Source of the DNA: Chloroflexus aurantiacus J-10-fl
GTDB lineage: Bacteria > Chloroflexota > Chloroflexia > Chloroflexales > Chloroflexaceae
Direction: 5' to 3'
NCBI RefSeq assembly: GCF_000018865.1
Contig: NC_010175.1
Coordinates: 2,790,001-2,854,000, forward strand
Length of the DNA stretch: 64,000 nt
Shown: one piece after another, positions 1-64,000 of the stretch
How the letters are laid out: every line of letters starts with the position of its first letter
How positions within the stretch are numbered: the first letter of the stretch is position 1
Translations under genes and position numbers: made by a program
The notes under the pieces: generated by a model
The model's input: only the letters and a program-made list of their open reading frames with translations
Told to the model about the DNA's origin: nothing
The model's database searches: none

Positions 1-1086
1 GTCGATGCTGTGCTCGTTGCTCATCAGGCTGATGATCAGGCGGAAACGGTCTTGATGCACTTACTCCGTGGCGCCGGGCCGGCTGGCTTGCGCGGTATGC
101 GGGCGCGGGTTGAGTGGTCGGAATGGGCAGCAGCCCTGATTGAGAGCGGACAGGCTCCGCCCCACGGCCCACCATTGTTGCGACCACTGCTAACGGTCAG
201 TCGGTCTGAACTGGCGGCGTACTGCGCTGCTCATCAGTTAACCCCACGCGACGATCCAACAAACCGCAATCTCCATTACGTGCGGGCACGTATCAGGCAT
301 GTGCTCTTGCCTCAGCTTGCAAGCGAGAATCCTCAGATCACTGCTGCCCTTACTCGTACTGCCCGTATCTGTGCTGAAGATTACGATTTTATTCAGACCA
401 TGCTGGCAGATCAGTGGCCGAACCTCATCGTTGAGCAGCAGTCTGACAAAGTGGTATTTGAGCGTGCTGCCCTGATGAGTATCCATCCAGCCCTACGCCG
501 CTATGCGTTGCGGCGTGCGATTGCTGAACTCGGTGCAGAGGAACCGGGGTTAGCCCATCTCGATGCCGCACTGCATCTCATCGGAGGGCAGTCTGGTCGC
601 TCGACGCAGATCGCTCCCCAGGTTACACTGGTGTGCGATCAGCAGACAGTGACATTGCACTTGCCATCGGCATTACCGCCACCTGCCCCGCAGTTGACAA
701 CACCTGTGACATTACCGGATCGGGGGATCGTGCCACTGGCGAATGACTGGCAGTGTATCGTGCAGGATCATCCCCCGGCGCATCCTGACCGCTGGTGGTT
801 AGGACTGGCTCAGCGTCCGTCTGCTCCTTTGCAGTTACGACCACGGCGCCCCGGTGATCGGATGCGGCCTGCCGGTGCGCCGGGGCGGCGACGCTTACAA
901 GATGTGTTCGTTGATTTGCGCGTGCCACGTATGCTGCGGGCTGCCTGGCCGATTCTCACCACTGTCGATGATCAGATTCTCTGGGTCGTTGGCTTGCGAG
1001 TTGCTGCCGGCGTCGCTGCATCTGAGCCGAATCAGGCTACAATGTGGATTGGGATCGTTCACTCTGCCACAACAAGACAGGAGTAA
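1..1086 (+). CDS. tilS: tRNA(Ile)-lysidine synthase, 5' end cut by window
   Basis: TilS attaches lysidine to C34 of the CAU-anticodon tRNA-Ile, so that the tRNA reads AUA instead of AUG. The frame is open from base 1, so the true start and the N-terminal ATP-pyrophosphatase P-loop lie upstream of the window. What is visible is the family motif [10 protein letters not shown] (residues 7-16 of the fragment), a helical middle section, and a C-terminal TilS domain with the [10 protein letters not shown] and RRLQDVFVD signatures. The 361 residues seen would fit a protein of about 450. It is followed after 2 bases by hpt, a very common tilS-hpt-ftsH order in bacteria. The internal GTG at 10 is not the start. 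Confidence 0.95.
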
Positions 1087-1088
1087 GC

Positions 1089-1634
1089 ATGCGTCAGGAC
1101 ATTGATTACATCTTGATTGGGGAAGATCAGATCAAACAGCGGGTTGCGGAGCTGGCTGCTGAGATCAGTGCCGATTATCGCGACCTCGGTGATCTGCTGC
1201 TGGTCGGCGTTCTGAAGGGCTGCGCCATGTTTATGGTTGATCTGGCGCGGGCAATTGATCTGCCACTTGCGATTGATTTCATCGCGGTTGCCAGTTATGG
1301 CGCCAGTACCGAGTCGTCGGGTGTGGTGCGTTTGATCAAAGACCTCGACACCGACATTTCGCAGCGCCACGTATTGATTGTCGAAGACATTATTGATAGC
1401 GGCCTGACCCTGGCGTACCTGCGGTCGCAATTGCTGCGGCGCAATCCGGCCAGTCTGCGCATCTGCACGTTGCTCAACAAACCTGAACGACGTACAGCAG
1501 ATGTGCCGGTTGACTACATTGGTTTTGACATCCCGAATGCCTTTGTGGTTGGGTACGGCCTGGATTATGCAGAGCGCTATCGCAATCTCCCCTTCATTGG
1601 CGTGTTGCGCCCTGAGGTCTACCAGTCAGCGTAG
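1089..1634 (+). CDS. hpt: hypoxanthine phosphoribosyltransferase
   Basis: This cytosolic purine-salvage enzyme converts hypoxanthine (and often guanine) plus PRPP to IMP (GMP). The 181-residue length is typical. The PRPP-binding loop [11 protein letters not shown] is at residues 95-105, and the early [16 protein letters not shown] segment is the usual second strand. I chose ATG 1089, preceded by AGGAG at 1079-1083. An upstream in-frame ATG at 1044 lies inside tilS and would add 15 residues with no family match. It is probably cotranscribed with tilS (2-base gap). Confidence 0.96.
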
Positions 1635-1635
1635 T

Positions 1636-1651
1636 TGTGATCCAGATCACA
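1636..1651. promoter_or_regulatory. CRP/FNR-family consensus palindrome
   Basis: TGTGATCCAGATCACA matches the classical TGTGA-N6-TCACA dyad exactly in both half-sites. It begins one base after the hpt stop. Its centre is about 65 bases upstream of the start site predicted from the 1673-1702 promoter, close to class I activator spacing. That a CRP-type regulator binds here is inference; none is encoded in the window. Confidence 0.5.
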
Positions 1652-1672
1652 TTCTGAGTGTAATCTGTTCCC

Positions 1673-1702
1673 TTGCCGTCGGTGATCGGCTGATGCTATA
1701 AT
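1673..1702 (+). promoter_or_regulatory. predicted promoter of ftsH
   Basis: TTGCCG (1673-1678), 18-base spacer, TATAAT (1697-1702). The leader to the ftsH ATG would be about 120 bases. The -10 is perfect and the -35 moderate. Confidence 0.5.
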
Positions 1703-1830
1703 TCCAACAAGCGGCGTACAGGATGGCTGATTGCCGTCTCGCTCGCATATTCCTCATAAGTGGGGTTCATTCCTCAGTATTGTCTGGTCTACCAGGAAAT
1801 GGCGAGGCAACCCCTCTAGAAAGATGAAGT

Positions 1831-3795
<1,965 letters not shown>

Positions 3796-3818
3796 TTTCG
3801 CTGTCTAGTTGTAATCGG

Positions 3819-3858
3819 GCATCCCTACTGGCAACCCCGCCGGTAGGGATGCTTTGTA
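3819..3858 (+). terminator. rho-independent-type terminator of ftsH
   Basis: GCATCCCTAC (3819-3828) pairs perfectly with GTAGGGATGC (3843-3852) across a 14-base loop, followed by TTTGTATT. It lies 24 bases after the ftsH stop. Confidence 0.8.
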
Positions 3859-4130
3859 TTATCGGCAGCCATCTGACATCAAATCTGGTTTAGTGGAGCG
3901 CGAGCTTCTGCCCCGCTCGCTACCGGATACAGCCTATGTTGCGCTTCCGGCAGAGTATCTCACCCCCAAACCGGCGCACAAAAGAGAGCACCATCCTTTA
4001 CCGGTGTTTCTCGCCCCCGCTGGGCTATGCATTACCCACAACTGGTGTCAATCACGGGTGTATCAGCGGGTATGATCGCCATGGGTGCTGTTTTGGGCGA
4101 CTGCCCGGTGGCAGCGCACAGCGCCAGCCG

Positions 4131-4300
4131 TGCTATCACGTGCTGGATGGGTTTCCTTACGCGCACATCATGTGCGTGGCGCAGGGTTTGGAGTGCGGCA
4201 GCCATGCTGCCGCGCCAGCCGTACACTCGATCCGGCGCGTGGTACGCCGTTCCCCCTCCTGGTCACGGGGATGCTGGATGTATTCGTGACGATCATCGAG
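4131..4300 (+). repeat. dispersed intergenic repeat family R1, copy 1
   Basis: Aligns with 11954-12106 and, over its right half, with 18101-18205. Shared blocks in order are ATCACGTGCTGGATG, GTGCGGCAGCC, GGTCACGGGGATGCTG and a trailing GATCAT. Copy 1 has about 20 extra bases after its GCAGCC core. It has no coding potential and no transposase. Confidence 0.75.
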
Positions 4301-4415
4301 TCGGTCAGGCATGAATGTGCTACCTGCGCGTAGACGTCTTGTTGCAATAGGTGCCTGCCTGCGTACCAGCAGCCACGACCAGCATCTGACGATGGTGGCG
4401 GGGATGCCGGCACAC

Positions 4416-4435
4416 GGGCTGGAAGCCCGCGCCAC
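4416..4435 (-). repeat. short dispersed motif, opposite orientation to 18258-18277
   Basis: Its reverse complement GTGGCGCGGGCTTCCAGCCC differs from the sequence at 18258-18277 at only two of 20 positions. It is a small self-complementary unit (GGCTTCCAGCC). Confidence 0.5.
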
Positions 4436-4480
4436 GGGGAGCGCTTGCAGTCTGGCCTACCGCAGCAGAATGCCGTGGAT

Positions 4481-4588
4481 CGCCTAACCATACGATGTGC
4501 GTGAGGTATGGCACGCGGATCACAGCAGCCGTGCGGGGCAGGATTTGCTTGGCTCGCCTAACCATACGGTGTGCGTGAGGTATGGCAC
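4481..4588. repeat. 34-base direct repeat pair
   Basis: 4481-4514 and 4555-4588 are identical except for one base (A versus G at repeat position 14), separated by 40 bases. Each unit contains the dyad CCATAC-N12-GTATGG, so each could fold or bind a dimeric protein. Only two units are present, so this is not a CRISPR array. Confidence 0.75.
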
Positions 4589-4903
4589 CGGATCTATCAC
4601 GATGGGATATGAGGCGTCATATTGGCTTCTGTGTAACATGTGGGGAATGCATAGCTCGCTGGGGGCGGGTTAGAGTGGGGGCGTGTCGCGGTGTACTGCT
4701 GGAAGCAAGTATCACACGCCTGCCCCCCATCAAGCTGGCGCTGCACCTGAACGACTACACGTGAACCGGTTAGTTTGCCTGCGACGCACCACTATTGGCT
4801 CACAGATAGCACGCCCGTCCGTGCGCCAGCACGGCCCTGTCCTGAATGATGCACAGTGTCAGTTGAGGTTTGAAATTACCTGACACGATACGGATGGGCG
4901 GTT

Positions 4904-4936
4904 CCGTAGGGGCGGGTTTGGAACCCGCCCCTACGG
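4904..4936. repeat. perfect 15-bp hairpin unit
   Basis: CCGTAGGGGCGGGTT and its exact complement are separated by TGG. It lies far from any gene end and has no T run, so it looks like a mobile palindromic unit rather than a terminator. Confidence 0.6.
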
Positions 4937-5115
4937 ACGATGCAGATGCCCATTCTCATCGACATACGAGGCATGCGGTGAACGAGGGGTAGTGGAAGGA
5001 TACATTTTGAGTCGGCGGATCGCAGCGCGTCCCTCTGCCGGTACGCGACTCTGATGAAGAGGCTTTGCAATGATGATTGATGGTCTTGGCAATGATGCAA
5101 AGGATCAAGATTTGC

Positions 5116-5350
5116 TATCATAACCCAAGTTTCCACCTATGTTGTGAGTAGTTCCCGTAGGCTGAGTGCCAGGTTGAACAGCACGACGTTACACGCAACA
5201 CCGTATGGTATGTTCGCATGAACGGTGTGAGGAGCAGCCAGTTCCTATGGACATACTACGTCACGTTTCACGGTAGCAACCCAAATTCTACCCATCCTCT
5301 GTGTCCTCTGTGTCTCTGTGGTGATAAAGGTAGCAACTTGGGTTATCATA
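5116..5350. repeat. 235-bp element with imperfect terminal inverted repeats, enclosing a CTCTGTGTC-type unit
   Basis: The arms 5116-5137 and 5329-5350 are inverted copies matching at 19 of 22 positions (core AACCCAAGTT / AACTTGGGTT). Inside, 5272-5350 is a second-level unit, GGTAGCAACCC...CCTCTGTGTCCTCTGTGTCTC...GGTAGCAACTTGGGTTAT, found again inverted at 63927-63989 and in part at 12113-12140. It encodes nothing recognisable. Confidence 0.65.
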
Positions 5351-5384
5351 TACTTATCCCACGTCACTGTCACCCGTATTCCGC

Positions 5385-6254
5385 CTATTCTTCAGCCGGA
5401 CGTATCCGCTGCAGGGCCAGACTTAAACAAATCACCGTGACGATAATCATAAGCGCTATATAGACCAGCCAGGGTGAGGGTACTGTGAGATTGCCGACAG
5501 ACGAAGGAACTGTCCAGAGCCATGGATCGCCGCCTTCCTCAAGGATGGTAGCCGTTATCCCCAGGGCAATAAACGGATGCAGGCAAATGAATGGCCCCAT
5601 GGTGTAGACGTAGAGCGGCGAAGGATCGGCATCAAACGCGCCGATCAACAGTGAAATCACGAAGAAGAGAAATGGTACCAGCAACAGAATGGCGATCACC
5701 GTTCCCTGCGCCATTACCGTTGCACCAAGCGTCGAGCGCATCACCGTTGACCAGAAAAGGCCAATTGCTGCATAGCAGATGGCCGTGATCAACAAACTGA
5801 TCACCCCGATCAGGATTTCTTGTGCAGTAATGCCGCCAAAAAGAAGGGATAGACCGGCAATTGGGAGAGAAGCCGTGATGAGCAACAATGCAAACGCAAT
5901 TGCTGACAAGAGCTTACCGGTGATGATCTGAAGTGGTGACAACAACGAGGCAAGCAGTAAATCGTAAGTCTGGCGTTCTTTTTCACCGACAATTGCCCCT
6001 GCTGTCAGTGAAGGTGACAGAAAGCAAACCTGTACCAGCGCCGCAGTCATCACAGTGAAAAAGATGCTTTTACCGATGGTACGGGCCGTGTTAGGGTCAT
6101 TTGGGCTGGCCGAGCTGATAAATACCGCATAAATTAGCAGCGTAATAGCGCCAATGATAGTCAGGTAGCCGCTCAGAATAAGCCAGGCATTGCGTCCACG
6201 AATCCGACCGAAGAGTTCACGGGTCAATACCGGGTTAACAATGATGCTATGCAT
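5385..6254 (-). CDS. ABC-2 type transporter permease, orphan
   Basis: 289 residues with about six membrane helices (about 25-48, 66-90, 108-140, 145-170, 178-205 and the C-terminal helix). The N-terminal signature NPVLTRELFGRIRGRNAW and the cytoplasmic loop GEKERQTYDLLLASLL are typical of ABC-2 membrane subunits of export systems of the NatB / gliding-permease type. No ATP-binding subunit is adjacent, so the partner must be encoded elsewhere or the gene is a lone paralogue. Substrate cannot be told. A possible -10 (TATAAT, 6356-6351) gives a leader of about 90 bases. Confidence 0.8.
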   Translation of the reverse strand: MHSIIVNPVLTRELFGRIRGRNAWLILSGYLTIIGAITLLIYAVFISSASPNDPNTARTIGKSIFFTVMTAALVQVCFLSPSLTAGAIVGEKERQTYDLLLASLLSPLQIITGKLLSAIAFALLLITASLPIAGLSLLFGGITAQEILIGVISLLITAICYAAIGLFWSTVMRSTLGATVMAQGTVIAILLLVPFLFFVISLLIGAFDADPSPLYVYTMGPFICLHPFIALGITATILEEGGDPWLWTVPSSVGNLTVPSPWLVYIALMIIVTVICLSLALQRIRPAEE

Positions 6255-6580
6255 ACGTATACCTTTGCCGCTGGACGAGTCTGGATGCGTGTTATCGCGC
6301 CTCTGCTGTTGAGAGGGTGCAGATTCAAGCGAGACGTGTTACCTGTCACCATTATAGAGCATGAGACCTATTGTGAGACCTGGATGTAGAGGCGTCTGGC
6401 AGATGATTATGGTGCGGAAGCATGCCTTCCGCACCCGACCCATGCAACACGTATATCACTGCACGTGAAAGGCATTCAATCCAGGGTGTGGTTTCTCCGT
6501 GGATGTACGCAACAGCTTCTCGGCTTGAAGCAGGCAGATGTGCCGTTGGTGCGTCGGACTGTCACCGTCAACAGCACCCA
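6255..6580. other. spacer between ABC permease and panE
   Basis: No gene seen. It holds a candidate minus-strand -10 TATAAT (6356-6351) for the permease and a 10-bp perfect hairpin at 6411-6435. Confidence 0.5.
6411..6435 (-). terminator. hairpin downstream of panE, possible operon terminator
   Basis: GGTGCGGAAG and its exact complement surround CATGC. It lies 146 bases past the panE stop on the minus strand. No T run follows, so the terminator role is uncertain. Confidence 0.35.
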
Positions 6581-7561
6581 TCACGACTCACAGTTGATTC
6601 GATCCAGTAGTGACGTCACGGCATATATGGCCCGCAGCGTCGGGGTTGGCGTACCGGTCAATTCGGCCAGCTCAACCACTGCTCCCAGCAGGGCATCAAT
6701 TTCGGTTGGTCGCTTCGCTTCAATATCTTGCAACATCGAGGTCTTGTGAGCGCCGATCTCCTCGGCCATGCGGATGCGGCGTTCAATCGAGACCGGAAAC
6801 CGAATACCTAGCTGTTCGGCGACCTGTTGTGCCTCGGCCATCATTGTTGCCGCCAGGTTGTACGTGCCCTGATCGGCGATAATGCGGTCAATAGTAGCGC
6901 GGGTCAATGCGCTGATCGGGTTAAACGAGAGATTTCCCCACAACTTTAGCCAGATTTCATTGCGAATATCGGTCTTGACCGGCGCTCGTAAACCGACCGA
7001 CTCCAGCAATTTGCTCAGGCGTACCACACGCTCGCTCCGGCTGCCATCGGGTTCACCGAGTGTAAAACGGTTTCCTTCAATATGTCGGATGACGCCAGGA
7101 CGTTCGATGGCGGCGGCGGGATAGACGACGCAGCCGATAACCCGTTCAATCTCGGTATGGGCAGCAATCACACCACCGGGATCAACTGCCTCGATCCGCC
7201 GACCTTCGTATGGGCCACCGTGCCGGAAAAAATACCACCAGGGAATGCCGTTTTGAGCGTAGACAACGGCTGTGTCGGGGCCGTAGAGCGCTCGCATGGG
7301 TGCAGCCAGCGTCGGCAAGGACTGTGCTTTGACTGCTACGATCACAACATCGTGTGGACCGGCAACCGTCATATCAGAGGTCGCCAGTGCCGGTCGCACC
7401 ACCTCGCGCCGACCATCACGGTATTCGACGGTCAACCCGTGTTCGATAATGGCTGCCAGATGGCTCCCGCGAGCGATCATTGTTACTTCGGCTCCGGCCT
7501 GGATCAGCTTTGCCCCCAACCAGCCACCAATCGCTCCGGCGCCAACAATACAGATGCGCAT
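6581..7561 (-). CDS. panE: 2-dehydropantoate 2-reductase (ketopantoate reductase)
   Basis: Reduces ketopantoate to pantoate with NADPH, the committed step towards pantothenate and CoA. The 326-residue protein begins with the Rossmann motif MRICIVGAGAIGGWLGAKL, has the VAVKAQ segment with the conserved lysine, and the KLWGNLSFNPISALT block of the C-terminal ApbA helical domain. It follows coaA by 27 bases on the same strand, so two CoA-pathway genes are probably cotranscribed. ApbA/PanE homologues sometimes act on other 2-keto acids, but the pairing with coaA supports pantoate synthesis. Confidence 0.9.
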   Translation of the reverse strand: MRICIVGAGAIGGWLGAKLIQAGAEVTMIARGSHLAAIIEHGLTVEYRDGRREVVRPALATSDMTVAGPHDVVIVAVKAQSLPTLAAPMRALYGPDTAVVYAQNGIPWWYFFRHGGPYEGRRIEAVDPGGVIAAHTEIERVIGCVVYPAAAIERPGVIRHIEGNRFTLGEPDGSRSERVVRLSKLLESVGLRAPVKTDIRNEIWLKLWGNLSFNPISALTRATIDRIIADQGTYNLAATMMAEAQQVAEQLGIRFPVSIERRIRMAEEIGAHKTSMLQDIEAKRPTEIDALLGAVVELAELTGTPTPTLRAIYAVTSLLDRINCES

Positions 7562-7588
7562 ATGATCCGCTACTCCTTGTACGTGTTC

Positions 7589-8545
7589 CTACAGTTTGCG
7601 AAGATAGACTCGCTCTAGTTCGTGGCGAGGTCCTTTGACCAGAATCAGATCGGCGCTCCAGCGCGTCGGTTCTATGTTTTGTTTTAAATTGACATAATTA
7701 ATTTCGCGCCAGATACGTCGTGCGGTAGCGATAGCTTCCTCTTCGTTCAGCTCAGCGTAGCGGCGAAAGTATGACGACGGATCGCGAAAGGCCGTTTCAC
7801 GCAGCCGTAAAAATCGTTCAATGTACCACTGTTCAAGATCGCGTTCATCGGCATCGACATAAATCGCGAAGTCAAAGAAGTCTGATACATAGAGTTGTGG
7901 TTCGCGTCGAGTATTGGAACCACGCTGTAACACATTCAACCCTTCAACAATCAGAACATCTGGATGATCAACAACCTGCGTTTGATCGGGCACGATATCG
8001 TAGATAAGGTGTGAATAGACTGGCGCACTCACCGGGCCATACCCCGATTTAATATCGGCCATAAACTGCAAGAGGCGTCGCCGATCATAGCTTTCAGGAA
8101 ACCCTTTACGGTGCATAATCCCCCGTTCCTGGAGGATTCGGTTTGGGTAAAGAAAGCCGTCGGTTGTAATCAGATCGACTTTGAGGCGTCCAGGCCCACG
8201 CGCCAGGAGCGCTTGCAGGATGCGCGCTGTGCTGCTCTTCCCTACCGCGACACTACCGGCAATGCCGATCACATACGGTACTCGTGCTGTCCCTGAGCCG
8301 AGAAATGCACTGGTGGCCTGGTACAATCGACAGGCATTGTCGTAGTAGATTTGTAGCAGGCGCACCAGTGGCAGGTAGATGTCGGCAACGTCTTCCATTG
8401 AGACGGTGTCATTCAGACTGACCAGCGTGTCTAACTCGTCTGCACTGAGTGGTAAGGGAGTACCGTTACGAAGTGCTGCCCATTCTGAGCGCGAAAAACT
8501 CATGTATGGTGAAAGGCGGCGTTCAAATTCTGACTTCAGGATCAT
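7589..8545 (-). CDS. coaA: type I pantothenate kinase
   Basis: Phosphorylates pantothenate, the usually rate-limiting and CoA-feedback-inhibited first step of CoA synthesis. The 318 residues match the bacterial type I (CoaA/PanK-I) length. The P-loop [12 protein letters not shown] and the following TTDGFLYPN and KGFPESYD blocks are diagnostic, and the C-terminal half carries the [10 protein letters not shown] segment. The gaps are 26 bases to the acyl-CoA synthetase upstream and 27 bases to panE downstream, so all are likely one transcript. Confidence 0.95.
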
Positions 8546-8571
8546 GCCGGTTCCTGTCTTTCTCCCGTTGC

Positions 8572-10083
8572 TTACAATCCCAGTGTTTTCGCCATCGTGA
8601 TCCGTTGTAGTTTTCCGGTGGCACCGCGTGGTAGTGCGCTCAGAATATGGATTGCACGAGGCACTTTGAAATCGGCCAGCAGGCGGGCACAGTGCTCGCG
8701 TAATTCACGCTCGTCAGCACTCATGCCTTCGCGTAATACAACGGCGGCATGCACCTCTTCACCCAGCGTTGGATGTGGCACGGCAAAGGCCAGGGCTTCG
8801 GCGACTGCCGGATGACGGAGCAGTACGTCATCAATCTCCAGGGGCGAAATCTTTTCGCCCCCGCGGTTGATTAACTCTTTGATACGACCGGTCAGACAGA
8901 GATAGCCATCTTCGTCGAGATACCCCTGGTCACCGGTCCGAAACCATCCATTCACAAATGCTGTGGCATTGGCTTCAGGATTATTTTCGTACCCATCAAC
9001 GACATTCGGCCCGCGCACTACGACCTCGCCCTTCACACCTGCCGGCAACAACTGGCCGTGTTCGTCCATGATACCCACTTCTACCCCGAATCCAATCCCC
9101 ACCGAGCCGGGTTTTCGCCGACCGGGTGGTAACGGATTCGAGGTCATCTGATGTGAAGCCTCCGTCATGCCGTAGCTTTCAATCACCGGCGCCGCGAAGA
9201 CCTCTTCCATTTGCTCCATCACAACCGGAGGTAGAGGTGCACTTGAGGAGCGGATGAAGCGGAATGGGTTAGCTTTGATTATAGCAGTGTTGCGCCCGGC
9301 TCGGGCCAGGAGGACCTGGTGCATCGTCGGGACGGCCGAGTACCAGGTTGGACGCTCTTGTTCGACCCAGCTCCAGAATTTGAGACCATCAAAACCTGGT
9401 GGACAGATAACAGCTCCACCGGCGGCTAACTGGCTTAGCAACGAGGCAACAATGCCGTGAATGTGGAAGAGCGGCATCACGCAGAGCGAACGATCCGCCG
9501 CGCTCAATTGATAGGTAGTGATGATGTTGCTGGTCGAGGCGGCCAGATTACGATGGCGAATAGGTACCCGCTTAGGCCGGCTGGTGGTGCCACTGGTGTG
9601 CAAGATCATGGCGATGTCGTCGGGTGTGGCCAGGCCATCGCGGCGTGGTGATCCGGCGGTACCAGATGTCGAGAAGGTAAGCTGATGGTTGCTGTCGAAG
9701 GCGGCTTCGATCAGCAGCATGTCTGAACGCAATGCAGCCCGGGCTTCGTCGCCCTCGCCAGGGGCAACAATTAATGCGCGGGCCTGGGTGTCTTCATAGT
9801 AGAAGGCAAATTCGTCCCGCCGATATTTGGGATTAAGTGGTGCAGCCGTCGCCGCAGTAGCCGCAGCCAGAAAGGTGATCGCCATCGCCGGGCCGTTGCC
9901 GAGCGCAATCGCAATCCGGTCGCCGCGTCCCAGTCCATGGTTCTGGAGCCACTCGGCCAGACGGTACACCTGGGCACGCAGATCGGCAAAGTTCCAGGTC
10001 GGGCCACCCGGTGCAATCAGCGCAGGATCGGTATCGCTTCCAGTTGTCAGGAGATCATACACGGTACGGTACATCGTCTTCAT
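8572..10083 (-). CDS. AMP-forming acyl-CoA synthetase (oxalyl-CoA-synthetase/Pcs60-like)
   Basis: ANL-superfamily ligase that activates a carboxylic acid as acyl-AMP and transfers it to CoA. Motifs in order: the AMP-binding loop [16 protein letters not shown], the [18 protein letters not shown] block, [31 protein letters not shown], and the C-terminal lysine motif [10 protein letters not shown]. Overall it resembles Pcs60/AAE3-type synthetases, but the acid is uncertain. I prefer ATG 10083 ([12 protein letters not shown]); a longer frame to 10128 would overlap ggt and has no family support. It sits directly before coaA, so CoA supply and CoA use are linked in one operon. Confidence 0.85.
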
Positions 10084-10121
10084 CCCCCATCGTTTATTGT
10101 TTCGTATGCCGTCGGTAATGA

Positions 10122-11732
10122 TCACCATCCAATTGCCAGCCCATCACAACGAGGTTCAGTACCTGCTACATAGCTGCCACTGGCCAGACGCCAGATAATC
10201 TGTCCCCGGCCAAAGCCGCCCAATTCACTTTCGACCACCACCTGGTGGCCGCGAGCGGCCAGCCCTTCAATGACGTGGCGTGGTGTTTCCAGCTCAAGCC
10301 GCAGCGTGCCATCGCGCTCCCAGCGCCAGCGCGGTGCATCCAGTGCGGCCTGGGGGTGCATTCCGTAATCAAGGGTGTTAACGATAACCTGCACATGCCC
10401 TTGTGGTTGCATATGTGCTCCCATTACACCGAAGGGGCCGATGGGAACGCCATCTTTGCTCAGGAAACCGGGAATAATCGTGTGAAATGGTCGTTTACCG
10501 GGAGCGACCTGATTCGGATGGCCGGGTGTTAATACGAAGCCACAACCACGGTTGTGCAGGGCGATACCGTAATCAGGGATCACCACCCCTGAACCAAATC
10601 CCATATACGTTGATTGGATCATACTCACCATCATCCCGTCACGGTCAACCGCAGCGAAGTAGACTGTACCACCGCGTGGCAGGGCGGACGGGCCATAGGT
10701 TTGGGCCTGTTCACCGATCAGGCGCGCACGTTCGGCCAGCCGCTGCCGATTCAACATCTCATTGATGGGCACAGCTACACTGGCCGGGTCGGCAACATAG
10801 GCGAAGGCATCGGCAAAGGCCAGTTTCATCGCTTCGATTTGGCGGTGGAACGATGCTGCCGATTCGCGGGCATAGCCGTTAAGCTCGATGTGATCGAGAA
10901 TCCCAAGTGCCATCAGCGCCGCAATCCCCTGACCGTTCGGCGGAATCTCGTGGACGGTATAGCCACGGTACTGCATACTGATTGGTGTTACCCATTCCGA
11001 ACGGTGGCGGGCCAGATCATCTGCCCGTAACAGACCGCCGGTAGCGCGCGCAAAGCGGTCAATCGCTTCGGCAATTTCACCCTGATAGAAGACATCAGCG
11101 CCATGACGGGCGATCAGGCGCAGGGTACGGGCGTGACCAGGGCTGACGAAACGCTCACCCGGTCGCGGTGCCCGTCCATCAATACTAAACGTGGGCAAGA
11201 AACCGGCAAACTCAGGCCCGTGACGGTTGTGCGCGGCTGCAACCCCTCGTGCCCAGAAGTAAGCGACCATCGGTGGTGTTGGCGCGCCTTCAGCGGCATA
11301 ACTGATGGCTGGGGCCAGGACCTGCGCGAGCGGCAAACGCCCAAACCGGTCGTGCATATCTCCCCACATGCGCACAACGCCCGGCACGGTTACCGGCAAC
11401 CAGCCATAAACTGGCATATCGGTATGCCCGGCAGCGCTCAGTGCGTCAAGACTCAACCTGGCCGGTGCTGCTCCCGAACCATTGATGCCGTACAGATGAT
11501 CGCCAGCCCAAATCAGGGCGAAACCATCACCCCCCAGCCCATTTGAGGTTGGTTCCAGCACGGTTAGCGCCGCGGCAGTGGCAATAGCTGCATCAACCGC
11601 ATTCCCACCAGCCTGCAATATGTGCATACCGGCTTGAGATGCCAGGGGGTGACTGCTGGCAACCACTCCGCGCTCGGCAATCACCGGTACTCGCCGTCCG
11701 GGATAAGGAAAATGGTGCAGGTTGAGATCCAT
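10122..11732 (-). CDS. ggt: gamma-glutamyltransferase family protein
   Basis: Ntn-hydrolase that cleaves or transfers gamma-glutamyl groups and self-cleaves at a threonine. The 536 residues carry the N-terminal SHPLASQAGMHILQAGGNAVDAAIA block, NGLGGDGFALIW, and the autoprocessing site GGTVYFAAVDRDG with the presumed nucleophile Thr356. There is no signal peptide, so unlike the periplasmic E. coli enzyme it should stay in the cytosol. The GGT-like family also includes acylases and hydrolases of unknown substrate. It is the first gene of the ggt-acs-coaA-panE run, 38 bases from the synthetase. Confidence 0.88.
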   Translation of the reverse strand: MDLNLHHFPYPGRRVPVIAERGVVASSHPLASQAGMHILQAGGNAVDAAIATAAALTVLEPTSNGLGGDGFALIWAGDHLYGINGSGAAPARLSLDALSAAGHTDMPVYGWLPVTVPGVVRMWGDMHDRFGRLPLAQVLAPAISYAAEGAPTPPMVAYFWARGVAAAHNRHGPEFAGFLPTFSIDGRAPRPGERFVSPGHARTLRLIARHGADVFYQGEIAEAIDRFARATGGLLRADDLARHRSEWVTPISMQYRGYTVHEIPPNGQGIAALMALGILDHIELNGYARESAASFHRQIEAMKLAFADAFAYVADPASVAVPINEMLNRQRLAERARLIGEQAQTYGPSALPRGGTVYFAAVDRDGMMVSMIQSTYMGFGSGVVIPDYGIALHNRGCGFVLTPGHPNQVAPGKRPFHTIIPGFLSKDGVPIGPFGVMGAHMQPQGHVQVIVNTLDYGMHPQAALDAPRWRWERDGTLRLELETPRHVIEGLAARGHQVVVESELGGFGRGQIIWRLASGSYVAGTEPRCDGLAIGW

Positions 11733-11953
11733 GGCAAGGCTCCTTCGCGCTCGACAGACAGATTGTGAAAAGATATTTGATTATACAATGAACTGTGTTC
11801 CGGCTTGACAGAAGAACTTATTTCATCCAAAGCTGTGCTGTCTGCCTCCAGCCTGTTGACCAGGCGTGTGAACGCTTGTCAATCGCCAACGCCGGCATAT
11901 CCTGCTCTCAGTCTGCCGGTACGAAAGTGAGGAGGGCTGCCGACAATCTCCGC

Positions 11954-12106
11954 TGCCATCACGTGCTGGATGAATTGCCTTGCCCGCTCGTCATGCGCAT
12001 GTCGCGACGTTTGGCGTGCGGCAGCCGTGCTCACGATCAGGCGCGTGTCACGCCATTGACCCTGCTGGTCACGGGGATGCTGTGTGCGATCATCACGATC
12101 ATAGAC
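11954..12106 (+). repeat. dispersed intergenic repeat family R1, copy 2
   Basis: Shares ATCACGTGCTGGATG, GTGCGGCAGCC, CTGGTCACGGGGATGCTG and the trailing GATCAT block with copy 1 at 4131-4300, in the same order and orientation, but is shorter in the middle. Confidence 0.75.
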
Positions 12107-12112
12107 CGATTT

Positions 12113-12140
12113 CCTCTGTGTCCTCTGCGTCTCTGTGGTG
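12113..12140 (+). repeat. partial CTCTGTGTC-type repeat unit
   Basis: CCTCTGTGTCCTCTGCGTCT followed by CTGTGGTG is nearly identical to 5296-5323. It lies immediately after R1 copy 2. Confidence 0.7.
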
Positions 12141-12287
12141 AAACCGGCACAGCGAGAAGTGACGCCCACCCCTCCAATAATGCGCGTTCGATACGGATCA
12201 AACATCAGGCGAACCACCGCATACTCAGGCACTTCGCGTCGGTGAACATCAATCCAGGGCATCCCGCACCCTCAGCACGACATAAAT

Positions 12288-12317
12288 TTGGCAAAATTCA
12301 ACGAACTGTGTTATAAT
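12288..12317 (+). promoter_or_regulatory. predicted promoter of rpsO-pnp
   Basis: TTGGCA (12288-12293), 18-base spacer, TATAAT (12312-12317). The leader to rpsO is about 62 bases and contains GAGGAGG before the start. Confidence 0.65.
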
Positions 12318-12385
12318 ACCGACGCTTATATCAGGAACGCCGGGCTGCGCCGGCCCGTGCGCGATTACACGAGGAGGAACCGCTC

Positions 12386-12655
12386 GTGGCGCTTGAAAAA
12401 GAAGAAAAATCGCAGATCATCAACGGCTATCAGATCCACGAAACTGATACCGGTTCGCCCGAAGTACAGGTAGCGCTACTGACCGAGCGCATCAACCAGT
12501 TGATTGAACATCTTCGCGTTCATACTCACGATCACCACTCGCGTCGTGGTTTGCTGAAGCTTGTCGGGCGACGGCGGCGGCTGCTCAACTATCTGCAATC
12601 GAAAGATCGCGAACGCTATCGCAACGTCATTAATCGCCTCGGTCTGCGTCGCTAG
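12386..12655 (+). CDS. rpsO: 30S ribosomal protein S15
   Basis: Primary 16S rRNA-binding protein of the small-subunit platform. The 89 residues match the family end to end: [20 protein letters not shown], then the [20 protein letters not shown] core and the C-terminal [13 protein letters not shown]. The start is GTG 12386, with a strong GAGGAGG upstream. It is followed by pnp, the widely conserved order in which S15 and PNPase share transcripts. Confidence 0.98.
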
Positions 12656-12695
12656 TATGATAGAGGCAACCGTCAGTGTAAGATAAGGGTATGCA

Positions 12696-12729
12696 GGGCG
12701 CCAGCGGCATCCGCCGCCCGGCGCTCTTT
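12696..12729 (+). terminator. hairpin in the rpsO-pnp spacer (partial terminator or RNase site)
   Basis: GGGCGCC (12696-12702) pairs with GGCGCTC (12720-12726), and GCGGC with GCCGC inside it, loop ATCC, then TTTGCTTG. Two more hairpins follow (12818-12838 and 12851-12866) before the pnp ATG. Rho-independent read-through control, or RNase processing as in the E. coli pair, is inference. Confidence 0.5.
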
Positions 12730-12893
12730 GCTTGTTGGTTGTCAGGCGCGGTGGTTCGGGATTGGTGCGTGCGCGTGTGACTCTCCATGCGTATACACCA
12801 GTGCCGAACTCCGCGCACCGGTCGCAACCGGCGACCGGATACCGTTGATTGGGTGCAAGGGCACCCTGGTCTGGTAAGGAGTAATAGGAGTTT

Positions 12894-15161
12894 ATGACAG
12901 AACGGAATATCTATTCGGTAAGTGCGGAGATTGCCGGCCGAACGCTCACCCTGGAAGCCGGGCGTTTTGCCGAACAGGCTGATGGTGCTGTTGTAGCCCG
13001 GTATGGCGATACGATGCTGTTGGCCACCGTCGTTTGCGCCAAAGAAGCTCGTGAAGGAACCGATTTCTTCCCGCTGACCGTTGATTACGAAGAGAAGATG
13101 TACGCGGTCGGCAAAATTCCGGGTAATTTCTTCAAGCGCGAAGGTCGGCCCACCACCACGGCGATTCTCATCTCCCGCTTGACCGACCGCCCCCTGCGGC
13201 CACTTTTCCCCAAAGGTTTTTACAACGAGGTTCAGGTCATTATCACGACGTTCTCGATTGATATGGAGAACGATCCGGGGCCGTTGGCAATAATTGCCGC
13301 TTCCGCAGCGCTGTGTATCAGCGATATTCCCTTCGCCGGCCCGGTTGGTGCGGTGCAGATGGGGCATCTGAACGGTCAGTTGGTGGTCAATCCCAAGATG
13401 AATGAGATTGCCGATAGCCGGCTCGATCTGGTGGTGGCCGGTACCAAAGATGCAGTGCTGATGGTTGAAGCCGGCGCTTACGAGTTGACCGAAGACGAGA
13501 TGCTTCAGGCCGTGATTGATGGCCATGCGGTCTGCAAGCAGATCTGTGATCTACAAGAGCAACTGGTTCAGCTTTGTGGCAAACCGAAGCGTCCCTTCAC
13601 GCCGCCGGTGGTTGACACCTCGCTCGAAGAGGCCATCAGTGCGTGGATGGGTGACCGGCTGCGCAAAGCGGTACGCAGTCCAATCAAGCAAGAACGTGAA
13701 GCTCAAACGGAAGCGCTGAAGGCTGAAGTGATTGCCCACTTTACTGCTGATGAACCGGAAGAAGAGATCGCGAACCGCACCAAAGAGGTCACAAAGGCGT
13801 TTGAGAAGCTTCTGAAAGATGAAGTGCGTAACGCTATTCTCGATGAAGGTATCCGGGTCGATGGCCGGGCGCTCGATGAAATTCGTCCGATCAGTATCGA
13901 AGTCGGGGTGATCCCTCGTGTGCATGGCTCGGCGGTCTTTACCCGCGGTCAGACCCAGGTGTTGACGATTACCACCCTCGGTTCGCCCGGCGACGAGCAG
14001 AAAGTGGACGATCTCGGTATCGAGACTTCCAAACGCTACATTCATCACTACAATTTCCCACCTTTTAGCACGGGCGAAGTGCGGCGGATTGGGACACCAC
14101 GACGGCGTGATATTGGTCACGGTGCATTGGCCGAACGCTCGCTGTACGCCGTGTTGCCTGATGAGAAGGATTTTCCCTACACGATCCGGCTGGTATCTGA
14201 GGTGCTCTCCTCGAATGGCTCGTCATCAATGGCGTCGGTCTGTGGTTCATCGCTGAGCCTGATGGATGCCGGTGTACCGATCAAGGCGCCGGTTGCCGGT
14301 GTGGCCATGGGTCTGATTACCGGCGAAGATGGCCGCTGGCGCGTGTTGACCGATATTCAGGGCCTGGAAGATGCCCTCGGCGATATGGACTTCAAAGTGG
14401 CCGGTACGGCAAAAGGTGTTACCGGTTTGCAGATGGATATCAAGACAACCGGTATCACCTATGAGATTATGCGCGAGGCGTTTGCACAGGCCCGTGCCGG
14501 TCGCCTGTTCATTCTTGATAAGATGAACGAGGTGATCAGTGCACCACGGCCAGAGCTGTCAATCTATGCACCGCGCATTATGACGATCCAGATTCCGGTT
14601 GATAAGATTGGCGCCCTGATTGGCCCCGGCGGTAAGACGATCCGCAATATCTGTGAGACGACCGGTGCGCAGATTGATATTGAAGACGATGGCCGTGTCT
14701 TTATCACAACCCCTGATGGTGCCGCAGCCAGGCAGGCGATCAGCATGATCGAGGGGTTGACCCGCGAAGCCAAGGTTGGTGACATTTTCCTCGGTAAAGT
14801 GGTCAGCATTAAGCCTTTTGGGGCGTTTGTGAATATCTTGCCCGGTAAAGACGGCATGGTTCACGTCTCGGAGCTTGATGAAAAGCGGGTCGAGAACGTT
14901 GAGGATGTGGTCTCGCTCGGCGATGAAATCAATGTGATGGTGATCGATATTGATCGCACCACAGGGAAGATTAGTCTTAGCCGACGGGCAGTGCTGACCG
15001 GCGAAACGCCCGAAGAGCGCAAAGCTGCTGGTGCCGCACCACGCCCGCGTCCACGCGAAGAACAGCGTGGTGGTCGCGATGAGCCGCGAAGCCTGCGTGA
15101 CGAGCTGCGTGGACCGCGCCGTGAAGGTGACCGGCCACGCCCGCGCCGCCGGGATGATTAG
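12894..15161 (+). CDS. pnp: polyribonucleotide nucleotidyltransferase (PNPase)
   Basis: Phosphorolytic 3'-5' exoribonuclease of the RNA degradosome. The 755 residues run as RNase PH domain 1, an alpha-helical linker (about 240-310), RNase PH domain 2 with the active-site block GDMDFKVAGTAKGVTGLQMD, a KH domain (about 563-620, IGPGGKTI loop) and an S1 domain (about 628-695, KPFGAFVNILPGKDGMVHVS). The last 45 residues are a basic Arg/Pro/Gly-rich tail, probably an RNA or protein contact region added to the standard core. It starts at ATG 12894 after AAGGAG. Confidence 0.98.
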   Translation: MTERNIYSVSAEIAGRTLTLEAGRFAEQADGAVVARYGDTMLLATVVCAKEAREGTDFFPLTVDYEEKMYAVGKIPGNFFKREGRPTTTAILISRLTDRPLRPLFPKGFYNEVQVIITTFSIDMENDPGPLAIIAASAALCISDIPFAGPVGAVQMGHLNGQLVVNPKMNEIADSRLDLVVAGTKDAVLMVEAGAYELTEDEMLQAVIDGHAVCKQICDLQEQLVQLCGKPKRPFTPPVVDTSLEEAISAWMGDRLRKAVRSPIKQEREAQTEALKAEVIAHFTADEPEEEIANRTKEVTKAFEKLLKDEVRNAILDEGIRVDGRALDEIRPISIEVGVIPRVHGSAVFTRGQTQVLTITTLGSPGDEQKVDDLGIETSKRYIHHYNFPPFSTGEVRRIGTPRRRDIGHGALAERSLYAVLPDEKDFPYTIRLVSEVLSSNGSSSMASVCGSSLSLMDAGVPIKAPVAGVAMGLITGEDGRWRVLTDIQGLEDALGDMDFKVAGTAKGVTGLQMDIKTTGITYEIMREAFAQARAGRLFILDKMNEVISAPRPELSIYAPRIMTIQIPVDKIGALIGPGGKTIRNICETTGAQIDIEDDGRVFITTPDGAAARQAISMIEGLTREAKVGDIFLGKVVSIKPFGAFVNILPGKDGMVHVSELDEKRVENVEDVVSLGDEINVMVIDIDRTTGKISLSRRAVLTGETPEERKAAGAAPRPRPREEQRGGRDEPRSLRDELRGPRREGDRPRPRRRDD

Positions 15162-15180
15162 ATGGAGAGGAGGGTGTGAT

Positions 15181-15222
15181 GCCACAAAGCTCCGTGTGAA
15201 ATCGCGGTAATTGCTTTGTGGC
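15181..15222 (+). terminator. inverted repeat after pnp
   Basis: GCCACAAAGC (15181-15190) and its exact complement (15213-15222) with a 22-base loop, 19 bases past the pnp stop. No T run follows, so it may protect RNA ends rather than terminate. Confidence 0.5.
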
Positions 15223-15278
15223 TCACATTGCGGTTAGAGTGGCTGTGAGCAGTTTGCAAATTCTGCTTTTGATTTGTA

Positions 15279-16130
15279 ATGACAACTCAAACTACTCTTC
15301 TTACCCATTGTGAGCTCGGGGGTTCTGGCCCTCGTCTCATCCATATCGCGCCTGCCAATGGCTTTCCACCAGAAGCCTACGTCCCTCTCGCCGCCGGGCT
15401 TGCGTCCTTTGGGCGCATTCTGGGATACCGGCCACGTCCGCTGCGTGTCGATGGGGATGCGCAGCCGGGAGGGACATGGCGCGATTTGGCTGCTGATTTG
15501 ATTGCCGATCTTCAGGCGGTGACCGGCGAACCGGTGGTTGGTATCGGCCATTCACTTGGTGGTATTCTGACATTGTACGCCGCAGTAGAACGGCCTGAAC
15601 TCTTCCAGCGGATTGTGTTGATCGATCCGGTGCTCTTTCGCCGACGCTTGCAGATACTGATCTGGTTGTTACGTCAGAGTGGTCAGGGATACCGCTTTCC
15701 CCTGGCTCAGGGTGCTTTACGCCGGCGCGATCACTTTGCCAGCGTTGATGAGGCCCGACAGCGCTGGCAGGGTCGTGGGGTGTTCGCCGATTTTACCCCT
15801 GACGCACTCGAAGGATATCTGCAGGGTGGGTTACGTCCGCATGGCCGGGGCTACACACTGGCCTGGCCAAAACGTTGGGAAGCTCATATTTTTGCGTCTT
15901 CCCCACTTGATGCCTGGCGTGATTTACGACGTTTGCGCATCCCACTCATGATTGTGCGGGGGACACGATCTGACCTGATTACCGATTCGGTCTGGCAACG
16001 GTTGCAGCGAATGCTGCCGCACGCTACTTTCGCCGAGGTAGAAGCCGGACATATGCTCCCAATGGAGCGCCCTGAAGAGGTGGCCGGGCTGATTGCCCGC
16101 TGGTTAGCGCAGCCAATCCCTCACCGCTGA
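15279..16130 (+). CDS. alpha/beta-hydrolase fold protein
   Basis: Serine hydrolase of unknown substrate (283 residues). The nucleophile elbow GIGHSLGG places Ser92; Asp232 in RGTRSDLI and His258 in EAGHMLPMERP complete a standard triad. The oxyanion segment is HIAPANGFPPEAY. A cap domain lies at about 125-205. There is no signal peptide and no good ribosome binding site before ATG 15279. It could be an esterase, lipase-like or haloperoxidase-type enzyme. It is an isolated gene between pnp and recQ. Confidence 0.82.
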   Translation: MTTQTTLLTHCELGGSGPRLIHIAPANGFPPEAYVPLAAGLASFGRILGYRPRPLRVDGDAQPGGTWRDLAADLIADLQAVTGEPVVGIGHSLGGILTLYAAVERPELFQRIVLIDPVLFRRRLQILIWLLRQSGQGYRFPLAQGALRRRDHFASVDEARQRWQGRGVFADFTPDALEGYLQGGLRPHGRGYTLAWPKRWEAHIFASSPLDAWRDLRRLRIPLMIVRGTRSDLITDSVWQRLQRMLPHATFAEVEAGHMLPMERPEEVAGLIARWLAQPIPHR

Positions 16131-16243
16131 ATCGGCGCTGATGCGTGACATCCTGGTGCCACTGTCTGTCGCTTTGACCCGCCGGCGAGACACCTTCCTC
16201 TGACGTTGGAAGAAAAACCCGATTCTGGCGTACCCTTTGCGCG

Positions 16244-16276
16244 GTGTAGACGGTTATATATATGTACGGTCTACAC
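16244..16276. promoter_or_regulatory. inverted repeat over the recQ promoter region
   Basis: GTGTAGAC (16244-16251) and GTCTACAC (16269-16276) flank a TATATATAT stretch that could serve as the -10, with TTGCGC at 16237-16242 as a weak -35. A dimeric repressor binding here would block transcription of recQ. The regulator is unknown. Confidence 0.45.
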
Positions 16277-16319
16277 TGACTCAAATGCTGCCGGCAGTGT
16301 TATATCAGTGGTATTGGCT

Positions 16320-18011
16320 ATGGTCACTCAGCAACATCCCTCTACCTCAAACCTGCCATCTGAAGCCACCGTCATTTTGCGCGATGTTTTTGGTTTCAGT
16401 ACGTTCCGCCCTCATCAAGAGCAGATTATCGGCCGTGTATTGCGTGGCGAATCGACCCTGGCCGTCTTACCGACCGGTGCCGGCAAGTCGTTGACCTATC
16501 AGTTACCGGCCCAGCTTTTACCACAGGCCACAGTGGTGATTAGCCCTTTGATCGCGTTAATGAAGGATCAGGTAGACCGGTTACCACCTGCCGTCCAGGA
16601 ACGGGCAACCATCATCAACTCCACCCTTACCGCAGGAGAGGTGCGCGACCGCTTACGGGCAATTGCTGCCGGTAAGTACAAACTGGTTTATGTCGCTCCC
16701 GAACGCCTGCGACAACGCTCATTCCTTTTTGCGCTTCGTCACTGTGGCGTGTCCCGTCTTGTGATCGACGAGGCGCACTGTATCAGCTTATGGGGACAAA
16801 ATTTTCGCCCTGATTATTTGTTCATCAACCGGGCGATGAACGAACTCGGCCAACCGCCAGTTCTGGCTGTGACAGCTACGGCTGCCTCTGATACGATCCA
16901 TACGCTGCAAACGATGATCGGCCCGCTGACGGTCGTTCAGGCACCTGTCTTTCGCCCTAACCTGTTTTTTCAGGTGATCCAGGTGCGACCAGGGATGTCA
17001 AAGGCACGTAGTCTGATTGAACTCTGCCGGAAGATCAATGGCTCAATCATCGTGTATGCCCGTGCGCGCCAGACTTGTGAAGACCTGGCGCTGGAGCTGC
17101 GTTCTGCCGGTGTTGCTGCCGATCACTATCACGCTCTGCATCCTGATCGAGCAGGTGTGCAAGAGCGGTTCATGAACGGAAAGACGCGGGTTCTGGTTGC
17201 GACAGTCGCGTTTGGGATGGGGGTTGACAAAGCCGATATTCGTGCTGTCATCCACTACAATCTTCCCGCCTCACTCGAAGCCTACTACCAGGAGGCGGGC
17301 CGGGCCGGGCGTGATGGCTTGCCGGCGCGCTGTATTCTCTTTTTCAGCGAGAATGATGCTCGTGTATTGCGGACCTGGTTGCAATCAACGACAATTACCC
17401 GCGAGAATCTGCGTGAGTTGTACCGTCAAGTCAGGCGTACAATCACCTATCCCGCAGGTGTGATTGATCTTGATGCGTTACAATCCCAGTTTGGTCCCGC
17501 TGGTGAAGTGCTGACGCGAGTCGGGATCAGTGTCTTGGAACAGGTAGGTCTGCTCAAACGTCATTTCGACCTGCCGCTGGCAGCGGTGGTCGAACGAACC
17601 GGGACGGTAGCTGCCACAGACTGGTTACACCATCTTCCACGGGAAGCGATTGAAATCGATCTCATGCTCCTTGCCCATCAGCACAACATTCCGGTAGCTC
17701 ACATTGAAGCAGTGTTGTTAGAAGCGCAAGCCGCTGGCCTGCTACGTTACCGACCGGGACTACGCCTGCCGCTCATTGAACTCTTGTCACCGCCAGCCGA
17801 CGCAGGCGAGCGTGTCGAGGGCTGGCTGGAAAGGTTCCGGCAATATCAGGAGCAGCGGATTGAGTCCATGGTCGATTACGCTCGCAGTCAGCGTTGCCGA
17901 CACCAGATACTGGCAGCGTATTTTGGTCAACAACTTGCCGCCTGTCGTATCGGTTGCGACGTCTGCTCCTCATCACGGGCACTTAAAGTTGGCAGGCGCG
18001 AGTGGCATTAA
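16320..18011 (+). CDS. recQ: RecQ-family ATP-dependent DNA helicase
   Basis: 3'-5' superfamily 2 helicase for recombination and fork repair. From ATG 16320 it has 563 residues: motif I LPTGAGKS (50-57), DEAH box at 150-153, motif III AVTATA, and motif VI YYQEAGRAGRDG. Zinc-ligand cysteines are Cys526, 542, 546 and 549. In E. coli RecQ the zinc site follows the helicase core directly; here about 170 residues with winged-helix character come first and the zinc motif is at the end, with no HRDC domain. The longer frame from 16206 would run through the promoter dyad and is not preferred. Confidence 0.9.
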   Translation: MVTQQHPSTSNLPSEATVILRDVFGFSTFRPHQEQIIGRVLRGESTLAVLPTGAGKSLTYQLPAQLLPQATVVISPLIALMKDQVDRLPPAVQERATIINSTLTAGEVRDRLRAIAAGKYKLVYVAPERLRQRSFLFALRHCGVSRLVIDEAHCISLWGQNFRPDYLFINRAMNELGQPPVLAVTATAASDTIHTLQTMIGPLTVVQAPVFRPNLFFQVIQVRPGMSKARSLIELCRKINGSIIVYARARQTCEDLALELRSAGVAADHYHALHPDRAGVQERFMNGKTRVLVATVAFGMGVDKADIRAVIHYNLPASLEAYYQEAGRAGRDGLPARCILFFSENDARVLRTWLQSTTITRENLRELYRQVRRTITYPAGVIDLDALQSQFGPAGEVLTRVGISVLEQVGLLKRHFDLPLAAVVERTGTVAATDWLHHLPREAIEIDLMLLAHQHNIPVAHIEAVLLEAQAAGLLRYRPGLRLPLIELLSPPADAGERVEGWLERFRQYQEQRIESMVDYARSQRCRHQILAAYFGQQLAACRIGCDVCSSSRALKVGRREWH

Positions 18012-18100
18012 GTGATGTCAGTCCCAGAGCGTGGAACCGCCGAATCGGCGTTGCCGATCCCACAGAGTTGGAACACGGTTCGGCGAGGATACCGTTGCCC

Positions 18101-18205
18101 GTGGTGCGTGGTGGGGAGTGCGGCAGCCACGCTGCTGCGCCAGTCGTGATCACGATCAAGGGCGGGGTGCAGCGGTTTCCCCATCGGTCACGGGGACGAT
18201 GTGCG
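18101..18205 (+). repeat. dispersed intergenic repeat family R1, copy 3 (partial)
   Basis: Right half of the family only: GGAGTGCGGCAGCCA, then GGTTTCCCCATCGGTCACGG. It is more diverged than copies 1 and 2. Confidence 0.6.
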
Positions 18206-18257
18206 TGCAGAGCACGTCTGTCAGGTCTGGCTGACTGCGTGTGAGGAGGTGCGGATC

Positions 18258-18277
18258 GTGGCGCAGGCTTCCAGCCT
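18258..18277 (+). repeat. short dispersed motif GTGGCGCAGGCTTCCAGCCT
   Basis: Matches the reverse complement of 4416-4435 at 18 of 20 positions. Confidence 0.5.
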
Positions 18278-18459
18278 GTCGACCGTGGTACAGGTGATGG
18301 ACGGGTGCGTGCCAGATCAAACCCTCGGCGAGCGGCAAACGCTATCACCGGACTGATGCACCGCAATGAGTGGCATCAGGAGTGACGCACAGTATCAATC
18401 AAGATTTGGTAGAGTGGGTGTGGCGTTACTATATGCTTCCGGTACGGAGGTCGGTGGAT

Positions 18460-18486
18460 GCAGCGGCGTGGCTGCCGCATTCCAAA
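18460..18486 (-). repeat. inverted core of repeat family R1
   Basis: Read on the minus strand it starts TTTGGAATGCGGCAGCCACG and continues with CCGCTGC, matching the core of copy 1 at 4187-4213. It abuts the 3' end of the lipoprotein gene. Confidence 0.6.
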
Positions 18487-18492
18487 GCTACG

Positions 18493-19020
18493 CTAACCGG
18501 CTTCGGTCAAATACCAGCGGCCATCAACCCGAACTACCGGCAACCCGCCTGTTTCGCGTCCGATCAAGCGCAGCAGGGCACCGTTGCGTTCAAGAATGAC
18601 GTTATCTTCCGCATCGCGCCAGCGCACTGTAATCACGCCATTGACTACTTCAACCAGGGCTGTCAGATCATCGGCCTGAAGCACGCGGGTACGGTCGTAA
18701 GTAATCACAACCTCTGCACGACTGCCACGGGCAGGTTGCGTATTACTATTTACAAACCCGTTGAGCATCTCCTGCATCAGCAGGCGTTGATCGGCGCGTT
18801 CGCTGGGGGCAAAATAACTTGCCAGGCGGCTCGCCCACACCTGGCGGGCGGTTGGCTCACGAAGCATTGGATCGGCCAGGGCGGTATTAAAATCCTCAAG
18901 AAAGCTCTCGACCACCGCTTCAGGAGTAACACCCCCTAAACCGATGTCTTCTTCCAGATCGGCTGCACCACAGCCACTAAGCAGGAGCAGCAAACAACAC
19001 CAGAGGATAACGTGTTTCAT
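18493..19020 (-). CDS. predicted lipoprotein of unknown function
   Basis: 175 residues starting with a type II signal peptide (MKHVILWCCLLLLLSGCG); the lipobox LLSGC puts the lipidated cysteine at residue 17. The rest looks like a small mixed alpha/beta domain ending EVVNGVITVRWRDAEDNVIL...VRVDGRWYLTEAG, similar in style to NTF2-like secreted domains. Its ATG overlaps the TGA of the upstream membrane protein by 4 bases, so the two are translationally coupled and probably function together at the cell envelope. No specific role can be assigned. Confidence 0.85.
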   Translation of the reverse strand: MKHVILWCCLLLLLSGCGAADLEEDIGLGGVTPEAVVESFLEDFNTALADPMLREPTARQVWASRLASYFAPSERADQRLLMQEMLNGFVNSNTQPARGSRAEVVITYDRTRVLQADDLTALVEVVNGVITVRWRDAEDNVILERNGALLRLIGRETGGLPVVRVDGRWYLTEAG

Positions 19021-21452
19021 GGGCGGGCTTCTTCACGAAAGCTGCGTGGCGGTGTTGGGAGTTCGGCACGCACAATATCACCGGCACTGGCAATGTAGAG
19101 TATCGGACGGGCACTGCTCATATCGATACTCAGGGCAGTCAGTTGACTCAAGCGCAGGTTACTGTCGGCGCGTACCCGTAGCTGCTGGATCAGCTCACCG
19201 GTGCGCTTATCAAGCTGTAAGATGCGCTCCTGCGCCGGTTCGAGCAGAAAGATGTAACCGGCATCAGGTGGGCCAGTAATCACAAACCGTGACACCTCGG
19301 CGATAGGGGGCGAGACATTGCTGGGGGTAAGCTGGCCTACCAGTTGCCCGAAACTAAAGATCAGCACTGTGCCATTCTTTTGCAGCAAGTAGATGCTGCC
19401 ATCAACCGCCATATCAATTGCCGAAAGGACAGCAGCATCGCGGGTCACGCCGGGGTTGAGCCAGAATTCAGGTGTATCGCCGTAGCGACCAGACGAAAAC
19501 TTTAACACTTCACCAGGCTGGGCACCCCAGATATACAGATTACCGGCATACTCCTCGACATCGAGCCGTTCAGGATCGATCCAGATTTCGGAACTTCCCA
19601 GTTTCGAGTAGTTCCAGGTGTCATTCTGGCGGAAGTAATAACCGAACCCGTTTGGAGCCTGATCAATCGCTACCACCTGGTCGATACGCCAGAGTGCTGC
19701 GCGTAAAGAGCCAACAATCGCCGCTCCGACAGTCTGACCAGGTTCGAGATATGGCTCTGGCGTACCGCCGTCGCGGGGAATCCGGTAGAGGCGAGCAGCC
19801 TCGGGATCGCTATCCAGTGCGTATAGATAGCGCAGTGCTGTCAGGTTTGCCGGATCGGTGACACTACTCATTGCTGGCGGTACGACAATGGTAGTAAAGA
19901 TGCCATTCGGCAACGGATGACTTGCCAGCAAGGTTGGTTCAAGAAAAGAAACCCGGTCAACTGCCGCCAGTAATCGCTCGTACTCGCGTTCGAGTTCACT
20001 GAAGCGTAGCCACAACCCCGGATTGGTGGTCGTAATTTCCGGGCTGGCACGGGCCACATCAATCGCCTGTTGCGCAATGAGTAACGCCTCACGAGCCGTT
20101 GTCTCATCGGGTGCCGTGCGCACTGCGGCGACTCGTTCTTCAGCCGCGACCAGATATTCGGTCGCCAGTTGCAGGTTATTCTGCTGCGAGAGGTTAATGC
20201 CGTATACAATCGCAACACCGACAATCAGCACAGTGACCAGCAATAACGGCCAGGGAATCGGTGGCGCGGTACGGCGATAGGTCAGACCACGCCCTCGCGG
20301 CACATAACTACTGATTGTCAATGCTTTGCGTCGCAATTGTCGCTCACGTCGCCATTCGCGCACCATGTCACTCAGGGCCAGCCACGGCCATGCCAGTCGT
20401 TCACTCCACGTCATAGTGTCTGGTGGCCGTATGGGATGCCGAAGGCCATACGGTTGACCATTGGCGAAGGTGTCCCCCAGATCAATCGGGATCGATTGTG
20501 GTGGGTCCTCGCCTAAAACACTCGACGGGGGTAACGGTGCAGTCTGCCGTACAACACGTTCCGCCAGTGGTTCGCCAAGATCGATAGGGGCTGGACGTGG
20601 CGGTGGATTCGGCGTAAAAGCCGGTTGTGGTGGTAGGGTAAAGAGTGGATCGGCTTTCGGTTCGGTTGCAACTGCGATCTGTCTCTTATCCGGTTGCGCC
20701 TGATGTGCAGAAGGCGTCGGCGATGGTGTGGGCCGGGGGGCCGGTTCGTGAACAGTGAACGCCAGTAGTTCGGCTGATGGCAAGTCGGCGATGCGAGCGT
20801 GAGCCGTATTGATGATTGCAGACGCATCTGCCTGGGCCAGGAGTGCTGCCATTGTTGGTGGATCGAAGTGACCTATCAGGGTGCTGCTACTCAACAACAC
20901 AGCATCACCTGGCTGTACGACGGCGCGAAAGAACTCTGGCTCAACAAACAGACTGGCTCCCAGAGCGTTGGTGAGCGCAATCTGTGCTGCATTCACCTGA
21001 GCCGGATCCCAGGACGGATGGGTTGGGATAGCACGGAGTTTTCCGCTGCAACGCAAGAAGACCTGAGCCGGTTGCACCTGGGCGATGAAGAGATCGTTGC
21101 CGAGCAGGGCAATCGCAGTAACGCCGACAGTCATACGACGGGTCGGCGAATGTCGCATGTTATCCTGATACAACGCTTTGTTGGCGTTGACGATTGCTAT
21201 GCGCAATGCCGATGCCGCGCTGGTAGCTTCGCTCTCGTAGAAGGTGTGGCGAATGCTTCGGGTGACAATTCGGCAGGCGTGTTCAGCACGCTCAACCGGG
21301 CCTATCGGTTCACATAACACAAAAAGCTGACCGCGCGTAACCGCCACTTGCTGGTGAGGAGCAGGTGTTACGACGAGCGCTCGTGTACTGTTTGTGATAA
21401 TTGCTCCGGCCACCGCAACACGGTGGTCTGCATGAATCTCAAGTGATTGCAT
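19017..21452 (-). CDS. PPM-phosphatase-like / membrane / beta-propeller protein
   Basis: 811 residues from ATG 21452. Residues 1-235 have the look of a PP2C/PPM fold (AGAIITNS..., GQLFVLCEPIG, VGVTAIALLGNDLFIAQV, GDAVLLSSS), but the metal-binding aspartates expected in VxDGxGG are absent (CEPIG instead), so this is probably a pseudophosphatase. A Pro-rich linker (about 240-370), one membrane helix (about 395-418), a coiled segment, and an extracytoplasmic propeller-like region (about 470-800, repeated GxIYLLQKNGTVLIF-type strands) follow. It resembles a signalling scaffold across the membrane. It overlaps the lipoprotein gene by 4 bases. Confidence 0.8.
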   Translation of the reverse strand: MQSLEIHADHRVAVAGAIITNSTRALVVTPAPHQQVAVTRGQLFVLCEPIGPVERAEHACRIVTRSIRHTFYESEATSAASALRIAIVNANKALYQDNMRHSPTRRMTVGVTAIALLGNDLFIAQVQPAQVFLRCSGKLRAIPTHPSWDPAQVNAAQIALTNALGASLFVEPEFFRAVVQPGDAVLLSSSTLIGHFDPPTMAALLAQADASAIINTAHARIADLPSAELLAFTVHEPAPRPTPSPTPSAHQAQPDKRQIAVATEPKADPLFTLPPQPAFTPNPPPRPAPIDLGEPLAERVVRQTAPLPPSSVLGEDPPQSIPIDLGDTFANGQPYGLRHPIRPPDTMTWSERLAWPWLALSDMVREWRRERQLRRKALTISSYVPRGRGLTYRRTAPPIPWPLLLVTVLIVGVAIVYGINLSQQNNLQLATEYLVAAEERVAAVRTAPDETTAREALLIAQQAIDVARASPEITTTNPGLWLRFSELEREYERLLAAVDRVSFLEPTLLASHPLPNGIFTTIVVPPAMSSVTDPANLTALRYLYALDSDPEAARLYRIPRDGGTPEPYLEPGQTVGAAIVGSLRAALWRIDQVVAIDQAPNGFGYYFRQNDTWNYSKLGSSEIWIDPERLDVEEYAGNLYIWGAQPGEVLKFSSGRYGDTPEFWLNPGVTRDAAVLSAIDMAVDGSIYLLQKNGTVLIFSFGQLVGQLTPSNVSPPIAEVSRFVITGPPDAGYIFLLEPAQERILQLDKRTGELIQQLRVRADSNLRLSQLTALSIDMSSARPILYIASAGDIVRAELPTPPRSFREEARP

Positions 21453-21461
21453 ACTATAGCG

Positions 21462-21470
21462 ATTATACCA
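21462..21470 (-). promoter_or_regulatory. extended -10 promoter, nearly leaderless start
   Basis: On the minus strand TGGTATAAT ends 9 bases before ATG 21452. Transcription would begin within about three bases of the start codon, and no Shine-Dalgarno sequence is present. The -35 is poor, as expected for an extended -10 promoter. Confidence 0.55.
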
Positions 21471-21631
21471 GAAGTGGTTGGGGCCTGACTCAGCACCAGA
21501 CCTCACAAGCACCACAAGCGACGCACGCAAGGTTCGGTTCCAGATAACATTGACGCCAGCGCTGCTCACCCGTACAATGCTAACAGCAAGAATACTGATC
21601 GTAGCAAGTCACAACGAAACGAGTACCGGCT

Positions 21632-22984
21632 ATGTTTGAAAGTCTTTCTGATCGCTTACAGGCCGTTTTTCAAAAACTAGGCAGTAAGGGTCGTCTCACC
21701 GAAGATGATGTCCGTGAGGCGATGAAGCAGGTGCGCCTGGCCCTGCTCGAAGCCGACGTTAACTTTCGGGTCGTCAAAGAGTTTGTGGCTAAAGTGACCG
21801 AGCAGGCTATTGGCGAAGAGGTCACCAAAAGCCTGACCCCACATCAACAGGTGATCAAGATCGTTCATCAAGAATTGATCAACCTGTTGGGTACAGAAAA
21901 CGTTCCCCTGCAAGAGGCACGCCCTGGCCCGACAGTGATCATGCTGGTAGGTTTGCAGGGTACCGGTAAAACGACATTAGCTGCCAAACTGGCGCTCCAT
22001 TTGCGCAAGAAGGGTAAGCGGGTCTTGCTAGTTGCGGCTGACGTCTATCGTCCGGCGGCAATTACGCAATTACAGGCATTGGGTCGGCAGCTCAATATTC
22101 CGGTGTACAGCGAAGGCACACAGGCCAGCCCGCCGGATATTGCCGAGCATGCACTTGAACATGCCCGTAAGGAACTGTTTAATGTGGTCATTATTGACAC
22201 TGCCGGTCGGCTTCAGATCGACGAGCCGCTCATGCAAGAGCTGGAGCAGATTGAGAATCGGGTGCATCCTATCGAGCGGTTGCTGGTCGTTGATGCCATG
22301 ACCGGTCAGGAAGCGGTGCGTGTGGCCGAGACGTTCAATCAGCGTGTCAAGCTAACCGGCGTGGTGATGACCAAGATGGACGGCGATGCACGGGGTGGTG
22401 CAGCGCTGTCGGTTCGTGCTGTGACCGGTGTGCCGATCAAATTTCTCTCGACCGGCGAGAAGGTTGATGGTAATACACTCGAAGTCTTCCACCCTGATCG
22501 ACTGGCGTCGCGCATTCTTGGCATGGGTGATGTGTTATCACTGATTGAACGCGCCGAACAGCTCTACGACGCCGAGCAGGCGAAGAAGATGCAGAAGCGT
22601 CTTAGCAAGGGTGAATTCGACTTCGAGGACTTTCTCAATTCACTCCACCAGATGCGGAAATTGGGGCCGTTGCAGCAAATTATTGCAATGATTCCCGGTC
22701 TCAATCAGTTAGCCCGGAATGAAGAGTTGCTTGATGAGCGCCATGTCAAGCGAGTTGAAGCCATTATCTACTCGATGACTCCTGAAGAGCGACGACGACC
22801 GGAAATCATCAAGGGGAGTCGGCGCGAGCGTATTGCCCGTGGCAGTGGCACCTCGGTGCAAGAGGTCAGTCAATTGGTCAAGCAGTTTCAACAGATGCAG
22901 CGCATGATGAAACAACTGGCCAGTAAAGGCGGTAAGGGTCGTGGTGGTATCGATCCAAACGAACTGCTGCGTCGCCTGCGCTGA
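21632..22984 (+). CDS. ffh: signal recognition particle protein Ffh
   Basis: GTPase of the SRP that delivers nascent membrane proteins to FtsY at the membrane. The 450 residues contain the N domain helices, the G domain with G1 GLQGTGKTT at 107-115, DTAGRLQ and TKMDGDARGGAALS, and the methionine-rich M domain (about 330-450) that binds SRP RNA and signal sequences. No SRP RNA gene was recognised nearby. The gene starts a plus-strand block with rpsP, khpA and rimM, a common bacterial arrangement. Confidence 0.98.
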   Translation: MFESLSDRLQAVFQKLGSKGRLTEDDVREAMKQVRLALLEADVNFRVVKEFVAKVTEQAIGEEVTKSLTPHQQVIKIVHQELINLLGTENVPLQEARPGPTVIMLVGLQGTGKTTLAAKLALHLRKKGKRVLLVAADVYRPAAITQLQALGRQLNIPVYSEGTQASPPDIAEHALEHARKELFNVVIIDTAGRLQIDEPLMQELEQIENRVHPIERLLVVDAMTGQEAVRVAETFNQRVKLTGVVMTKMDGDARGGAALSVRAVTGVPIKFLSTGEKVDGNTLEVFHPDRLASRILGMGDVLSLIERAEQLYDAEQAKKMQKRLSKGEFDFEDFLNSLHQMRKLGPLQQIIAMIPGLNQLARNEELLDERHVKRVEAIIYSMTPEERRRPEIIKGSRRERIARGSGTSVQEVSQLVKQFQQMQRMMKQLASKGGKGRGGIDPNELLRRLR

Positions 22985-23048
22985 CACAGGGTATTGATAG
23001 GTGATCCGTAAATGACGGTTTGCGTTAATGGCCGTGTTGCTGAGACAC

Positions 23049-23079
23049 TTGCAACGCGAAGATAATTTTGTGCTATACT
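23049..23079 (+). promoter_or_regulatory. predicted promoter of rpsP-khpA
   Basis: TTGCAA (23049-23054), 19-base spacer (one or two longer than optimal), TATACT (23074-23079). It lies in the 145-base ffh-rpsP gap. Confidence 0.45.
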
Positions 23080-23129
23080 ATAGAACTAGTGCGTTATTGT
23101 TGGTCTGAGTGTGAGGAACGATACAACCT

Positions 23130-23399
23130 ATGGTTAAAATTCGTCTGCGCCGCACCGGCAAGACTAAACAGCCGAGCTATCGCATTGTAGTTGCTGATTC
23201 GCGCTCGCCGCGCGATGGTAAGTTTATCGAAACTATTGGCTATTATCTGCCAACCCGTCAGCCGAAGGTTTTGGAGATCAAAGCCGACCGTGCCCGGTAC
23301 TGGCTTGGTGTTGGTGCCCAACCGACTGAAGTTGTGGTGAAGCTACTGAAGCGGGTCAATGTACTCGACGAGCAGGGTAAGGTCATTGCCGAAGCCTAG
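23130..23399 (+). CDS. rpsP: 30S ribosomal protein S16
   Basis: Small-subunit assembly protein. The 89 residues match S16 throughout: [20 protein letters not shown], then [14 protein letters not shown] and [14 protein letters not shown]. It is followed 22 bases later by the KH-domain gene and then rimM, the classic rpsP-khpA-rimM cluster for 30S maturation. Confidence 0.98.
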
Positions 23400-23421
23400 T
23401 CCTACAGTGGAGGGAGCTTCA

Positions 23422-23649
23422 ATGAAGGCGCTCCTCGAATATATCGCTCGTAATCTGGTTGATACGCCTGAAGCGGTTCGCATCAAGGAACGTAGTGGGC
23501 GTTTCACGATCACGTATCATTTGTCGGTTGCACCATCCGAAACCGGCAAAGTCATTGGGCGCAATGGACGGGTGGCAAAGGCAATTCGCGATCTGATGGG
23601 TGTTGCAGCAGCCCGTCAAAAGAAGCGAGTACACGTCGATATCGAGTAA
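23422..23649 (+). CDS. khpA: KH-domain RNA-binding protein KhpA (YlqC family)
   Basis: 75-residue single KH domain with the GxxG loop in GKVIGRNGRVAKAIRDLM. In Firmicutes, KhpA with KhpB binds many RNAs and affects cell division; the role in this phylum is not established. I chose ATG 23422, behind GGAGGGAG; the longer open frame from 23359 overlaps rpsP. It lies between rpsP and rimM as in many genomes. Confidence 0.95.
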   Translation: MKALLEYIARNLVDTPEAVRIKERSGRFTITYHLSVAPSETGKVIGRNGRVAKAIRDLMGVAAARQKKRVHVDIE

Positions 23650-23663
23650 GTCGGTAGACATCG

Positions 23664-23699
23664 GCAACCGGTCGGCCATCCGCGCCGATCGGTTGCTTT
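23664..23699 (+). terminator. strong hairpin between khpA and rimM (terminator or attenuator)
   Basis: GCAACCGGTCGG (23664-23675) pairs with CCGATCGGTTGC (23685-23696), 12 bp with one G-U, loop of 9, then TTTG. The 3' side ends 16 bases before the rimM ATG, so the hairpin could both stop transcription and mask the rimM ribosome binding region. Confidence 0.65.
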
Positions 23700-23712
23700 G
23701 TTGTGGGTTGTT

Positions 23713-24222
23713 ATGGACGATCTGCTCTATATTGGTGCTCTTGGTGCGCCTTTTGGTGTGCGTGGTCAGATCAGGCTACATTCTATCTCCAGTCATCCTG
23801 AGCATCTGATTCGCCATCTGCGCACCGTCTTTATCGGGCCGAAACGTGTCCCTCACCAGGTTTCGCGCCTCTACATGCACAAACCGGGGCTGCTCATTAT
23901 TCAATTGCAAACGATCACGGATCGGGATGCAGCGGCTGATTTGCGCGGTGAAGAAGTCTACATTGCTGCGGCTGATGCCGCCCCACTTGCCGCAGATGAG
24001 TTCTTCTATCACGATGTGATCGGTATGCAGGCAGTTACTGACAGTGGCGAAGATATTGGTGAGGTGCGCGATATTCTCGAAACCGGTGCCGGTGAGATCG
24101 TGGTGATTACTCGTCGCGGACGCCCTGATGCGCTGGTACCGATGGTCCGTGATTTTATTGTGGCAATTGATGTCGGTGAACGGCGCCTGGTGATCCGCCC
24201 AATTGCCGGTTTACTCGATTGA
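23713..24222 (+). CDS. rimM: 16S rRNA processing protein RimM
   Basis: Assembly factor for the 30S head that binds S19. 169 residues with the N-terminal beta-barrel (GALGAPFGVRGQIRLHSIS) and the PRC-barrel C-terminal half (DVIGMQAVTDSGEDIGEVRDI...ALVPMVRDFIVAIDVGERRL). ATG 23713 is chosen by family length; the upstream ribosome binding site is weak (GTGGG). The stop is separated by 3 bases from the stop of the convergent sensor kinase. Confidence 0.96.
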   Translation: MDDLLYIGALGAPFGVRGQIRLHSISSHPEHLIRHLRTVFIGPKRVPHQVSRLYMHKPGLLIIQLQTITDRDAAADLRGEEVYIAAADAAPLAADEFFYHDVIGMQAVTDSGEDIGEVRDILETGAGEIVVITRRGRPDALVPMVRDFIVAIDVGERRLVIRPIAGLLD

Positions 24223-24225
24223 ACC

Positions 24226-26226
24226 TTACTGGGCAATCGGTAGAATAACTCTAAAGGTTGTCCCCTGCTCAGGCTGTGAACGCACCCATAACTCGCCACC
24301 GTGAAAATCCACGATACTGTAGCAGAGCGACAAACCTATTCCCAGCCCGTCAAATCGCGTCGAGTAAAACGGTTCAAAAATCTTGGGTACCTCTTCCTGG
24401 GCAATGCCCACCCCGGTATCACTAATCTCTAACACGACCGCCTGCTCAGAAGGAAACTGGCGCGAACCACCGCCGGCACGCCAGAAGGATGCCCGGTCTG
24501 GTTCACCGTCTGGTGGACGCAGATAGGTGCGGATGCGGAGCGTGCCTCCCTCTGGCATGGCCTCGATTGCATTTTGGACTAGTGTCTGACACACCTGTTT
24601 CAGATGGCTGATGACGGCTGTGACCCACGGCAGCGTTGAGGTCAGTTCACCAATATAACGAATGTTGCGAGCGATCAGGGTTTGGCGATACGTTGCAATC
24701 ACGTCGATTACGACTTGATTGAGATCAACCGGGCGACGGCCATCGAGATTCGGGCGTGAGATGTCGAGAATGCGTTGCACGCGCTGAATTAACCCATCAA
24801 GTTCAGCGGCAGCCTTGGTCAAATAGAGATCGCGTCGTTCGGGTGATAAATCAGAGTGCTGTAAGAGGTGGACTGTGCTTGAAAGCGCTTGCAGTGGATT
24901 ATTAATCTCGTGCGCCATCGCGGTAGCCAGACGACCAATCGCCGCAAGTTTTTCAGCCTGAGCAAGTTCGCGCGCCAGACGCTGTCGCTCGCTAATATCG
25001 CGGGCAATGACCAGAAAGAGGCGCTGATCGCCATCGGGCACCACACTGACGCTCACTGCCACCGCAGTCTCATGTCCATCGGCGGTACAGAGTGTCGTTT
25101 CGATTTCGCTGTGCTCAGCGCGACCGTTGACCGCAGTGCTTAACAGGGCAGGCAAGGTTGGCAACAATCGGCAAGGATTGAGCCGCAGTATTTCCTCACC
25201 CGGGTACCCCGACAGGCGGGTCAACGCTAAATTGGCATCGAGAACGTTCATCCCGGTTGCATCGAGCAGTAAGACTGCATCGTTGGCATGACGGAGGAGC
25301 GCGCGATAGCGCTCTTCTGAACGCAAGACCTCACTGTACAACCGGGCATTCTCTATCGCCACGGCTGCCTGCCCGGCGAGTAGTTGTAATAGTTCCTGAT
25401 CAGCAGCCGTAAAGGCCGCATCGAGCGTCGCTTTTGCTGCGTTAAGCACACCAAGCACACGTTCGCCGGCCATGATAGGAACCGACAACGCGGTAGTCAG
25501 TTCAGGGGACAGGAGATGAGGCTTGAGTTCTTTGTACCAGGGTGATGAGACAAGGTGCTGATCGATCAGAAGTGGCTGGCGATGACGAACTACCCATCCA
25601 GAGATACTCCTGTCTACCGGTATCAGGGCACCAATGCCGACTGTGTCAGGCAGGCCAGTGCAGGCCACGATGCGGAGAGCCTGCTCATCCGGCTCCAATA
25701 GCATGAGTGAAGCGCGTTCAGCATGTACCTCAACCCGTACCGTTTCGATAATCAAAGCGTACAGGCGTGACTGATCAAGCTCGGCCAACAGATGCTGACT
25801 GATTTGCAACAGCGGGCGCAACGCAGCCAGGCGGTCGCTGGCCCGGATGGCCTGCCGTTTGGCAACCAGCTCGCGGGCCATATCGGCCAATTCCTGGGCG
25901 CGGAACGGTTTGATCAACAGACCACGGGCACCGAGGCGCATGGCGTAGGAAATCTGCTCGATAGAAGCAGCACCACTGACGATCAAAATGGGCACACTGA
26001 TGTCACGTGATCGGATCAATTCGAGCAGTTGGAGGCCATTCATCCCTGGCATGATTAGATCAACCATAACCAGATCAAACACCGTTTGTTCCAGTGCCTC
26101 CAACGCGGTCGTGACATCAGCCGCCGTTGTTACAACAAACCCGGCCCGTGCCAGCGTTTGCCGACACAGGTCGCGTAACTGCGGATCGTCATCGACAACC
26201 AATACGTGGCCAGCCCAACTGCTCAT
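24226..26226 (-). CDS. hybrid response regulator / GAF / PAS / histidine kinase
   Basis: Cytoplasmic two-component protein of 666 residues with no membrane helices. Order: receiver domain (about 5-120, VLVVDDDPQLRDL, phospho-Asp in DLVMVDLIMPGMNG), GAF (about 145-290), PAS (about 300-415), HisKA with AMAHEINNPLQALSS, and HATPase with VLEISDTGVGIAQEE and DGLGIGLSLCYSIV. An N-terminal receiver joined to a kinase suggests control by another kinase. It begins 25 bases after hisIE, so it is probably on the purH-hisIE transcript. ATG 26226 has GGGAT upstream and is preferred over TTG 26241. The signal is unknown. Confidence 0.93.
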   Translation of the reverse strand: MSSWAGHVLVVDDDPQLRDLCRQTLARAGFVVTTAADVTTALEALEQTVFDLVMVDLIMPGMNGLQLLELIRSRDISVPILIVSGAASIEQISYAMRLGARGLLIKPFRAQELADMARELVAKRQAIRASDRLAALRPLLQISQHLLAELDQSRLYALIIETVRVEVHAERASLMLLEPDEQALRIVACTGLPDTVGIGALIPVDRSISGWVVRHRQPLLIDQHLVSSPWYKELKPHLLSPELTTALSVPIMAGERVLGVLNAAKATLDAAFTAADQELLQLLAGQAAVAIENARLYSEVLRSEERYRALLRHANDAVLLLDATGMNVLDANLALTRLSGYPGEEILRLNPCRLLPTLPALLSTAVNGRAEHSEIETTLCTADGHETAVAVSVSVVPDGDQRLFLVIARDISERQRLARELAQAEKLAAIGRLATAMAHEINNPLQALSSTVHLLQHSDLSPERRDLYLTKAAAELDGLIQRVQRILDISRPNLDGRRPVDLNQVVIDVIATYRQTLIARNIRYIGELTSTLPWVTAVISHLKQVCQTLVQNAIEAMPEGGTLRIRTYLRPPDGEPDRASFWRAGGGSRQFPSEQAVVLEISDTGVGIAQEEVPKIFEPFYSTRFDGLGIGLSLCYSIVDFHGGELWVRSQPEQGTTFRVILPIAQ

Positions 26227-26251
26227 ACGGTTATCCCGCAATCTCCAGTGA

Positions 26252-26869
26252 TTACGAGGAGCTATAGCGACGGGCCAGTTCAGCCCACACCGCCTCTGCT
26301 GTCATACCTTGCTGTTCCAGCAACACCAGGCTATGGTAGATGAGATCGGCCAATTCGTAGGCGATCTCTGCCGGGTTCCCATTTTTGGCGGCAATAATCA
26401 CTTCGGCTGCTTCCTCGCCGATCTTCTTGCCGATCCGATCAACACCGCCGTGGAGTAGCTTAGCGGTGTAGGACTCGCCTGGCGTAGAATCGCGGCGGGC
26501 CTGGATACGATCCGCCAGACGCGCCAGAATGGCGACTGGCGGTACTGGTCCAGAAACTTCCGTTTCATCAAGATCGCGGAAGAAACAACCTGGCCGGCCC
26601 GTATGACAGGTTGGGCCGGCCGGTTCTGCCAGGACTAACAAGGCATCACCATCACAATCCTGTCGAATCTCGACGAGACGTAAGGTGTTGCCACTGGTTT
26701 CACCTTTACGCCACAGGCGCTGGCGCGAGCGGCTATAAAACGTGACAAAGCCGCTGGTGAGGGTAGCCGTTAGCGCCTCTTTATTCATATATCCCAGCAT
26801 CAATACTTCGCCGCTGCGGGCATGTTGTACGATAGCTGGTAGTAGTTCTGTATCACTTATGGACACCAT
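26252..26869 (-). CDS. hisI: bifunctional phosphoribosyl-AMP cyclohydrolase / phosphoribosyl-ATP pyrophosphatase
   Basis: HisIE catalyses steps 2 and 3 of histidine synthesis. The 205 residues contain the HisI domain first (GYMNKEALTATLTSG, the metal-binding QDCDGDALLVLAEP and CHTGRPGCF) and the HisE domain second (YTAKLLHGGVDRIGKKIGEEAAEVIIA). I start it at ATG 26869, preceded by AAGGAGGT; the longer frame to 26980 overlaps purH. It follows purH by 58 bases; AICAR links the two pathways, because histidine synthesis releases the purine intermediate that PurH consumes. Confidence 0.96.
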   Translation of the reverse strand: MVSISDTELLPAIVQHARSGEVLMLGYMNKEALTATLTSGFVTFYSRSRQRLWRKGETSGNTLRLVEIRQDCDGDALLVLAEPAGPTCHTGRPGCFFRDLDETEVSGPVPPVAILARLADRIQARRDSTPGESYTAKLLHGGVDRIGKKIGEEAAEVIIAAKNGNPAEIAYELADLIYHSLVLLEQQGMTAEAVWAELARRYSSS

Positions 26870-26927
26870 GCGTCCGGTGTACCTCCTTATATTCTGTAAG
26901 GCAGCTATGTAACGGTTGTCAGTGTAT

Positions 26928-28445
26928 CTAATGGCGGAAATGGCGGCGTCCGGTAAAGACCATCGCCGCGCCAGCGGCATCAGCCGCAGCGATCACCTCT
27001 TCGTCGCGTACCGAGCCACCGGGCTGAATAATGGCGGTGGCACCGGCAGCAATTGCCGCTTCAACACCATCAGCAAAGGGAAAGAGCGCATCGCTTGCCA
27101 CGACACTGCCTCGCAGATCGATCCCGGCCTGTTGGGCTTTCCAGACAGCCAGGCGCGAGCTATCTACCCGGCTCATCTGTCCGGCACCGATGCCAAGAGT
27201 GCGGTCATGAGCTGCATACACAATCGCATTTGACTTCACGTGTTTTACTACGCGCCAGGCGAAGCGGAGCGCAGCAGCTTCGGCATCGGTTGGGGCACGT
27301 TTGGTGACGACACGCCACTCTTCAGCAACCAGAGGAGCATGATCAGGTTCTTGCACCAACACACCGCCGGGAACGCTCCGCAGTTGCCAGCGATCAGCAC
27401 CGGTAATCGGGCGCACGCTTTGGAGCAGCCGCCGATTCTTCTTGCGTCGGAGCAAGGCCAGGGCATCGGGGGCAAAATCAGGTGCGATAATGATTTCCGA
27501 GAAGATTTCATCTACCGCTTCGGCAAACGCGATATCGACTGGTCGGTTGACCGCAATAATGCCACCGAACGGAGCTTCGCGGTCGGTGGCAAATGCTGCT
27601 TCCCAGGCCCTATGGAGATCGGCAGCGATAGCTACACCACACGGATTGGTGTGTTTAATGATGGCAACCGCAGCCGCTTCAGTCGCAGGAAACTCTTCAA
27701 TCAACTCCTGCGCGGCGGCAGTATCAAGAATATTGTTATAACTTAGCTCTTTGCCGTGCAACTGATGGAAGAAGGCACCAAAATCACCGTACAGGGCAGC
27801 GGCCTGGTGAGGATTTTCGCCGTAGCGCAGAGGCTGATATTTTCGCCAGGCCAACGGCAGCACATCGGGCAGTGGCTCGGTGCGGAGATATGCGGCAATG
27901 GTCGCATCGTACTCAGCGGTATGGGCAAACGCCTTTGCGGCCAGGCGCTGTCGTTCGCTCAATGGCACATCGCCAGCGCGTAAGCCATCGAGCACGCCGG
28001 CATAGTCGGCCGGATCGACCAGTACCAGCACTGCCGGGAAATTCTTGGCCGCCGCCCGTAGCAATGCAACACCGCCGATGTCAATCTGCTCTTGCGCTTC
28101 AGCCATTGTCACGTCGGGGCGGGCAATGGTAGCGGCGAAGGGGTAGAGGTTTACTACGACTAGATCAATTGGTTGTAGATTATGGGCAGCCAGTTCGGCC
28201 ATATGAGCCGGCACATCACGGCGCGCCAGCAAGCCGGCGTGAATTGCAGGATGGAGCGTTTTCACCCGGCCATCAAGAATTTCGGGAAAACCGGTGACGT
28301 CACTGACAGGTAGAGCCGGGATACCTGCTTCACGTAATACACGTTGGGTCTGACCGGTTGAGATAATCTCAATGCCAAGATTGTGGAGAGCCTGAGCAAA
28401 TTCGACAATCCCCGTTTTATCGTAGACGCTCATCAATGCGCGCAC
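26928..28445 (-). CDS. purH: bifunctional AICAR formyltransferase / IMP cyclohydrolase
   Basis: PurH performs the last two steps of de novo IMP synthesis. From GTG 28445 there are 505 residues: the N-terminal MGS-like cyclohydrolase domain ([52 protein letters not shown]) and the formyltransferase domain ([55 protein letters not shown]). GTG 28445 has GAGGAG 6 bases upstream; a longer frame to 28532 would cross the leader hairpin. It is the first gene of the purH-hisIE-kinase run. Confidence 0.97.
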
Positions 28446-28486
28446 AACACGCTCCTCACCAATCACAGAGACAACCCAAAGCGAAA

Positions 28487-28528
28487 CCCTGCCCGCAGCG
28501 ACGGGCAGGGTCGCGTAGCCCCATTGTA
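28487..28528 (-). promoter_or_regulatory. purH promoter with leader hairpin
   Basis: On the minus strand an extended -10, TGGTACAAT (28531-28523), precedes CCCTGCCCG (28510-28502), a 6-base loop and CGGGCAGGG (28495-28487), then TTTCGCTTT. Either this terminates the upstream DUF4388 operon, or it is an attenuator-like structure at the 5' end of purH mRNA, or both. Confidence 0.5.
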
Positions 28529-28535
28529 CCACAGA

Positions 28536-29336
28536 TCAAACGAGCAACTCACGGGCCCGTTCGCGCAACTGGGCCGCGGCCTGACTGGCCCGGTCGGCTC
28601 CGATCAGACGGCGGGCTTCAGCTTCAAAGGCATCAGCGGCTGCCAGCATTTCGGCGGCAGAGGCGCGTGAAGGATCATTGACACCGGCGATGCGATAGGC
28701 TTCCTGCAGTAACACATTTGCGCCGGCACCGAGATACCCGGCAGCGATCTGCTCAAATTCTGGAGCGAGCGATTCGCCAGCGGCAGCTTCGCGGCGTTCG
28801 ATCAGACCACTCTGCATCAGTTTAGCAATAATCTCACAGGTACGGGCTTCACCGAGACCGCTGCGTTGGGCAATCTGACCAACGGTATGTTTGCCGTTGA
28901 TCATCGTCAGGACGCGCCACTCTTCAGCGTTGAGGCTGATCTCAACGTTACCCGAAGCCGGATTGGGCACCAGGCGTGGTACCATTGCCAGGGTAGGGGT
29001 TGTCGCTTGCTGTTGCGACCACGTCTCCTGGCGATGGATGCCCTCCATAATAATCGACTCATTACTGGCAGTAATTGTCGTCTGGGGCGATGTCACACCC
29101 TCGTGAAAGCGAAACGGCCCGCTTGTGACCGTGAAAAATGTGTACACCGCTTCCAGTGGCTCCAGACCGGGCAGTTTCGCATCAACAATTTTTCCATCGC
29201 GAAAGAAGATCCATCCGGTCAGCTTCTGGGTTCCTCGCCGGCCATCAATCTCAACACCGCCGGTCTTCTTACTCAGTTGCAACAACTGGATGAGGTCAGT
29301 GAGCGAAAACTCGCTCAAATCGCCTGCCAGCGCCAT
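28536..29336 (-). CDS. DUF4388 (PATAN-like) protein of the MglA/Roadblock cluster
   Basis: 266 residues. The N-terminal 90 match DUF4388: LSEFSLTDLIQLLQLSKKTGGVEI, then TGWIFFRDGKIVDAKLPGLEPLEAVYTFFTV and the FRFHEG end. A middle segment (about 130-195) has winged-helix character (EWRVLTMINGKHTVGQIAQRSGLGEARTCEIIAKLMQSGLIE), and the C-terminus is helical. DUF4388 proteins are found with response regulators and with gliding or polarity modules. It follows the MglA-type GTPase by 48 bases. Its role is inferred from context only. Confidence 0.82.
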   Translation of the reverse strand: MALAGDLSEFSLTDLIQLLQLSKKTGGVEIDGRRGTQKLTGWIFFRDGKIVDAKLPGLEPLEAVYTFFTVTSGPFRFHEGVTSPQTTITASNESIIMEGIHRQETWSQQQATTPTLAMVPRLVPNPASGNVEISLNAEEWRVLTMINGKHTVGQIAQRSGLGEARTCEIIAKLMQSGLIERREAAAGESLAPEFEQIAAGYLGAGANVLLQEAYRIAGVNDPSRASAAEMLAAADAFEAEARRLIGADRASQAAAQLRERARELLV

Positions 29337-29384
29337 AGCTGTCCCTCACCTTGTCTCGCGTGTGTAATATTGCCCCTGGCAACA

Positions 29385-29972
29385 TCACAGCTTGCTAATC
29401 ACGACCCGACTAATCGCTCGCAACGTCTCGAAGACCCCCACACCTTTGGTTGCGATAGCCTCGATCCGCGGCCAATTCATCTTAGTCACACCCAGGAAGT
29501 GATCCATCATTGCCACCGGAGCCAGGACATCAGGTGGCAGATCTCGCTTGTTATATTGCAACACAATCGGGAAATCGGCGAAGCGTTTATTCTGTCGGGT
29601 AATATTTTGGGCCAACTCACGCAGACTATTGATATTTTCCTGCATCTTATTCTTATGTGAGTCGGCAACGAAGACCACACCATCAGCCCCGTTAAGAACG
29701 GCGACCCGGGTGCGTTCGTACAGTACCTGGCCGGGCACGGTATAGAGATGAAAACGGGTCTGGAAACCGCGCACCTTACCTAGATCAAGGGGCAGAAAGT
29801 CAAAGAAAAGGGTGCGTTCGGTTTCAGTGGCAATCGAGAGCAGATCGCCCTTGACCTCTTTGGGTACCTGACTGTGGATGTACTGCAAATTGGTCGTTTT
29901 GCCGCACATCCCAGGGCCGTAGTAAACGATCTTACAATGTATTTCACGTGCAGCGACATTGATCAGAGCCAT
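29385..29972 (-). CDS. mglA: MglA-type small GTPase
   Basis: Ras-like GTPase controlling polarity and gliding in Myxococcus; this organism type is a gliding filament. The 195 residues carry G1 GPGMCGKTTNLQYI, G3 TVPGQVLYERTR, and G4 NKRDLP. The TVPGQ variant of DxxG, in place of a classical aspartate, is itself an MglA feature. ATG 29972 is chosen over the frame start at 29999 because MALINVAAREIHCKIVYYGP matches the family N-terminus. Two Roadblock genes immediately upstream are the expected GAP partners. Confidence 0.93.
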   Translation of the reverse strand: MALINVAAREIHCKIVYYGPGMCGKTTNLQYIHSQVPKEVKGDLLSIATETERTLFFDFLPLDLGKVRGFQTRFHLYTVPGQVLYERTRVAVLNGADGVVFVADSHKNKMQENINSLRELAQNITRQNKRFADFPIVLQYNKRDLPPDVLAPVAMMDHFLGVTKMNWPRIEAIATKGVGVFETLRAISRVVISKL

Positions 29973-30038
29973 AGATTCTCTCGCGAAGTCGGTCGGCACC
30001 AGGCACCGACGCGACCAATCAGCAGGGTAGAAGCGCGG

Positions 30039-30533
30039 TTAATCGCGGAACAGCAGATCAATGGTATCTTCCATCGATGTACGGAAAGCCGAACCGAGCA
30101 CTTCATCACGGGCCTTGTGTTGCTGACGTACCCGTTCGAGCACGGCAGCCAGTTCATCGGTTGCCTTCTTGGTAAGAACCTTTACCAGTCCAATGTGGGT
30201 GCCCTTGTTGAAGATGATACACAAAATCCACTGCTCTTCGATCAGGGCGATAAAGATATTTTCGCGCACACCTTGCTGGAAGGATGCCCGAAAATCACGT
30301 TCGCGCAAAAGTTTGGCCACTTCCCGCGAGGAAGCAAAGACGCCGGCAATTAGCGCGCCAAGGGCAGTAATGTCTTGCCGGTCGCCATCACCTTTCGAGG
30401 AGATGACCTGACCACTTTTGTCGAGGAGCAGTGCATAGTCGCTGCCGGTGTCTTCCACCAGGCGGGAGAGACACTCTTCAATATGAGCGATCTCTTCCGA
30501 GGGCACGATGATACTTGTCAACTGAGGATCCAT
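30039..30533 (-). CDS. Roadblock/LC7 (MglB-like) protein
   Basis: 164 residues with one Roadblock domain (about 10-110): LVEDTGSDYALLLDKSGQVISSKGD, the LGALIAGVFASSREVAKLL helix, and ILCIIFNKGTHIGLVKVLTKKATDEL. MglB-type homodimers are GAPs for MglA. It lies 66 bases upstream of the GTPase gene. It has a C-terminal extension of about 35 residues beyond the domain. Confidence 0.88.
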   Translation of the reverse strand: MDPQLTSIIVPSEEIAHIEECLSRLVEDTGSDYALLLDKSGQVISSKGDGDRQDITALGALIAGVFASSREVAKLLRERDFRASFQQGVRENIFIALIEEQWILCIIFNKGTHIGLVKVLTKKATDELAAVLERVRQQHKARDEVLGSAFRTSMEDTIDLLFRD

Positions 30534-30604
30534 CGCAGCCTACCTTCACGTCTGAGAGTGGCGGGTGTCGATGCGTTACTTTCCAAAATTATAACATACC
30601 ACTG

Positions 30605-30970
30605 CTAAATTGCGCTGAGCGCATCGATCATCTCGTCACGATGTTTGGCAGCGAGAAACCGCAGCAAACCGAGATCGTCACGGGAATTGGTGAGCAGCAA
30701 GAGCATGGCATCGCTGCTGATCGGTTCGATGATGACCAGGCCGTCTTCGTATTCGAGGACTGCCTGTACCGTACCACCTTTGGCGACTTCACGCCCCAGT
30801 GCATCAGCCATCGCCAGACCGTTTGAAGCAACAGCACCAATGGCGTCGATATCGACACCGGGTCGGGCAATGCTCTCGATCAACAGACCGTCGGTTGCCA
30901 CCACGGCGGCGGCTTCGACACTCTCGACCATGCGAAACCGGGTTAGAAGATCTTTCAGCTCACTGCTCAT
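30605..30970 (-). CDS. Roadblock/LC7 domain protein, second copy
   Basis: 121 residues, almost exactly one Roadblock domain: VEAAAVVATDGLLIESIARPGVDIDAIGAVASNGLAMADALG and EDGLVIIEPISSDAMLLLLTNSRDDLGLLRFLA. It is distinct in sequence from the neighbour at 30039-30533, so a heterodimer or two separate regulators are possible. It is 71 bases from the next Roadblock gene. Confidence 0.88.
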   Translation of the reverse strand: MSSELKDLLTRFRMVESVEAAAVVATDGLLIESIARPGVDIDAIGAVASNGLAMADALGREVAKGGTVQAVLEYEDGLVIIEPISSDAMLLLLTNSRDDLGLLRFLAAKHRDEMIDALSAI

Positions 30971-31048
30971 GCTGCCTCGCTCTGGCGCAGGAATTCATCC
31001 GCGCACTGGTATCTATTATACACGGTCGTTGAACCAATCCGTTTCCAT

Positions 31049-31345
31049 TTATGCTCCAATATCACCACTCAGGTTATTCCGATCTCGATCTTTCGGTGGT
31101 CGTCCGGTACGAATGTTGCGCAACGAATGGATGGTTGCCGCCAGTGCCCGATCAGCCCAACCATAGATGGTTGGGCGGCTCTTTTGTAATTCGTCGGCAA
31201 TTTGGGTGACGTTGGCCCGGTAGTCGGGATCAAAGGTGGCGAGATTGATCCTGGCTGCCGCAACGATCTGCTGAATCTCTTCAGGGGTCAGTCTGTGTTC
31301 ACGAATCAGCTTCTGGGCACGTTTGCTGCTCAGATTTACCTTCAT
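31049..31345 (-). CDS. small helix-turn-helix protein
   Basis: 98 residues. The centre (about 35-75, FDPDYRANVTQIADELQKSRPTIYGWADRAL) is a homeodomain-like helix-turn-helix of the kind used in transposase and resolvase families, followed by a basic tail (GRPPKDRDRNN). GAGGAG precedes ATG 31345. It lies 78 bases upstream of the Roadblock-MglA genes on the same strand and divergent from a sensor kinase, so it may regulate one or both. No specific family name is offered. Confidence 0.7.
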   Translation of the reverse strand: MKVNLSSKRAQKLIREHRLTPEEIQQIVAAARINLATFDPDYRANVTQIADELQKSRPTIYGWADRALAATIHSLRNIRTGRPPKDRDRNNLSGDIGA

Positions 31346-31790
31346 GCCGATCTCCTCGCCACAAACTGGCGGACATTTGCCTGCCCGGTAGCGGTCTGTT
31401 TCTACTTTTGATCACTGTATCCGTTGCCAGAAACAGGCTTTTCTGTATCCTTGCCGCCTGTTACCATCCACTGCGCTGCCGATACCTGTCTGGTGAGGGA
31501 TTTCGTCGTAATGGTGTTGGTTCACAGTGTAATCTTTTATCATCATACCACGTGTTATTGATATTGTCGAGTCGTTGTGTAAATAGTAACCGCCTGTTTC
31601 TGAGAAGCTGCTGTGACGTATCTGGTCGTCGGTCGCATGGGATGAAGATCAATCGTTAGCCATGGACTCTGACAGGGTCTTTATCGGAGTAGAATGTTTG
31701 ACAATGGTATTGTAGATCGGTTTAGTATGGTGTAAATGTTTACACATGTGAGTATAATCATCAACGTTCTTTTGCCGGTTCTGTGGTACA
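31346..31790. other. divergent spacer between the HTH gene and a sensor kinase
   Basis: 445 bases without a gene. The right end has a TTGACA (31698-31703), the dyad GTGTAAA-TG-TTTACAC (31730-31745), TATAAT (31753-31758) and an extended -10 TGGTACAAT (31784-31792) touching the start codon. Nothing is recognised in 31346-31690. Confidence 0.6.
31730..31758 (+). promoter_or_regulatory. operator-like dyad with -10 box upstream of the GAF-PAS kinase
   Basis: GTGTAAA and TTTACAC (31730-31745) form a 7-bp dyad around TG. TATAAT follows at 31753-31758, so the dyad occupies the -35 position. Confidence 0.45.
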
Positions 31791-33362
31791 ATGAGCCAAA
31801 TGACCGATCTTCGCCTCCGCCAGCGTGAATATTTGCTCCAGATCAGCCGGGCGCTCACTGCGCAGCTTGACTTGGGTAGTGTGCTGAATCTGGTGATTAC
31901 CTATGCGGTTGAGCTGCTAGCCGGCACGCTGGGTTTTATTGCGTTGTTTGACGAAGAGGATGGTGTCCTGCGCATTCGCGCTTCGGCGCAGTTGCCTCGT
32001 GAACTCTGGCCGGCCTTCGCACCGTTGCTACGCATCCCGATTGCCGATCTCGGTCGTTATGGCCCGCAGGTGCTGCGTGATGTTTCACTTGATGCCGGCA
32101 TTCCCCTCCGCCAGATGATTGCATTGCCGTTGACGGTGCGTGATACGCCGCTCGGAGTGATTTATGTCTTTCGCGCAGCGCTCAATGTAGCCTTTTCTGC
32201 CGACGACCGTCAGATTCTGCAGGATTTTGCCGATCAGGCGGCCATTGCCGTTGGTAATGCCCGTCTGTTTCAGAGTGTGTTGCGCGAGAAACAACATTTG
32301 AATGCTCTGATCGAGCAGTCGGCTGATGGGGTGATGATTATTGATGGGCGCTGGCGCATTACGACGTTTAACCATACGATGGAACAACTGACCGGTTGGT
32401 CGCGCGAAGAGGCGATTGGTCGGCCCTGTGCTGAAGTGTTGGGTATTCGTAATGCACACGGAGTCAATATCTGCCTGAACGAGTGTCCGTTGCAGCGCCG
32501 GCCCGACCTCGCCAATCCGGTAGTTGAAGGCTGGATTACCACGCGCGATGGCCGCGATCTGTTTATTCAGAACCGCTATGCACCACAACGCGGTAGCCAT
32601 GGTCAGCTTCTAAGTGCGATTGCCAATGTTCGCGATATTACGGCGCAAAAGATGGAGGAGGAGCGCCAGAATACCTTTATTTCGGTTATTTCCCACGAGT
32701 TACGTACACCGGTGAGTATCATCAAGGGGTTTGCCGAGACGATGCTGCGCCCCGATGGGCAATTTACGGTTGAGCAATATCGTGAAGCGTTGCAGGTGAT
32801 CAGTGAAGAGGCCGACCGTCTGGCCCGTCAGATTCAGGATTTGCTCGATGTGTCACGTATCGCTGCCGGTGGTCTGCGGCTGGAACGGAGTGATGTGGCG
32901 CTCCATCTGCTGGTCTCAGATGTTGTGCGCCGTTTTGCGGCACAGGTTGGCGAACGGATTGAATTTGAAATCCGGGTGCCTGATGATCTGCCCCCGGTCT
33001 ACGCCGATTATGAACGGATGCGGCAGGTGTTGACCAATCTGATCGAGAATGCTGTGAAGTATAGTCCGAACGGGGGGGTTATTCGTATCGGCGCCCGTGC
33101 CGAGGGCGATATGGCCATCGTCTATGTGTCTGATCAGGGTATCGGTATTCCCCCTGAAGAGCAAGACCTGATCTTCGAGCGCTTTTATCGGGTCGATACA
33201 CGCCTGCGCCGCGATCAACCCGGTAGTGGGCTGGGGCTGTTTATTACCCGTGCGATTGTTGAGGCGCATGGCGGTCGGATTTGGGTTGAAAGTCAGGTTG
33301 GTCGTGGGTCGCGATTCTTCTTTACCATCCCCCTCAGTCGACGGCAATTGCCCGGCGAATAG
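31791..33362 (+). CDS. GAF-PAS sensor histidine kinase
   Basis: Soluble kinase of 523 residues. GAF (about 10-165), PAS (about 175-300) with a cysteine-bearing NICLNECPLQRRPD stretch that could sense redox or metal, HisKA with the phospho-His in VISHELRTPVSIIKG, and HATPase with NLIENAVKYSPNGG, DQGIGIP and GSGLGLFITRAIVEAHGG. No receiver and no adjacent response regulator, so the partner is unknown. The start is 31791 or ATG 31800; the latter sits 7 bases after an extended -10, a leaderless arrangement. Confidence 0.93.
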   Translation: MSQMTDLRLRQREYLLQISRALTAQLDLGSVLNLVITYAVELLAGTLGFIALFDEEDGVLRIRASAQLPRELWPAFAPLLRIPIADLGRYGPQVLRDVSLDAGIPLRQMIALPLTVRDTPLGVIYVFRAALNVAFSADDRQILQDFADQAAIAVGNARLFQSVLREKQHLNALIEQSADGVMIIDGRWRITTFNHTMEQLTGWSREEAIGRPCAEVLGIRNAHGVNICLNECPLQRRPDLANPVVEGWITTRDGRDLFIQNRYAPQRGSHGQLLSAIANVRDITAQKMEEERQNTFISVISHELRTPVSIIKGFAETMLRPDGQFTVEQYREALQVISEEADRLARQIQDLLDVSRIAAGGLRLERSDVALHLLVSDVVRRFAAQVGERIEFEIRVPDDLPPVYADYERMRQVLTNLIENAVKYSPNGGVIRIGARAEGDMAIVYVSDQGIGIPPEEQDLIFERFYRVDTRLRRDQPGSGLGLFITRAIVEAHGGRIWVESQVGRGSRFFFTIPLSRRQLPGE

Positions 33363-33504
33363 CGATCCGTTCGGGTATCGGTTTGCGATTGTGCGTTGGG
33401 TTCATCACGTAAAGCTGGAACAGATGGACGTATGTTGAATTGACGATAACACCGGTGGTTATCGGCTGCCGATGGTTCCTGGATCGTCATGTTGCGCCGG
33501 GTGT

Positions 33505-34719
33505 ATGCGTATGGTGCCCTCACTCCTGATCTTGTTGATACTGGCTCTGATTTTTCGTCAGGCGGCGCTGGCCTTGCTGGCGGCGACGGTGCTGGTGAGT
33601 ATTGGTGTAGCTCGTCTCTGGCAGCGGTGGGCTTTGCAGCGCGTGGAATATCAGCGCACATTGAGCCATCTGCGGGCGTTTCCTGGGGATGAGGTGATCC
33701 TCACGATTACGGTGACCAACCGTAAACTTTTACCGCTGGCTCAGCTTCACATCTTCGATGCTATCCCCAGTGGTGTGACGGTCATTGATGCACCGGTGAT
33801 CTTCAGTGGGAGTCGGCAGAGTAGCCTGATTCGACGCAGCACCGGCCTGCGCTGGTACGAGCGGGTGATCTGGCGTTATCGGCTGCGCTGTGACCGACGG
33901 GGAACGTTTCGGTTTGGGCCGGCGCAGGCTCAGAGTGGCGATCCCTTTGGTCTTTTTCGTAGCGATGCGACGTTTGCCGCCGATGTCTCTCTATTGGTGT
34001 ACCCCCGGCTCTTCAGTCTGGCCGATCTTGGCCTGCCTGCACGTGATCCGCTGGGTTTGATGCGGGCATCGGCCCTGCTCCGCGATCCCCTACGGGTGGT
34101 TGGTGTGCGTGATTACACGCCGTCAGACCCGCTGAAAGATGTGCATTGGGCGGCGACTGCGCGTACCGGGACGCTACAAACTCGTGTGTACGAGCCGACT
34201 ACATCCCATGTTCTGGCCCTGGTGCTCGATCTCGATACATTTGAGTTCTACTTTCAGGGTATCGATCCCGATCTGGTTGAGCATCTGATCAGTGTCACGG
34301 CAACGCTGGCTCAACACAGTATCGGTGCCGGTCATGCGGTTGGGCTGTACGTCAATGGCGCACCGGTGGAAGATGAGCATCTGGTGCGGTTGCCGCCGGG
34401 GCGTAGTCCTCATCAGCTTGCCCAGATGATGGAGACCCTGGCGCGTCTGACGGCTTACTCAGTCTTACCCGGTGCCCGTCTGCTACGGCTGATTACGCCG
34501 GAATTGCATCCCGGCGCCACCATCGTGTTAATCGGTGCAGTTGCCTCCGATCCGATACGCGCAGCATTGTTACGCCTTCGCGAACTCGGTTTCCGGGTGG
34601 TCTGGCTCTTCTGCGGTGATCGGCCACCACCGGCGATACCCGGTGTTCAGACCCATTGGACACCACGGCGAATCGAAGAAACAGAAGCGATTTCCGTATC
34701 ATATACCCCAGGGGGGTAA
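33505..34719 (+). CDS. DUF58 domain membrane protein
   Basis: About 404 residues. An N-terminal hydrophobic pair of helices (LLILLILALIFRQAALALLAATVLVSIG) is followed by a CARDB-like beta region (DEVILTITVTNRKLLPLAQLHIFD) and the DUF58 signature RDYTPSDPLKDVHWAATARTG, then a von Willebrand A-like fold. DUF58 genes normally sit next to a MoxR AAA ATPase and transglutaminase genes; neither is present here. The start (33505, or 33511) is uncertain; the frame start at 33472 gives an unlikely Cys-rich prefix. Function unknown. Confidence 0.82.
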   Translation: MRMVPSLLILLILALIFRQAALALLAATVLVSIGVARLWQRWALQRVEYQRTLSHLRAFPGDEVILTITVTNRKLLPLAQLHIFDAIPSGVTVIDAPVIFSGSRQSSLIRRSTGLRWYERVIWRYRLRCDRRGTFRFGPAQAQSGDPFGLFRSDATFAADVSLLVYPRLFSLADLGLPARDPLGLMRASALLRDPLRVVGVRDYTPSDPLKDVHWAATARTGTLQTRVYEPTTSHVLALVLDLDTFEFYFQGIDPDLVEHLISVTATLAQHSIGAGHAVGLYVNGAPVEDEHLVRLPPGRSPHQLAQMMETLARLTAYSVLPGARLLRLITPELHPGATIVLIGAVASDPIRAALLRLRELGFRVVWLFCGDRPPPAIPGVQTHWTPRRIEETEAISVSYTPGG

Positions 34720-34749
34720 TCTGGATTACAGACAAGCACGCTTCGCCCG

Positions 34750-34758
34750 TGTTATACT
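34750..34758 (+). promoter_or_regulatory. predicted extended -10 of trxB
   Basis: TGTTATACT, about 80 bases before the trxB start, with no convincing -35. Confidence 0.4.
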
Positions 34759-34836
34759 CCTTCTTGCTGGCGGCGATGAAAGCGTCGCACAGTGAGATTA
34801 TTGTGTGAATAATGCTGTTGCAAGGAGACGGTTGAT

Positions 34837-35790
34837 ATGCATCACAAAGTCGTTATTATTGGCTCTGGCCCGGCTGGCCTGACGGCGGCGCTCTATGCTG
34901 CGCGGGCGAATCTTGAACCGCTGGTCATTCGTGGCCTGCAACCGGGTGGTTTGATTGCCACGACCAGTGAAGTTGAGAATTACCCTGGTTTTGTTGATGG
35001 GATTGGTGGTTTCGAGCTGGCCGAGGCGATGGAGAAACAGGCGGCCCGTTTCGGTGCCCAATTCCTCGACTCGCTGGTGACGAAAGTAGAGGTTGCCCAG
35101 CGCCCCTTTACCATTCATACCGATAGCGGGCAGACGGTTACTGCCGATGCGATTATCGTCAGCACCGGCGCCTCGCCACGGAAGCTCGGTGTACCGGGTG
35201 AAGAAGAGCTGGCCAATCGCGGCGTCAGCTATTGTGCCACCTGCGATGGCTTTTTCTTCCGGGGCAAGAAGGTCGTCGTTGTTGGTGGCGGAAACAGTGC
35301 GCTTGATGAGGGTTTGTTCCTGACCCGGTATGTCGATGAATTAGTGATTGTTCATCGCCGCGACACGCTGCGCGCCGATCCAATTTTACAGGAACGGGCA
35401 TTTAGTAATCCAAAAGTGCGTTTTATCTGGAATTCAGTGGTAGTTTCGATTAATGGCAAAGATAAAGTTGAGTCGGTGACATTGCGCAATCTACAAACCG
35501 GTGAGGTGAGTGAATTACCGACCGATGGGGTATTTCCGTATATCGGCCACGTGCCTAATACGGACTTGTTCCGCGGCATCCTTGAGCTTGACGAGGGTGG
35601 GTATATCGTGACCGATGGTCGTACCCGTACCAACATTCCCGGCATCTTTGCTGCGGGTGATGTGACCGATCACATCTATCGACAGGCCGTTACGGCTGCC
35701 GGCGATGGCTGCCGGGCTGCGATGGAGGCGACCTGGTATCTGGCCGAGCAAGAGCATGCCCGCTCGAAAGCAACGGTGTCGGTCGCCTGA
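34837..35790 (+). CDS. trxB: thioredoxin reductase
   Basis: NADPH-dependent FAD flavoenzyme that reduces thioredoxin. 317 residues: FAD-binding GSGPAGLTAALYAARA, redox-active CATC at Cys133/Cys136 in SYCATCDGFFF, NADPH-binding VGGGNSALDEGLFL, and the C-terminal FAD motif GIFAAGDVTD. AAGGAG precedes ATG 34837. It stands alone here; no thioredoxin gene is adjacent. Confidence 0.97.
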   Translation: MHHKVVIIGSGPAGLTAALYAARANLEPLVIRGLQPGGLIATTSEVENYPGFVDGIGGFELAEAMEKQAARFGAQFLDSLVTKVEVAQRPFTIHTDSGQTVTADAIIVSTGASPRKLGVPGEEELANRGVSYCATCDGFFFRGKKVVVVGGGNSALDEGLFLTRYVDELVIVHRRDTLRADPILQERAFSNPKVRFIWNSVVVSINGKDKVESVTLRNLQTGEVSELPTDGVFPYIGHVPNTDLFRGILELDEGGYIVTDGRTRTNIPGIFAAGDVTDHIYRQAVTAAGDGCRAAMEATWYLAEQEHARSKATVSVA

Positions 35791-35811
35791 CATGGTTGCG
35801 AATTTTATCTC

Positions 35812-35840
35812 TTCACAGAGGGTAAGGGTGTCGCTATAAT
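35812..35840 (+). promoter_or_regulatory. predicted promoter of the 84-residue protein gene
   Basis: TTCACA (35812-35817), exact 17-base spacer, TATAAT (35835-35840). Confidence 0.6.
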
Positions 35841-35870
35841 AAGGCTACGACAACACCAAAGGAGGTGCCT

Positions 35871-36125
35871 ATGACAGCGACACCCAATAATGACGGGCTG
35901 GTTGATGCTGGCGCACGGGAAGGTTACGAGCACCTCGAGCAAGCCTACATTCTGGAATATCTGCGCAGTCAAGGGTTGACACTCGAGCAGGTGCGTGCGA
36001 TGCCCGCCGATCAGGCCAAAGCGATTATGCGAGCGGCATCGCTTTATGCTTCAACGCAGATGAGTGTGGTTGAAGCGCGAGCGCATCTGGTTGAAGAATT
36101 GCATGGCGGGCCACGCGCATTGTAA
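35871..36125 (+). CDS. small helical protein of unknown function
   Basis: 84 residues from ATG 35871, which has GGAGGT five bases upstream; the alternative ATG 35865 lies inside that site. The protein is soluble and mostly helical (YEHLEQAYILEYLRSQGLTLEQVRAMPADQAKAIMRAASLYASTQMSVVEARAHLVEEL), with no cysteines or signal peptide. A good promoter and ribosome binding site support expression. I do not recognise the family. Confidence 0.8.
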   Translation: MTATPNNDGLVDAGAREGYEHLEQAYILEYLRSQGLTLEQVRAMPADQAKAIMRAASLYASTQMSVVEARAHLVEELHGGPRAL

Positions 36126-36201
36126 GATTTGACTGCTGGCTCGCACAGGGGGGAAGGCGGATTTGGTTATTGGCAGCCTTCCCTCGGTCTTTATGTTGCC
36201 C

Positions 36202-36891
36202 TTAATTCCCCAGTACCGCTTCTACGACGGCAACAGTGTCGCGCAGATCGGGCAGGAGTACGTCTGGGTTGTATTCGGCCAGTTCTGCCATGCTGAACGG
36301 GCCGGTGGCGACTGCCACTGTCCGCGCACCGAATGCCCGGCCACAGGCAATGTCGCGCGGCGTGTCGCCGATAATCACCACGTCCGCCGGTGTAAATGCA
36401 TAGCGATACCGCTCACGTGCCCGCCCTGCGGCAATCGGCGGGAGAGCCAGACGGTCGAAGTGATCGTCGCCATAAGCACCCGCTTCGACTTCAAGCCAGC
36501 GAAGAAGGCCAGTACACTCTAGCTTGATCCGGGCTGCCGCAGCGACGTTGCCGGTCAGTGGCGCCTGATAGGCGTGGGTCGAAAGAGCATGCAACGCTTC
36601 AACCACACCGGCAAACACGGTGGAGCGTGCAATCAACGCTTCCCGTTGGGCGGTGAGTTCGGCGGTGTACAGGGCAATAAACTCTTGCAAACGTGATTGA
36701 ATGGTGGCCTCGTCCACCGAAGGGAGACTCTCGCGGACAATTTGCCAGTCGGTTTTACCGGCGTATGAGGTGCGTTCGATCCGCACATGTGGGCCAACCA
36801 GTTGCCGCAATGCGGTACGCATGGCATTCGCGGCAATACCATCCGTCGAAAGCAGGGTTCCGTCGATATCCCACAGCAATAACCGTCTCAT
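36202..36891 (-). CDS. HAD-superfamily phosphatase (phosphoglycolate-phosphatase-like)
   Basis: 229 residues. Motif I WDIDGTLL has the nucleophile and acid aspartates near the N-terminus; a helical cap includes SYAGKTDWQI; motif II is LTGN; motif IV GDTPRDIACGRAFGA. It resembles Gph/YfnB-type HAD phosphatases; the substrate could be phosphoglycolate or a sugar phosphate. ATG 36891 fits the family start better than 36903. It lies 26 bases after the response regulator gene. Confidence 0.85.
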   Translation of the reverse strand: MRRLLLWDIDGTLLSTDGIAANAMRTALRQLVGPHVRIERTSYAGKTDWQIVRESLPSVDEATIQSRLQEFIALYTAELTAQREALIARSTVFAGVVEALHALSTHAYQAPLTGNVAAAARIKLECTGLLRWLEVEAGAYGDDHFDRLALPPIAAGRARERYRYAFTPADVVIIGDTPRDIACGRAFGARTVAVATGPFSMAELAEYNPDVLLPDLRDTVAVVEAVLGN

Positions 36892-36917
36892 TGTCACTCT
36901 CATCGGTGATCGTGGAT

Positions 36918-37286
36918 TCAGCGGGATGGATTATCTCCGATTAATTCGGTGATCGTTTGCAATAACTCATCTAAGTCGGTTGGTTTGGTCAGGAAGCGAT
37001 CAAAACCTGCCGCCATGGCCGCACGTCGATCACCCTCGCCGAGACCACTCAGGGCAATAGCCGGGCATTGCCTCAGTGTTGGATGCGCACGCAACTGTTG
37101 CAGCAGCTCAAACCCGTCACAATCCGGCAGACGCAGGTCTATCATAAAAAGGGCCGGCAGCGAGACCGGAGCCGCCAGTGCGGCAGCACCGGTAGCGGCA
37201 ACCGTTACCTCGAAGCCGTGCCCACGCAGAAAGATAGCGAATAACTGCTGCATCAGCGGATTATCTTCGACGAGCACGATCTGCAT
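36918..37286 (-). CDS. single-domain response regulator (receiver only)
   Basis: 122 residues, a complete receiver and nothing else: acidic pocket LVEDNPL, phospho-Asp in FMIDLRLPDCDGFELL, switch residue in ALSG, and Lys in FLTKPTDLDELL. It acts by protein contact, as in phosphorelays or CheY-type control; its kinase is not adjacent. A large inverted repeat separates it from gdhA upstream. Confidence 0.92.
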   Translation of the reverse strand: MQIVLVEDNPLMQQLFAIFLRGHGFEVTVAATGAAALAAPVSLPALFMIDLRLPDCDGFELLQQLRAHPTLRQCPAIALSGLGEGDRRAAMAAGFDRFLTKPTDLDELLQTITELIGDNPSR

Positions 37287-37300
37287 GATTCTCTCCCGTT

Positions 37301-37348
37301 GTGGTGCAATGAGGGAATGCCGGCACTATCGAACCCTCATTGCACCAC
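37301..37348 (-). terminator. 15-bp perfect inverted repeat after gdhA
   Basis: GTGGTGCAATGAGGG (37301-37315) and CCCTCATTGCACCAC (37334-37348) with an 18-base loop that itself contains GCCGGC. It sits 10 bases past the gdhA stop and 14 bases before the response regulator start. There is no T run. Confidence 0.6.
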
Positions 37349-37358
37349 CCACGTTGCT

Positions 37359-38624
37359 TTATGGATAGACTCCGCGCGTCGTGTTAGCATCGGCCACTCG
37401 CTGTACCGCCAGGAGATATGCAGCGAGACGGAGCGGAATCTGGCGTTGGGTAGCCATTGCGTACACCTGATCAAATGCACCGACAATAATGCGTTCCAGT
37501 TTCTCGTTGATGTCTTGTTCGTCCCAGAAGAACTCTTGCAGGCCCTGCACCCACTCGAAATAGGAGACAATCACTCCACCGGCGTTAGCCAGGATGTCGG
37601 GTACGATGATGATCCCCCGCTCACCGAGAATGGCATCGGCGTCGGGGGTTGTCGGCCCGTTTGCCCCTTCCACAATGAGTTTGGCGCGAATACGTTCGGC
37701 ATTGTTACCGGTAATCTGGTTTTCGAGCGCTGCCGGGATCAGAACATCACACTCCAATTCGAGCAATTCGCTCCCGCTGATACGTTCTACCCCTGGCGCC
37801 TGGTACCCCTCAAGCAAATGGAACGACTGGCGGTCGGTGTATGCCCGCATGGCTGGAATGTCAAGCCCGTGGGCACAGTAGTAACCGCCAGAGGCATCAG
37901 CAACCCCAATAATCTTACAGCCGAGTTGATGCAGCAGATACGCCGCTGTGCTACCGACGTTGCCAAACCCCTGCACAACGATGCGCAATCCTTCGAGCGA
38001 CCAGTCGAGTTTACGCGCCATTTCGCGAACCATCAGCATCACACCGCGCCCGGTTGCCTCTACCCGGCCTAACGAGCCGCCAACATTGACCGGCTTGCCG
38101 GTGATGACAGCAGGTACGGTGTAGCCGCGATGCATCGAAATCGTGTCCATAATCCAGGCCATCACCTGGGCATTGGTACCAACATCGGGCGCAGGAATAT
38201 CTTTTTCTGGGCCGAGCAGAATGCTGATTTCAGTGGCAAAACGCCGGGTCAGCCGTTCCAGTTCGCCGATTGACAGTTGCTTGGGATCGACGATCACCCC
38301 ACCCTTCGCACCACCGTAGGGAATATTGACCAGCGCACACTTCCAGGTCATCCACATTGCCAGTGCTCGCACTTCATCGATATCAACACTGGGATGGTAG
38401 CGGATACCGCCCTTTACCGGGCCACGACTCAGATTGTGTTGTACCCGATAACCGGTGAAGACCTGAGTGGTACCATCGTCCATCTGCACCGGGAAGTTGA
38501 CCGTCAGCTCCCGCTGGGGCACGCGCAGAATAGCGCGAATATCATCGGGCAGATTCAGCATCTCGGCGGCCTGATCGAACTGTCGTTGCGCGACGTGGAA
38601 CGGATTAATCTGGTGAGACGTCAT
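37359..38624 (-). CDS. gdhA: glutamate dehydrogenase
   Basis: Reversibly aminates 2-oxoglutarate to glutamate with NAD(P)H. 421 residues of the short hexameric Glu/Leu/Phe/Val dehydrogenase family: substrate site GPVKGGIRYHPSVD, catalytic lysine in MTWKCALVNIPYGGAKGGV, Rossmann motif VVQGFGNVGSTAAYLL, and ANAGGVIVSYFEWVQGLQ. Cofactor preference cannot be read with confidence. It is probably monocistronic. Confidence 0.96.
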   Translation of the reverse strand: MTSHQINPFHVAQRQFDQAAEMLNLPDDIRAILRVPQRELTVNFPVQMDDGTTQVFTGYRVQHNLSRGPVKGGIRYHPSVDIDEVRALAMWMTWKCALVNIPYGGAKGGVIVDPKQLSIGELERLTRRFATEISILLGPEKDIPAPDVGTNAQVMAWIMDTISMHRGYTVPAVITGKPVNVGGSLGRVEATGRGVMLMVREMARKLDWSLEGLRIVVQGFGNVGSTAAYLLHQLGCKIIGVADASGGYYCAHGLDIPAMRAYTDRQSFHLLEGYQAPGVERISGSELLELECDVLIPAALENQITGNNAERIRAKLIVEGANGPTTPDADAILGERGIIIVPDILANAGGVIVSYFEWVQGLQEFFWDEQDINEKLERIIVGAFDQVYAMATQRQIPLRLAAYLLAVQRVADANTTRGVYP

Positions 38625-38899
38625 TGTCTTTTCCTCTTCATTGATGCAATTCGTTGTAACCTGTGCTTCATATTATTTATGCCTCTATCGCCCTTGAAGA
38701 CGATAAGGGTTACTACCGGCTCACACGTGTCGCGGCCATTCGCGAGCCTGATATACAAGCCATGCGAAGGCTTACCGCTCACCATTGGCAAGCGTTCCTG
38801 ATTATACCAGATATGATGTTTCTGATGAAAGCCGGTCTGATCCAGGGTGTCTATCAAGTTCGCCGATAGATGCCCGGTAGCAACCTGTACGCACCGGTA

Positions 38900-39550
38900 T
38901 TACGAGAGTTCTTTACGCATATACAGCCATCCACTCTGCCCGAAGAATAGTCGTCCGAAAAGTGAATGGCGAACATGCATTGCCTGAAAGCCAAGCCGCT
39001 CGTACAATGTGCGAGCGGCTTGATTCGTTTCGCGGACGTACAGACCGAGGTAGGTCAGTGAGCGTGCGCGTGCCTCGTCTTCGGCGTATTGCAGCAATGT
39101 GCGGGCCACGCCGCGCCGTCGCCAGGCGGGTGTTACGGCGACATCAGCGATAAACCCTTCGCCATAGCCGATCTGGTGGTCGAGCAGTGACAGGGCGAAG
39201 ATTGAGCGGAGTGCTCCCCACCATCCCAGTATCTCGAAGAATGCCGACTCGGCGAAGCCACCGCTACCGGCGACCATGTCGCGGGTGCGCAGGCTGATCG
39301 TGCCAATAATCTGACCGGCATACTCAGCCACGAACATCCCACGCAGGGCGGCTGGCCCTTGCCGGCGCCAACCGGCAGCCAGAGCACGCGCACCGCGTTC
39401 GCTCCCCTGGGGGCCGAATGCTGCGCCAAAGGTGTCGGCAAATGCTTCTCGATGCAAGGCAACAATTGCATCAATATCGCTCAGGCGTGCCGGACGAATC
39501 GTAATATCACTGGCCGAAGTGCCAGTTTGTGGCGGTATCGTGGCGTACAT
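38900..39550 (-). CDS. GNAT family N-acetyltransferase
   Basis: 216 residues. Acetyl-CoA site TPAWRRRGVARTLLQYAEDEAR and the following LGLYVRETNQAARTLYERLGFQ are typical of RimI-like acetyltransferases. The acceptor is unknown. A C-terminal MHVRHSLFGRLFFGQSGWLYMRKEL stretch is longer than usual. It starts 12 bases after the small membrane protein gene, so both are likely one transcript. Confidence 0.88.
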   Translation of the reverse strand: MYATIPPQTGTSASDITIRPARLSDIDAIVALHREAFADTFGAAFGPQGSERGARALAAGWRRQGPAALRGMFVAEYAGQIIGTISLRTRDMVAGSGGFAESAFFEILGWWGALRSIFALSLLDHQIGYGEGFIADVAVTPAWRRRGVARTLLQYAEDEARARSLTYLGLYVRETNQAARTLYERLGFQAMHVRHSLFGRLFFGQSGWLYMRKELS

Positions 39551-39562
39551 GCGCACACAGGA

Positions 39563-39715
39563 TCAAGATGCTTTTAAGCCGGCAAGCTGAAGTTCCAGCC
39601 GCTGTGCAATATCGCGATACATGTCTCCACGTCGCTCAGCGGCGGCCAGTTTACGCTGCAAAAGTACGATATATCCCACTGCTGCGCCGAGGGCAGCTAT
39701 TAAGAGCCAACGCAT
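39563..39715 (-). CDS. small single-pass membrane protein
   Basis: 50 residues: MRWLLIAALGAAVGYIVLLQ is one membrane helix, followed by a charged amphipathic tail RKLAAAERRGDMYRDIAQRL. A near-perfect AAAGGAGG 5 bases before ATG 39715 marks the start; the longer frame to 39757 would bury that site. Function unknown, possibly a partner or regulator of the acetyltransferase downstream. Confidence 0.75.
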   Translation of the reverse strand: MRWLLIAALGAAVGYIVLLQRKLAAAERRGDMYRDIAQRLELQLAGLKAS

Positions 39716-40117
39716 ATATCCTCCTTTACCTTTCGTTGCATATTCTAGCGCAGACATGAGAGGGCTTCAAGCCAGAATGCAGAGAGCCGATGGATTGACT
39801 CTGCGATGCACGGGTTGCGTTGTGTCGAGTGCGAAAGCCTGGCTTCTGCCACCGGGCAGGCTCCAGTGCAGATCAGTGCATACCACACGTATCCGCACTG
39901 GAGTCTGACCACGTATAGTGCCCATGCGATTTTCGTTGTGTTCTGGTCATCGGTACATCGGACGGTCAGGCGCTATTGTTGCTCGACATAAGCGGCTTAT
40001 TCTGTACCGGCTAACGCATGGACGAGTAGATTCCTCTCTTGCCATCCGTGCGCTGGTTTTGCCGCATACGTGGCACAGGCTGAAGTCGGTACTACGCTGT
40101 AGTGATCACCATCTAAT
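39716..40117. other. gene-free spacer
   Basis: 402 bases, no credible gene. It contains a 9-bp inverted repeat CTCCAGTGC / GCACTGGAG (39861-39869 and 39895-39903), which could end the rlmB transcript. Nothing else recognised. Confidence 0.5.
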
Positions 40118-40876
40118 CTAATCGGTAACCGGGCGATGGCGCTGTCGCCAGGCGTGATAGATGGCGATGCTGCCGGCAATAGCCGCATTGAGTGATCCAA
40201 CCTGGCCGACAATCGGCAAGCGGACTAAAAAGTCGCACCGTTCCCGTACCAGGCGGGCGATACCGGTGCCTTCCGCGCCGATGACCAGGGCCAGCGGGAG
40301 ATCGAGGTCAACGGCATCAATATCCTGGGCCTGTTCATCTTGTTCGAGACCGACCACCCAAATGCCGGCGTGCTGCAACTCTTCGATGGTCTGATTGAGG
40401 TTTGTCACCATAGCGACGCGCAGGTGCTCTACGGCGCCACTGCTGGCGTTAACGACTGCCGGTGTGATCTCGGCGGCACGCCGACCGGGGATGACCACGC
40501 CGTGGCATCCTACCGCTTCGGCGGTGCGGAGCAGGGTACCGATATTCTGCGGGTCTTGCAGATGGTCGAGCAACAAGAGTAACGCTGCCTCGCGGCGTTC
40601 GGCAGCGGCATTGAGACAGGTGTCGAGTTCAACGTAAGGGTACGGCTCAGCCTCTAGCATGACTCCTTGATGATTGGCATCACGCAGACGGCGGTCGAGG
40701 GTCTGGCGTTCGATGCGTTCAACCGGCACCCCGGCCTGCTGGGCCAGATTGATAATTTCAGCGATAATACCGCTTTCCTGCACACTTTGCGAGACATACA
40801 AACGGTGGAATACGCGACGGCGGGCGCGAAGAGACTCGCGTACCGCGTTGCGCCCGTATAGCAACTCGGTTGCCAT
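40118..40876 (-). CDS. rlmB: 23S rRNA (guanosine-2'-O)-methyltransferase RlmB / TrmH-family
   Basis: SPOUT-fold RNA 2'-O-methyltransferase using SAM. 252 residues: an N-terminal substrate-binding domain (LLYGRNAVRESLRARRRVFHRLYVSQ), then SPOUT motifs NIGTLLRTAEAVGC, VIGAEGTGI and GSLNAAIAGSIAIYHAW at the knot. ATG 40876 has GAGAGAG upstream. It ends the heat-shock operon 49 bases after dnaJ, which is unusual company; read-through expression with chaperones is plausible. RlmB versus other TrmH members cannot be settled by eye. Confidence 0.9.
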   Translation of the reverse strand: MATELLYGRNAVRESLRARRRVFHRLYVSQSVQESGIIAEIINLAQQAGVPVERIERQTLDRRLRDANHQGVMLEAEPYPYVELDTCLNAAAERREAALLLLLDHLQDPQNIGTLLRTAEAVGCHGVVIPGRRAAEITPAVVNASSGAVEHLRVAMVTNLNQTIEELQHAGIWVVGLEQDEQAQDIDAVDLDLPLALVIGAEGTGIARLVRERCDFLVRLPIVGQVGSLNAAIAGSIAIYHAWRQRHRPVTD

Positions 40877-40925
40877 AATCAACTCTCTCAAGCTATGTGC
40901 CGGTGTTTACCACACCGGCAAGGGT

Positions 40926-42047
40926 CTACAGACCAAAGGCATCTTTGATGCGCCCGAAAAATCCTTCATCGTGATGATCATCACCGGGGGAGGTGAAGGT
41001 TTGGGCTAATTCCTGGAACAGACGCCGTTGTTGCTCGGTCAATTTGGTTGGGATGTCTACCCGGATCACCACAATCTGATCGCCGCGCCCTTGCTGGCGG
41101 AGGTAGGGTACACCTTTGCCGCGCAGGCGAAAGGTCTGCCCGTGTTGCGTTCCAGGTGGAAGGCGTAACCGCTCGCTGCCTTCGAGGGTCGGCACACTAA
41201 CCTCCCCACCGAGTGCCGCCTGGGCGACATTCACGGTCAGATTGAGGATAATGTCGTTGCCGTCACGTTCAAAGATGGGGTGAGGCTGAATATCAAGGGC
41301 GACATACAGGTTACCGGGTGGCCCACCGCGGGGGCCGGCCTCACCCTCACCGCTGATCCGAATTTGTTGTGAGCCATCGACGCCAGCCGGTACCCGCACC
41401 GTAATCTTGCGGGTCTGGCGCACCCGGCCTTCACCGCGGCACTCACGGCAGGGAATGGGAATGACATAACCGGTACCGCCACAGGTGTCACAGGTTGTGA
41501 CGGTGACCATATTGAAGATGGGGGCACGCTGGCGAATCTCACCGGTACCGCCACAGCGGGGACAGCGGGTTGGTTCTGTGCCCGGTTCAGCACCAGAGCC
41601 TTGACACGCCGGGCAGGTTTCGAGCCGGCGAAACTCGATCTCCTTTTCGGTACCGAAGACAGCCTCTTCAAAGGTGAGCCGCAGCGTGTAGCGCAGATCG
41701 GCACCACGCAATGGCCCGCGTGTGCTGCGCCCCACGCCGGCACCCCCGAAGAAGGCATCGAAGATCGAGCTAAAGGGATCAACTCCGCCAAACGGATCGG
41801 CGCCGACACCACCAAAACCGGGTGGATTGTGACCGAAGCGATCATACATTGCCCGCTTCTGTTCGTCGGAGAGCACTTCGTAGGCTTCGTTGATCTCCTT
41901 GAATTTTGCCTCAGCGTCCGGCGATTTATTGACATCGGGGTGATACTGACGGGCCAGACGGCGAAACGCCTTCTTGATTTCGTCGGGCGTTGCACTGCGG
42001 CTCACCCCGAGTACTTCATAGTAATCGCGTTTGGCACCCGCTGTCAT
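40926..42047 (-). CDS. dnaJ: chaperone protein DnaJ
   Basis: Hsp40 co-chaperone that delivers clients to DnaK and stimulates its ATPase. 373 residues: J domain with HPD in [10 protein letters not shown], a Gly/Phe-rich linker ([16 protein letters not shown]), four CxxCxGxG zinc repeats ([32 protein letters not shown]) and the C-terminal client-binding barrels. ATG 42047 is preferred because GAGGA sits 6 bases before it; ATG 42053 overlaps that site. Confidence 0.97.
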
Positions 42048-42109
42048 AGACATTCCTCGCTGTGTATGCTGCCTTCAGGCTGCACGTGTATCTCAACTTG
42101 CCGACGACT

Positions 42110-43957
42110 CTACTCTTCAACCTTGTATTCACCTTCAACTGTGCCGGCAGCATTATTCGACGTTGTCGTGGTTGTGATCTGTTGCAGCGCAACGGCCAGT
42201 TCTGCGATCCGATTGCGGATCATCTGCTCGTTATCATCGGCGACCACACTGCGCAGGGCCATCATCTTCTCTTCAACCGTGCTCCGCAAGGCCGGGTCGA
42301 GGGTGTCACCGGCTTCGCGTAACGACTTTTCGGCAGTGTACAGAATGCTATCGGCCTGGTTTCGTGCTGCAATCAGCTCACGACGTCGGCGATCCTCTTC
42401 TGCGTGCAGTTCGGCATCGCGCACCATCTGCTCGATCTCTTCTTTCGAGAGACCGGAAGAGGCGGTAATCGTTATTCGCTGTTCCTTACCGGTTGCCTTA
42501 TCACGCGCACTAACGCTCACAATCCCGTTGGCGTCAATATCGAACGTGACTTCAATTTGTGGCACACCGCGAGGAGCCGGCGGGATACCCGACAACTCAA
42601 AGCGACCGAGGCTCTTGTTATAGCGCGCTTCAGCCCGTTCACCCTGCAAGACATGAATTTCTACACTGGTCTGGTTATCGCTGGCGGTTGAAAAGACCTG
42701 GCTCTTGCGGGTTGGAATGGTCGTGTTCCGCTCGATAAGGGGCGTCATGACGCCGCCATAAGTCTCAATACCGAGCGTTAGCGGGGTTACATCGAGCAGC
42801 AGAATATCTTTGACTTCACCACCCAGTACACCAGCCTGGATAGCGGCACCAATGGCGACTACCTCATCTGGGTTCACACTGCGGTTCGGTTCTTTGCCAA
42901 AGAAATTGCGGACGGCGGCCTGAATTGCCGGCATCCGGGTCTGACCACCAACCAGAATGATCTCATCGATCTGGCTGGGTTGCAAACCGGCGTCACGCAA
43001 CGCCTGGCGAACCGGCCCCATGCTGCGCTCGATCAGATCGGCGCAGAGCTGTTCGAGGCGCGAGCGGGTCAGCGTAGCGCTCAGATGTTTCGGGCCACTG
43101 GAATCTGCCGTGATGAATGGCAGACTGATCTCGGTCTGCATCAACGAGCTAAGCTCCATCTTGGCCTTTTCAGCCGCTTCTTTCAGGCGCTGAAGCGCTA
43201 CCCGGTCGCTGCGCAAATCGATTCCGTGTTCTTTCTGAAACTCATCGGCCAGCCAATCAATAATCCGCTGGTCAAAATCGTCCCCACCGAGGTGGGTATC
43301 GCCACTGGTAGCCTTTACCTCAATCACACCTTCGCTCAGCTCAAGAATACTGACGTCGAAAGTGCCGCCACCCATATCGTAGACGACCACCAGCTCATCC
43401 TGGCCCTTCTTATCCAGGCCATAGGCAAGCGCACTGGCCGTTGGCTCGTTCACAATACGCAGCACCTCGAGGCCGGCAATCTTGCCGGCATCTTTCGTAG
43501 CCTGGCGCTGGCTATCGTTAAAGTAGGCCGGGACAGTAATCACCGCCTGAGTTACCGGCTCGCCGAGGTATGCCTCGGCATCGGCCTTGAGCTTCTGCAA
43601 AACCATCGCCGAAATCTCTGGTGGGGCATACTCACGACCGGCCATCAAAACGCGGACATCGCCGTTGGGAGCCGCAGTGAGTTGATACGGCACCAGCTCT
43701 TTATCGCGTTGCACCGAAGGCTCGTTAAACTTACGGCCAATAAACCGTTTTACCGAGAAGATCGTATTCTCAGGATTGGTGACGGCCTGTCGGCGGGCAA
43801 CCTGACCGACAACTCGCTCGCCAGATTTTGTAATTGCAACAACGGAGGGGGTCAGGCGCGAACCTTCAGCGTTGGGGATGACAACGACATCACCCCCTTC
43901 AACCACTGCAACCACCGAATTCGTTGTCCCCAGATCAATCCCAATCACTTTTGGCAT
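42110..43957 (-). CDS. dnaK: chaperone protein DnaK (Hsp70)
   Basis: ATP-dependent foldase. 615 residues: nucleotide-binding domain ([44 protein letters not shown]), the linker [16 protein letters not shown], the beta substrate domain and helical lid, ending in an acidic EGEYKVEE tail similar to the EEVD-like ends of bacterial DnaK. It is third in hrcA-grpE-dnaK-dnaJ, 39 bases after grpE. Confidence 0.99.
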
Positions 43958-43996
43958 TGGTAACTACCCTTTACCTTAAACAGGCTTTTGGCGACT

Positions 43997-44596
43997 TTAT
44001 CCGCGACCTACCTTGACCATACTCGGACGGATCACGCGGTCGTGCAGCAGATAACCACGCTGCAATTCGGCGATGACCTTACCTTCCTGACCCTCAGCAT
44101 CTTCATAGATCACCGCTTCGTGGAGGTTGGGGTTAAACTCTTGCCCCAATGCCTCAATCGGCTTAACTCCCTCACTTTCGAGGATGGTACGCAATTTCTG
44201 GGCAATGAGTTGCGTGCCCTGCCACCACGGTGTTTCGGCAATGTCGGGTGGAATATTGGCAATAGCGCGCTCGAAATCATCGAGCACCGGCAGCAGCTTC
44301 AAGATCAGGGCTGCGCCAGCATTTCGCACCAGCTCGGTGCGTTCAGTTTCGGTGCGGCGCTTGAAATTGCGGTAATCGGCGACCGCTCGCATCCACTGAT
44401 CCTTGTACTCGGCAGCCTGGGCTTCGGCCTGCGCCAGGCGGTTTTGCAGATCGGCAATGACGGCTGCCGGATCAGCGGCTTCAGACGTAGCAGCCTCTAC
44501 CGTCGTGTCAGGAGTTTCGGCTACAGCCTTGTCTGCTGACTGAGGTGCAGCAGCTTCGGTGGTTGTCTCAGGTTTCACTTCCTCAGTGTCTGGCAT
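43997..44596 (-). CDS. grpE: nucleotide exchange factor GrpE
   Basis: Releases ADP from DnaK. 199 residues with a low-complexity Ala/Glu/Thr N-terminus (about 1-45), a long coiled coil (AVIADLQNRLAQAEAQAAEYKDQWMRAVADYRNFKRRTETER) and the beta-wing end GYLLHDRVIRPSMVKVG. It is second gene of the CIRCE-controlled operon, 30 bases after hrcA. Confidence 0.97.
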   Translation of the reverse strand: MPDTEEVKPETTTEAAAPQSADKAVAETPDTTVEAATSEAADPAAVIADLQNRLAQAEAQAAEYKDQWMRAVADYRNFKRRTETERTELVRNAGAALILKLLPVLDDFERAIANIPPDIAETPWWQGTQLIAQKLRTILESEGVKPIEALGQEFNPNLHEAVIYEDAEGQEGKVIAELQRGYLLHDRVIRPSMVKVGRG

Positions 44597-44626
44597 AGGT
44601 TCCTCTCATTATCTACTATACACCGC

Positions 44627-45745
44627 CTATAGTTCAGCGGCAGGTTCTATATCAGAAGGACGGGTATTAACGTGGTACAGATCGGCCAGCAGATTAGTCA
44701 TCAGCGACGCAATATAACGCACGGTTGAGATTGAGCGTGGGTAAGCCATCCGGGTCGGCCCAATCACACCGAGCACACCTACCAATGCGCCTTCCACGCC
44801 GTAGCGGGCCAGAATAACACTATAATCACGCATGGTATCTTCGCTGTGTTCGCCACCGATAATCACCTGAACGCCACCAGAGGCGAGGGCCTGGGGGATC
44901 AGTGGACTCAGGCCACGACCACTCTTCAAAATCTCCAGCGTGCGGCGCAGGCGTTCAATGGCTCGCTCGGCATCATCACGGCCACTGGCAGGCAAAAATT
45001 CCGGCTGGCTCAGCATTTCCAGGATGCCATCGGAATAAATCTGTTCCTGCGCCTGCTCTTCAAACACACTCATTGCCCGCACTACCAGATCGACAAGCGT
45101 GCGTTCAAACTCGCTCAGTGGCACCCCATTAAAGGTTGCGATAGCGGCCAGCTCTTCGGCCCGGCTGAGCGTAGCATCGGCCAGCAAATCACTCACCAGC
45201 CCGGCAGCGCGACGCAGGTCTTCGGGAGTCCGTCCCGGCTCGATAGGCAGCGTCTGTTGCTTCACAATCCCGCCGTGAAAGACAATCACCGCCAGCGCCA
45301 TCGTCTCGTGGATGGCGATCAGCTCCAGGCTCTTAAAGCGGAGCTGCTCGGCGCGGGGCGCAGTAGCCACCGAGGCATTGTGCGCCGTGCGGGCCAGCAC
45401 TGCACAGGCCAGTTGCACCCACTGATCGAGTTCCCCACGCACCTGATAAAACTGGTGGCGGATCATGCGCTGCTCGGCGGGGGAGAGAGTGGTGCGCTCC
45501 ATTAAATTCTCGACAAAAAAGCGATAGCCGGCATCGGTCGGAATCCGCCCGCCCGACGTATGCGGATGGGTGAGAAAGCCCAACTCTTCGAGCGCAGCCA
45601 TATCATTACGCACAGTCGCCGAGGAGACGGGAAGGCGATATTTACGCACCAGCGTCTCGGAGGCAACTGGCGTTGCCGTATCAACAAACTCTTGAATGAC
45701 CAGCTTGAGTATCATCTGCCGGCGTTCGGTCAGAGGTCCGCTCAT
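44627..45745 (-). CDS. hrcA: heat-inducible transcription repressor HrcA
   Basis: Repressor that binds CIRCE and needs GroE for activity. 372 residues: N-terminal winged helix ([32 protein letters not shown]...[18 protein letters not shown]), then the IGGEHS and [29 protein letters not shown]-terminal blocks. The first gene of its own operon, with a perfect CIRCE 28 bases upstream, so autoregulated. Confidence 0.98.
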
Positions 45746-45773
45746 CGCTGTATCCTGCCTCGCTGGTCGCTGG

Positions 45774-45800
45774 TTAGCACTCGTGAGGTGAGAGTGCTAA
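45774..45800. promoter_or_regulatory. CIRCE operator
   Basis: TTAGCACTC (45774-45782), N9, GAGTGCTAA (45792-45800): a perfect match to the HrcA operator, between the predicted promoter and the hrcA ATG. Confidence 0.97.
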
Positions 45801-45820
45801 GTCTTCTAACGTAAAAGGTT

Positions 45821-45841
45821 GGCGTGCATCTGATGCACGCC
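45821..45841. promoter_or_regulatory. 10-bp palindrome in the hrcA leader
   Basis: GGCGTGCATC-T-GATGCACGCC, exactly symmetric, at or just after the predicted start of transcription and 20 bases upstream of CIRCE. It could be a second operator or a 5'-end RNA hairpin. Confidence 0.6.
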
Positions 45842-45848
45842 GTTAGAG

Positions 45849-45877
45849 AGTATAGCACAAGTTTCGCCACTTGTCAC
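45849..45877 (-). promoter_or_regulatory. predicted promoter of hrcA-grpE-dnaK-dnaJ
   Basis: On the minus strand GTGACA (45877-45872), exact 17-base spacer, TATACT (45854-45849). This is vegetative in type, consistent with CIRCE-based control. Confidence 0.6.
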
Positions 45878-46017
45878 GGGGGGGTGGAGCATAAGATGAA
45901 CCGGTGCGGGATGATTGCCAGGTTTTCCTAAGGATGTACTGCGCAGGCGACCAATAGAGGTTGTCACCATGCCGGTGGTGCTGTGGTAGCAAGGACCCAT
46001 TGCCATACCCTGCCTGC

Positions 46018-48225
46018 CTACCTGATCGTGAGCGGCAGGTAGATAGCGAAGCGTACCGTGAACGAGAAATGCTGCCCGTTGTCAGCATCCATAAACGTTG
46101 TACAGTCGCTATCAGCACAGGCGCGCACCTGCCAGTAGTAGGTCGTATCAGGACTGACGTTGGTTATGGTCACACTGGTACGATTACCGACGTTGATTGT
46201 GGGTGTGCAGTCAGGAGTAGTGGCAAGACAGTAACGGTAGTGGTGAACAGTGTTGTCGATAGATTGCCACTGCAAGGTGATGCTGGACGGTGGATGGATG
46301 GCGTTATGGTCAGGACTGGTTTTGGTAAAGGTGTATGTCAACTTGCTAATAAAGGTGTCTTCACTGCCTCGGAGGGTTGTGGCGTATGCGCCAGTAGTCA
46401 TTGGGAAGTCAGTAGATTGTGTAGATCCGACTACATATATGGTGTCCCGGTGATCGATGGCAATAGCGGTGGCTTCGTCCCATTGACTCCCGCCGAGGAA
46501 GGTACTGAAACGCAGGGTCGCCAGATCGCTGCTGAAATTGCTGACGAAAGCGTTGAAAAAACCACTGAGTGATGGATCGCTCGCATTTGGTGTGGTGGGA
46601 AAATTTGCCGAAGCGGTACTTCCTGCTACGACAAGGGTGCCCTGTCGTGTCCAAGCGATGTCCCCGGGTAGATCCCTATGACTGCCTCCAAAGAAGGTGC
46701 TGGCGAGTAGAGTAGACAGGTCGTTGCTTAATTTGCTCACAAAACCGTCTTCATACCCGTTGAATGAGCTGTTATACACTCCTGATGTAGCTGGGAAGTC
46801 ATTAGACCAGGTTACCCCCACTACGTAGACATTTCTCTGAGAATCAGTAGTGACTGCTACTGCATAGTCTATATAGAGACCTCCGAGAAATGTACTCGCA
46901 ATGAGATGAGCAAGCGTACCGTCTAACTTGCTGACAAAGGCATCATCATAAAAATCATTAGAGCCATTGAATGATGGATCATACGCTCCAGAAGTAGTTG
47001 GGAAGTCACTAGAGTTGGTTGCGCCTACGACATATACGTCACCATTACCATCCAATGTGAGATCAGCAATAATGTCGCCAGCACTGCCACCAAGGAACGT
47101 GCTGGCCTGTAGAATGGAGAGGTTACTGTTTAGCTTACTCACAAAGGCATTGTAGGAATGATTGAACGAGGGGTTATAGGCATCTGGAGTAGTTGGAAAG
47201 TCAGCCGAGGATGTTGCCCCTGCTACATAAATGTTGCCCTGGATATCAAAGGCGAAGGCGGTAATACTTTCCCACCCTCTACCGCCGAGAAACGTGCTGA
47301 ACATGAGAGAGGAGAGGTCACTATTGAGTTTGCTTATGAAAGCATCGGCGTAACCATCAATTGACGTATCATACGTTCCAGGTGTGGTTGGGAAGTCGGA
47401 CGACCCGGTCCAACCTGCTACATAGACATTGCCATGGGGATCAAGGGCAAGGGTGTTAATCTGATCGTCATTATAACCACCGAGGACGGTGCTGGCGAAT
47501 AATGTGGTGAGGTCATCGCTCAGCTTGCTCACAAAGGCGTCTTTAACATCGGGTTCAGGACCTTCATGGTATGAAGTGTCAAATGTTCCCGATGTGGTCG
47601 GAAAATTGATAGACGTTGTGCTGCCTGCGACGTAAATGGAATTCTGGTTGCTAATAACTATCGAATTGGCTCTATCGTTACCGTTAGATTCGCGAGAACC
47701 GCCGAGGAAGGTGCTGGCGAGCAGCGTGGTCAGATCACCATTTAGCCGGCTTACAAAGGCATCCGTCATACCACCATGGTACGATCTCGCAAATGCTCCA
47801 CTACTAGTTGGAAAGTCGAGCGAACTCGTTGTGCCAACCACGTAGACGTTGTTCCTGGTATCGAGGGTGAGGGCTTTTATTTCATCTGTATCATTTCCTC
47901 CGAGGAATGTACTGGCAAGAATAGTGGTTAAGTCATTACTCAGCTTACTCACAAAGCCATCATAATGACTGCCATTATACGACCGGTCATACGCTTCTGG
48001 TGTAGTTGGGAAATCGGTAGAAGCGGTCTCTCCAGCCACGTAGACGTTGCCCTGGGTGTCGATAGCAATTCCATGAATACTGCTATATCTGTCGTTGAAA
48101 AAAGTGCTCGCGAGTAGCGAGGCGAGATCGCTACTTAATTTGATAACAAAAGAGCCATTGCGATTATCCGAAGAGGGATCGGATACTCCTGGCGAGATGG
48201 GAATGTCGGCAAAACTACCTTTCAC
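46018..48225 (-). CDS. SBBP-repeat beta-propeller surface protein, C-terminal part after frameshift
   Basis: The same gene as 48291-49901, shifted by one base. This frame opens upstream of 48225 with the second half of a repeat (GGDDNDQATTIAIDDRGNVYVAV), so the annotated GTG 48225 is internal. About ten SBBP repeats of roughly 65 residues follow (ASTFLGG, GNVYVAGxTxSxDFPTTxGAYD, DAFVSKLSNDLTTLL), then a fibronectin III-like domain (SPDHNAIHPPSSITLQWQSI...TTYYWQVRACAD) and the end FAIYLPLTIR. The product would be secreted and act at the cell surface. If the shift is real, this part is untranslated unless ribosomes slip. Confidence 0.85.
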   Translation of the reverse strand: MKGSFADIPISPGVSDPSSDNRNGSFVIKLSSDLASLLASTFFNDRYSSIHGIAIDTQGNVYVAGETASTDFPTTPEAYDRSYNGSHYDGFVSKLSNDLTTILASTFLGGNDTDEIKALTLDTRNNVYVVGTTSSLDFPTSSGAFARSYHGGMTDAFVSRLNGDLTTLLASTFLGGSRESNGNDRANSIVISNQNSIYVAGSTTSINFPTTSGTFDTSYHEGPEPDVKDAFVSKLSDDLTTLFASTVLGGYNDDQINTLALDPHGNVYVAGWTGSSDFPTTPGTYDTSIDGYADAFISKLNSDLSSLMFSTFLGGRGWESITAFAFDIQGNIYVAGATSSADFPTTPDAYNPSFNHSYNAFVSKLNSNLSILQASTFLGGSAGDIIADLTLDGNGDVYVVGATNSSDFPTTSGAYDPSFNGSNDFYDDAFVSKLDGTLAHLIASTFLGGLYIDYAVAVTTDSQRNVYVVGVTWSNDFPATSGVYNSSFNGYEDGFVSKLSNDLSTLLASTFFGGSHRDLPGDIAWTRQGTLVVAGSTASANFPTTPNASDPSLSGFFNAFVSNFSSDLATLRFSTFLGGSQWDEATAIAIDHRDTIYVVGSTQSTDFPMTTGAYATTLRGSEDTFISKLTYTFTKTSPDHNAIHPPSSITLQWQSIDNTVHHYRYCLATTPDCTPTINVGNRTSVTITNVSPDTTYYWQVRACADSDCTTFMDADNGQHFSFTVRFAIYLPLTIR

Positions 48226-48290
48226 TGCGACGTAGACGTTCCCCCGATCATCGATGGCGATGGTGGTCGCCTGATCGTTATCATCTCCAC

Positions 48291-49901
48291 CTAAAAAGTA
48301 CTCTCAATGAGTGTTGATAGATCATTGCTGAGTTTACTTACAAAAGCATCTATATACCTGCCATCAAAGGATTTATCATAGGCATTTGCGGTAGTGGGAA
48401 AGTCAGGAGAGCATGTCTGACCAACCACGAAGATAGTACCATCGGTAGTAAGAGCGATTGCACCAATTTGATCATCACGACTTCCACTGAGAAACGTGCT
48501 GGCGAGTAGCGTCGTGAAATCACTGCTTATTTTGCTCACGAAGCCATCGGAGGTAGCATCCCAAAAGGTATCATACGCACCCGGTGTAGTCGGAAAGTCG
48601 GCGGAAAAGGTATATCCGACCGCATAGACGTTACCTTGTGTGTCAACGGCAATAGACTTAATATTTTCATTATTATTCCCTCCGAGAAAAGAGCTGCCAA
48701 GTAATGTAGTTAGATCGTTGCTTAGTTTGCTGATAAAACCGCTACTATTTTCATTGTACGATGGAGCAAATGCTCCAGGCGTGATCGGGAAATCGGCTGA
48801 GTCGGTAATACCTGCCAGATAGACATTGCCCTGCGCATCGAGTGTGAGAGTTTGGGCGTTATCATATCTGGAGCCGCCAAAGACAGTGCTGGCGTTGAGT
48901 GTGGAGAGGTCGCTGCTTAGTTTGCTGATGAAGGCATCACCGTTATCGTAGTACGATGTACCAAACACCCCAGGTGTAGTTGGAAAGTCGAACGAGCCAG
49001 TATGCCCTGCCACATAGACCGAACCTTGTCTGTCCAGAGCAACCGTGTTACCTTCATCGCGAGCATTGCCGTACGAACCACCCAAAAACGTACTTGCTCC
49101 CAGCATCATTGCAACGCTGGTTTGCGTAGACGCTGGCGGGTTGTGTTCATCGCTACCCAACGACGTGCTAACCGGTGCTTTCACGACTCCTTCGGCTACG
49201 ATAACCGGTGCAATGGTCAGGTGATGGGCTACTCCAGTGCGAGTTACCGCCTCCAGCAGTGGTAACAGGAGATACCGGTTGCCGGCCTGCACAGTCAGTT
49301 CGCCCGTGGTAACACCAATCACGTCACCGCCACTTACCTGCATCTCAATACGAGTAAGCATAGCAGGATCATCGGTGATAGCGCGGATGCGTAACCGTTG
49401 TTCAGTCACGGTCAGCTCGAGCATCAATTCCGGCGCCAGTCTCAAACGCACTGCTTCCCATACCGGTACGCCTGTCTGCCAGCGACTGGGGTCGTTGCCG
49501 GTCAGGAATGAAACTTTGGTTGCCAGCGGCCCGTGCAGGTTGACCTGGGGTGCGGTGTGGCTCCCCTCAACGTTGAACGACAGAGTGAGTGGTGGAGCAC
49601 CGTTGACGGACAGCTGTAGCTGGCCGTCATTTCTCATTACCAGACGGGCGTTACGGCCAGGCAGTATTGCCACAACGTTAGGGTCAAACTGGCCGCGATT
49701 TTCGATGAAGAAGTTACTATCAGCGCGAGCGTAAGGAAGCGGCGGTGCCGGTGATGGGGCAAGCGAGGGAAGTGTGGCAGTGAGCGATTGGATCAGAGTG
49801 AAAAGTAAGGCCAGTATCAGGTTGAGGGTCAGGATCGCTGGTAGTGGCCGGTGACAGTGGGGAAAGGGTGTCGTTAAGCGTGGGAAAGAAGTGCTGGTCA
49901 T
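48291..49901 (-). CDS. SBBP-repeat beta-propeller surface protein, N-terminal part (frameshifted)
   Basis: 536 residues. A long hydrophobic export signal (about 20-45, AILTLNLILALLFTLIQSLT), then the SBBP-family head domain starting FFIENRGQFDPNVVAILPG, then four propeller repeats. The frame ends at TTT TAG right after IESTF, where every other repeat reads STFLGG. One extra T in the run of five (plus-strand A5, 48293-48297) would restore STFLGG and join it to 46018-48225, giving about 1,290 residues and 14 repeats. Either a pseudogene, a phase-variable switch, or a base-call error. Confidence 0.88.
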   Translation of the reverse strand: MTSTSFPRLTTPFPHCHRPLPAILTLNLILALLFTLIQSLTATLPSLAPSPAPPLPYARADSNFFIENRGQFDPNVVAILPGRNARLVMRNDGQLQLSVNGAPPLTLSFNVEGSHTAPQVNLHGPLATKVSFLTGNDPSRWQTGVPVWEAVRLRLAPELMLELTVTEQRLRIRAITDDPAMLTRIEMQVSGGDVIGVTTGELTVQAGNRYLLLPLLEAVTRTGVAHHLTIAPVIVAEGVVKAPVSTSLGSDEHNPPASTQTSVAMMLGASTFLGGSYGNARDEGNTVALDRQGSVYVAGHTGSFDFPTTPGVFGTSYYDNGDAFISKLSSDLSTLNASTVFGGSRYDNAQTLTLDAQGNVYLAGITDSADFPITPGAFAPSYNENSSGFISKLSNDLTTLLGSSFLGGNNNENIKSIAVDTQGNVYAVGYTFSADFPTTPGAYDTFWDATSDGFVSKISSDFTTLLASTFLSGSRDDQIGAIALTTDGTIFVVGQTCSPDFPTTANAYDKSFDGRYIDAFVSKLSNDLSTLIESTF

Positions 49902-50646
49902 CGTGCACCTCTCAGGTGAAGTAGTTCGCCGATCAAGAGGGCATTACAGTGCGTGGTTCAGGGGCGGAGGAATGTGTGGTGATGACGACAATGCCCGTCT
50001 GGTGTTGTGATTGTGGTGTGGTTGGTCACCAGATTAGAACAATCGTAGTCATACCAATTGTTCGTTGTCAAGCGGCGCCTGACAATGGACAGGTTAATAT
50101 TTCTGCACTGTGGGCTATTGTGATCTGATGTGGCGTGGTGAGGTGCGATTATGTTGGGGAAGACTCTCAACTCTGTTTCGATCTGGTCGAATTGGTGAGA
50201 GATTTGGTAGCCAGGTAGCGTTATCTTCCTCCAGCCACAATATCTGGCTCATCGATGGTGATGCAAGCGAGTCCTGGTTAGGCAAAAAGAGCACTGGAGA
50301 AGTCCTCATTCTTGTTCATTTCGGCTTTCCCAGGGCCGATTGATGTTTGTTGTTAGTATGATTTGCGAGGCACAGCCGCACATCTACACCATATCCATTC
50401 GTGCTCGGCGGATGGCATGCTAGTGGTGTGACATATCTCTCGTAGTTCGTGTATGTGATATTCTTTTGCGTGCTACGGAATGCTGCTCGTGTCCTGCTGT
50501 TGTGTGCGGATGTCATTCAGCGGAGTCTGTGCTCGTGGATAGCCAGGGTGGTCTTCTTTCATTGTGTGATCTGGTCGTCTCTTCCCGCTCTCTATGTCTC
50601 AGGTCACCCTTTCTCTGATCGCCTTGCTAAGATATTGAACCAACAA
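49902..50646. other. gene-free spacer upstream of the SBBP gene
   Basis: 745 bases, more AT-rich than its surroundings. Short open frames on both strands resemble nothing and lack good starts. GAGAGGTG before ATG 49901 serves the SBBP gene. No clear promoter or repeat recognised. Confidence 0.55.
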
Positions 50647-51204
50647 CTACGCCCCCCACTCCCGTTCCAGGGCGCTCGCGTTATCGCCTAAAAGATGACG
50701 GGTTGCCGGGGCATAATTGCCCGGCATGGTGCGGAGTGCGACAGCCAGCGTTGCCAGGTCGGAGGGATAGGTAATCCGAAACCAGAGTGGAAGACGCGCA
50801 ACGTGCAGACCACGTCGTTGCAAACCGTCCAACCAGGGGCGAAGATCTTCTAAGGTTACGGGAATCCTGCCTATCGCTGTTGATTGACGTACTCCCAGCG
50901 CATACCAGCCTCCACGATCACACAGGCCGATCACCAGGTCTGCCCCGTTATCCAGCAATGTATACGCATCGCGGATCCGGCTTTCGGGAAGGTGAGGAGT
51001 GTCGCCGCTCACGATCAACAACGGCCCCTCAATTGCTTCAGCGGCGATCTGAATGGTCGCGGTAACACGGGCAGGAACGCCGGTTACCCGCAGAACCAGT
51101 GCCTGAAGATCGGTGACGAAGGCGTTAGACCACCAACTGGCTTCAATGCCAAAGGTCTCCCGCAGAGCAGATGATCGGTCGAGGATCAGGGTTGTGCGCT
51201 GCAT
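50647..51204 (-). CDS. DUF2064-like nucleotide-diphospho-sugar-transferase-fold protein
   Basis: 185 residues. The segment GPLLIVSGDTPHLPESRIRDAYTLLDNGADLVIGLCDRGGWYALGV matches the DUF2064 / selenodomain-associated transferase type 1 core (GxDxP, then ADxVxGPxxDGGYYxxG). The usual PGxxKTRL N-terminal segment is missing (it begins MQRTTLILDRSSALRETFG), so nucleotide binding may differ. No radical-SAM or other partner is adjacent. Function unknown. Confidence 0.72.
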   Translation of the reverse strand: MQRTTLILDRSSALRETFGIEASWWSNAFVTDLQALVLRVTGVPARVTATIQIAAEAIEGPLLIVSGDTPHLPESRIRDAYTLLDNGADLVIGLCDRGGWYALGVRQSTAIGRIPVTLEDLRPWLDGLQRRGLHVARLPLWFRITYPSDLATLAVALRTMPGNYAPATRHLLGDNASALEREWGA

Positions 51205-51441
51205 GCGCTTCTCCAGTAGTACCTGTATGCGAAACCACGCCTATTATAGACGGTCGTAGTCTTTCGTGGAACAGAAAAGTTGAGCTGAAGTTAAAAAATA
51301 GATGAAATTTTTGTGCCGAATGGTTACAGAATGAAGTAATCATCACTGCTGGTTGCCTGAGTTTTATCGGTAGTCTTCCCTTGATATGTCTATACTGGTA
51401 CAAGGCAGGCGAAACGATTCCTGCATACAGGCAAGGAGGCA

Positions 51442-54400
51442 ATGATGGGATCGCGACGGATTACACTCGATGGCAATGAAGCGGTTGCGAATGTTGCCTA
51501 TCAACTGAGTGAAGTTATAGCAATTTATCCGATAACTCCTTCGACCCCGATGGGTGAACAGGCCGATGCCTTTGCCGCCACCGGTAAACCTAATCTGTGG
51601 GGTGTGGTGCCCACTGTTTACGAGATGCAATCAGAGGGTGGGGCTGCCGGTGCACTGCACGGTGCGATGCAGACCGGTGCGTTGACTACGACGTTTACGG
51701 CATCGCAGGGCTTGTTGTTGATGATCCCGAACCTGTTCAAGATGGCGGCTGAGATGACCCCCGGTGTCTTCCATGTGGCTGCCCGGGCCATCGCGACGCA
51801 GGGGTTGTCAATCTTTGGTGATCATTCCGACGTGATGGCAGCACGGGCGACCGGCGTGGGTATGCTGGCCTCGGCTTCGGTGCAAGAGGCACACGATCTG
51901 GCCCTGATTGCCCACGCCAGTTCGCTGGCCGGGAAGTTGCCGGTGATCCACTTCTTCGACGGATTTCGCACCTCGCACGAGGTGAATACAATCATTGCGC
52001 TTGAGGATGACGAAATCCGGGCAATGATTAAAGATGAGTGGGTTCATGATCAGCGTGCGCATGCGCTGTCGCCAGAACATCCGGTCATTCGCGGTACCGC
52101 GCAGAATCCCGATGTGGCGTTTCAAGCCCGCGAGCGTATCCAGCCAATCCTTGACGCCTTCCCCGCCGTCGTGCAAGCGCAGATGGATCGCTTCGCCAGT
52201 ATCACCGGTCGGCAGTATCACCTCTTCGACTATTTCGGTGCGCCTGATGCCGAGCGGGTGATTGTCGTGATGGGTTCGGGTGGTGAGACAGCTCGTGAGA
52301 CTGCCTTTTATCTTAATCAACAGGGGGAGAAGGTTGGGGTGGTACAGGTTCGGCTCTTCCGTCCGTTTGCAGAGGCCGCATTCCGCGCCGTACTGCCGCC
52401 AACGGTGAGAGCGATTGCCGTGCTTGACCGCACTAAAGAACCGGGAGCTGCCGGTGAGCCGCTCTTCCTCGATGTCGTTGCCGCTCTGCGCGGGCAGCCG
52501 ATCACGATCATCGGTGGCCGCTATGGTCTGTCGTCGAAGGAGTTCACGCCAGGGATGGCGGCAGCAGTGTTTGCCGAGTTGAACAAGCCCCAACCGAAAG
52601 CGCACTTTACCGTCGGTATCATCGACGATGTGAGCAACAGTAGCCTTGAATATGATCCAGACCTCTGCATCGATCCGCCGGGCACCGTCCGTTGTGTGTT
52701 CTGGGGGCTGGGTTCTGATGGTACCGTCGGCGCAAACAAGAATAGTATCAAGATCATCGGTGATAGTAGCGAAGGTGATGCCGAACGTTACGCGCAGGGC
52801 TATTTCGTCTACGACTCGAAGAAATCGGGGTCGGTAACCATTTCACACCTGCGCTTCGGCCCATCCCCATTGGCAACACCCTACCTGATCGGCAAGGGTC
52901 AGGCGCAATTCGTCGCCTGCCATCAGTTTAGCTTCCTCGAACGGTTTGATGTGTTGCAGTATGCAGCGCCTGGGGGAGTGTTCTTGCTGAATAGCCCCTA
53001 CGGCCCGGATCAGGTCTGGCATCAGTTACCGTCGGTAGTGCAACGCAAGATTCGCGATCTGAAGCTACGTTTCTATGTGATTGATGCCACCGCTGTCGCC
53101 AATGAAGTCGGCATGCGTGGACGCATCAATACCGTGATGCAGACCTGTTTCTTCGCCATTAGCGGTGTGCTGCCGCGCGATGAGGCGATTGCTGCAATCA
53201 AACAGGCTATCAAGAAGACATACGGTCGGCGCGGCGATACAGTGGTACGGCAGAACTGGGCAGCCGTGGATCGCACCCTTGATCGTCTCTACGAAGTGCC
53301 CATTCCACCGCCGACTGAAGATAACGGTCTGGCGATGCGGCCTCCGGTACCGGCCAACGCCCCCGCATTTGTACGGGATGTCCTGGGCGCGATGATTGCC
53401 GGTCGCGGTGATGAGTTGCCGGTAAGCGCAATTCCAATCGACGGTTCGTTCCCCACCGGGACAACCAAATGGGAGAAGCGTAATATCGCGCTCGAAATAC
53501 CGGTCTGGGATCCGAATATCTGTATCCAATGCAACAAATGCGTCTTCGTCTGCCCGCACGCGACGATTCGGGCGAAGGTGTACCCTGAAGAGGCACTCGC
53601 CGGCGCTCCTGAAGGCTTCCTGAGCGCACCGGCCCGCTTCAAAGAGTTTCCCGGTCAGCGTTACACTTTGCAGGTCGCACCCGAAGATTGTACCGGTTGT
53701 GGCCTCTGCGTTGAAGCCTGTCCGGTGAAAGACAAGCGGGCTGTCGGTCGCAAGGCAATCAATCTCCAACCACAAGCCCCCATTCGCGCACGCGAGGCGA
53801 CGTACTGGGACTTCTTCCTCTCGCTACCTGACGTTGACCGCACGCAGATCCCGATGGGCAGCGTGAAGCACACGCAGTTGTTTGTGCCGCTGATGGAGTT
53901 TTCCGGCGCATGCGCCGGCTGTGGCGAGACCCCCTATCTCAAGTTGTTGAGCCAGCTCTTCGGTGATCGGGCGATTATTGCGAACGCGACCGGCTGCTCG
54001 TCGATCTACGGTGGGAACTTGCCGACCACCCCCTGGACGACCAACGCCGAGGGGCGGGGGCCGGCCTGGTGTAACTCGCTCTTTGAGGATAACGGTGAGT
54101 TTGGGCTGGGGATGCGGTTGAGCATCGATCAGCAACTCGCGCACGCGCAGATGCTGCTTCAGCGGTTACGGCCATTGCTCGGTGCTGAGTTTGTCGAGGA
54201 CTTGCTCAATGCCGATCAGCGCACAGAAGCCGGTATTCGTGAACAGCGTGAACGGGTAGCCATCCTCAAGCAGCGTCTAACTGAGCTGTTGCAGGATAAT
54301 CCGCCAGAAGCACCACAGATGCGTGATCTGCTGGCGCTGGCCGATGTGCTGATCCGACGCAGTATCTGGATTGTGGGTGGTGATGGCTGGGCCTACGACA

Positions 54401-55019
54401 TCGGCTTTGGTGGTCTCGACCACGTCTTCGCTTCGGGGCGCGATGTGAACATTCTGGTGTTGGATACGGAAGTCTATTCCAACACCGGTGGACAGGCCAG
54501 CAAGTCAACGCCAACCGGTGCAGTTGCCAAGTTCGCCGCCAGTGGCAAGGGTGGCGTAAAGAAAGATCTGGCTCAGATTGCGATGACCTACGGTGATGTC
54601 TACGTAGCCCGCGTCGCGTTTGGGGCCGATGATGTCCAGACCCTGCGCGCCTTCCAGGAGGCTGAAGCTTATCCCGGTGTGTCGCTCATTATTGCCTACA
54701 GCCACTGTATTGCGCACGGTTACGATCTACGCCGTGGGCTGGAACAACAGCGCCTGGCAGTCGAGTCGGGCATCTGGCCGCTCTACCGTTACAATCCGGC
54801 TATTCACGAAGGCTCACCGCTGACGATTGACTCGAAGGCACCAACTATCGATCCTGAAGTCTACCTGCGTGGCGAAGGACGCTTCCAGATGCTACAACAG
54901 GCTAATCCGGCGCGCTACGAACAGTTGCTCGCCAGTTTGCGGCGGCAGGTAGCGCTGAAATGGGCCCATTTACAGTGGATGGCAAATGAGCTGCTGGCTG
55001 AAACCAAGGAGGGGCTGCG

Positions 55020-55023
<4 letters not shown>
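51442..55023 (+). CDS. nifJ: pyruvate:ferredoxin (flavodoxin) oxidoreductase
   Basis: ThDP and iron-sulfur enzyme interconverting pyruvate plus CoA with acetyl-CoA, CO2 and reduced ferredoxin. The 1,193 residues are the single-chain type: PFOR I/II pyrimidine-binding N-terminus (IAIYPITPSTPMGE, VYEMQSEGGAAGALHGAMQTGAL), gamma region, an inserted 4Fe-4S pair (CIQCNKCVFVCPH and CTGCGLCVEACPVKD), and the ThDP domain (CAGCGETPYLKLL, GDGWAYDIGFGGLDHV, LDTEVYSNTGGQ). AAGGAGG at 51433-51439 suits ATG 51445 slightly better than ATG 51442. Likely oxygen-sensitive and used under anoxic photoheterotrophy. It overlaps the next gene by 4 bases. Confidence 0.97.
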
Positions 55024-56084
<1,061 letters not shown>

Positions 56085-56115
56085 TCTTTAACGCGCGCAT
56101 TGCTGTCTTCCTTGC

Positions 56116-56151
56116 CACCGACGGTCTGGACACCCAGACCGTCGGTGTGTT
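56116..56151 (+). terminator. 14-bp perfect hairpin after the nifJ operon
   Basis: CACCGACGGTCTGG (56116-56129), loop ACAC, CCAGACCGTCGGTG (56134-56147), then TGTT. It lies 32 bases after the stop of the dihydroorotate-dehydrogenase-like gene. Confidence 0.75.
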
Positions 56152-56204
56152 GATGAGCAATGATCTTGAACGGATAAGATACTCTACCATCATCACCCCA
56201 CCTC

Positions 56205-56254
56205 TTGACAACCACCCGTCGTATGTCTATACTTCATTCCATCAAGCGATTGAT
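56205..56254 (+). promoter_or_regulatory. strong promoter with palindromic operator, upstream of tetR
   Basis: TTGACA (56205-56210), exact 17-base spacer, TATACT (56228-56233). ATCAAGCGATTGAT (56241-56254), a symmetric ATCAA-N4-TTGAT, lies at the start of transcription. This is the usual place for TetR autorepression. Confidence 0.75.
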
Positions 56255-56394
56255 TAAATACATCCACGCAATGAAGCGTCTCACAACAGCGCACGAATGA
56301 GTCGGTGAATCGCTCAATCACCATCACCCTGGCTCAGGTTATCACCACAGATTGCAGCGTGTTCACAGCGGCCTAGCAGTTTAGGAGCGATGCA

Positions 56395-57069
56395 ATGATG
56401 CATGAAAGTCAGACTGAAGCCGGTGGGAGTGCTGAGCGTATTCTCGCTGCCGCCGCGGCACTCTTCGCCAGTTATGGCTATCACGGCATGTCGATGCGTG
56501 CGCTGGCCGCAGCCGTAGGTTTGAATATCGCAACCATTCACTACCACGTCGGTAGCAAGCTCGATCTCTACCGGAGCGTTTTTCGACGGTTAGCCGAACG
56601 CGAACAGGCAGTGATTACCGCCCATATTGGTGACATTCCACCAGCGCTCATCTCTGATCCGGTAGCGCTCCAACAGCGGCTCAATGATCTGATTGACGCG
56701 CTGGTTGATCTTACGCTGACCCATCCCGAAATGCCGCGCCTCTGGCTGCGGCGCTGGCTCGAACAGGATGATTCGCCGGGTGCGCTGGAAGCTGAGGTCT
56801 CGGCACCGCTTTATACGCTGGTGCTTGATCTCTTGCAGCGTGCGCAGGCTGCCGGCTCTATTGCGCCAACGCCTGATCTGCGCCTCATCCTCCATAGCTT
56901 TACCTGGATACTCTACGGCTACTTTGCCGGTGGGCCACTCGATCCGACCGGTCTGCGACTTGATCCTGCCGACCCGGAGCGGGTGGCCGCCTTCAAGCAA
57001 TTTTTGCACCTTTACACGGCCAGGTTGCTGGGCTTTCCCGATCCATCAGAACCCGGCAATAGCACATAA
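56395..57069 (+). CDS. TetR family transcriptional regulator
   Basis: Ligand-responsive repressor, 224 residues. The DNA-binding part (about 13-62) reads SAERILAAAAALFASYGYHGMSMRALAAAVGLNIATIHYHVGSKLDLYRSVF; the rest is the helical ligand domain, including a hydrophobic end (LRLILHSFTWILYGYFAGG). AGGAG precedes the ATG ATG start. It heads a five-gene plus-strand group (transporter, PLP lyase, SDR-ThDP fusion, peptidase), 27 bases before the transporter. The ligand is probably the substrate of that pathway. Confidence 0.93.
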   Translation: MMHESQTEAGGSAERILAAAAALFASYGYHGMSMRALAAAVGLNIATIHYHVGSKLDLYRSVFRRLAEREQAVITAHIGDIPPALISDPVALQQRLNDLIDALVDLTLTHPEMPRLWLRRWLEQDDSPGALEAEVSAPLYTLVLDLLQRAQAAGSIAPTPDLRLILHSFTWILYGYFAGGPLDPTGLRLDPADPERVAAFKQFLHLYTARLLGFPDPSEPGNST

Positions 57070-57096
57070 GGGCGGTGATCCAGGAAGGAGCGAGGT

Positions 57097-58434
57097 ATGA
57101 GTCGGCTGCTGCGCTACATCACGTATTCGATGGGCAATTTTGCCAACACAATTGCCTACCAGGTCTTCGGTAATCGGATTCAGTTCTACTATGTGGATGT
57201 GTTAGGGCTAAGTGCCGCTACTGCCGGTATTATCTGGACAATCTACGGTTTGTGGAATGCGATTAATGACCCCTTGATGGGGCAGTTATCCGACCGCACG
57301 CGCACACCAATGGGACGGCGTGTGCCGTATGTCGTCTTTGGCGCAGTGCCGCTCGGCCTCTCATTCTTTTTTCTCTGGACACCGCCGGGGCAGTCACCCT
57401 GGTTGTTAGCCGCCTATTTTCTCATCATTCTGTTCATCTTCGATACCCTCTACAGCCTGACCATTATCGCCTACAATTCGCTCTTTCCTGAAGTAGCCCC
57501 TAATTTACGCGAACGGATCAATCTGTCGGCAACCCGTGAGGTGTTGGCGACCATTGCCCTTCTGCTGTCGTTTATTCTGGCGCCGATTCTGGCCGAGACG
57601 GTGGGCTACATCTGGATGGGGGCAATCATGGGAACGCTGGTAGGGGTGGGCTACCTGATCGCAATGATTGGGGTGCGTGAAGCTCCGGTGCAGCATGACG
57701 GTCAGCAGGTACATCTGCTCACCGCGTTGCGGATTACGCTCGCCAGTCGACCGTTTCGCTGGTTTATTGGCGCGAACATCGCCAAAGAGTATGTCTGGCT
57801 GGCACTGGCTGCTATGCTCCCATTCTGGCGCAAATATGCGCTGGGTATTCAGGGGCCTATCGAAGTGGCCGGTATCCGGCTGAGCGCTGGCGATGCAGAA
57901 GCGATTCTGCTGGGAGTGCCGATTTTGCTCACCATTCCGATGCTGCTGGCCTGGCGACCACTGGTCACCCGGATCGGGCCGCGGCGCGCCTGGATGATTA
58001 CCAGTCTCTGCTTTATTCCCGGTTTTGTGATGATGATGCTGGCAACCGATTTTGTCTCCGGCCTGATGGGCACACTGCTGGTGGTGCCAGGGCTTGCCGG
58101 TTCGATGTTGATGCCGTTTCCGCTGATCTCCGAGGTGATCGATGACGACGCGGCTCGCCATGGTGTACGCCGGGAAGGTATCTTCTTCGGGATGAATGGT
58201 GGGATTACCAAACTGGCCTTCTCGGCGCAAGGGGTGCTCTTTGCGAGTGTGCTGTCGCTGGCCGGCTATGTCGCCGGGAGTGATCTGCAAACTCCTGGCG
58301 CCATTTGGGGCATTCGTTTTCTGATCGGTGGCACGACAATTATCGCCGCCTTGATCATCGTCTTTTGTATGTGGAAGTATCCGTTGGAGCGAGCGCCGAA
58401 AGCGGCATTGGCGCCGGAAAGGGTTGTGTCGTGA
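57097..58434 (+). CDS. GPH-family (MelB/MFSD2-like) cation symporter
   Basis: 445 residues with about 12 membrane helices. The N-terminus YITYSMGNFANTIAYQVF and the loop YGLWNAINDPLMGQLSDRTRTPMGRRVPYV are diagnostic of the glycoside-pentoside-hexuronide:cation symporter family. Members carry sugars, but MFSD2 homologues carry lysolipids and sphingosine 1-phosphate. Its stop overlaps the GTG start of the PLP lyase by 4 bases, so transport and lyase are expressed in fixed ratio. Confidence 0.9.
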   Translation: MSRLLRYITYSMGNFANTIAYQVFGNRIQFYYVDVLGLSAATAGIIWTIYGLWNAINDPLMGQLSDRTRTPMGRRVPYVVFGAVPLGLSFFFLWTPPGQSPWLLAAYFLIILFIFDTLYSLTIIAYNSLFPEVAPNLRERINLSATREVLATIALLLSFILAPILAETVGYIWMGAIMGTLVGVGYLIAMIGVREAPVQHDGQQVHLLTALRITLASRPFRWFIGANIAKEYVWLALAAMLPFWRKYALGIQGPIEVAGIRLSAGDAEAILLGVPILLTIPMLLAWRPLVTRIGPRRAWMITSLCFIPGFVMMMLATDFVSGLMGTLLVVPGLAGSMLMPFPLISEVIDDDAARHGVRREGIFFGMNGGITKLAFSAQGVLFASVLSLAGYVAGSDLQTPGAIWGIRFLIGGTTIIAALIIVFCMWKYPLERAPKAALAPERVVS

Positions 58435-59855
58435 GTTTTCCTGCTACAGGAATGGCTCCAGCCGAAATTCTGAGCGCACTACAGCGCTTTAAAATGGCCG
58501 ATCTCGATTGGCAACACGGTCGGGTGTGGGCGTATGTCTATCAACCAGATGCAGCGGCAACCGATCTCATGCAACAGGCGTATCTCCATTATCTGACCGA
58601 GAATTGCCTTGATCCCACCACCTTTCCCAGCACCGCTCACCTCGAACAGGAAGTGGTGCGGATGGTTGCCGATCTGCTCGGTGGTGATGAAGAGACGTGC
58701 GGGAATGTGACATCAGGTGGGACTGAGAGTATTCTGCTCGCGGTCAAGACGGCTCGTGACTGGGCACGCCACCAGCGGCCAGGGATTGATCAACCCGAAA
58801 TGGTGCTCTCGCGTACTGCCCATGCCGCTTTTCACAAAGCGGCGCACTATCTGGGCGTCAAGCCGGTCGTGGTTGATTTTGACCCGCTAACCTTCGCGGC
58901 TGATGTGGCGGCGATGCGGGCCGCGATTAACGAGCGTACCATTATGCTGGTGGCGTCAGCGCCTTCGTATGCCCAGGGTGCGCTCGATCCGGTGGCCGAC
59001 ATCGCAGCACTTGCCCAGGAATACGGCCTGCTTTGCCACGTTGATGCCTGTGTTGGTGGGATGTATCTGCCGTTTCTACGTCAGTTGGGTCGTGAGATTC
59101 CGCCCTTCGATCTGAGTGTGCCGGGGGTGACATCGCTTTCGGTTGATTTGCACAAGTATGGCTACGCCGCCAAAGGGGCATCGGTCATTCTCTACCGCCA
59201 TCGTGCGTTGCGCCGCTATCAGTTGTTTGCTTCGACCGATACCACAGCCTATACGGTCATCAACCCAACGGTGCTCAGTTCTCGTTCGGCGGGGCCGCTG
59301 GCGGCGGCCTGGGCACTTTTGCGTTACCTCGGTGCCGTCGGCTATCGTCAGATCGTGGCGGTTGTCCAGGACGCCACCGACCGTCTGATTGCCGGGATTG
59401 CGGCAATTCCCGATCTTCAGGTGCTGGGTCAACCGGTGATGAGTATGGTGGCTGTGGCCTCACCAACCATCAACGTCTTTCAACTGGCCGATGCGATGCG
59501 TCGGCGTGGATGGTATGTTCAGCCGCAATTGTCAGCTCCACACTCGCCACGTAACATCCATTTCTCGGTTTCGTATGGGGTAGCTGGCTACGTTGATGCA
59601 CTGCTCGCCGATCTTGCAGCCTGCGTTGCCGAGGTGCGCCACTGGCCGCCGGTTGACCGCAATCTGGTTGAGATGGCCGTTCGTTCGCTGACCGTTGATC
59701 ATTCTCCGTCCGCTGTACAACAGCTCTGGCAGGCCATCGGGTTGGCTGAAGGCCGGTTACCGACCGATATGGCTCTGATTAACGAAGTGCTCGATGCGCT
59801 GCCCGATGCGATTGCCAATGAACTAGTGATTGATGTCTTCAATGCGCTGTTTTAG
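58431..59855 (+). CDS. PLP-dependent lyase/decarboxylase, sphingosine-1-phosphate-lyase-like
   Basis: Fold type I PLP enzyme of 474 residues. PLP lysine Lys242 in SVDLHKYGYAAKGASVILYR; cofactor contacts NVTSGGTESILLAVKTARDW, AHAAFHKAAHYL and VDACVGGMYLPFL. The HKYGYAxKG motif is closer to S1P lyases than to glutamate decarboxylase. Known members split a phosphorylated amino alcohol into an aldehyde and phosphoethanolamine, or decarboxylate amino acids. GTG 58431 is chosen: SFPATGMAPAEIL fits the family start, GGAAAGGG lies upstream, and it makes a 4-base overlap with the transporter. There is no membrane anchor. Confidence 0.88.
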   Translation: MSFPATGMAPAEILSALQRFKMADLDWQHGRVWAYVYQPDAAATDLMQQAYLHYLTENCLDPTTFPSTAHLEQEVVRMVADLLGGDEETCGNVTSGGTESILLAVKTARDWARHQRPGIDQPEMVLSRTAHAAFHKAAHYLGVKPVVVDFDPLTFAADVAAMRAAINERTIMLVASAPSYAQGALDPVADIAALAQEYGLLCHVDACVGGMYLPFLRQLGREIPPFDLSVPGVTSLSVDLHKYGYAAKGASVILYRHRALRRYQLFASTDTTAYTVINPTVLSSRSAGPLAAAWALLRYLGAVGYRQIVAVVQDATDRLIAGIAAIPDLQVLGQPVMSMVAVASPTINVFQLADAMRRRGWYVQPQLSAPHSPRNIHFSVSYGVAGYVDALLADLAACVAEVRHWPPVDRNLVEMAVRSLTVDHSPSAVQQLWQAIGLAEGRLPTDMALINEVLDALPDAIANELVIDVFNALF

Positions 59856-59949
59856 CGGTAGTTCCTGTCACCCGCTGCCTGGATGTTGGTTGCCACTGAT
59901 GGTTTGCTGGCCTTGCTTGTGATGCGGCATAGCTGCAGGAAGGGGTAGT

Positions 59950-62484
59950 ATGACGGCGACAATCTCTCGACGAGTCTGGTTGATCACCGGTGCCGGAGGT
60001 GGTTTTGGGCGCAGCCTCGTGCGACAGCTTCTCGAACGTGGCGAGTATGTCGCTGCTGCCGACCGTAGCCTCGAACTGCTCGCCGCGCTACCTTCCTCAG
60101 AAGACGGATGTCTGTTTCCGGTTGCTATCGATCTTACCGATCCGATGACCATCCAGGCTGGTGTGGCAGCGGTGATCGACCGGTTTGGACGGATCGATGT
60201 GCTGGTGAATAACGCCGGTCTGGGTCACGGTGGCCCGCTCGAAGAGGTGTCATTGACCGACATCCGGCGCCTGTTCGATGTCAATATCATCGGGATGATG
60301 CTGATCACGCAGGCTGTCTTGCCGGTGATGCGGGCGGCTGGGGGTGGGCGGATTATCAATCTTTCATCGGATAGCGGGGTCATCGGCTTCCCGTTTCAAG
60401 GTCTCTACACTGCAACCAAGCATGCAGTGGAAGGTTTTTCCGACAGTCTGTATCAAGAGGTGGCTCCGTTCGGCATCCACGTCTCGGTCGTTCAACCCTG
60501 TGGGATGTTCAAGACGGCGATGCCGGCGAATGCGATTGCCCAGGCCCGTTCAGCGCTGAAACCTGATAGTCCCTACGCTGATCGTGTCTTACGAATGGCG
60601 TCTGCCCTATCCGCTGCCTGGGAGACAGCGCGTGATCCCGCTGAAGTTGCCCAGGCCATTCTCGACGTTGCCGATGCCGATCCGCCACCGATTCGTCGGC
60701 GAGTTGGCGCTCCTGAGCGTACCGGCTTGCTGGGTCTGCGTCAGCAGATGAGTCACGATGATCTGGTACGGTTTATCTACCGGCTGACAGCCGAACCAAC
60801 GCCACCACCGTTGCCGAAAGTGCGCGGTGATGGTGGCTGGCTGGTGGTACGCACATTGCGGGAAGCGGGTATCACCCATGCCTTCACCATTGTTGGTGGT
60901 CACAACTATCAGATCGTCAATGCCTGTCGTGAAGAGGGCTTGTGTGTCATCGATGCCCGCAACGAAATGCATGCCGCCCATATGGCCGATGCGTTTGCCC
61001 GACTGGCGCGTCGTCCTGCCTTGCTCACCGTTGATGCTGCGCCGGGGTTGGTGAATGCGGTGGCCGGGATCGAGGTAGCTTATGAAGCGCAGGTGCCGAT
61101 GATTGTCGTTTCGGCGCAGGGTTCACTGGCCGGACGGGATATTGGAGTCATGCAGGCGATTGACCAGCTCCGGCTCGTGCGCCCGATCACAAAATGGCAA
61201 CGCACCTGCTTCGAGACCAGGCGCCTACCCGAATACACGGCTGCTGCCATCAGACATGCAACTACCGGTCGGCCTGGGCCGACCTTTCTGGACTTTCCAC
61301 TTGAGGTGATGCAGGCGACCATTGATGTTGAGACCGTCCCTCAACCGCGTCACTATCGGGTGACGAGCGGCCCGCTGGCCGATCCCGACTTGCTCCGGCA
61401 GGTGATCGAGATGCTACGCAAGGCACGTCGGCCCCTGATTATTGCCGGCAGCGGGGTCTGGTGGGCGCACGGCGAAGCCGAACTCGTTCGCTTTGTCCAG
61501 ACAACCGGCATTCCGGTGTTGACGCGCAACCTGGCACGCGGCATCATCCCTGACGATCATCCGCTGGCAGCCGGCTTTTACCCGTCTCCCGCCGCCCTGG
61601 CCGACGCCTTTCTGGTTATCGGCACCCGGCTCGATTGGACAATCGGTTATGGACGACCGCCGCTCTTCTCGCCTGATGCACCGGTAGCCCAGATTGATCT
61701 CCATCCCGAAAGTATCGGCAAGACACGACCGATTGAGATCGGAATTGTCGCCGATGCGGCGCAGGCACTGCGGCAATTGAACGCAATGGTGTCGGCAACC
61801 GGGCCGTGGACAATGGATGCAGAATGGCCGGCGCTGGCGCACGGTAGTATCGCTGCAATGCGCCAGCAAACGGCTGCTGCGGCCCAATTATCAACCCGCG
61901 ATCAACGACCAATCCATTCGATTGAACTGATGCAGGCGCTGGCCGAATGCCTTCCCCGCGAAGCGATCAAGGTTGTCGATGGCGGTTACAGTGCAGCCTT
62001 CGCCATCCAATACCTCGACGCTTACGTCCCCAGCGGCGTGCTGTGGGTTGGCAGTACCGGACATCTCGGCGTCGGCTTAGGCTTTGCTATCGGGGCCAAA
62101 CGGGCCAGACCCGATGCACCGGTGGTGGCAATTATGGGTGATGGTGCCTTTGGTCTCTGTGGGATGGAGTTTGATACCGCGGTACGCCACCAGTTGCCGA
62201 TTGTGGTAGTCGTCGCCAACGATGCCGGTTGGGGTGAAACGCGCGACGGTCAGCGACGACGGTGGGGAGACGCAGCCATCGTCGGCACAGCGCTCAATCC
62301 AACCCGCTACGATGAACTGGCCCGTGCTCTCGGCGGGCACGGCGAATATGTCACGCGCCTCGACGAACTGGCGCCGGCTATACGGCGCGCTTTTGCAGCG
62401 GGAAAACCGGCATTGATCAACGTCATCACCGATCCCGAACAACGCAGCAGTGCCGTCAGCGGTCTGCCGTGGATTGTAGAGTAG
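59950..62484 (+). CDS. fusion of short-chain dehydrogenase and ThDP-dependent 2-hydroxyacyl-CoA-lyase/oxalyl-CoA-decarboxylase-like enzyme
   Basis: 844 residues, two enzymes in one chain. Residues 1-280 are a classical SDR: TGAGGGFG at 13-20, VNNAG, and the catalytic YTATK with Tyr153 and Lys157. Residues 285-844 are a complete ThDP enzyme: pyrimidine-domain Glu339 in DARNEMHAAHMADAF, the middle domain with GRPPLFSPDAPVAQIDLHPE (style of oxalyl-CoA decarboxylase and HACL), and the diphosphate motif GDGAFG at 730-735 with a downstream Asn in VANDAGWG. No frameshift or internal start explains it, and the linker TPPPLPKVRGDGG is short. AGGAAGGGG precedes the ATG. The aldehyde from one half may feed the other. 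Confidence 0.9.
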   Translation: MTATISRRVWLITGAGGGFGRSLVRQLLERGEYVAAADRSLELLAALPSSEDGCLFPVAIDLTDPMTIQAGVAAVIDRFGRIDVLVNNAGLGHGGPLEEVSLTDIRRLFDVNIIGMMLITQAVLPVMRAAGGGRIINLSSDSGVIGFPFQGLYTATKHAVEGFSDSLYQEVAPFGIHVSVVQPCGMFKTAMPANAIAQARSALKPDSPYADRVLRMASALSAAWETARDPAEVAQAILDVADADPPPIRRRVGAPERTGLLGLRQQMSHDDLVRFIYRLTAEPTPPPLPKVRGDGGWLVVRTLREAGITHAFTIVGGHNYQIVNACREEGLCVIDARNEMHAAHMADAFARLARRPALLTVDAAPGLVNAVAGIEVAYEAQVPMIVVSAQGSLAGRDIGVMQAIDQLRLVRPITKWQRTCFETRRLPEYTAAAIRHATTGRPGPTFLDFPLEVMQATIDVETVPQPRHYRVTSGPLADPDLLRQVIEMLRKARRPLIIAGSGVWWAHGEAELVRFVQTTGIPVLTRNLARGIIPDDHPLAAGFYPSPAALADAFLVIGTRLDWTIGYGRPPLFSPDAPVAQIDLHPESIGKTRPIEIGIVADAAQALRQLNAMVSATGPWTMDAEWPALAHGSIAAMRQQTAAAAQLSTRDQRPIHSIELMQALAECLPREAIKVVDGGYSAAFAIQYLDAYVPSGVLWVGSTGHLGVGLGFAIGAKRARPDAPVVAIMGDGAFGLCGMEFDTAVRHQLPIVVVVANDAGWGETRDGQRRRWGDAAIVGTALNPTRYDELARALGGHGEYVTRLDELAPAIRRAFAAGKPALINVITDPEQRSSAVSGLPWIVE

Positions 62485-62538
62485 AATAACCGGTAAGCGA
62501 TTCTGCTTTCAAGCCAGGTATTCATCAAGGAGGATGCG

Positions 62539-63930
62539 ATGACCCCGGTGGCCGCTGCATTAAGTTATCTTACGGAACATCGTGATCAACATCTGTCTGC
62601 ACTGTACGAATTGCTCAGCATCCCCAGTGTAAGCATGGATCCGGCCCACCGGGCCGATATGGTGCGAGCCGCTGAATGGCTGGCAACCTGCCTGCGGCAC
62701 ATTGGGATGCACCACACCGAAATTGTCGCCGACCACGGGCTGCCACTGGTCTACAGCGAATGGCTTGGTGCCGAACAGGCGCCAACGCTGCTCATCTACG
62801 GCCATTACGATGTACAGCCTGCCGACCCGGTAGCTGAATGGCATACACCACCCTTTACACCCTCGCTGGTCGGTGAGAACCTCTATGCTCGCGGCGCATC
62901 CGATGACAAGGGCCAGGTGATGGCCGTGATCTTTGCCCTGGCTTCCTGGCTCCAGACCAGCGGTCGTTTGCCGGTTAACGTTAAATTGATCATCGAGGGC
63001 GAAGAAGAAGTTTCGAGTACGCTGCTTCATCGTTTCGTGGCCGATCAGGCAGAACGGCTGCGTTGTGATGCGGTGTTGCTGGTGGATTCGATGATGCTCA
63101 GCCCACAACAACCACTCATCCTCTACGGCACAAGGGGCAATTGTTATCTGGAAGTGACTGTGCGTGGCCCAAAGACCGATCTCCACTCCGGTACCTTTGG
63201 CGGTGTGGTGGATAATCCGTTCAACGTGCTGGTGCGCCTGCTTGCCGCACTGCAAGATGGTGATACACGCCGGGTTCGGGTACCGGGGTTTTACGAGAAA
63301 GTGTGCATCGTTGATGACGAAGAGCGAGCGTTTATCAATCGCCTACCGGTGAGTGATGCGGTATTGCAGGCGCTGACCGGTGTGCCGGCGCTGGCCGGAG
63401 AAGAGGGCTTTACACCGCTTGAGCGGGCGAGTATCAGGCCAACCTTTGATATCCACGGCATCAGTGGCGGTTTCACGGGGCCGGGCAAAAAGACGGTGAT
63501 CCCGGCTCAGGCCAGGGCCAAACTCTCGATGCGTCTGGTACCACATCAAGACCCGGTTGAAATTGGTGAACTGGTGCGGAACTTCTTACAGCAGCAGGCA
63601 CCATCAACCGTGCAGGTATCGGTAGAGGTATTGAGTGCATCGTGGCCGGTGCTGGTTGATTATCGTCATCCGACGGTGCAGGTGGCTTCAACAGCCTTCG
63701 CAAAGGCATTTGGGCGACCGGCGGCCTTCTCAATTGGCGGAGGCACGCTGCCAATTGCGGCAACCTTCCAGAAACACCTGCAAGCGCCGCTCGTCATTAC
63801 CGGCTTTGGCCTGCCTGACGACAACCTGCACGCGCCGAATGAAAAGATATTTCTGCCCTGCCTGTTTGGCGGCAGTGCAATGATCATTCACTATCTGGCC
63901 GAACTGGCAGATGCGTATGTCTTAAGATAA
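62539..63930 (+). CDS. M20 family metallopeptidase (dipeptidase type)
   Basis: 463 residues. Zinc ligands in the M20 pattern: His89 in IYGHYDVQP, Asp122-Asp123 in ASDDKG, and the IIEGEEEVSS glutamates; a dimerisation domain lies at about 190-340 and GGGTLPIA near the end. GHYDVQP points to the CNDP/cytosolic dipeptidase branch rather than ArgE or DapE. No signal peptide. It follows the fusion gene by 54 bases with AAGGAGG before the ATG, so likely the same operon. It might free an amino-acid moiety from the pathway substrate. The stop codon lies inside a dispersed repeat. Confidence 0.92.
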   Translation: MTPVAAALSYLTEHRDQHLSALYELLSIPSVSMDPAHRADMVRAAEWLATCLRHIGMHHTEIVADHGLPLVYSEWLGAEQAPTLLIYGHYDVQPADPVAEWHTPPFTPSLVGENLYARGASDDKGQVMAVIFALASWLQTSGRLPVNVKLIIEGEEEVSSTLLHRFVADQAERLRCDAVLLVDSMMLSPQQPLILYGTRGNCYLEVTVRGPKTDLHSGTFGGVVDNPFNVLVRLLAALQDGDTRRVRVPGFYEKVCIVDDEERAFINRLPVSDAVLQALTGVPALAGEEGFTPLERASIRPTFDIHGISGGFTGPGKKTVIPAQARAKLSMRLVPHQDPVEIGELVRNFLQQQAPSTVQVSVEVLSASWPVLVDYRHPTVQVASTAFAKAFGRPAAFSIGGGTLPIAATFQKHLQAPLVITGFGLPDDNLHAPNEKIFLPCLFGGSAMIIHYLAELADAYVLR

Positions 63931-63989
63931 CCAGGTTGCAACCTTTATCACCACAGAGACACAGAGGAGATGGGGATAACCCAGGTTGA
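63927..63989 (-). repeat. CTCTGTGTC-type dispersed unit, inverted copy at the peptidase stop
   Basis: Read on the minus strand it aligns with 5272-5350: ATCAACCTGGGTTAT, CCTCTGTGTCTCTGTGGTGA, TAAAGGTTGCAACC. It overlaps the last bases of the M20 gene, including the TAA. Confidence 0.75.
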
Positions 63990-64000
63990 TACTGTGAGGC

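Follow-up and report, generated by a model that had tools for sequence, protein, structure and literature searches.

The window, the whole 64,000-nucleotide stretch of Chloroflexus aurantiacus J-10-fl DNA analysed here, contains a gene in which an SDR dehydrogenase and a ThDP enzyme appear to be joined in one chain. The question it raises is whether this fusion is real and, if it is, which reactions its two halves might carry out together. The host is a heat-loving photosynthetic organism.

The uninterrupted 844-residue frame described in the first-pass annotation is present at 59950..62484 on the forward strand, with an ATG start. It divides into an SDR half (residues 1-280, 59950..60789), a proline-rich linker seen in the alignment at about residues 281-292 (60790..60825) and a ThDP half (residues 293-844, 60826..62481), all on the same strand. 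Pfam returns exactly the domain order that the annotation had proposed checking, adh_short at residues 9-195 (168 bits) followed by TPP_enzyme_N at 295-408 (90 bits), TPP_enzyme_M at 483-610 (114 bits) and TPP_enzyme_C at 677-825 (120 bits), all well above their curated cut-offs. The classical SDR signature is complete, with TGxxxGxG at 13-20 (TGAGGGFG), Asn112, Ser140, and Tyr153 and Lys157 (YTATK) where they had been placed. Thr13, Gly14, Gly18, Gly20, Asp38, Asn112, Ser140, Tyr153 and Lys157 are invariant in all five orthologues. An acidic residue after the second strand of an SDR indicates a preference for NAD, and Asp38, which is followed by Arg39, suggests that this half is NAD-type. Residues 6-256 align with the classical SDR 3m1a (3.7e-40), a putative dehydrogenase whose entry names no substrate. 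The ThDP glutamate, Glu339 (NEMHAAHM from residue 338), and the ThDP motif GDG at 730-732 were also correctly located; together with Asn757 they are invariant across the five orthologous ThDP halves, and all features of the PYR-middle-PP type are present. This half also carries the loop GGH at 316-318, Gln402 and a C-terminus of its own kind, with the conserved tail QRSxAVxGxPWIVE. The annotation's worry that one half might lack its cofactor site is eased, as both keep their cofactor and catalytic residues. Structure prediction of the fusion from two sequences gave a mean pLDDT of 42.7 and a pTM of 0.34, too low for the model to be used.

Among 82 genomes of the order, three carry the fusion: the window genome, a Chloroflexus MAG (83% identical) and a single-contig Roseiflexus-type genome (74%). 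It is rearranged in one more, and in two genomes of the same family the halves are adjacent separate genes, the first ending and the second starting near the linker. The other two fusion genomes give full-length matches without an internal stop, which excludes both chance and a local assembly fault as explanations of the frame. Compared with the 83% relative, dN/dS is about 0.07 for the SDR half and about 0.06 for the ThDP half, at a dS of 1.5-2.0 that is near saturation, and both halves appear to be under purifying selection. The stop and new start in the two relatives might suggest a misassembly or a chance frame spanning two genes, but the frame is uninterrupted in three genomes, which belong to two families and of which two are single-contig, and dN/dS is also low in the 37-codon junction (0.09 against the 83% relative, 0.28 against the 74% relative). 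An artefact is hardly conceivable on these figures, and we rule out misassembly because the fusion is present in three genomes. The first-pass annotation had asked whether close relatives encode the halves separately and whether the junction is an assembly error; the halves are indeed separate in two relatives, but the junction recurs and is not an error. That both split and fused forms exist makes it fairly safe to regard the SDR and the ThDP enzyme as partners. Judged from its sequence, the fusion is a genuine, apparently selectively maintained single-chain protein of two complete enzymes.

That no characterised enzyme is known to have this order, as the first-pass annotation put it, agrees with the open-licence PMC literature, in which we found no published description of an SDR-ThDP fusion. 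Six 8-residue patterns run against the genome contigs, a scan that reaches close relatives only, hit three loci: L012, which is fused, L013, where the Roseiflexus gene is rearranged, and L014, which holds a fragment of 92 residues on a MAG contig with unrelated neighbours. For a draw of 400 genomes of the phylum, the two best candidates per genome were scored. Plasmids yielded no fusion at E 1e-40, none of the 166 matching records having one place that covered 80% of the query. Viral contigs yielded three SDR-half relatives among 57 candidate stretches and no relatives of the ThDP half among 37.

What kind of ThDP enzyme is the second half? In our tree the fusion-type halves form their own clade (100/100), which lies outside the OXC/HACL1-type clade (100/100, with OXC and RuHACL), outside AHAS/POX and far from E. 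coli acetolactate synthase IlvB. It belongs to an unresolved group with benzaldehyde lyase and the HACL2-like enzymes, the latter being the neighbouring clade at that fork. The phylogeny proposed in the first-pass annotation sets the fusion apart from the OXC/HACL1-type and AHAS enzymes. The tree used 39 of 48 rows, nine relatives being dropped as similar to others, and drew its relatives from 27 loci; the own-genome paralogues in L002 and L004 (no tblastn match), the partial copies L013, L014 and L015 and the L086 and L115 enzymes were left out. PoxB, BAL, human HACL2, Gcl and a haloarchaeal row have long branches, and their exact places are unsure. The fusion falls under the NCBIfam cut-off for each of the 25 models listed of 260 matched, the nearest named one being PRK05858 'acetolactate synthase' (393 bits, cut-off 587). 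The Roseiflexus-type fusion (390) and one split form (364) also fall below this cut-off, as do the HACL2-like enzymes of L016 (486) and L010 (513). The earlier likening of the middle domain to oxalyl-CoA decarboxylase or 2-hydroxyacyl-CoA lyase is only loosely right, as that domain (PF00205) is common to the whole ThDP family and the HACL (311 bits, cut-off 600) and OXC (297 bits, cut-off 557) scores are insufficient. The best solved structures are HACL/S enzymes (8vzk, 5.5e-91), and a formolase entry is also among the PDB matches. Tree and motifs rule out OXC or HACL1-type membership, and the tree rules out a true acetolactate synthase.

The active site bears on the substrate. Like the HACL/S and OXC enzymes (8vzk, 8vzc, 6xn8 and E. 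coli Oxc; 30-35% identity), the ThDP half is a three-domain enzyme with the ThDP Glu and the ADP-site arginines, HACL/S R156 and R276 being kept as R441 and R560, and it shares the active-site Gln of the HACL/S rows. Unlike them, it has GGH where all five HACL/OXC rows have G-[IF]-P, and its acyl-CoA arginines are replaced. These arginines, R260 and R400 in ApbHACL/S numbering, have their roles described in PMC11271303; their equivalents in the fusion are Pro545 and Ile686, the former Pro in all five orthologues. They were mapped through 8vzc. With an offset of 3 applied, each of the four published arginines lands on an Arg. The printed 8vzc alignment ends at 540, before the C-terminal lid (R545, K546, Q548, W552). 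The acyl-CoA arginine that the ThDP half lacks is present in 25 of the 27 OXC/HACL, HACL2-like and NN-type tree rows, and RuHACL itself has Leu at the R400 position. As this CoA-contacting arginine is gone, an acyl-CoA seems improbable, and the substrate of the fusion is probably not one. The 2-hydroxyacyl-CoA named in the first-pass annotation thus fits poorly with an enzyme outside the OXC/HACL1-type clade.

A second comparison is with HACL2-like/PRK05858 enzymes. GGH occurs in all 18 rows of their clade, N-D-x-x-W in most, and Gln402 has its counterpart, whereas 16 of the 18 keep the arginine that the fusion lacks. The copy of human HACL2 (ILVBL) used here is 31% identical and shares the GGH loop and an NDAGW motif with the fusion. 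According to PMC12655727, human HACL2 functions in fatty acid alpha-oxidation, and because it does so with the same GGH loop, one missing arginine contact is no proof against CoA binding. Acidic residues are described at Glu493 of AcHACL and Glu557 of HACL2 (PMC8760513). The alignment places no acid at either position, the fusion having Thr764 (Ile in the split genes) and Gly767, with E763 and D766 each standing one residue before; the fusion also differs from HACL2 in carrying an SDR. A third comparison is with benzaldehyde lyase, a ThDP lyase/ligase for CoA-free acyloins. Its structure, 2ag0, shares the stretch IDQ...PITKW and likewise has no Arg at the CoA position, but it is 29.5% identical, on a long branch, of unresolved relationship and without an SDR.

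The fusion is the fourth gene of a forward-strand cluster in the order TetR - MFS_2 - PLP enzyme - fusion - M20. This five-gene order is identical in three genomes, and a fourth has the rearranged fusion gene. The TetR-family regulator (56395..57069; TetR_N 8e-12), whose orthologue is likewise the first gene of the cluster in L048, L043, L046, L044 and L045, is preceded by about 160 bases by a candidate operon promoter, TTGACA-17-TATACT (56205..56233, 11/12 match); the scan found seven such sites against 3.7 expected by chance, and this one is a candidate by its position. Then come an MFS_2 (GPH-type) transporter (57097..58434; 1.2e-71), with orthologues 82-89% identical at the same place in L043, L046, L048, L088 and L089, and a sphingosine-1-phosphate-lyase (SPL)-type PLP enzyme (58431..59855), whose GTG start overlaps the transporter stop codon. 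The last gene encodes an M20-family dipeptidase-like hydrolase (62539..63930; PRK08201, 502 bits, cut-off 441) and has orthologues in L043, L044 (in two frames), L046, L048, L088 and L089. By Pfam and NCBIfam, none of the five conserved genes encodes an acyl-CoA synthetase, a CoA transferase or a kinase. MFS_2, PLP and M20 genes occur without the fusion in two Chloroflexus genomes, and the fusion is therefore not essential to the cluster. In the split genomes the SDR/ThDP pair does not have the PLP gene next to it; SPL-like genes with a Gly/Tyr pocket lie elsewhere (L090, L091). Near SPL-like loci outside the cluster of the fusion genomes, a ThDP gene was found at none of 11 (L088-L098) and at one of nine (L115, among L107-L115), where the two are adjacent. 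Another set, built differently, stands in L086, where genes for an SPL-like enzyme, a zinc-type dehydrogenase, an MFS transporter and a ThDP enzyme follow one another. Around 20 ThDP relatives (tblastn) there was an SPL-like gene once (L086), an SDR-like gene three times (L079, L081, L087) and neither in 16 cases.

The PLP enzyme would be a true SPL if the cluster served ordinary sphingoid-base-1-phosphate breakdown, with the fusion processing the aldehyde. Its best solved structure is StSPL (3mad, 2e-96, against 1e-30 for MfnA; the match extends to residue 421 of 486), and it keeps the equivalents of eight residues, Lys311, His310, His201, Cys276, Asp274, Asn126, Tyr105 and Lys317. The catalytic PLP residues are thus alike, but the substrate-phosphate pocket is changed. 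In SPL this pocket is formed by A103, Y105, N126, H129 and K317 (PMC6148460); here A103 is Tyr and H129 is Asp, the other three being kept. The Tyr/Asp pocket occurs in 11 rows, six of the fusion cluster and five relatives, while five short paralogues of the same taxonomic order keep Ala/His. These two positions do vary, as a Burkholderia SPL in the literature has Thr and Gln there. The pocket comparison nevertheless weakens the ordinary pathway, which would also need to do without a kinase in the cluster, and we regard it as very unlikely.

Two other chemistries have to be weighed for the fusion itself. It might be a HACL2-like 2-hydroxyacyl-CoA lyase whose SDR half reduces the aldehyde or makes the substrate, in alpha-oxidation of hydroxylated fatty or sphingoid chains. 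The HACL/S structural matches, the GGH loop and NDAGW shared with human HACL2, the alpha-oxidation role of that enzyme and the adjoining SPL-like gene all point this way. With Pro545 and Ile686 at the arginine positions, no acid at the Glu493 and Glu557 positions, a clade apart from both OXC/HACL1-type and HACL2-like rows and a cluster that lacks acyl-CoA synthetase and CoA transferase, we find it doubtful. ThDP lyases/ligases of this sort are reversible, and the ThDP half might instead condense two carbonyls to an acyloin, from which the SDR half would make a vicinal diol by reduction. A diol synthase with this biosynthetic role would fit the nearest named model, although PRK05858 is matched below its cut-off, as well as benzaldehyde lyase in the same wider tree group and the formolase match. 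The distance from IlvB and a TetR regulator, symporter-family transporter and M20 hydrolase that look catabolic make it unlikely.

We tentatively favour a bifunctional NAD-linked SDR and ThDP lyase (or ligase) acting in consecutive steps on a CoA-free alpha-hydroxycarbonyl, within a catabolic operon. The MFS_2 transporter would import an amine-bearing compound, the M20 enzyme would free the amine, the PLP enzyme would split the product to an aldehyde by a retro-aldol reaction, and the fusion would finish the carbon chain. Its NAD-type SDR half would interconvert alcohol and ketone at a carbon adjoining a hydroxyl or carbonyl group, and its ThDP half would attack the resulting acyloin or 2-hydroxyaldehyde, cleaving a C-C bond to give two carbonyl products. 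A single chain would supply both activities at 1:1 for consecutive steps. We count in favour of this reading the fusion/split distribution, the low dN/dS, the conserved gene order, the separate ThDP clade, GGH with Gln402, Pro at the Arg260 equivalent, the SPL-like neighbour with its changed pocket and the L086 and L115 sets. Against it we count the GGH loop shared with human HACL2, the missing acid at the Glu493/Glu557 positions, where an acid/base catalyst for the lyase chemistry would be looked for, the PLP gene lying away from the split pair, the MFS_2-PLP-M20 sets without the fusion in two Chloroflexus and the many SPL-like loci, most of them, with no ThDP gene nearby. A bolder picture, which we think rather unlikely as a whole, is that the cluster is a new CoA-free route for a long-chain or aromatic amino alcohol that is imported unphosphorylated. 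A re-tooled SPL would remove the amine end and leave an aldehyde, and the channelled fusion would oxidise the carbinol and split the alpha-hydroxycarbonyl, as a CoA-free counterpart of alpha-oxidation.

Gene fusions hint at successive steps, and here one joins an SDR to a ThDP branch whose scores stay under those required by the named models tested. There is demand for ThDP enzymes of this wider group in one-carbon and acyloin chemistry, and the fusion would be a ready-made, probably heat-stable two-step C-C lyase/dehydrogenase once its substrate is solved. The SPL-like neighbour, with its changed pocket, provides a second handle on that substrate, which, once found, would put a name to a catabolic pathway of thermophilic Chloroflexota.

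The gene at 59950-62484 (+) is an uninterrupted coding frame of 844 residues in which Pfam places adh_short at residues 9-195, TPP_enzyme_N at 295-408, TPP_enzyme_M at 483-610 and TPP_enzyme_C at 677-825. The first-pass annotation was thus right that a single frame joins an SDR to a ThDP enzyme, and every catalytic or cofactor residue it named lies where it was placed. Asp38, Asn112, Ser140, Tyr153 and Lys157 of the SDR half are unchanged in all five orthologues (three fusions and two split pairs), as are Glu339, Gln402, the GDG at 730-732 and Asn757 of the ThDP half. The genome is one contig of 5,258,541 bases. The window genes at 51442 and 55020 agree with the published annotations of Caur_2080 as pyruvate:ferredoxin oxidoreductase and Caur_2081 as dihydroorotate oxidase/dehydrogenase (PMC3150298); counting on from these, the fusion would be Caur_2085. 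Searches of open-licence papers yielded no description of the fusion or of this presumed locus tag. What is new is the single-chain order; both enzyme families are already known.

A stop-free fusion is found in three of the 82 genomes of the order: the window's own, the metagenome-assembled Chloroflexus sp. SKYG63 (G002, locus L012; 83% identity) and a Roseiflexus-type genome (G030; 74%) that is one contig of 5,801,598 bases. In two members of the window's family (G013, G019) SDR and then ThDP are adjoining separate genes, in the order of the fusion, with proteins 50-61% identical to its halves. A Roseiflexus MAG (G354; L046:6884-8215, the same as L013:5827-7158) retains no more of the gene than its final 386 residues, which are fused in frame with a short unrelated stretch that by eye is possibly DUF4143-like; the cause is a genuine deletion or else a misjoin in the MAG. 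The other 76 of the 82 had no match at 1e-100, or just a ThDP relative of 37-39% identity (G032, G425). Among 400 genomes drawn from the phylum, with two candidates scored per genome, the fusion appeared in two, the window's own and G030. The first-pass annotation had considered that relatives might encode the halves separately and that the junction might be misassembled; separate halves do exist, but the fusion recurs in three genomes. Nei-Gojobori dN/dS was 0.07, 0.09 and 0.06 for the SDR half, the 37-codon junction and the ThDP half against the 83% relative, and 0.15, 0.28 and 0.07 against the 74% relative, figures that are rough because dS was 1.4-2.0. In a maximum likelihood tree of 39 ThDP rows the Roseiflexus-type fusion clusters with the Chloroflexus fusions (100/99), away from the separately encoded enzymes of G013 and G019, which suggests a single fusion event followed by transfer between lineages. 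At L014:5559-5834, amid unrelated genes of a Caldilineales MAG contig, 92 residues match the ThDP half at 88% identity; this is probably a misassembled fragment.

The fusion lies in a cluster read in one direction: TetR (56395), with a promoter-like site upstream, an MFS_2 transporter (57097), a PLP enzyme (58431-59855) whose GTG start overlaps the transporter stop codon, the fusion (59950), with the stretch AGGAAGGGG upstream, and an M20 dipeptidase-like hydrolase (62539). Only three terminator-like sites were found against 6.6 expected by chance, all within coding regions. The whole order is conserved at two loci in relatives (L043, L048) and at L046 save for the broken fusion gene. In the split genomes TetR, another kind of MFS transporter, SDR and ThDP stand in a row; M20, in two frames, follows in G013, and the contig of G019 ends there. 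Two Chloroflexus genomes (G005, G007) lack the fusion and have a decayed TetR, yet retain MFS_2, the PLP enzyme and M20 at their usual positions. From these arrangements, the fusion and the PLP enzyme often occur together but neither requires the other. At the loci of the two Chloroflexus genomes without the fusion (L088:6550-11470 and L089:1675-6135) TetR is in pieces or partly missing; this looks like decay following loss of the fusion.

The PLP enzyme resembles sphingosine-1-phosphate lyase (SPL), matching StSPL at 2e-96 and an archaeal tyrosine decarboxylase only at 1e-30. At 13 positions taken from the residue table of PMC6148460 it keeps 11; the two changed, A103 (Tyr) and H129 (Asp), are both substrate-phosphate positions. 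Among 26 rows this pair is Tyr/Asp in 11 (six in the cluster and the five relatives L107-L111), Gly/Tyr in four, Leu/Asn in five and Ala/His in StSPL and five short paralogues from the same taxonomic order. Elsewhere in the site Ser353 becomes Thr in eight rows and Tyr105 Phe in three, and the remaining nine positions are invariant. As two phosphate positions change while the rest of the site is steady, the cluster enzyme probably accepts a different head group from StSPL. Chloroflexota SPL-like enzymes (the window's, L043, L046, L048, L086, L088-L098 and L107-L115) thus fall into four pocket types with a near-constant PLP site, which suggests several substrate classes under one annotation. 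At L109:5192-7962 and L110:1989-7974 a transporter 67-71% identical to the window's MFS_2 lies near a Tyr/Asp-type SPL-like gene, and neither an SDR nor a ThDP match was seen near the two; this pair is perhaps an older core of the cluster.

A second, differently built set occurs in distant Chloroflexota genomes. At L086:258-6026 an SPL-like gene, a zinc-type alcohol dehydrogenase, an ATG22-like MFS transporter and a ThDP enzyme stand in a row; at L115:6158-9751 a ThDP gene is convergent with an SPL-like gene whose coding sequence is interrupted and spread across two frames. The two ThDP enzymes, left out of the 39-row tree, are 53.5% identical and probably belong to another branch than the fusion's, as the best NCBIfam models for that of L086 are acetolactate synthases, under cut-off. 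A functional link gains some support from the two such sets, one with a dehydrogenase, that pair an SPL-like lyase with a ThDP enzyme. Counts of neighbouring genes speak against it: of 20 ThDP relatives, 16 lacked both an SPL-like and an SDR-like gene in their surroundings, and a ThDP gene was present at none of 11 and one of nine other SPL-like loci.

The first-pass annotation likened the middle domain of the ThDP half to oxalyl-CoA decarboxylase (OXC) or 2-hydroxyacyl-CoA lyase (HACL). The best-matching solved structures for this half are indeed HACL/S enzymes, with benzaldehyde lyase lower in the list, but the phylogeny places it elsewhere. The five orthologous ThDP halves form a separate clade (100/100, stem 0.76) that belongs neither to the OXC and HACL/S clade (100/100) nor to AHAS/Gcl/PoxB. 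The fork that it shares with benzaldehyde lyase, a haloarchaeal protein, the relative at L033 and an 18-row HACL2-like clade is unresolved in the tree. Among the matches listed, the fusion scores under the cut-off of every one of 25 NCBIfam models. On a Streptomyces plasmid (L103:5070-7995) the gene immediately after a ThDP gene that is HACL2-like in the tree carries the annotation formyl-CoA transferase, which hints that formyl-CoA chemistry may occur in this branch.

According to PMC11271303, R260 and R400 of ApbHACL/S contact acyl-CoA, R156 and R276 contact ADP, and the enzyme has a G-I-P loop. Once the numbering is shifted by 3, all four arginines land on Arg in PDB 8vzc, although Ile32 and Glu117 of that paper disagree with the 8vzc row. 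The fusion keeps the ADP arginines (Arg441, Arg560) but has lost the acyl-CoA pair (Pro545, Ile686). In the R260 column 25 of 27 OXC/HACL, HACL2-like and NN-type rows carry Arg, and all five of the fusion clade carry Pro; the R400 position on its own tells little, because RuHACL has Leu there. In place of G-I-P the fusion has GGH, like all 18 HACL2-like rows. PMC8760513 names Glu493 as the acid/base residue of AcHACL and proposes Glu557 of human HACL2 for the same role. Both positions differ in the fusion, which has Thr764 and Gly767. Glu763 and Asp766 lie one residue before these, respectively. The human HACL2 row used here was checked only by Glu557 and its expected length.

ThDP chemistry needs a carbonyl beside the bond to be cut, and the enzyme that usually makes one from a carbinol is an SDR. 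An acidic residue ending the second strand of an SDR goes with NAD preference, and Asp38, at that place, suggests that the SDR half, whose closest solved structure is the putative dehydrogenase 3m1a, uses NAD. Which way the reaction runs, and what the transporter and the M20 enzyme do, are inferences. The SDR half would make a carbonyl from a carbinol and the ThDP half would then act at the adjacent bond. As the acyl-CoA arginine positions are occupied by Pro545 and Ile686 and the conserved cluster holds no CoA-activating enzyme, the 2-hydroxyacyl-CoA substrate proposed at first is not favoured; the intermediate we prefer, at which the two halves would meet, is a CoA-free alpha-hydroxycarbonyl.
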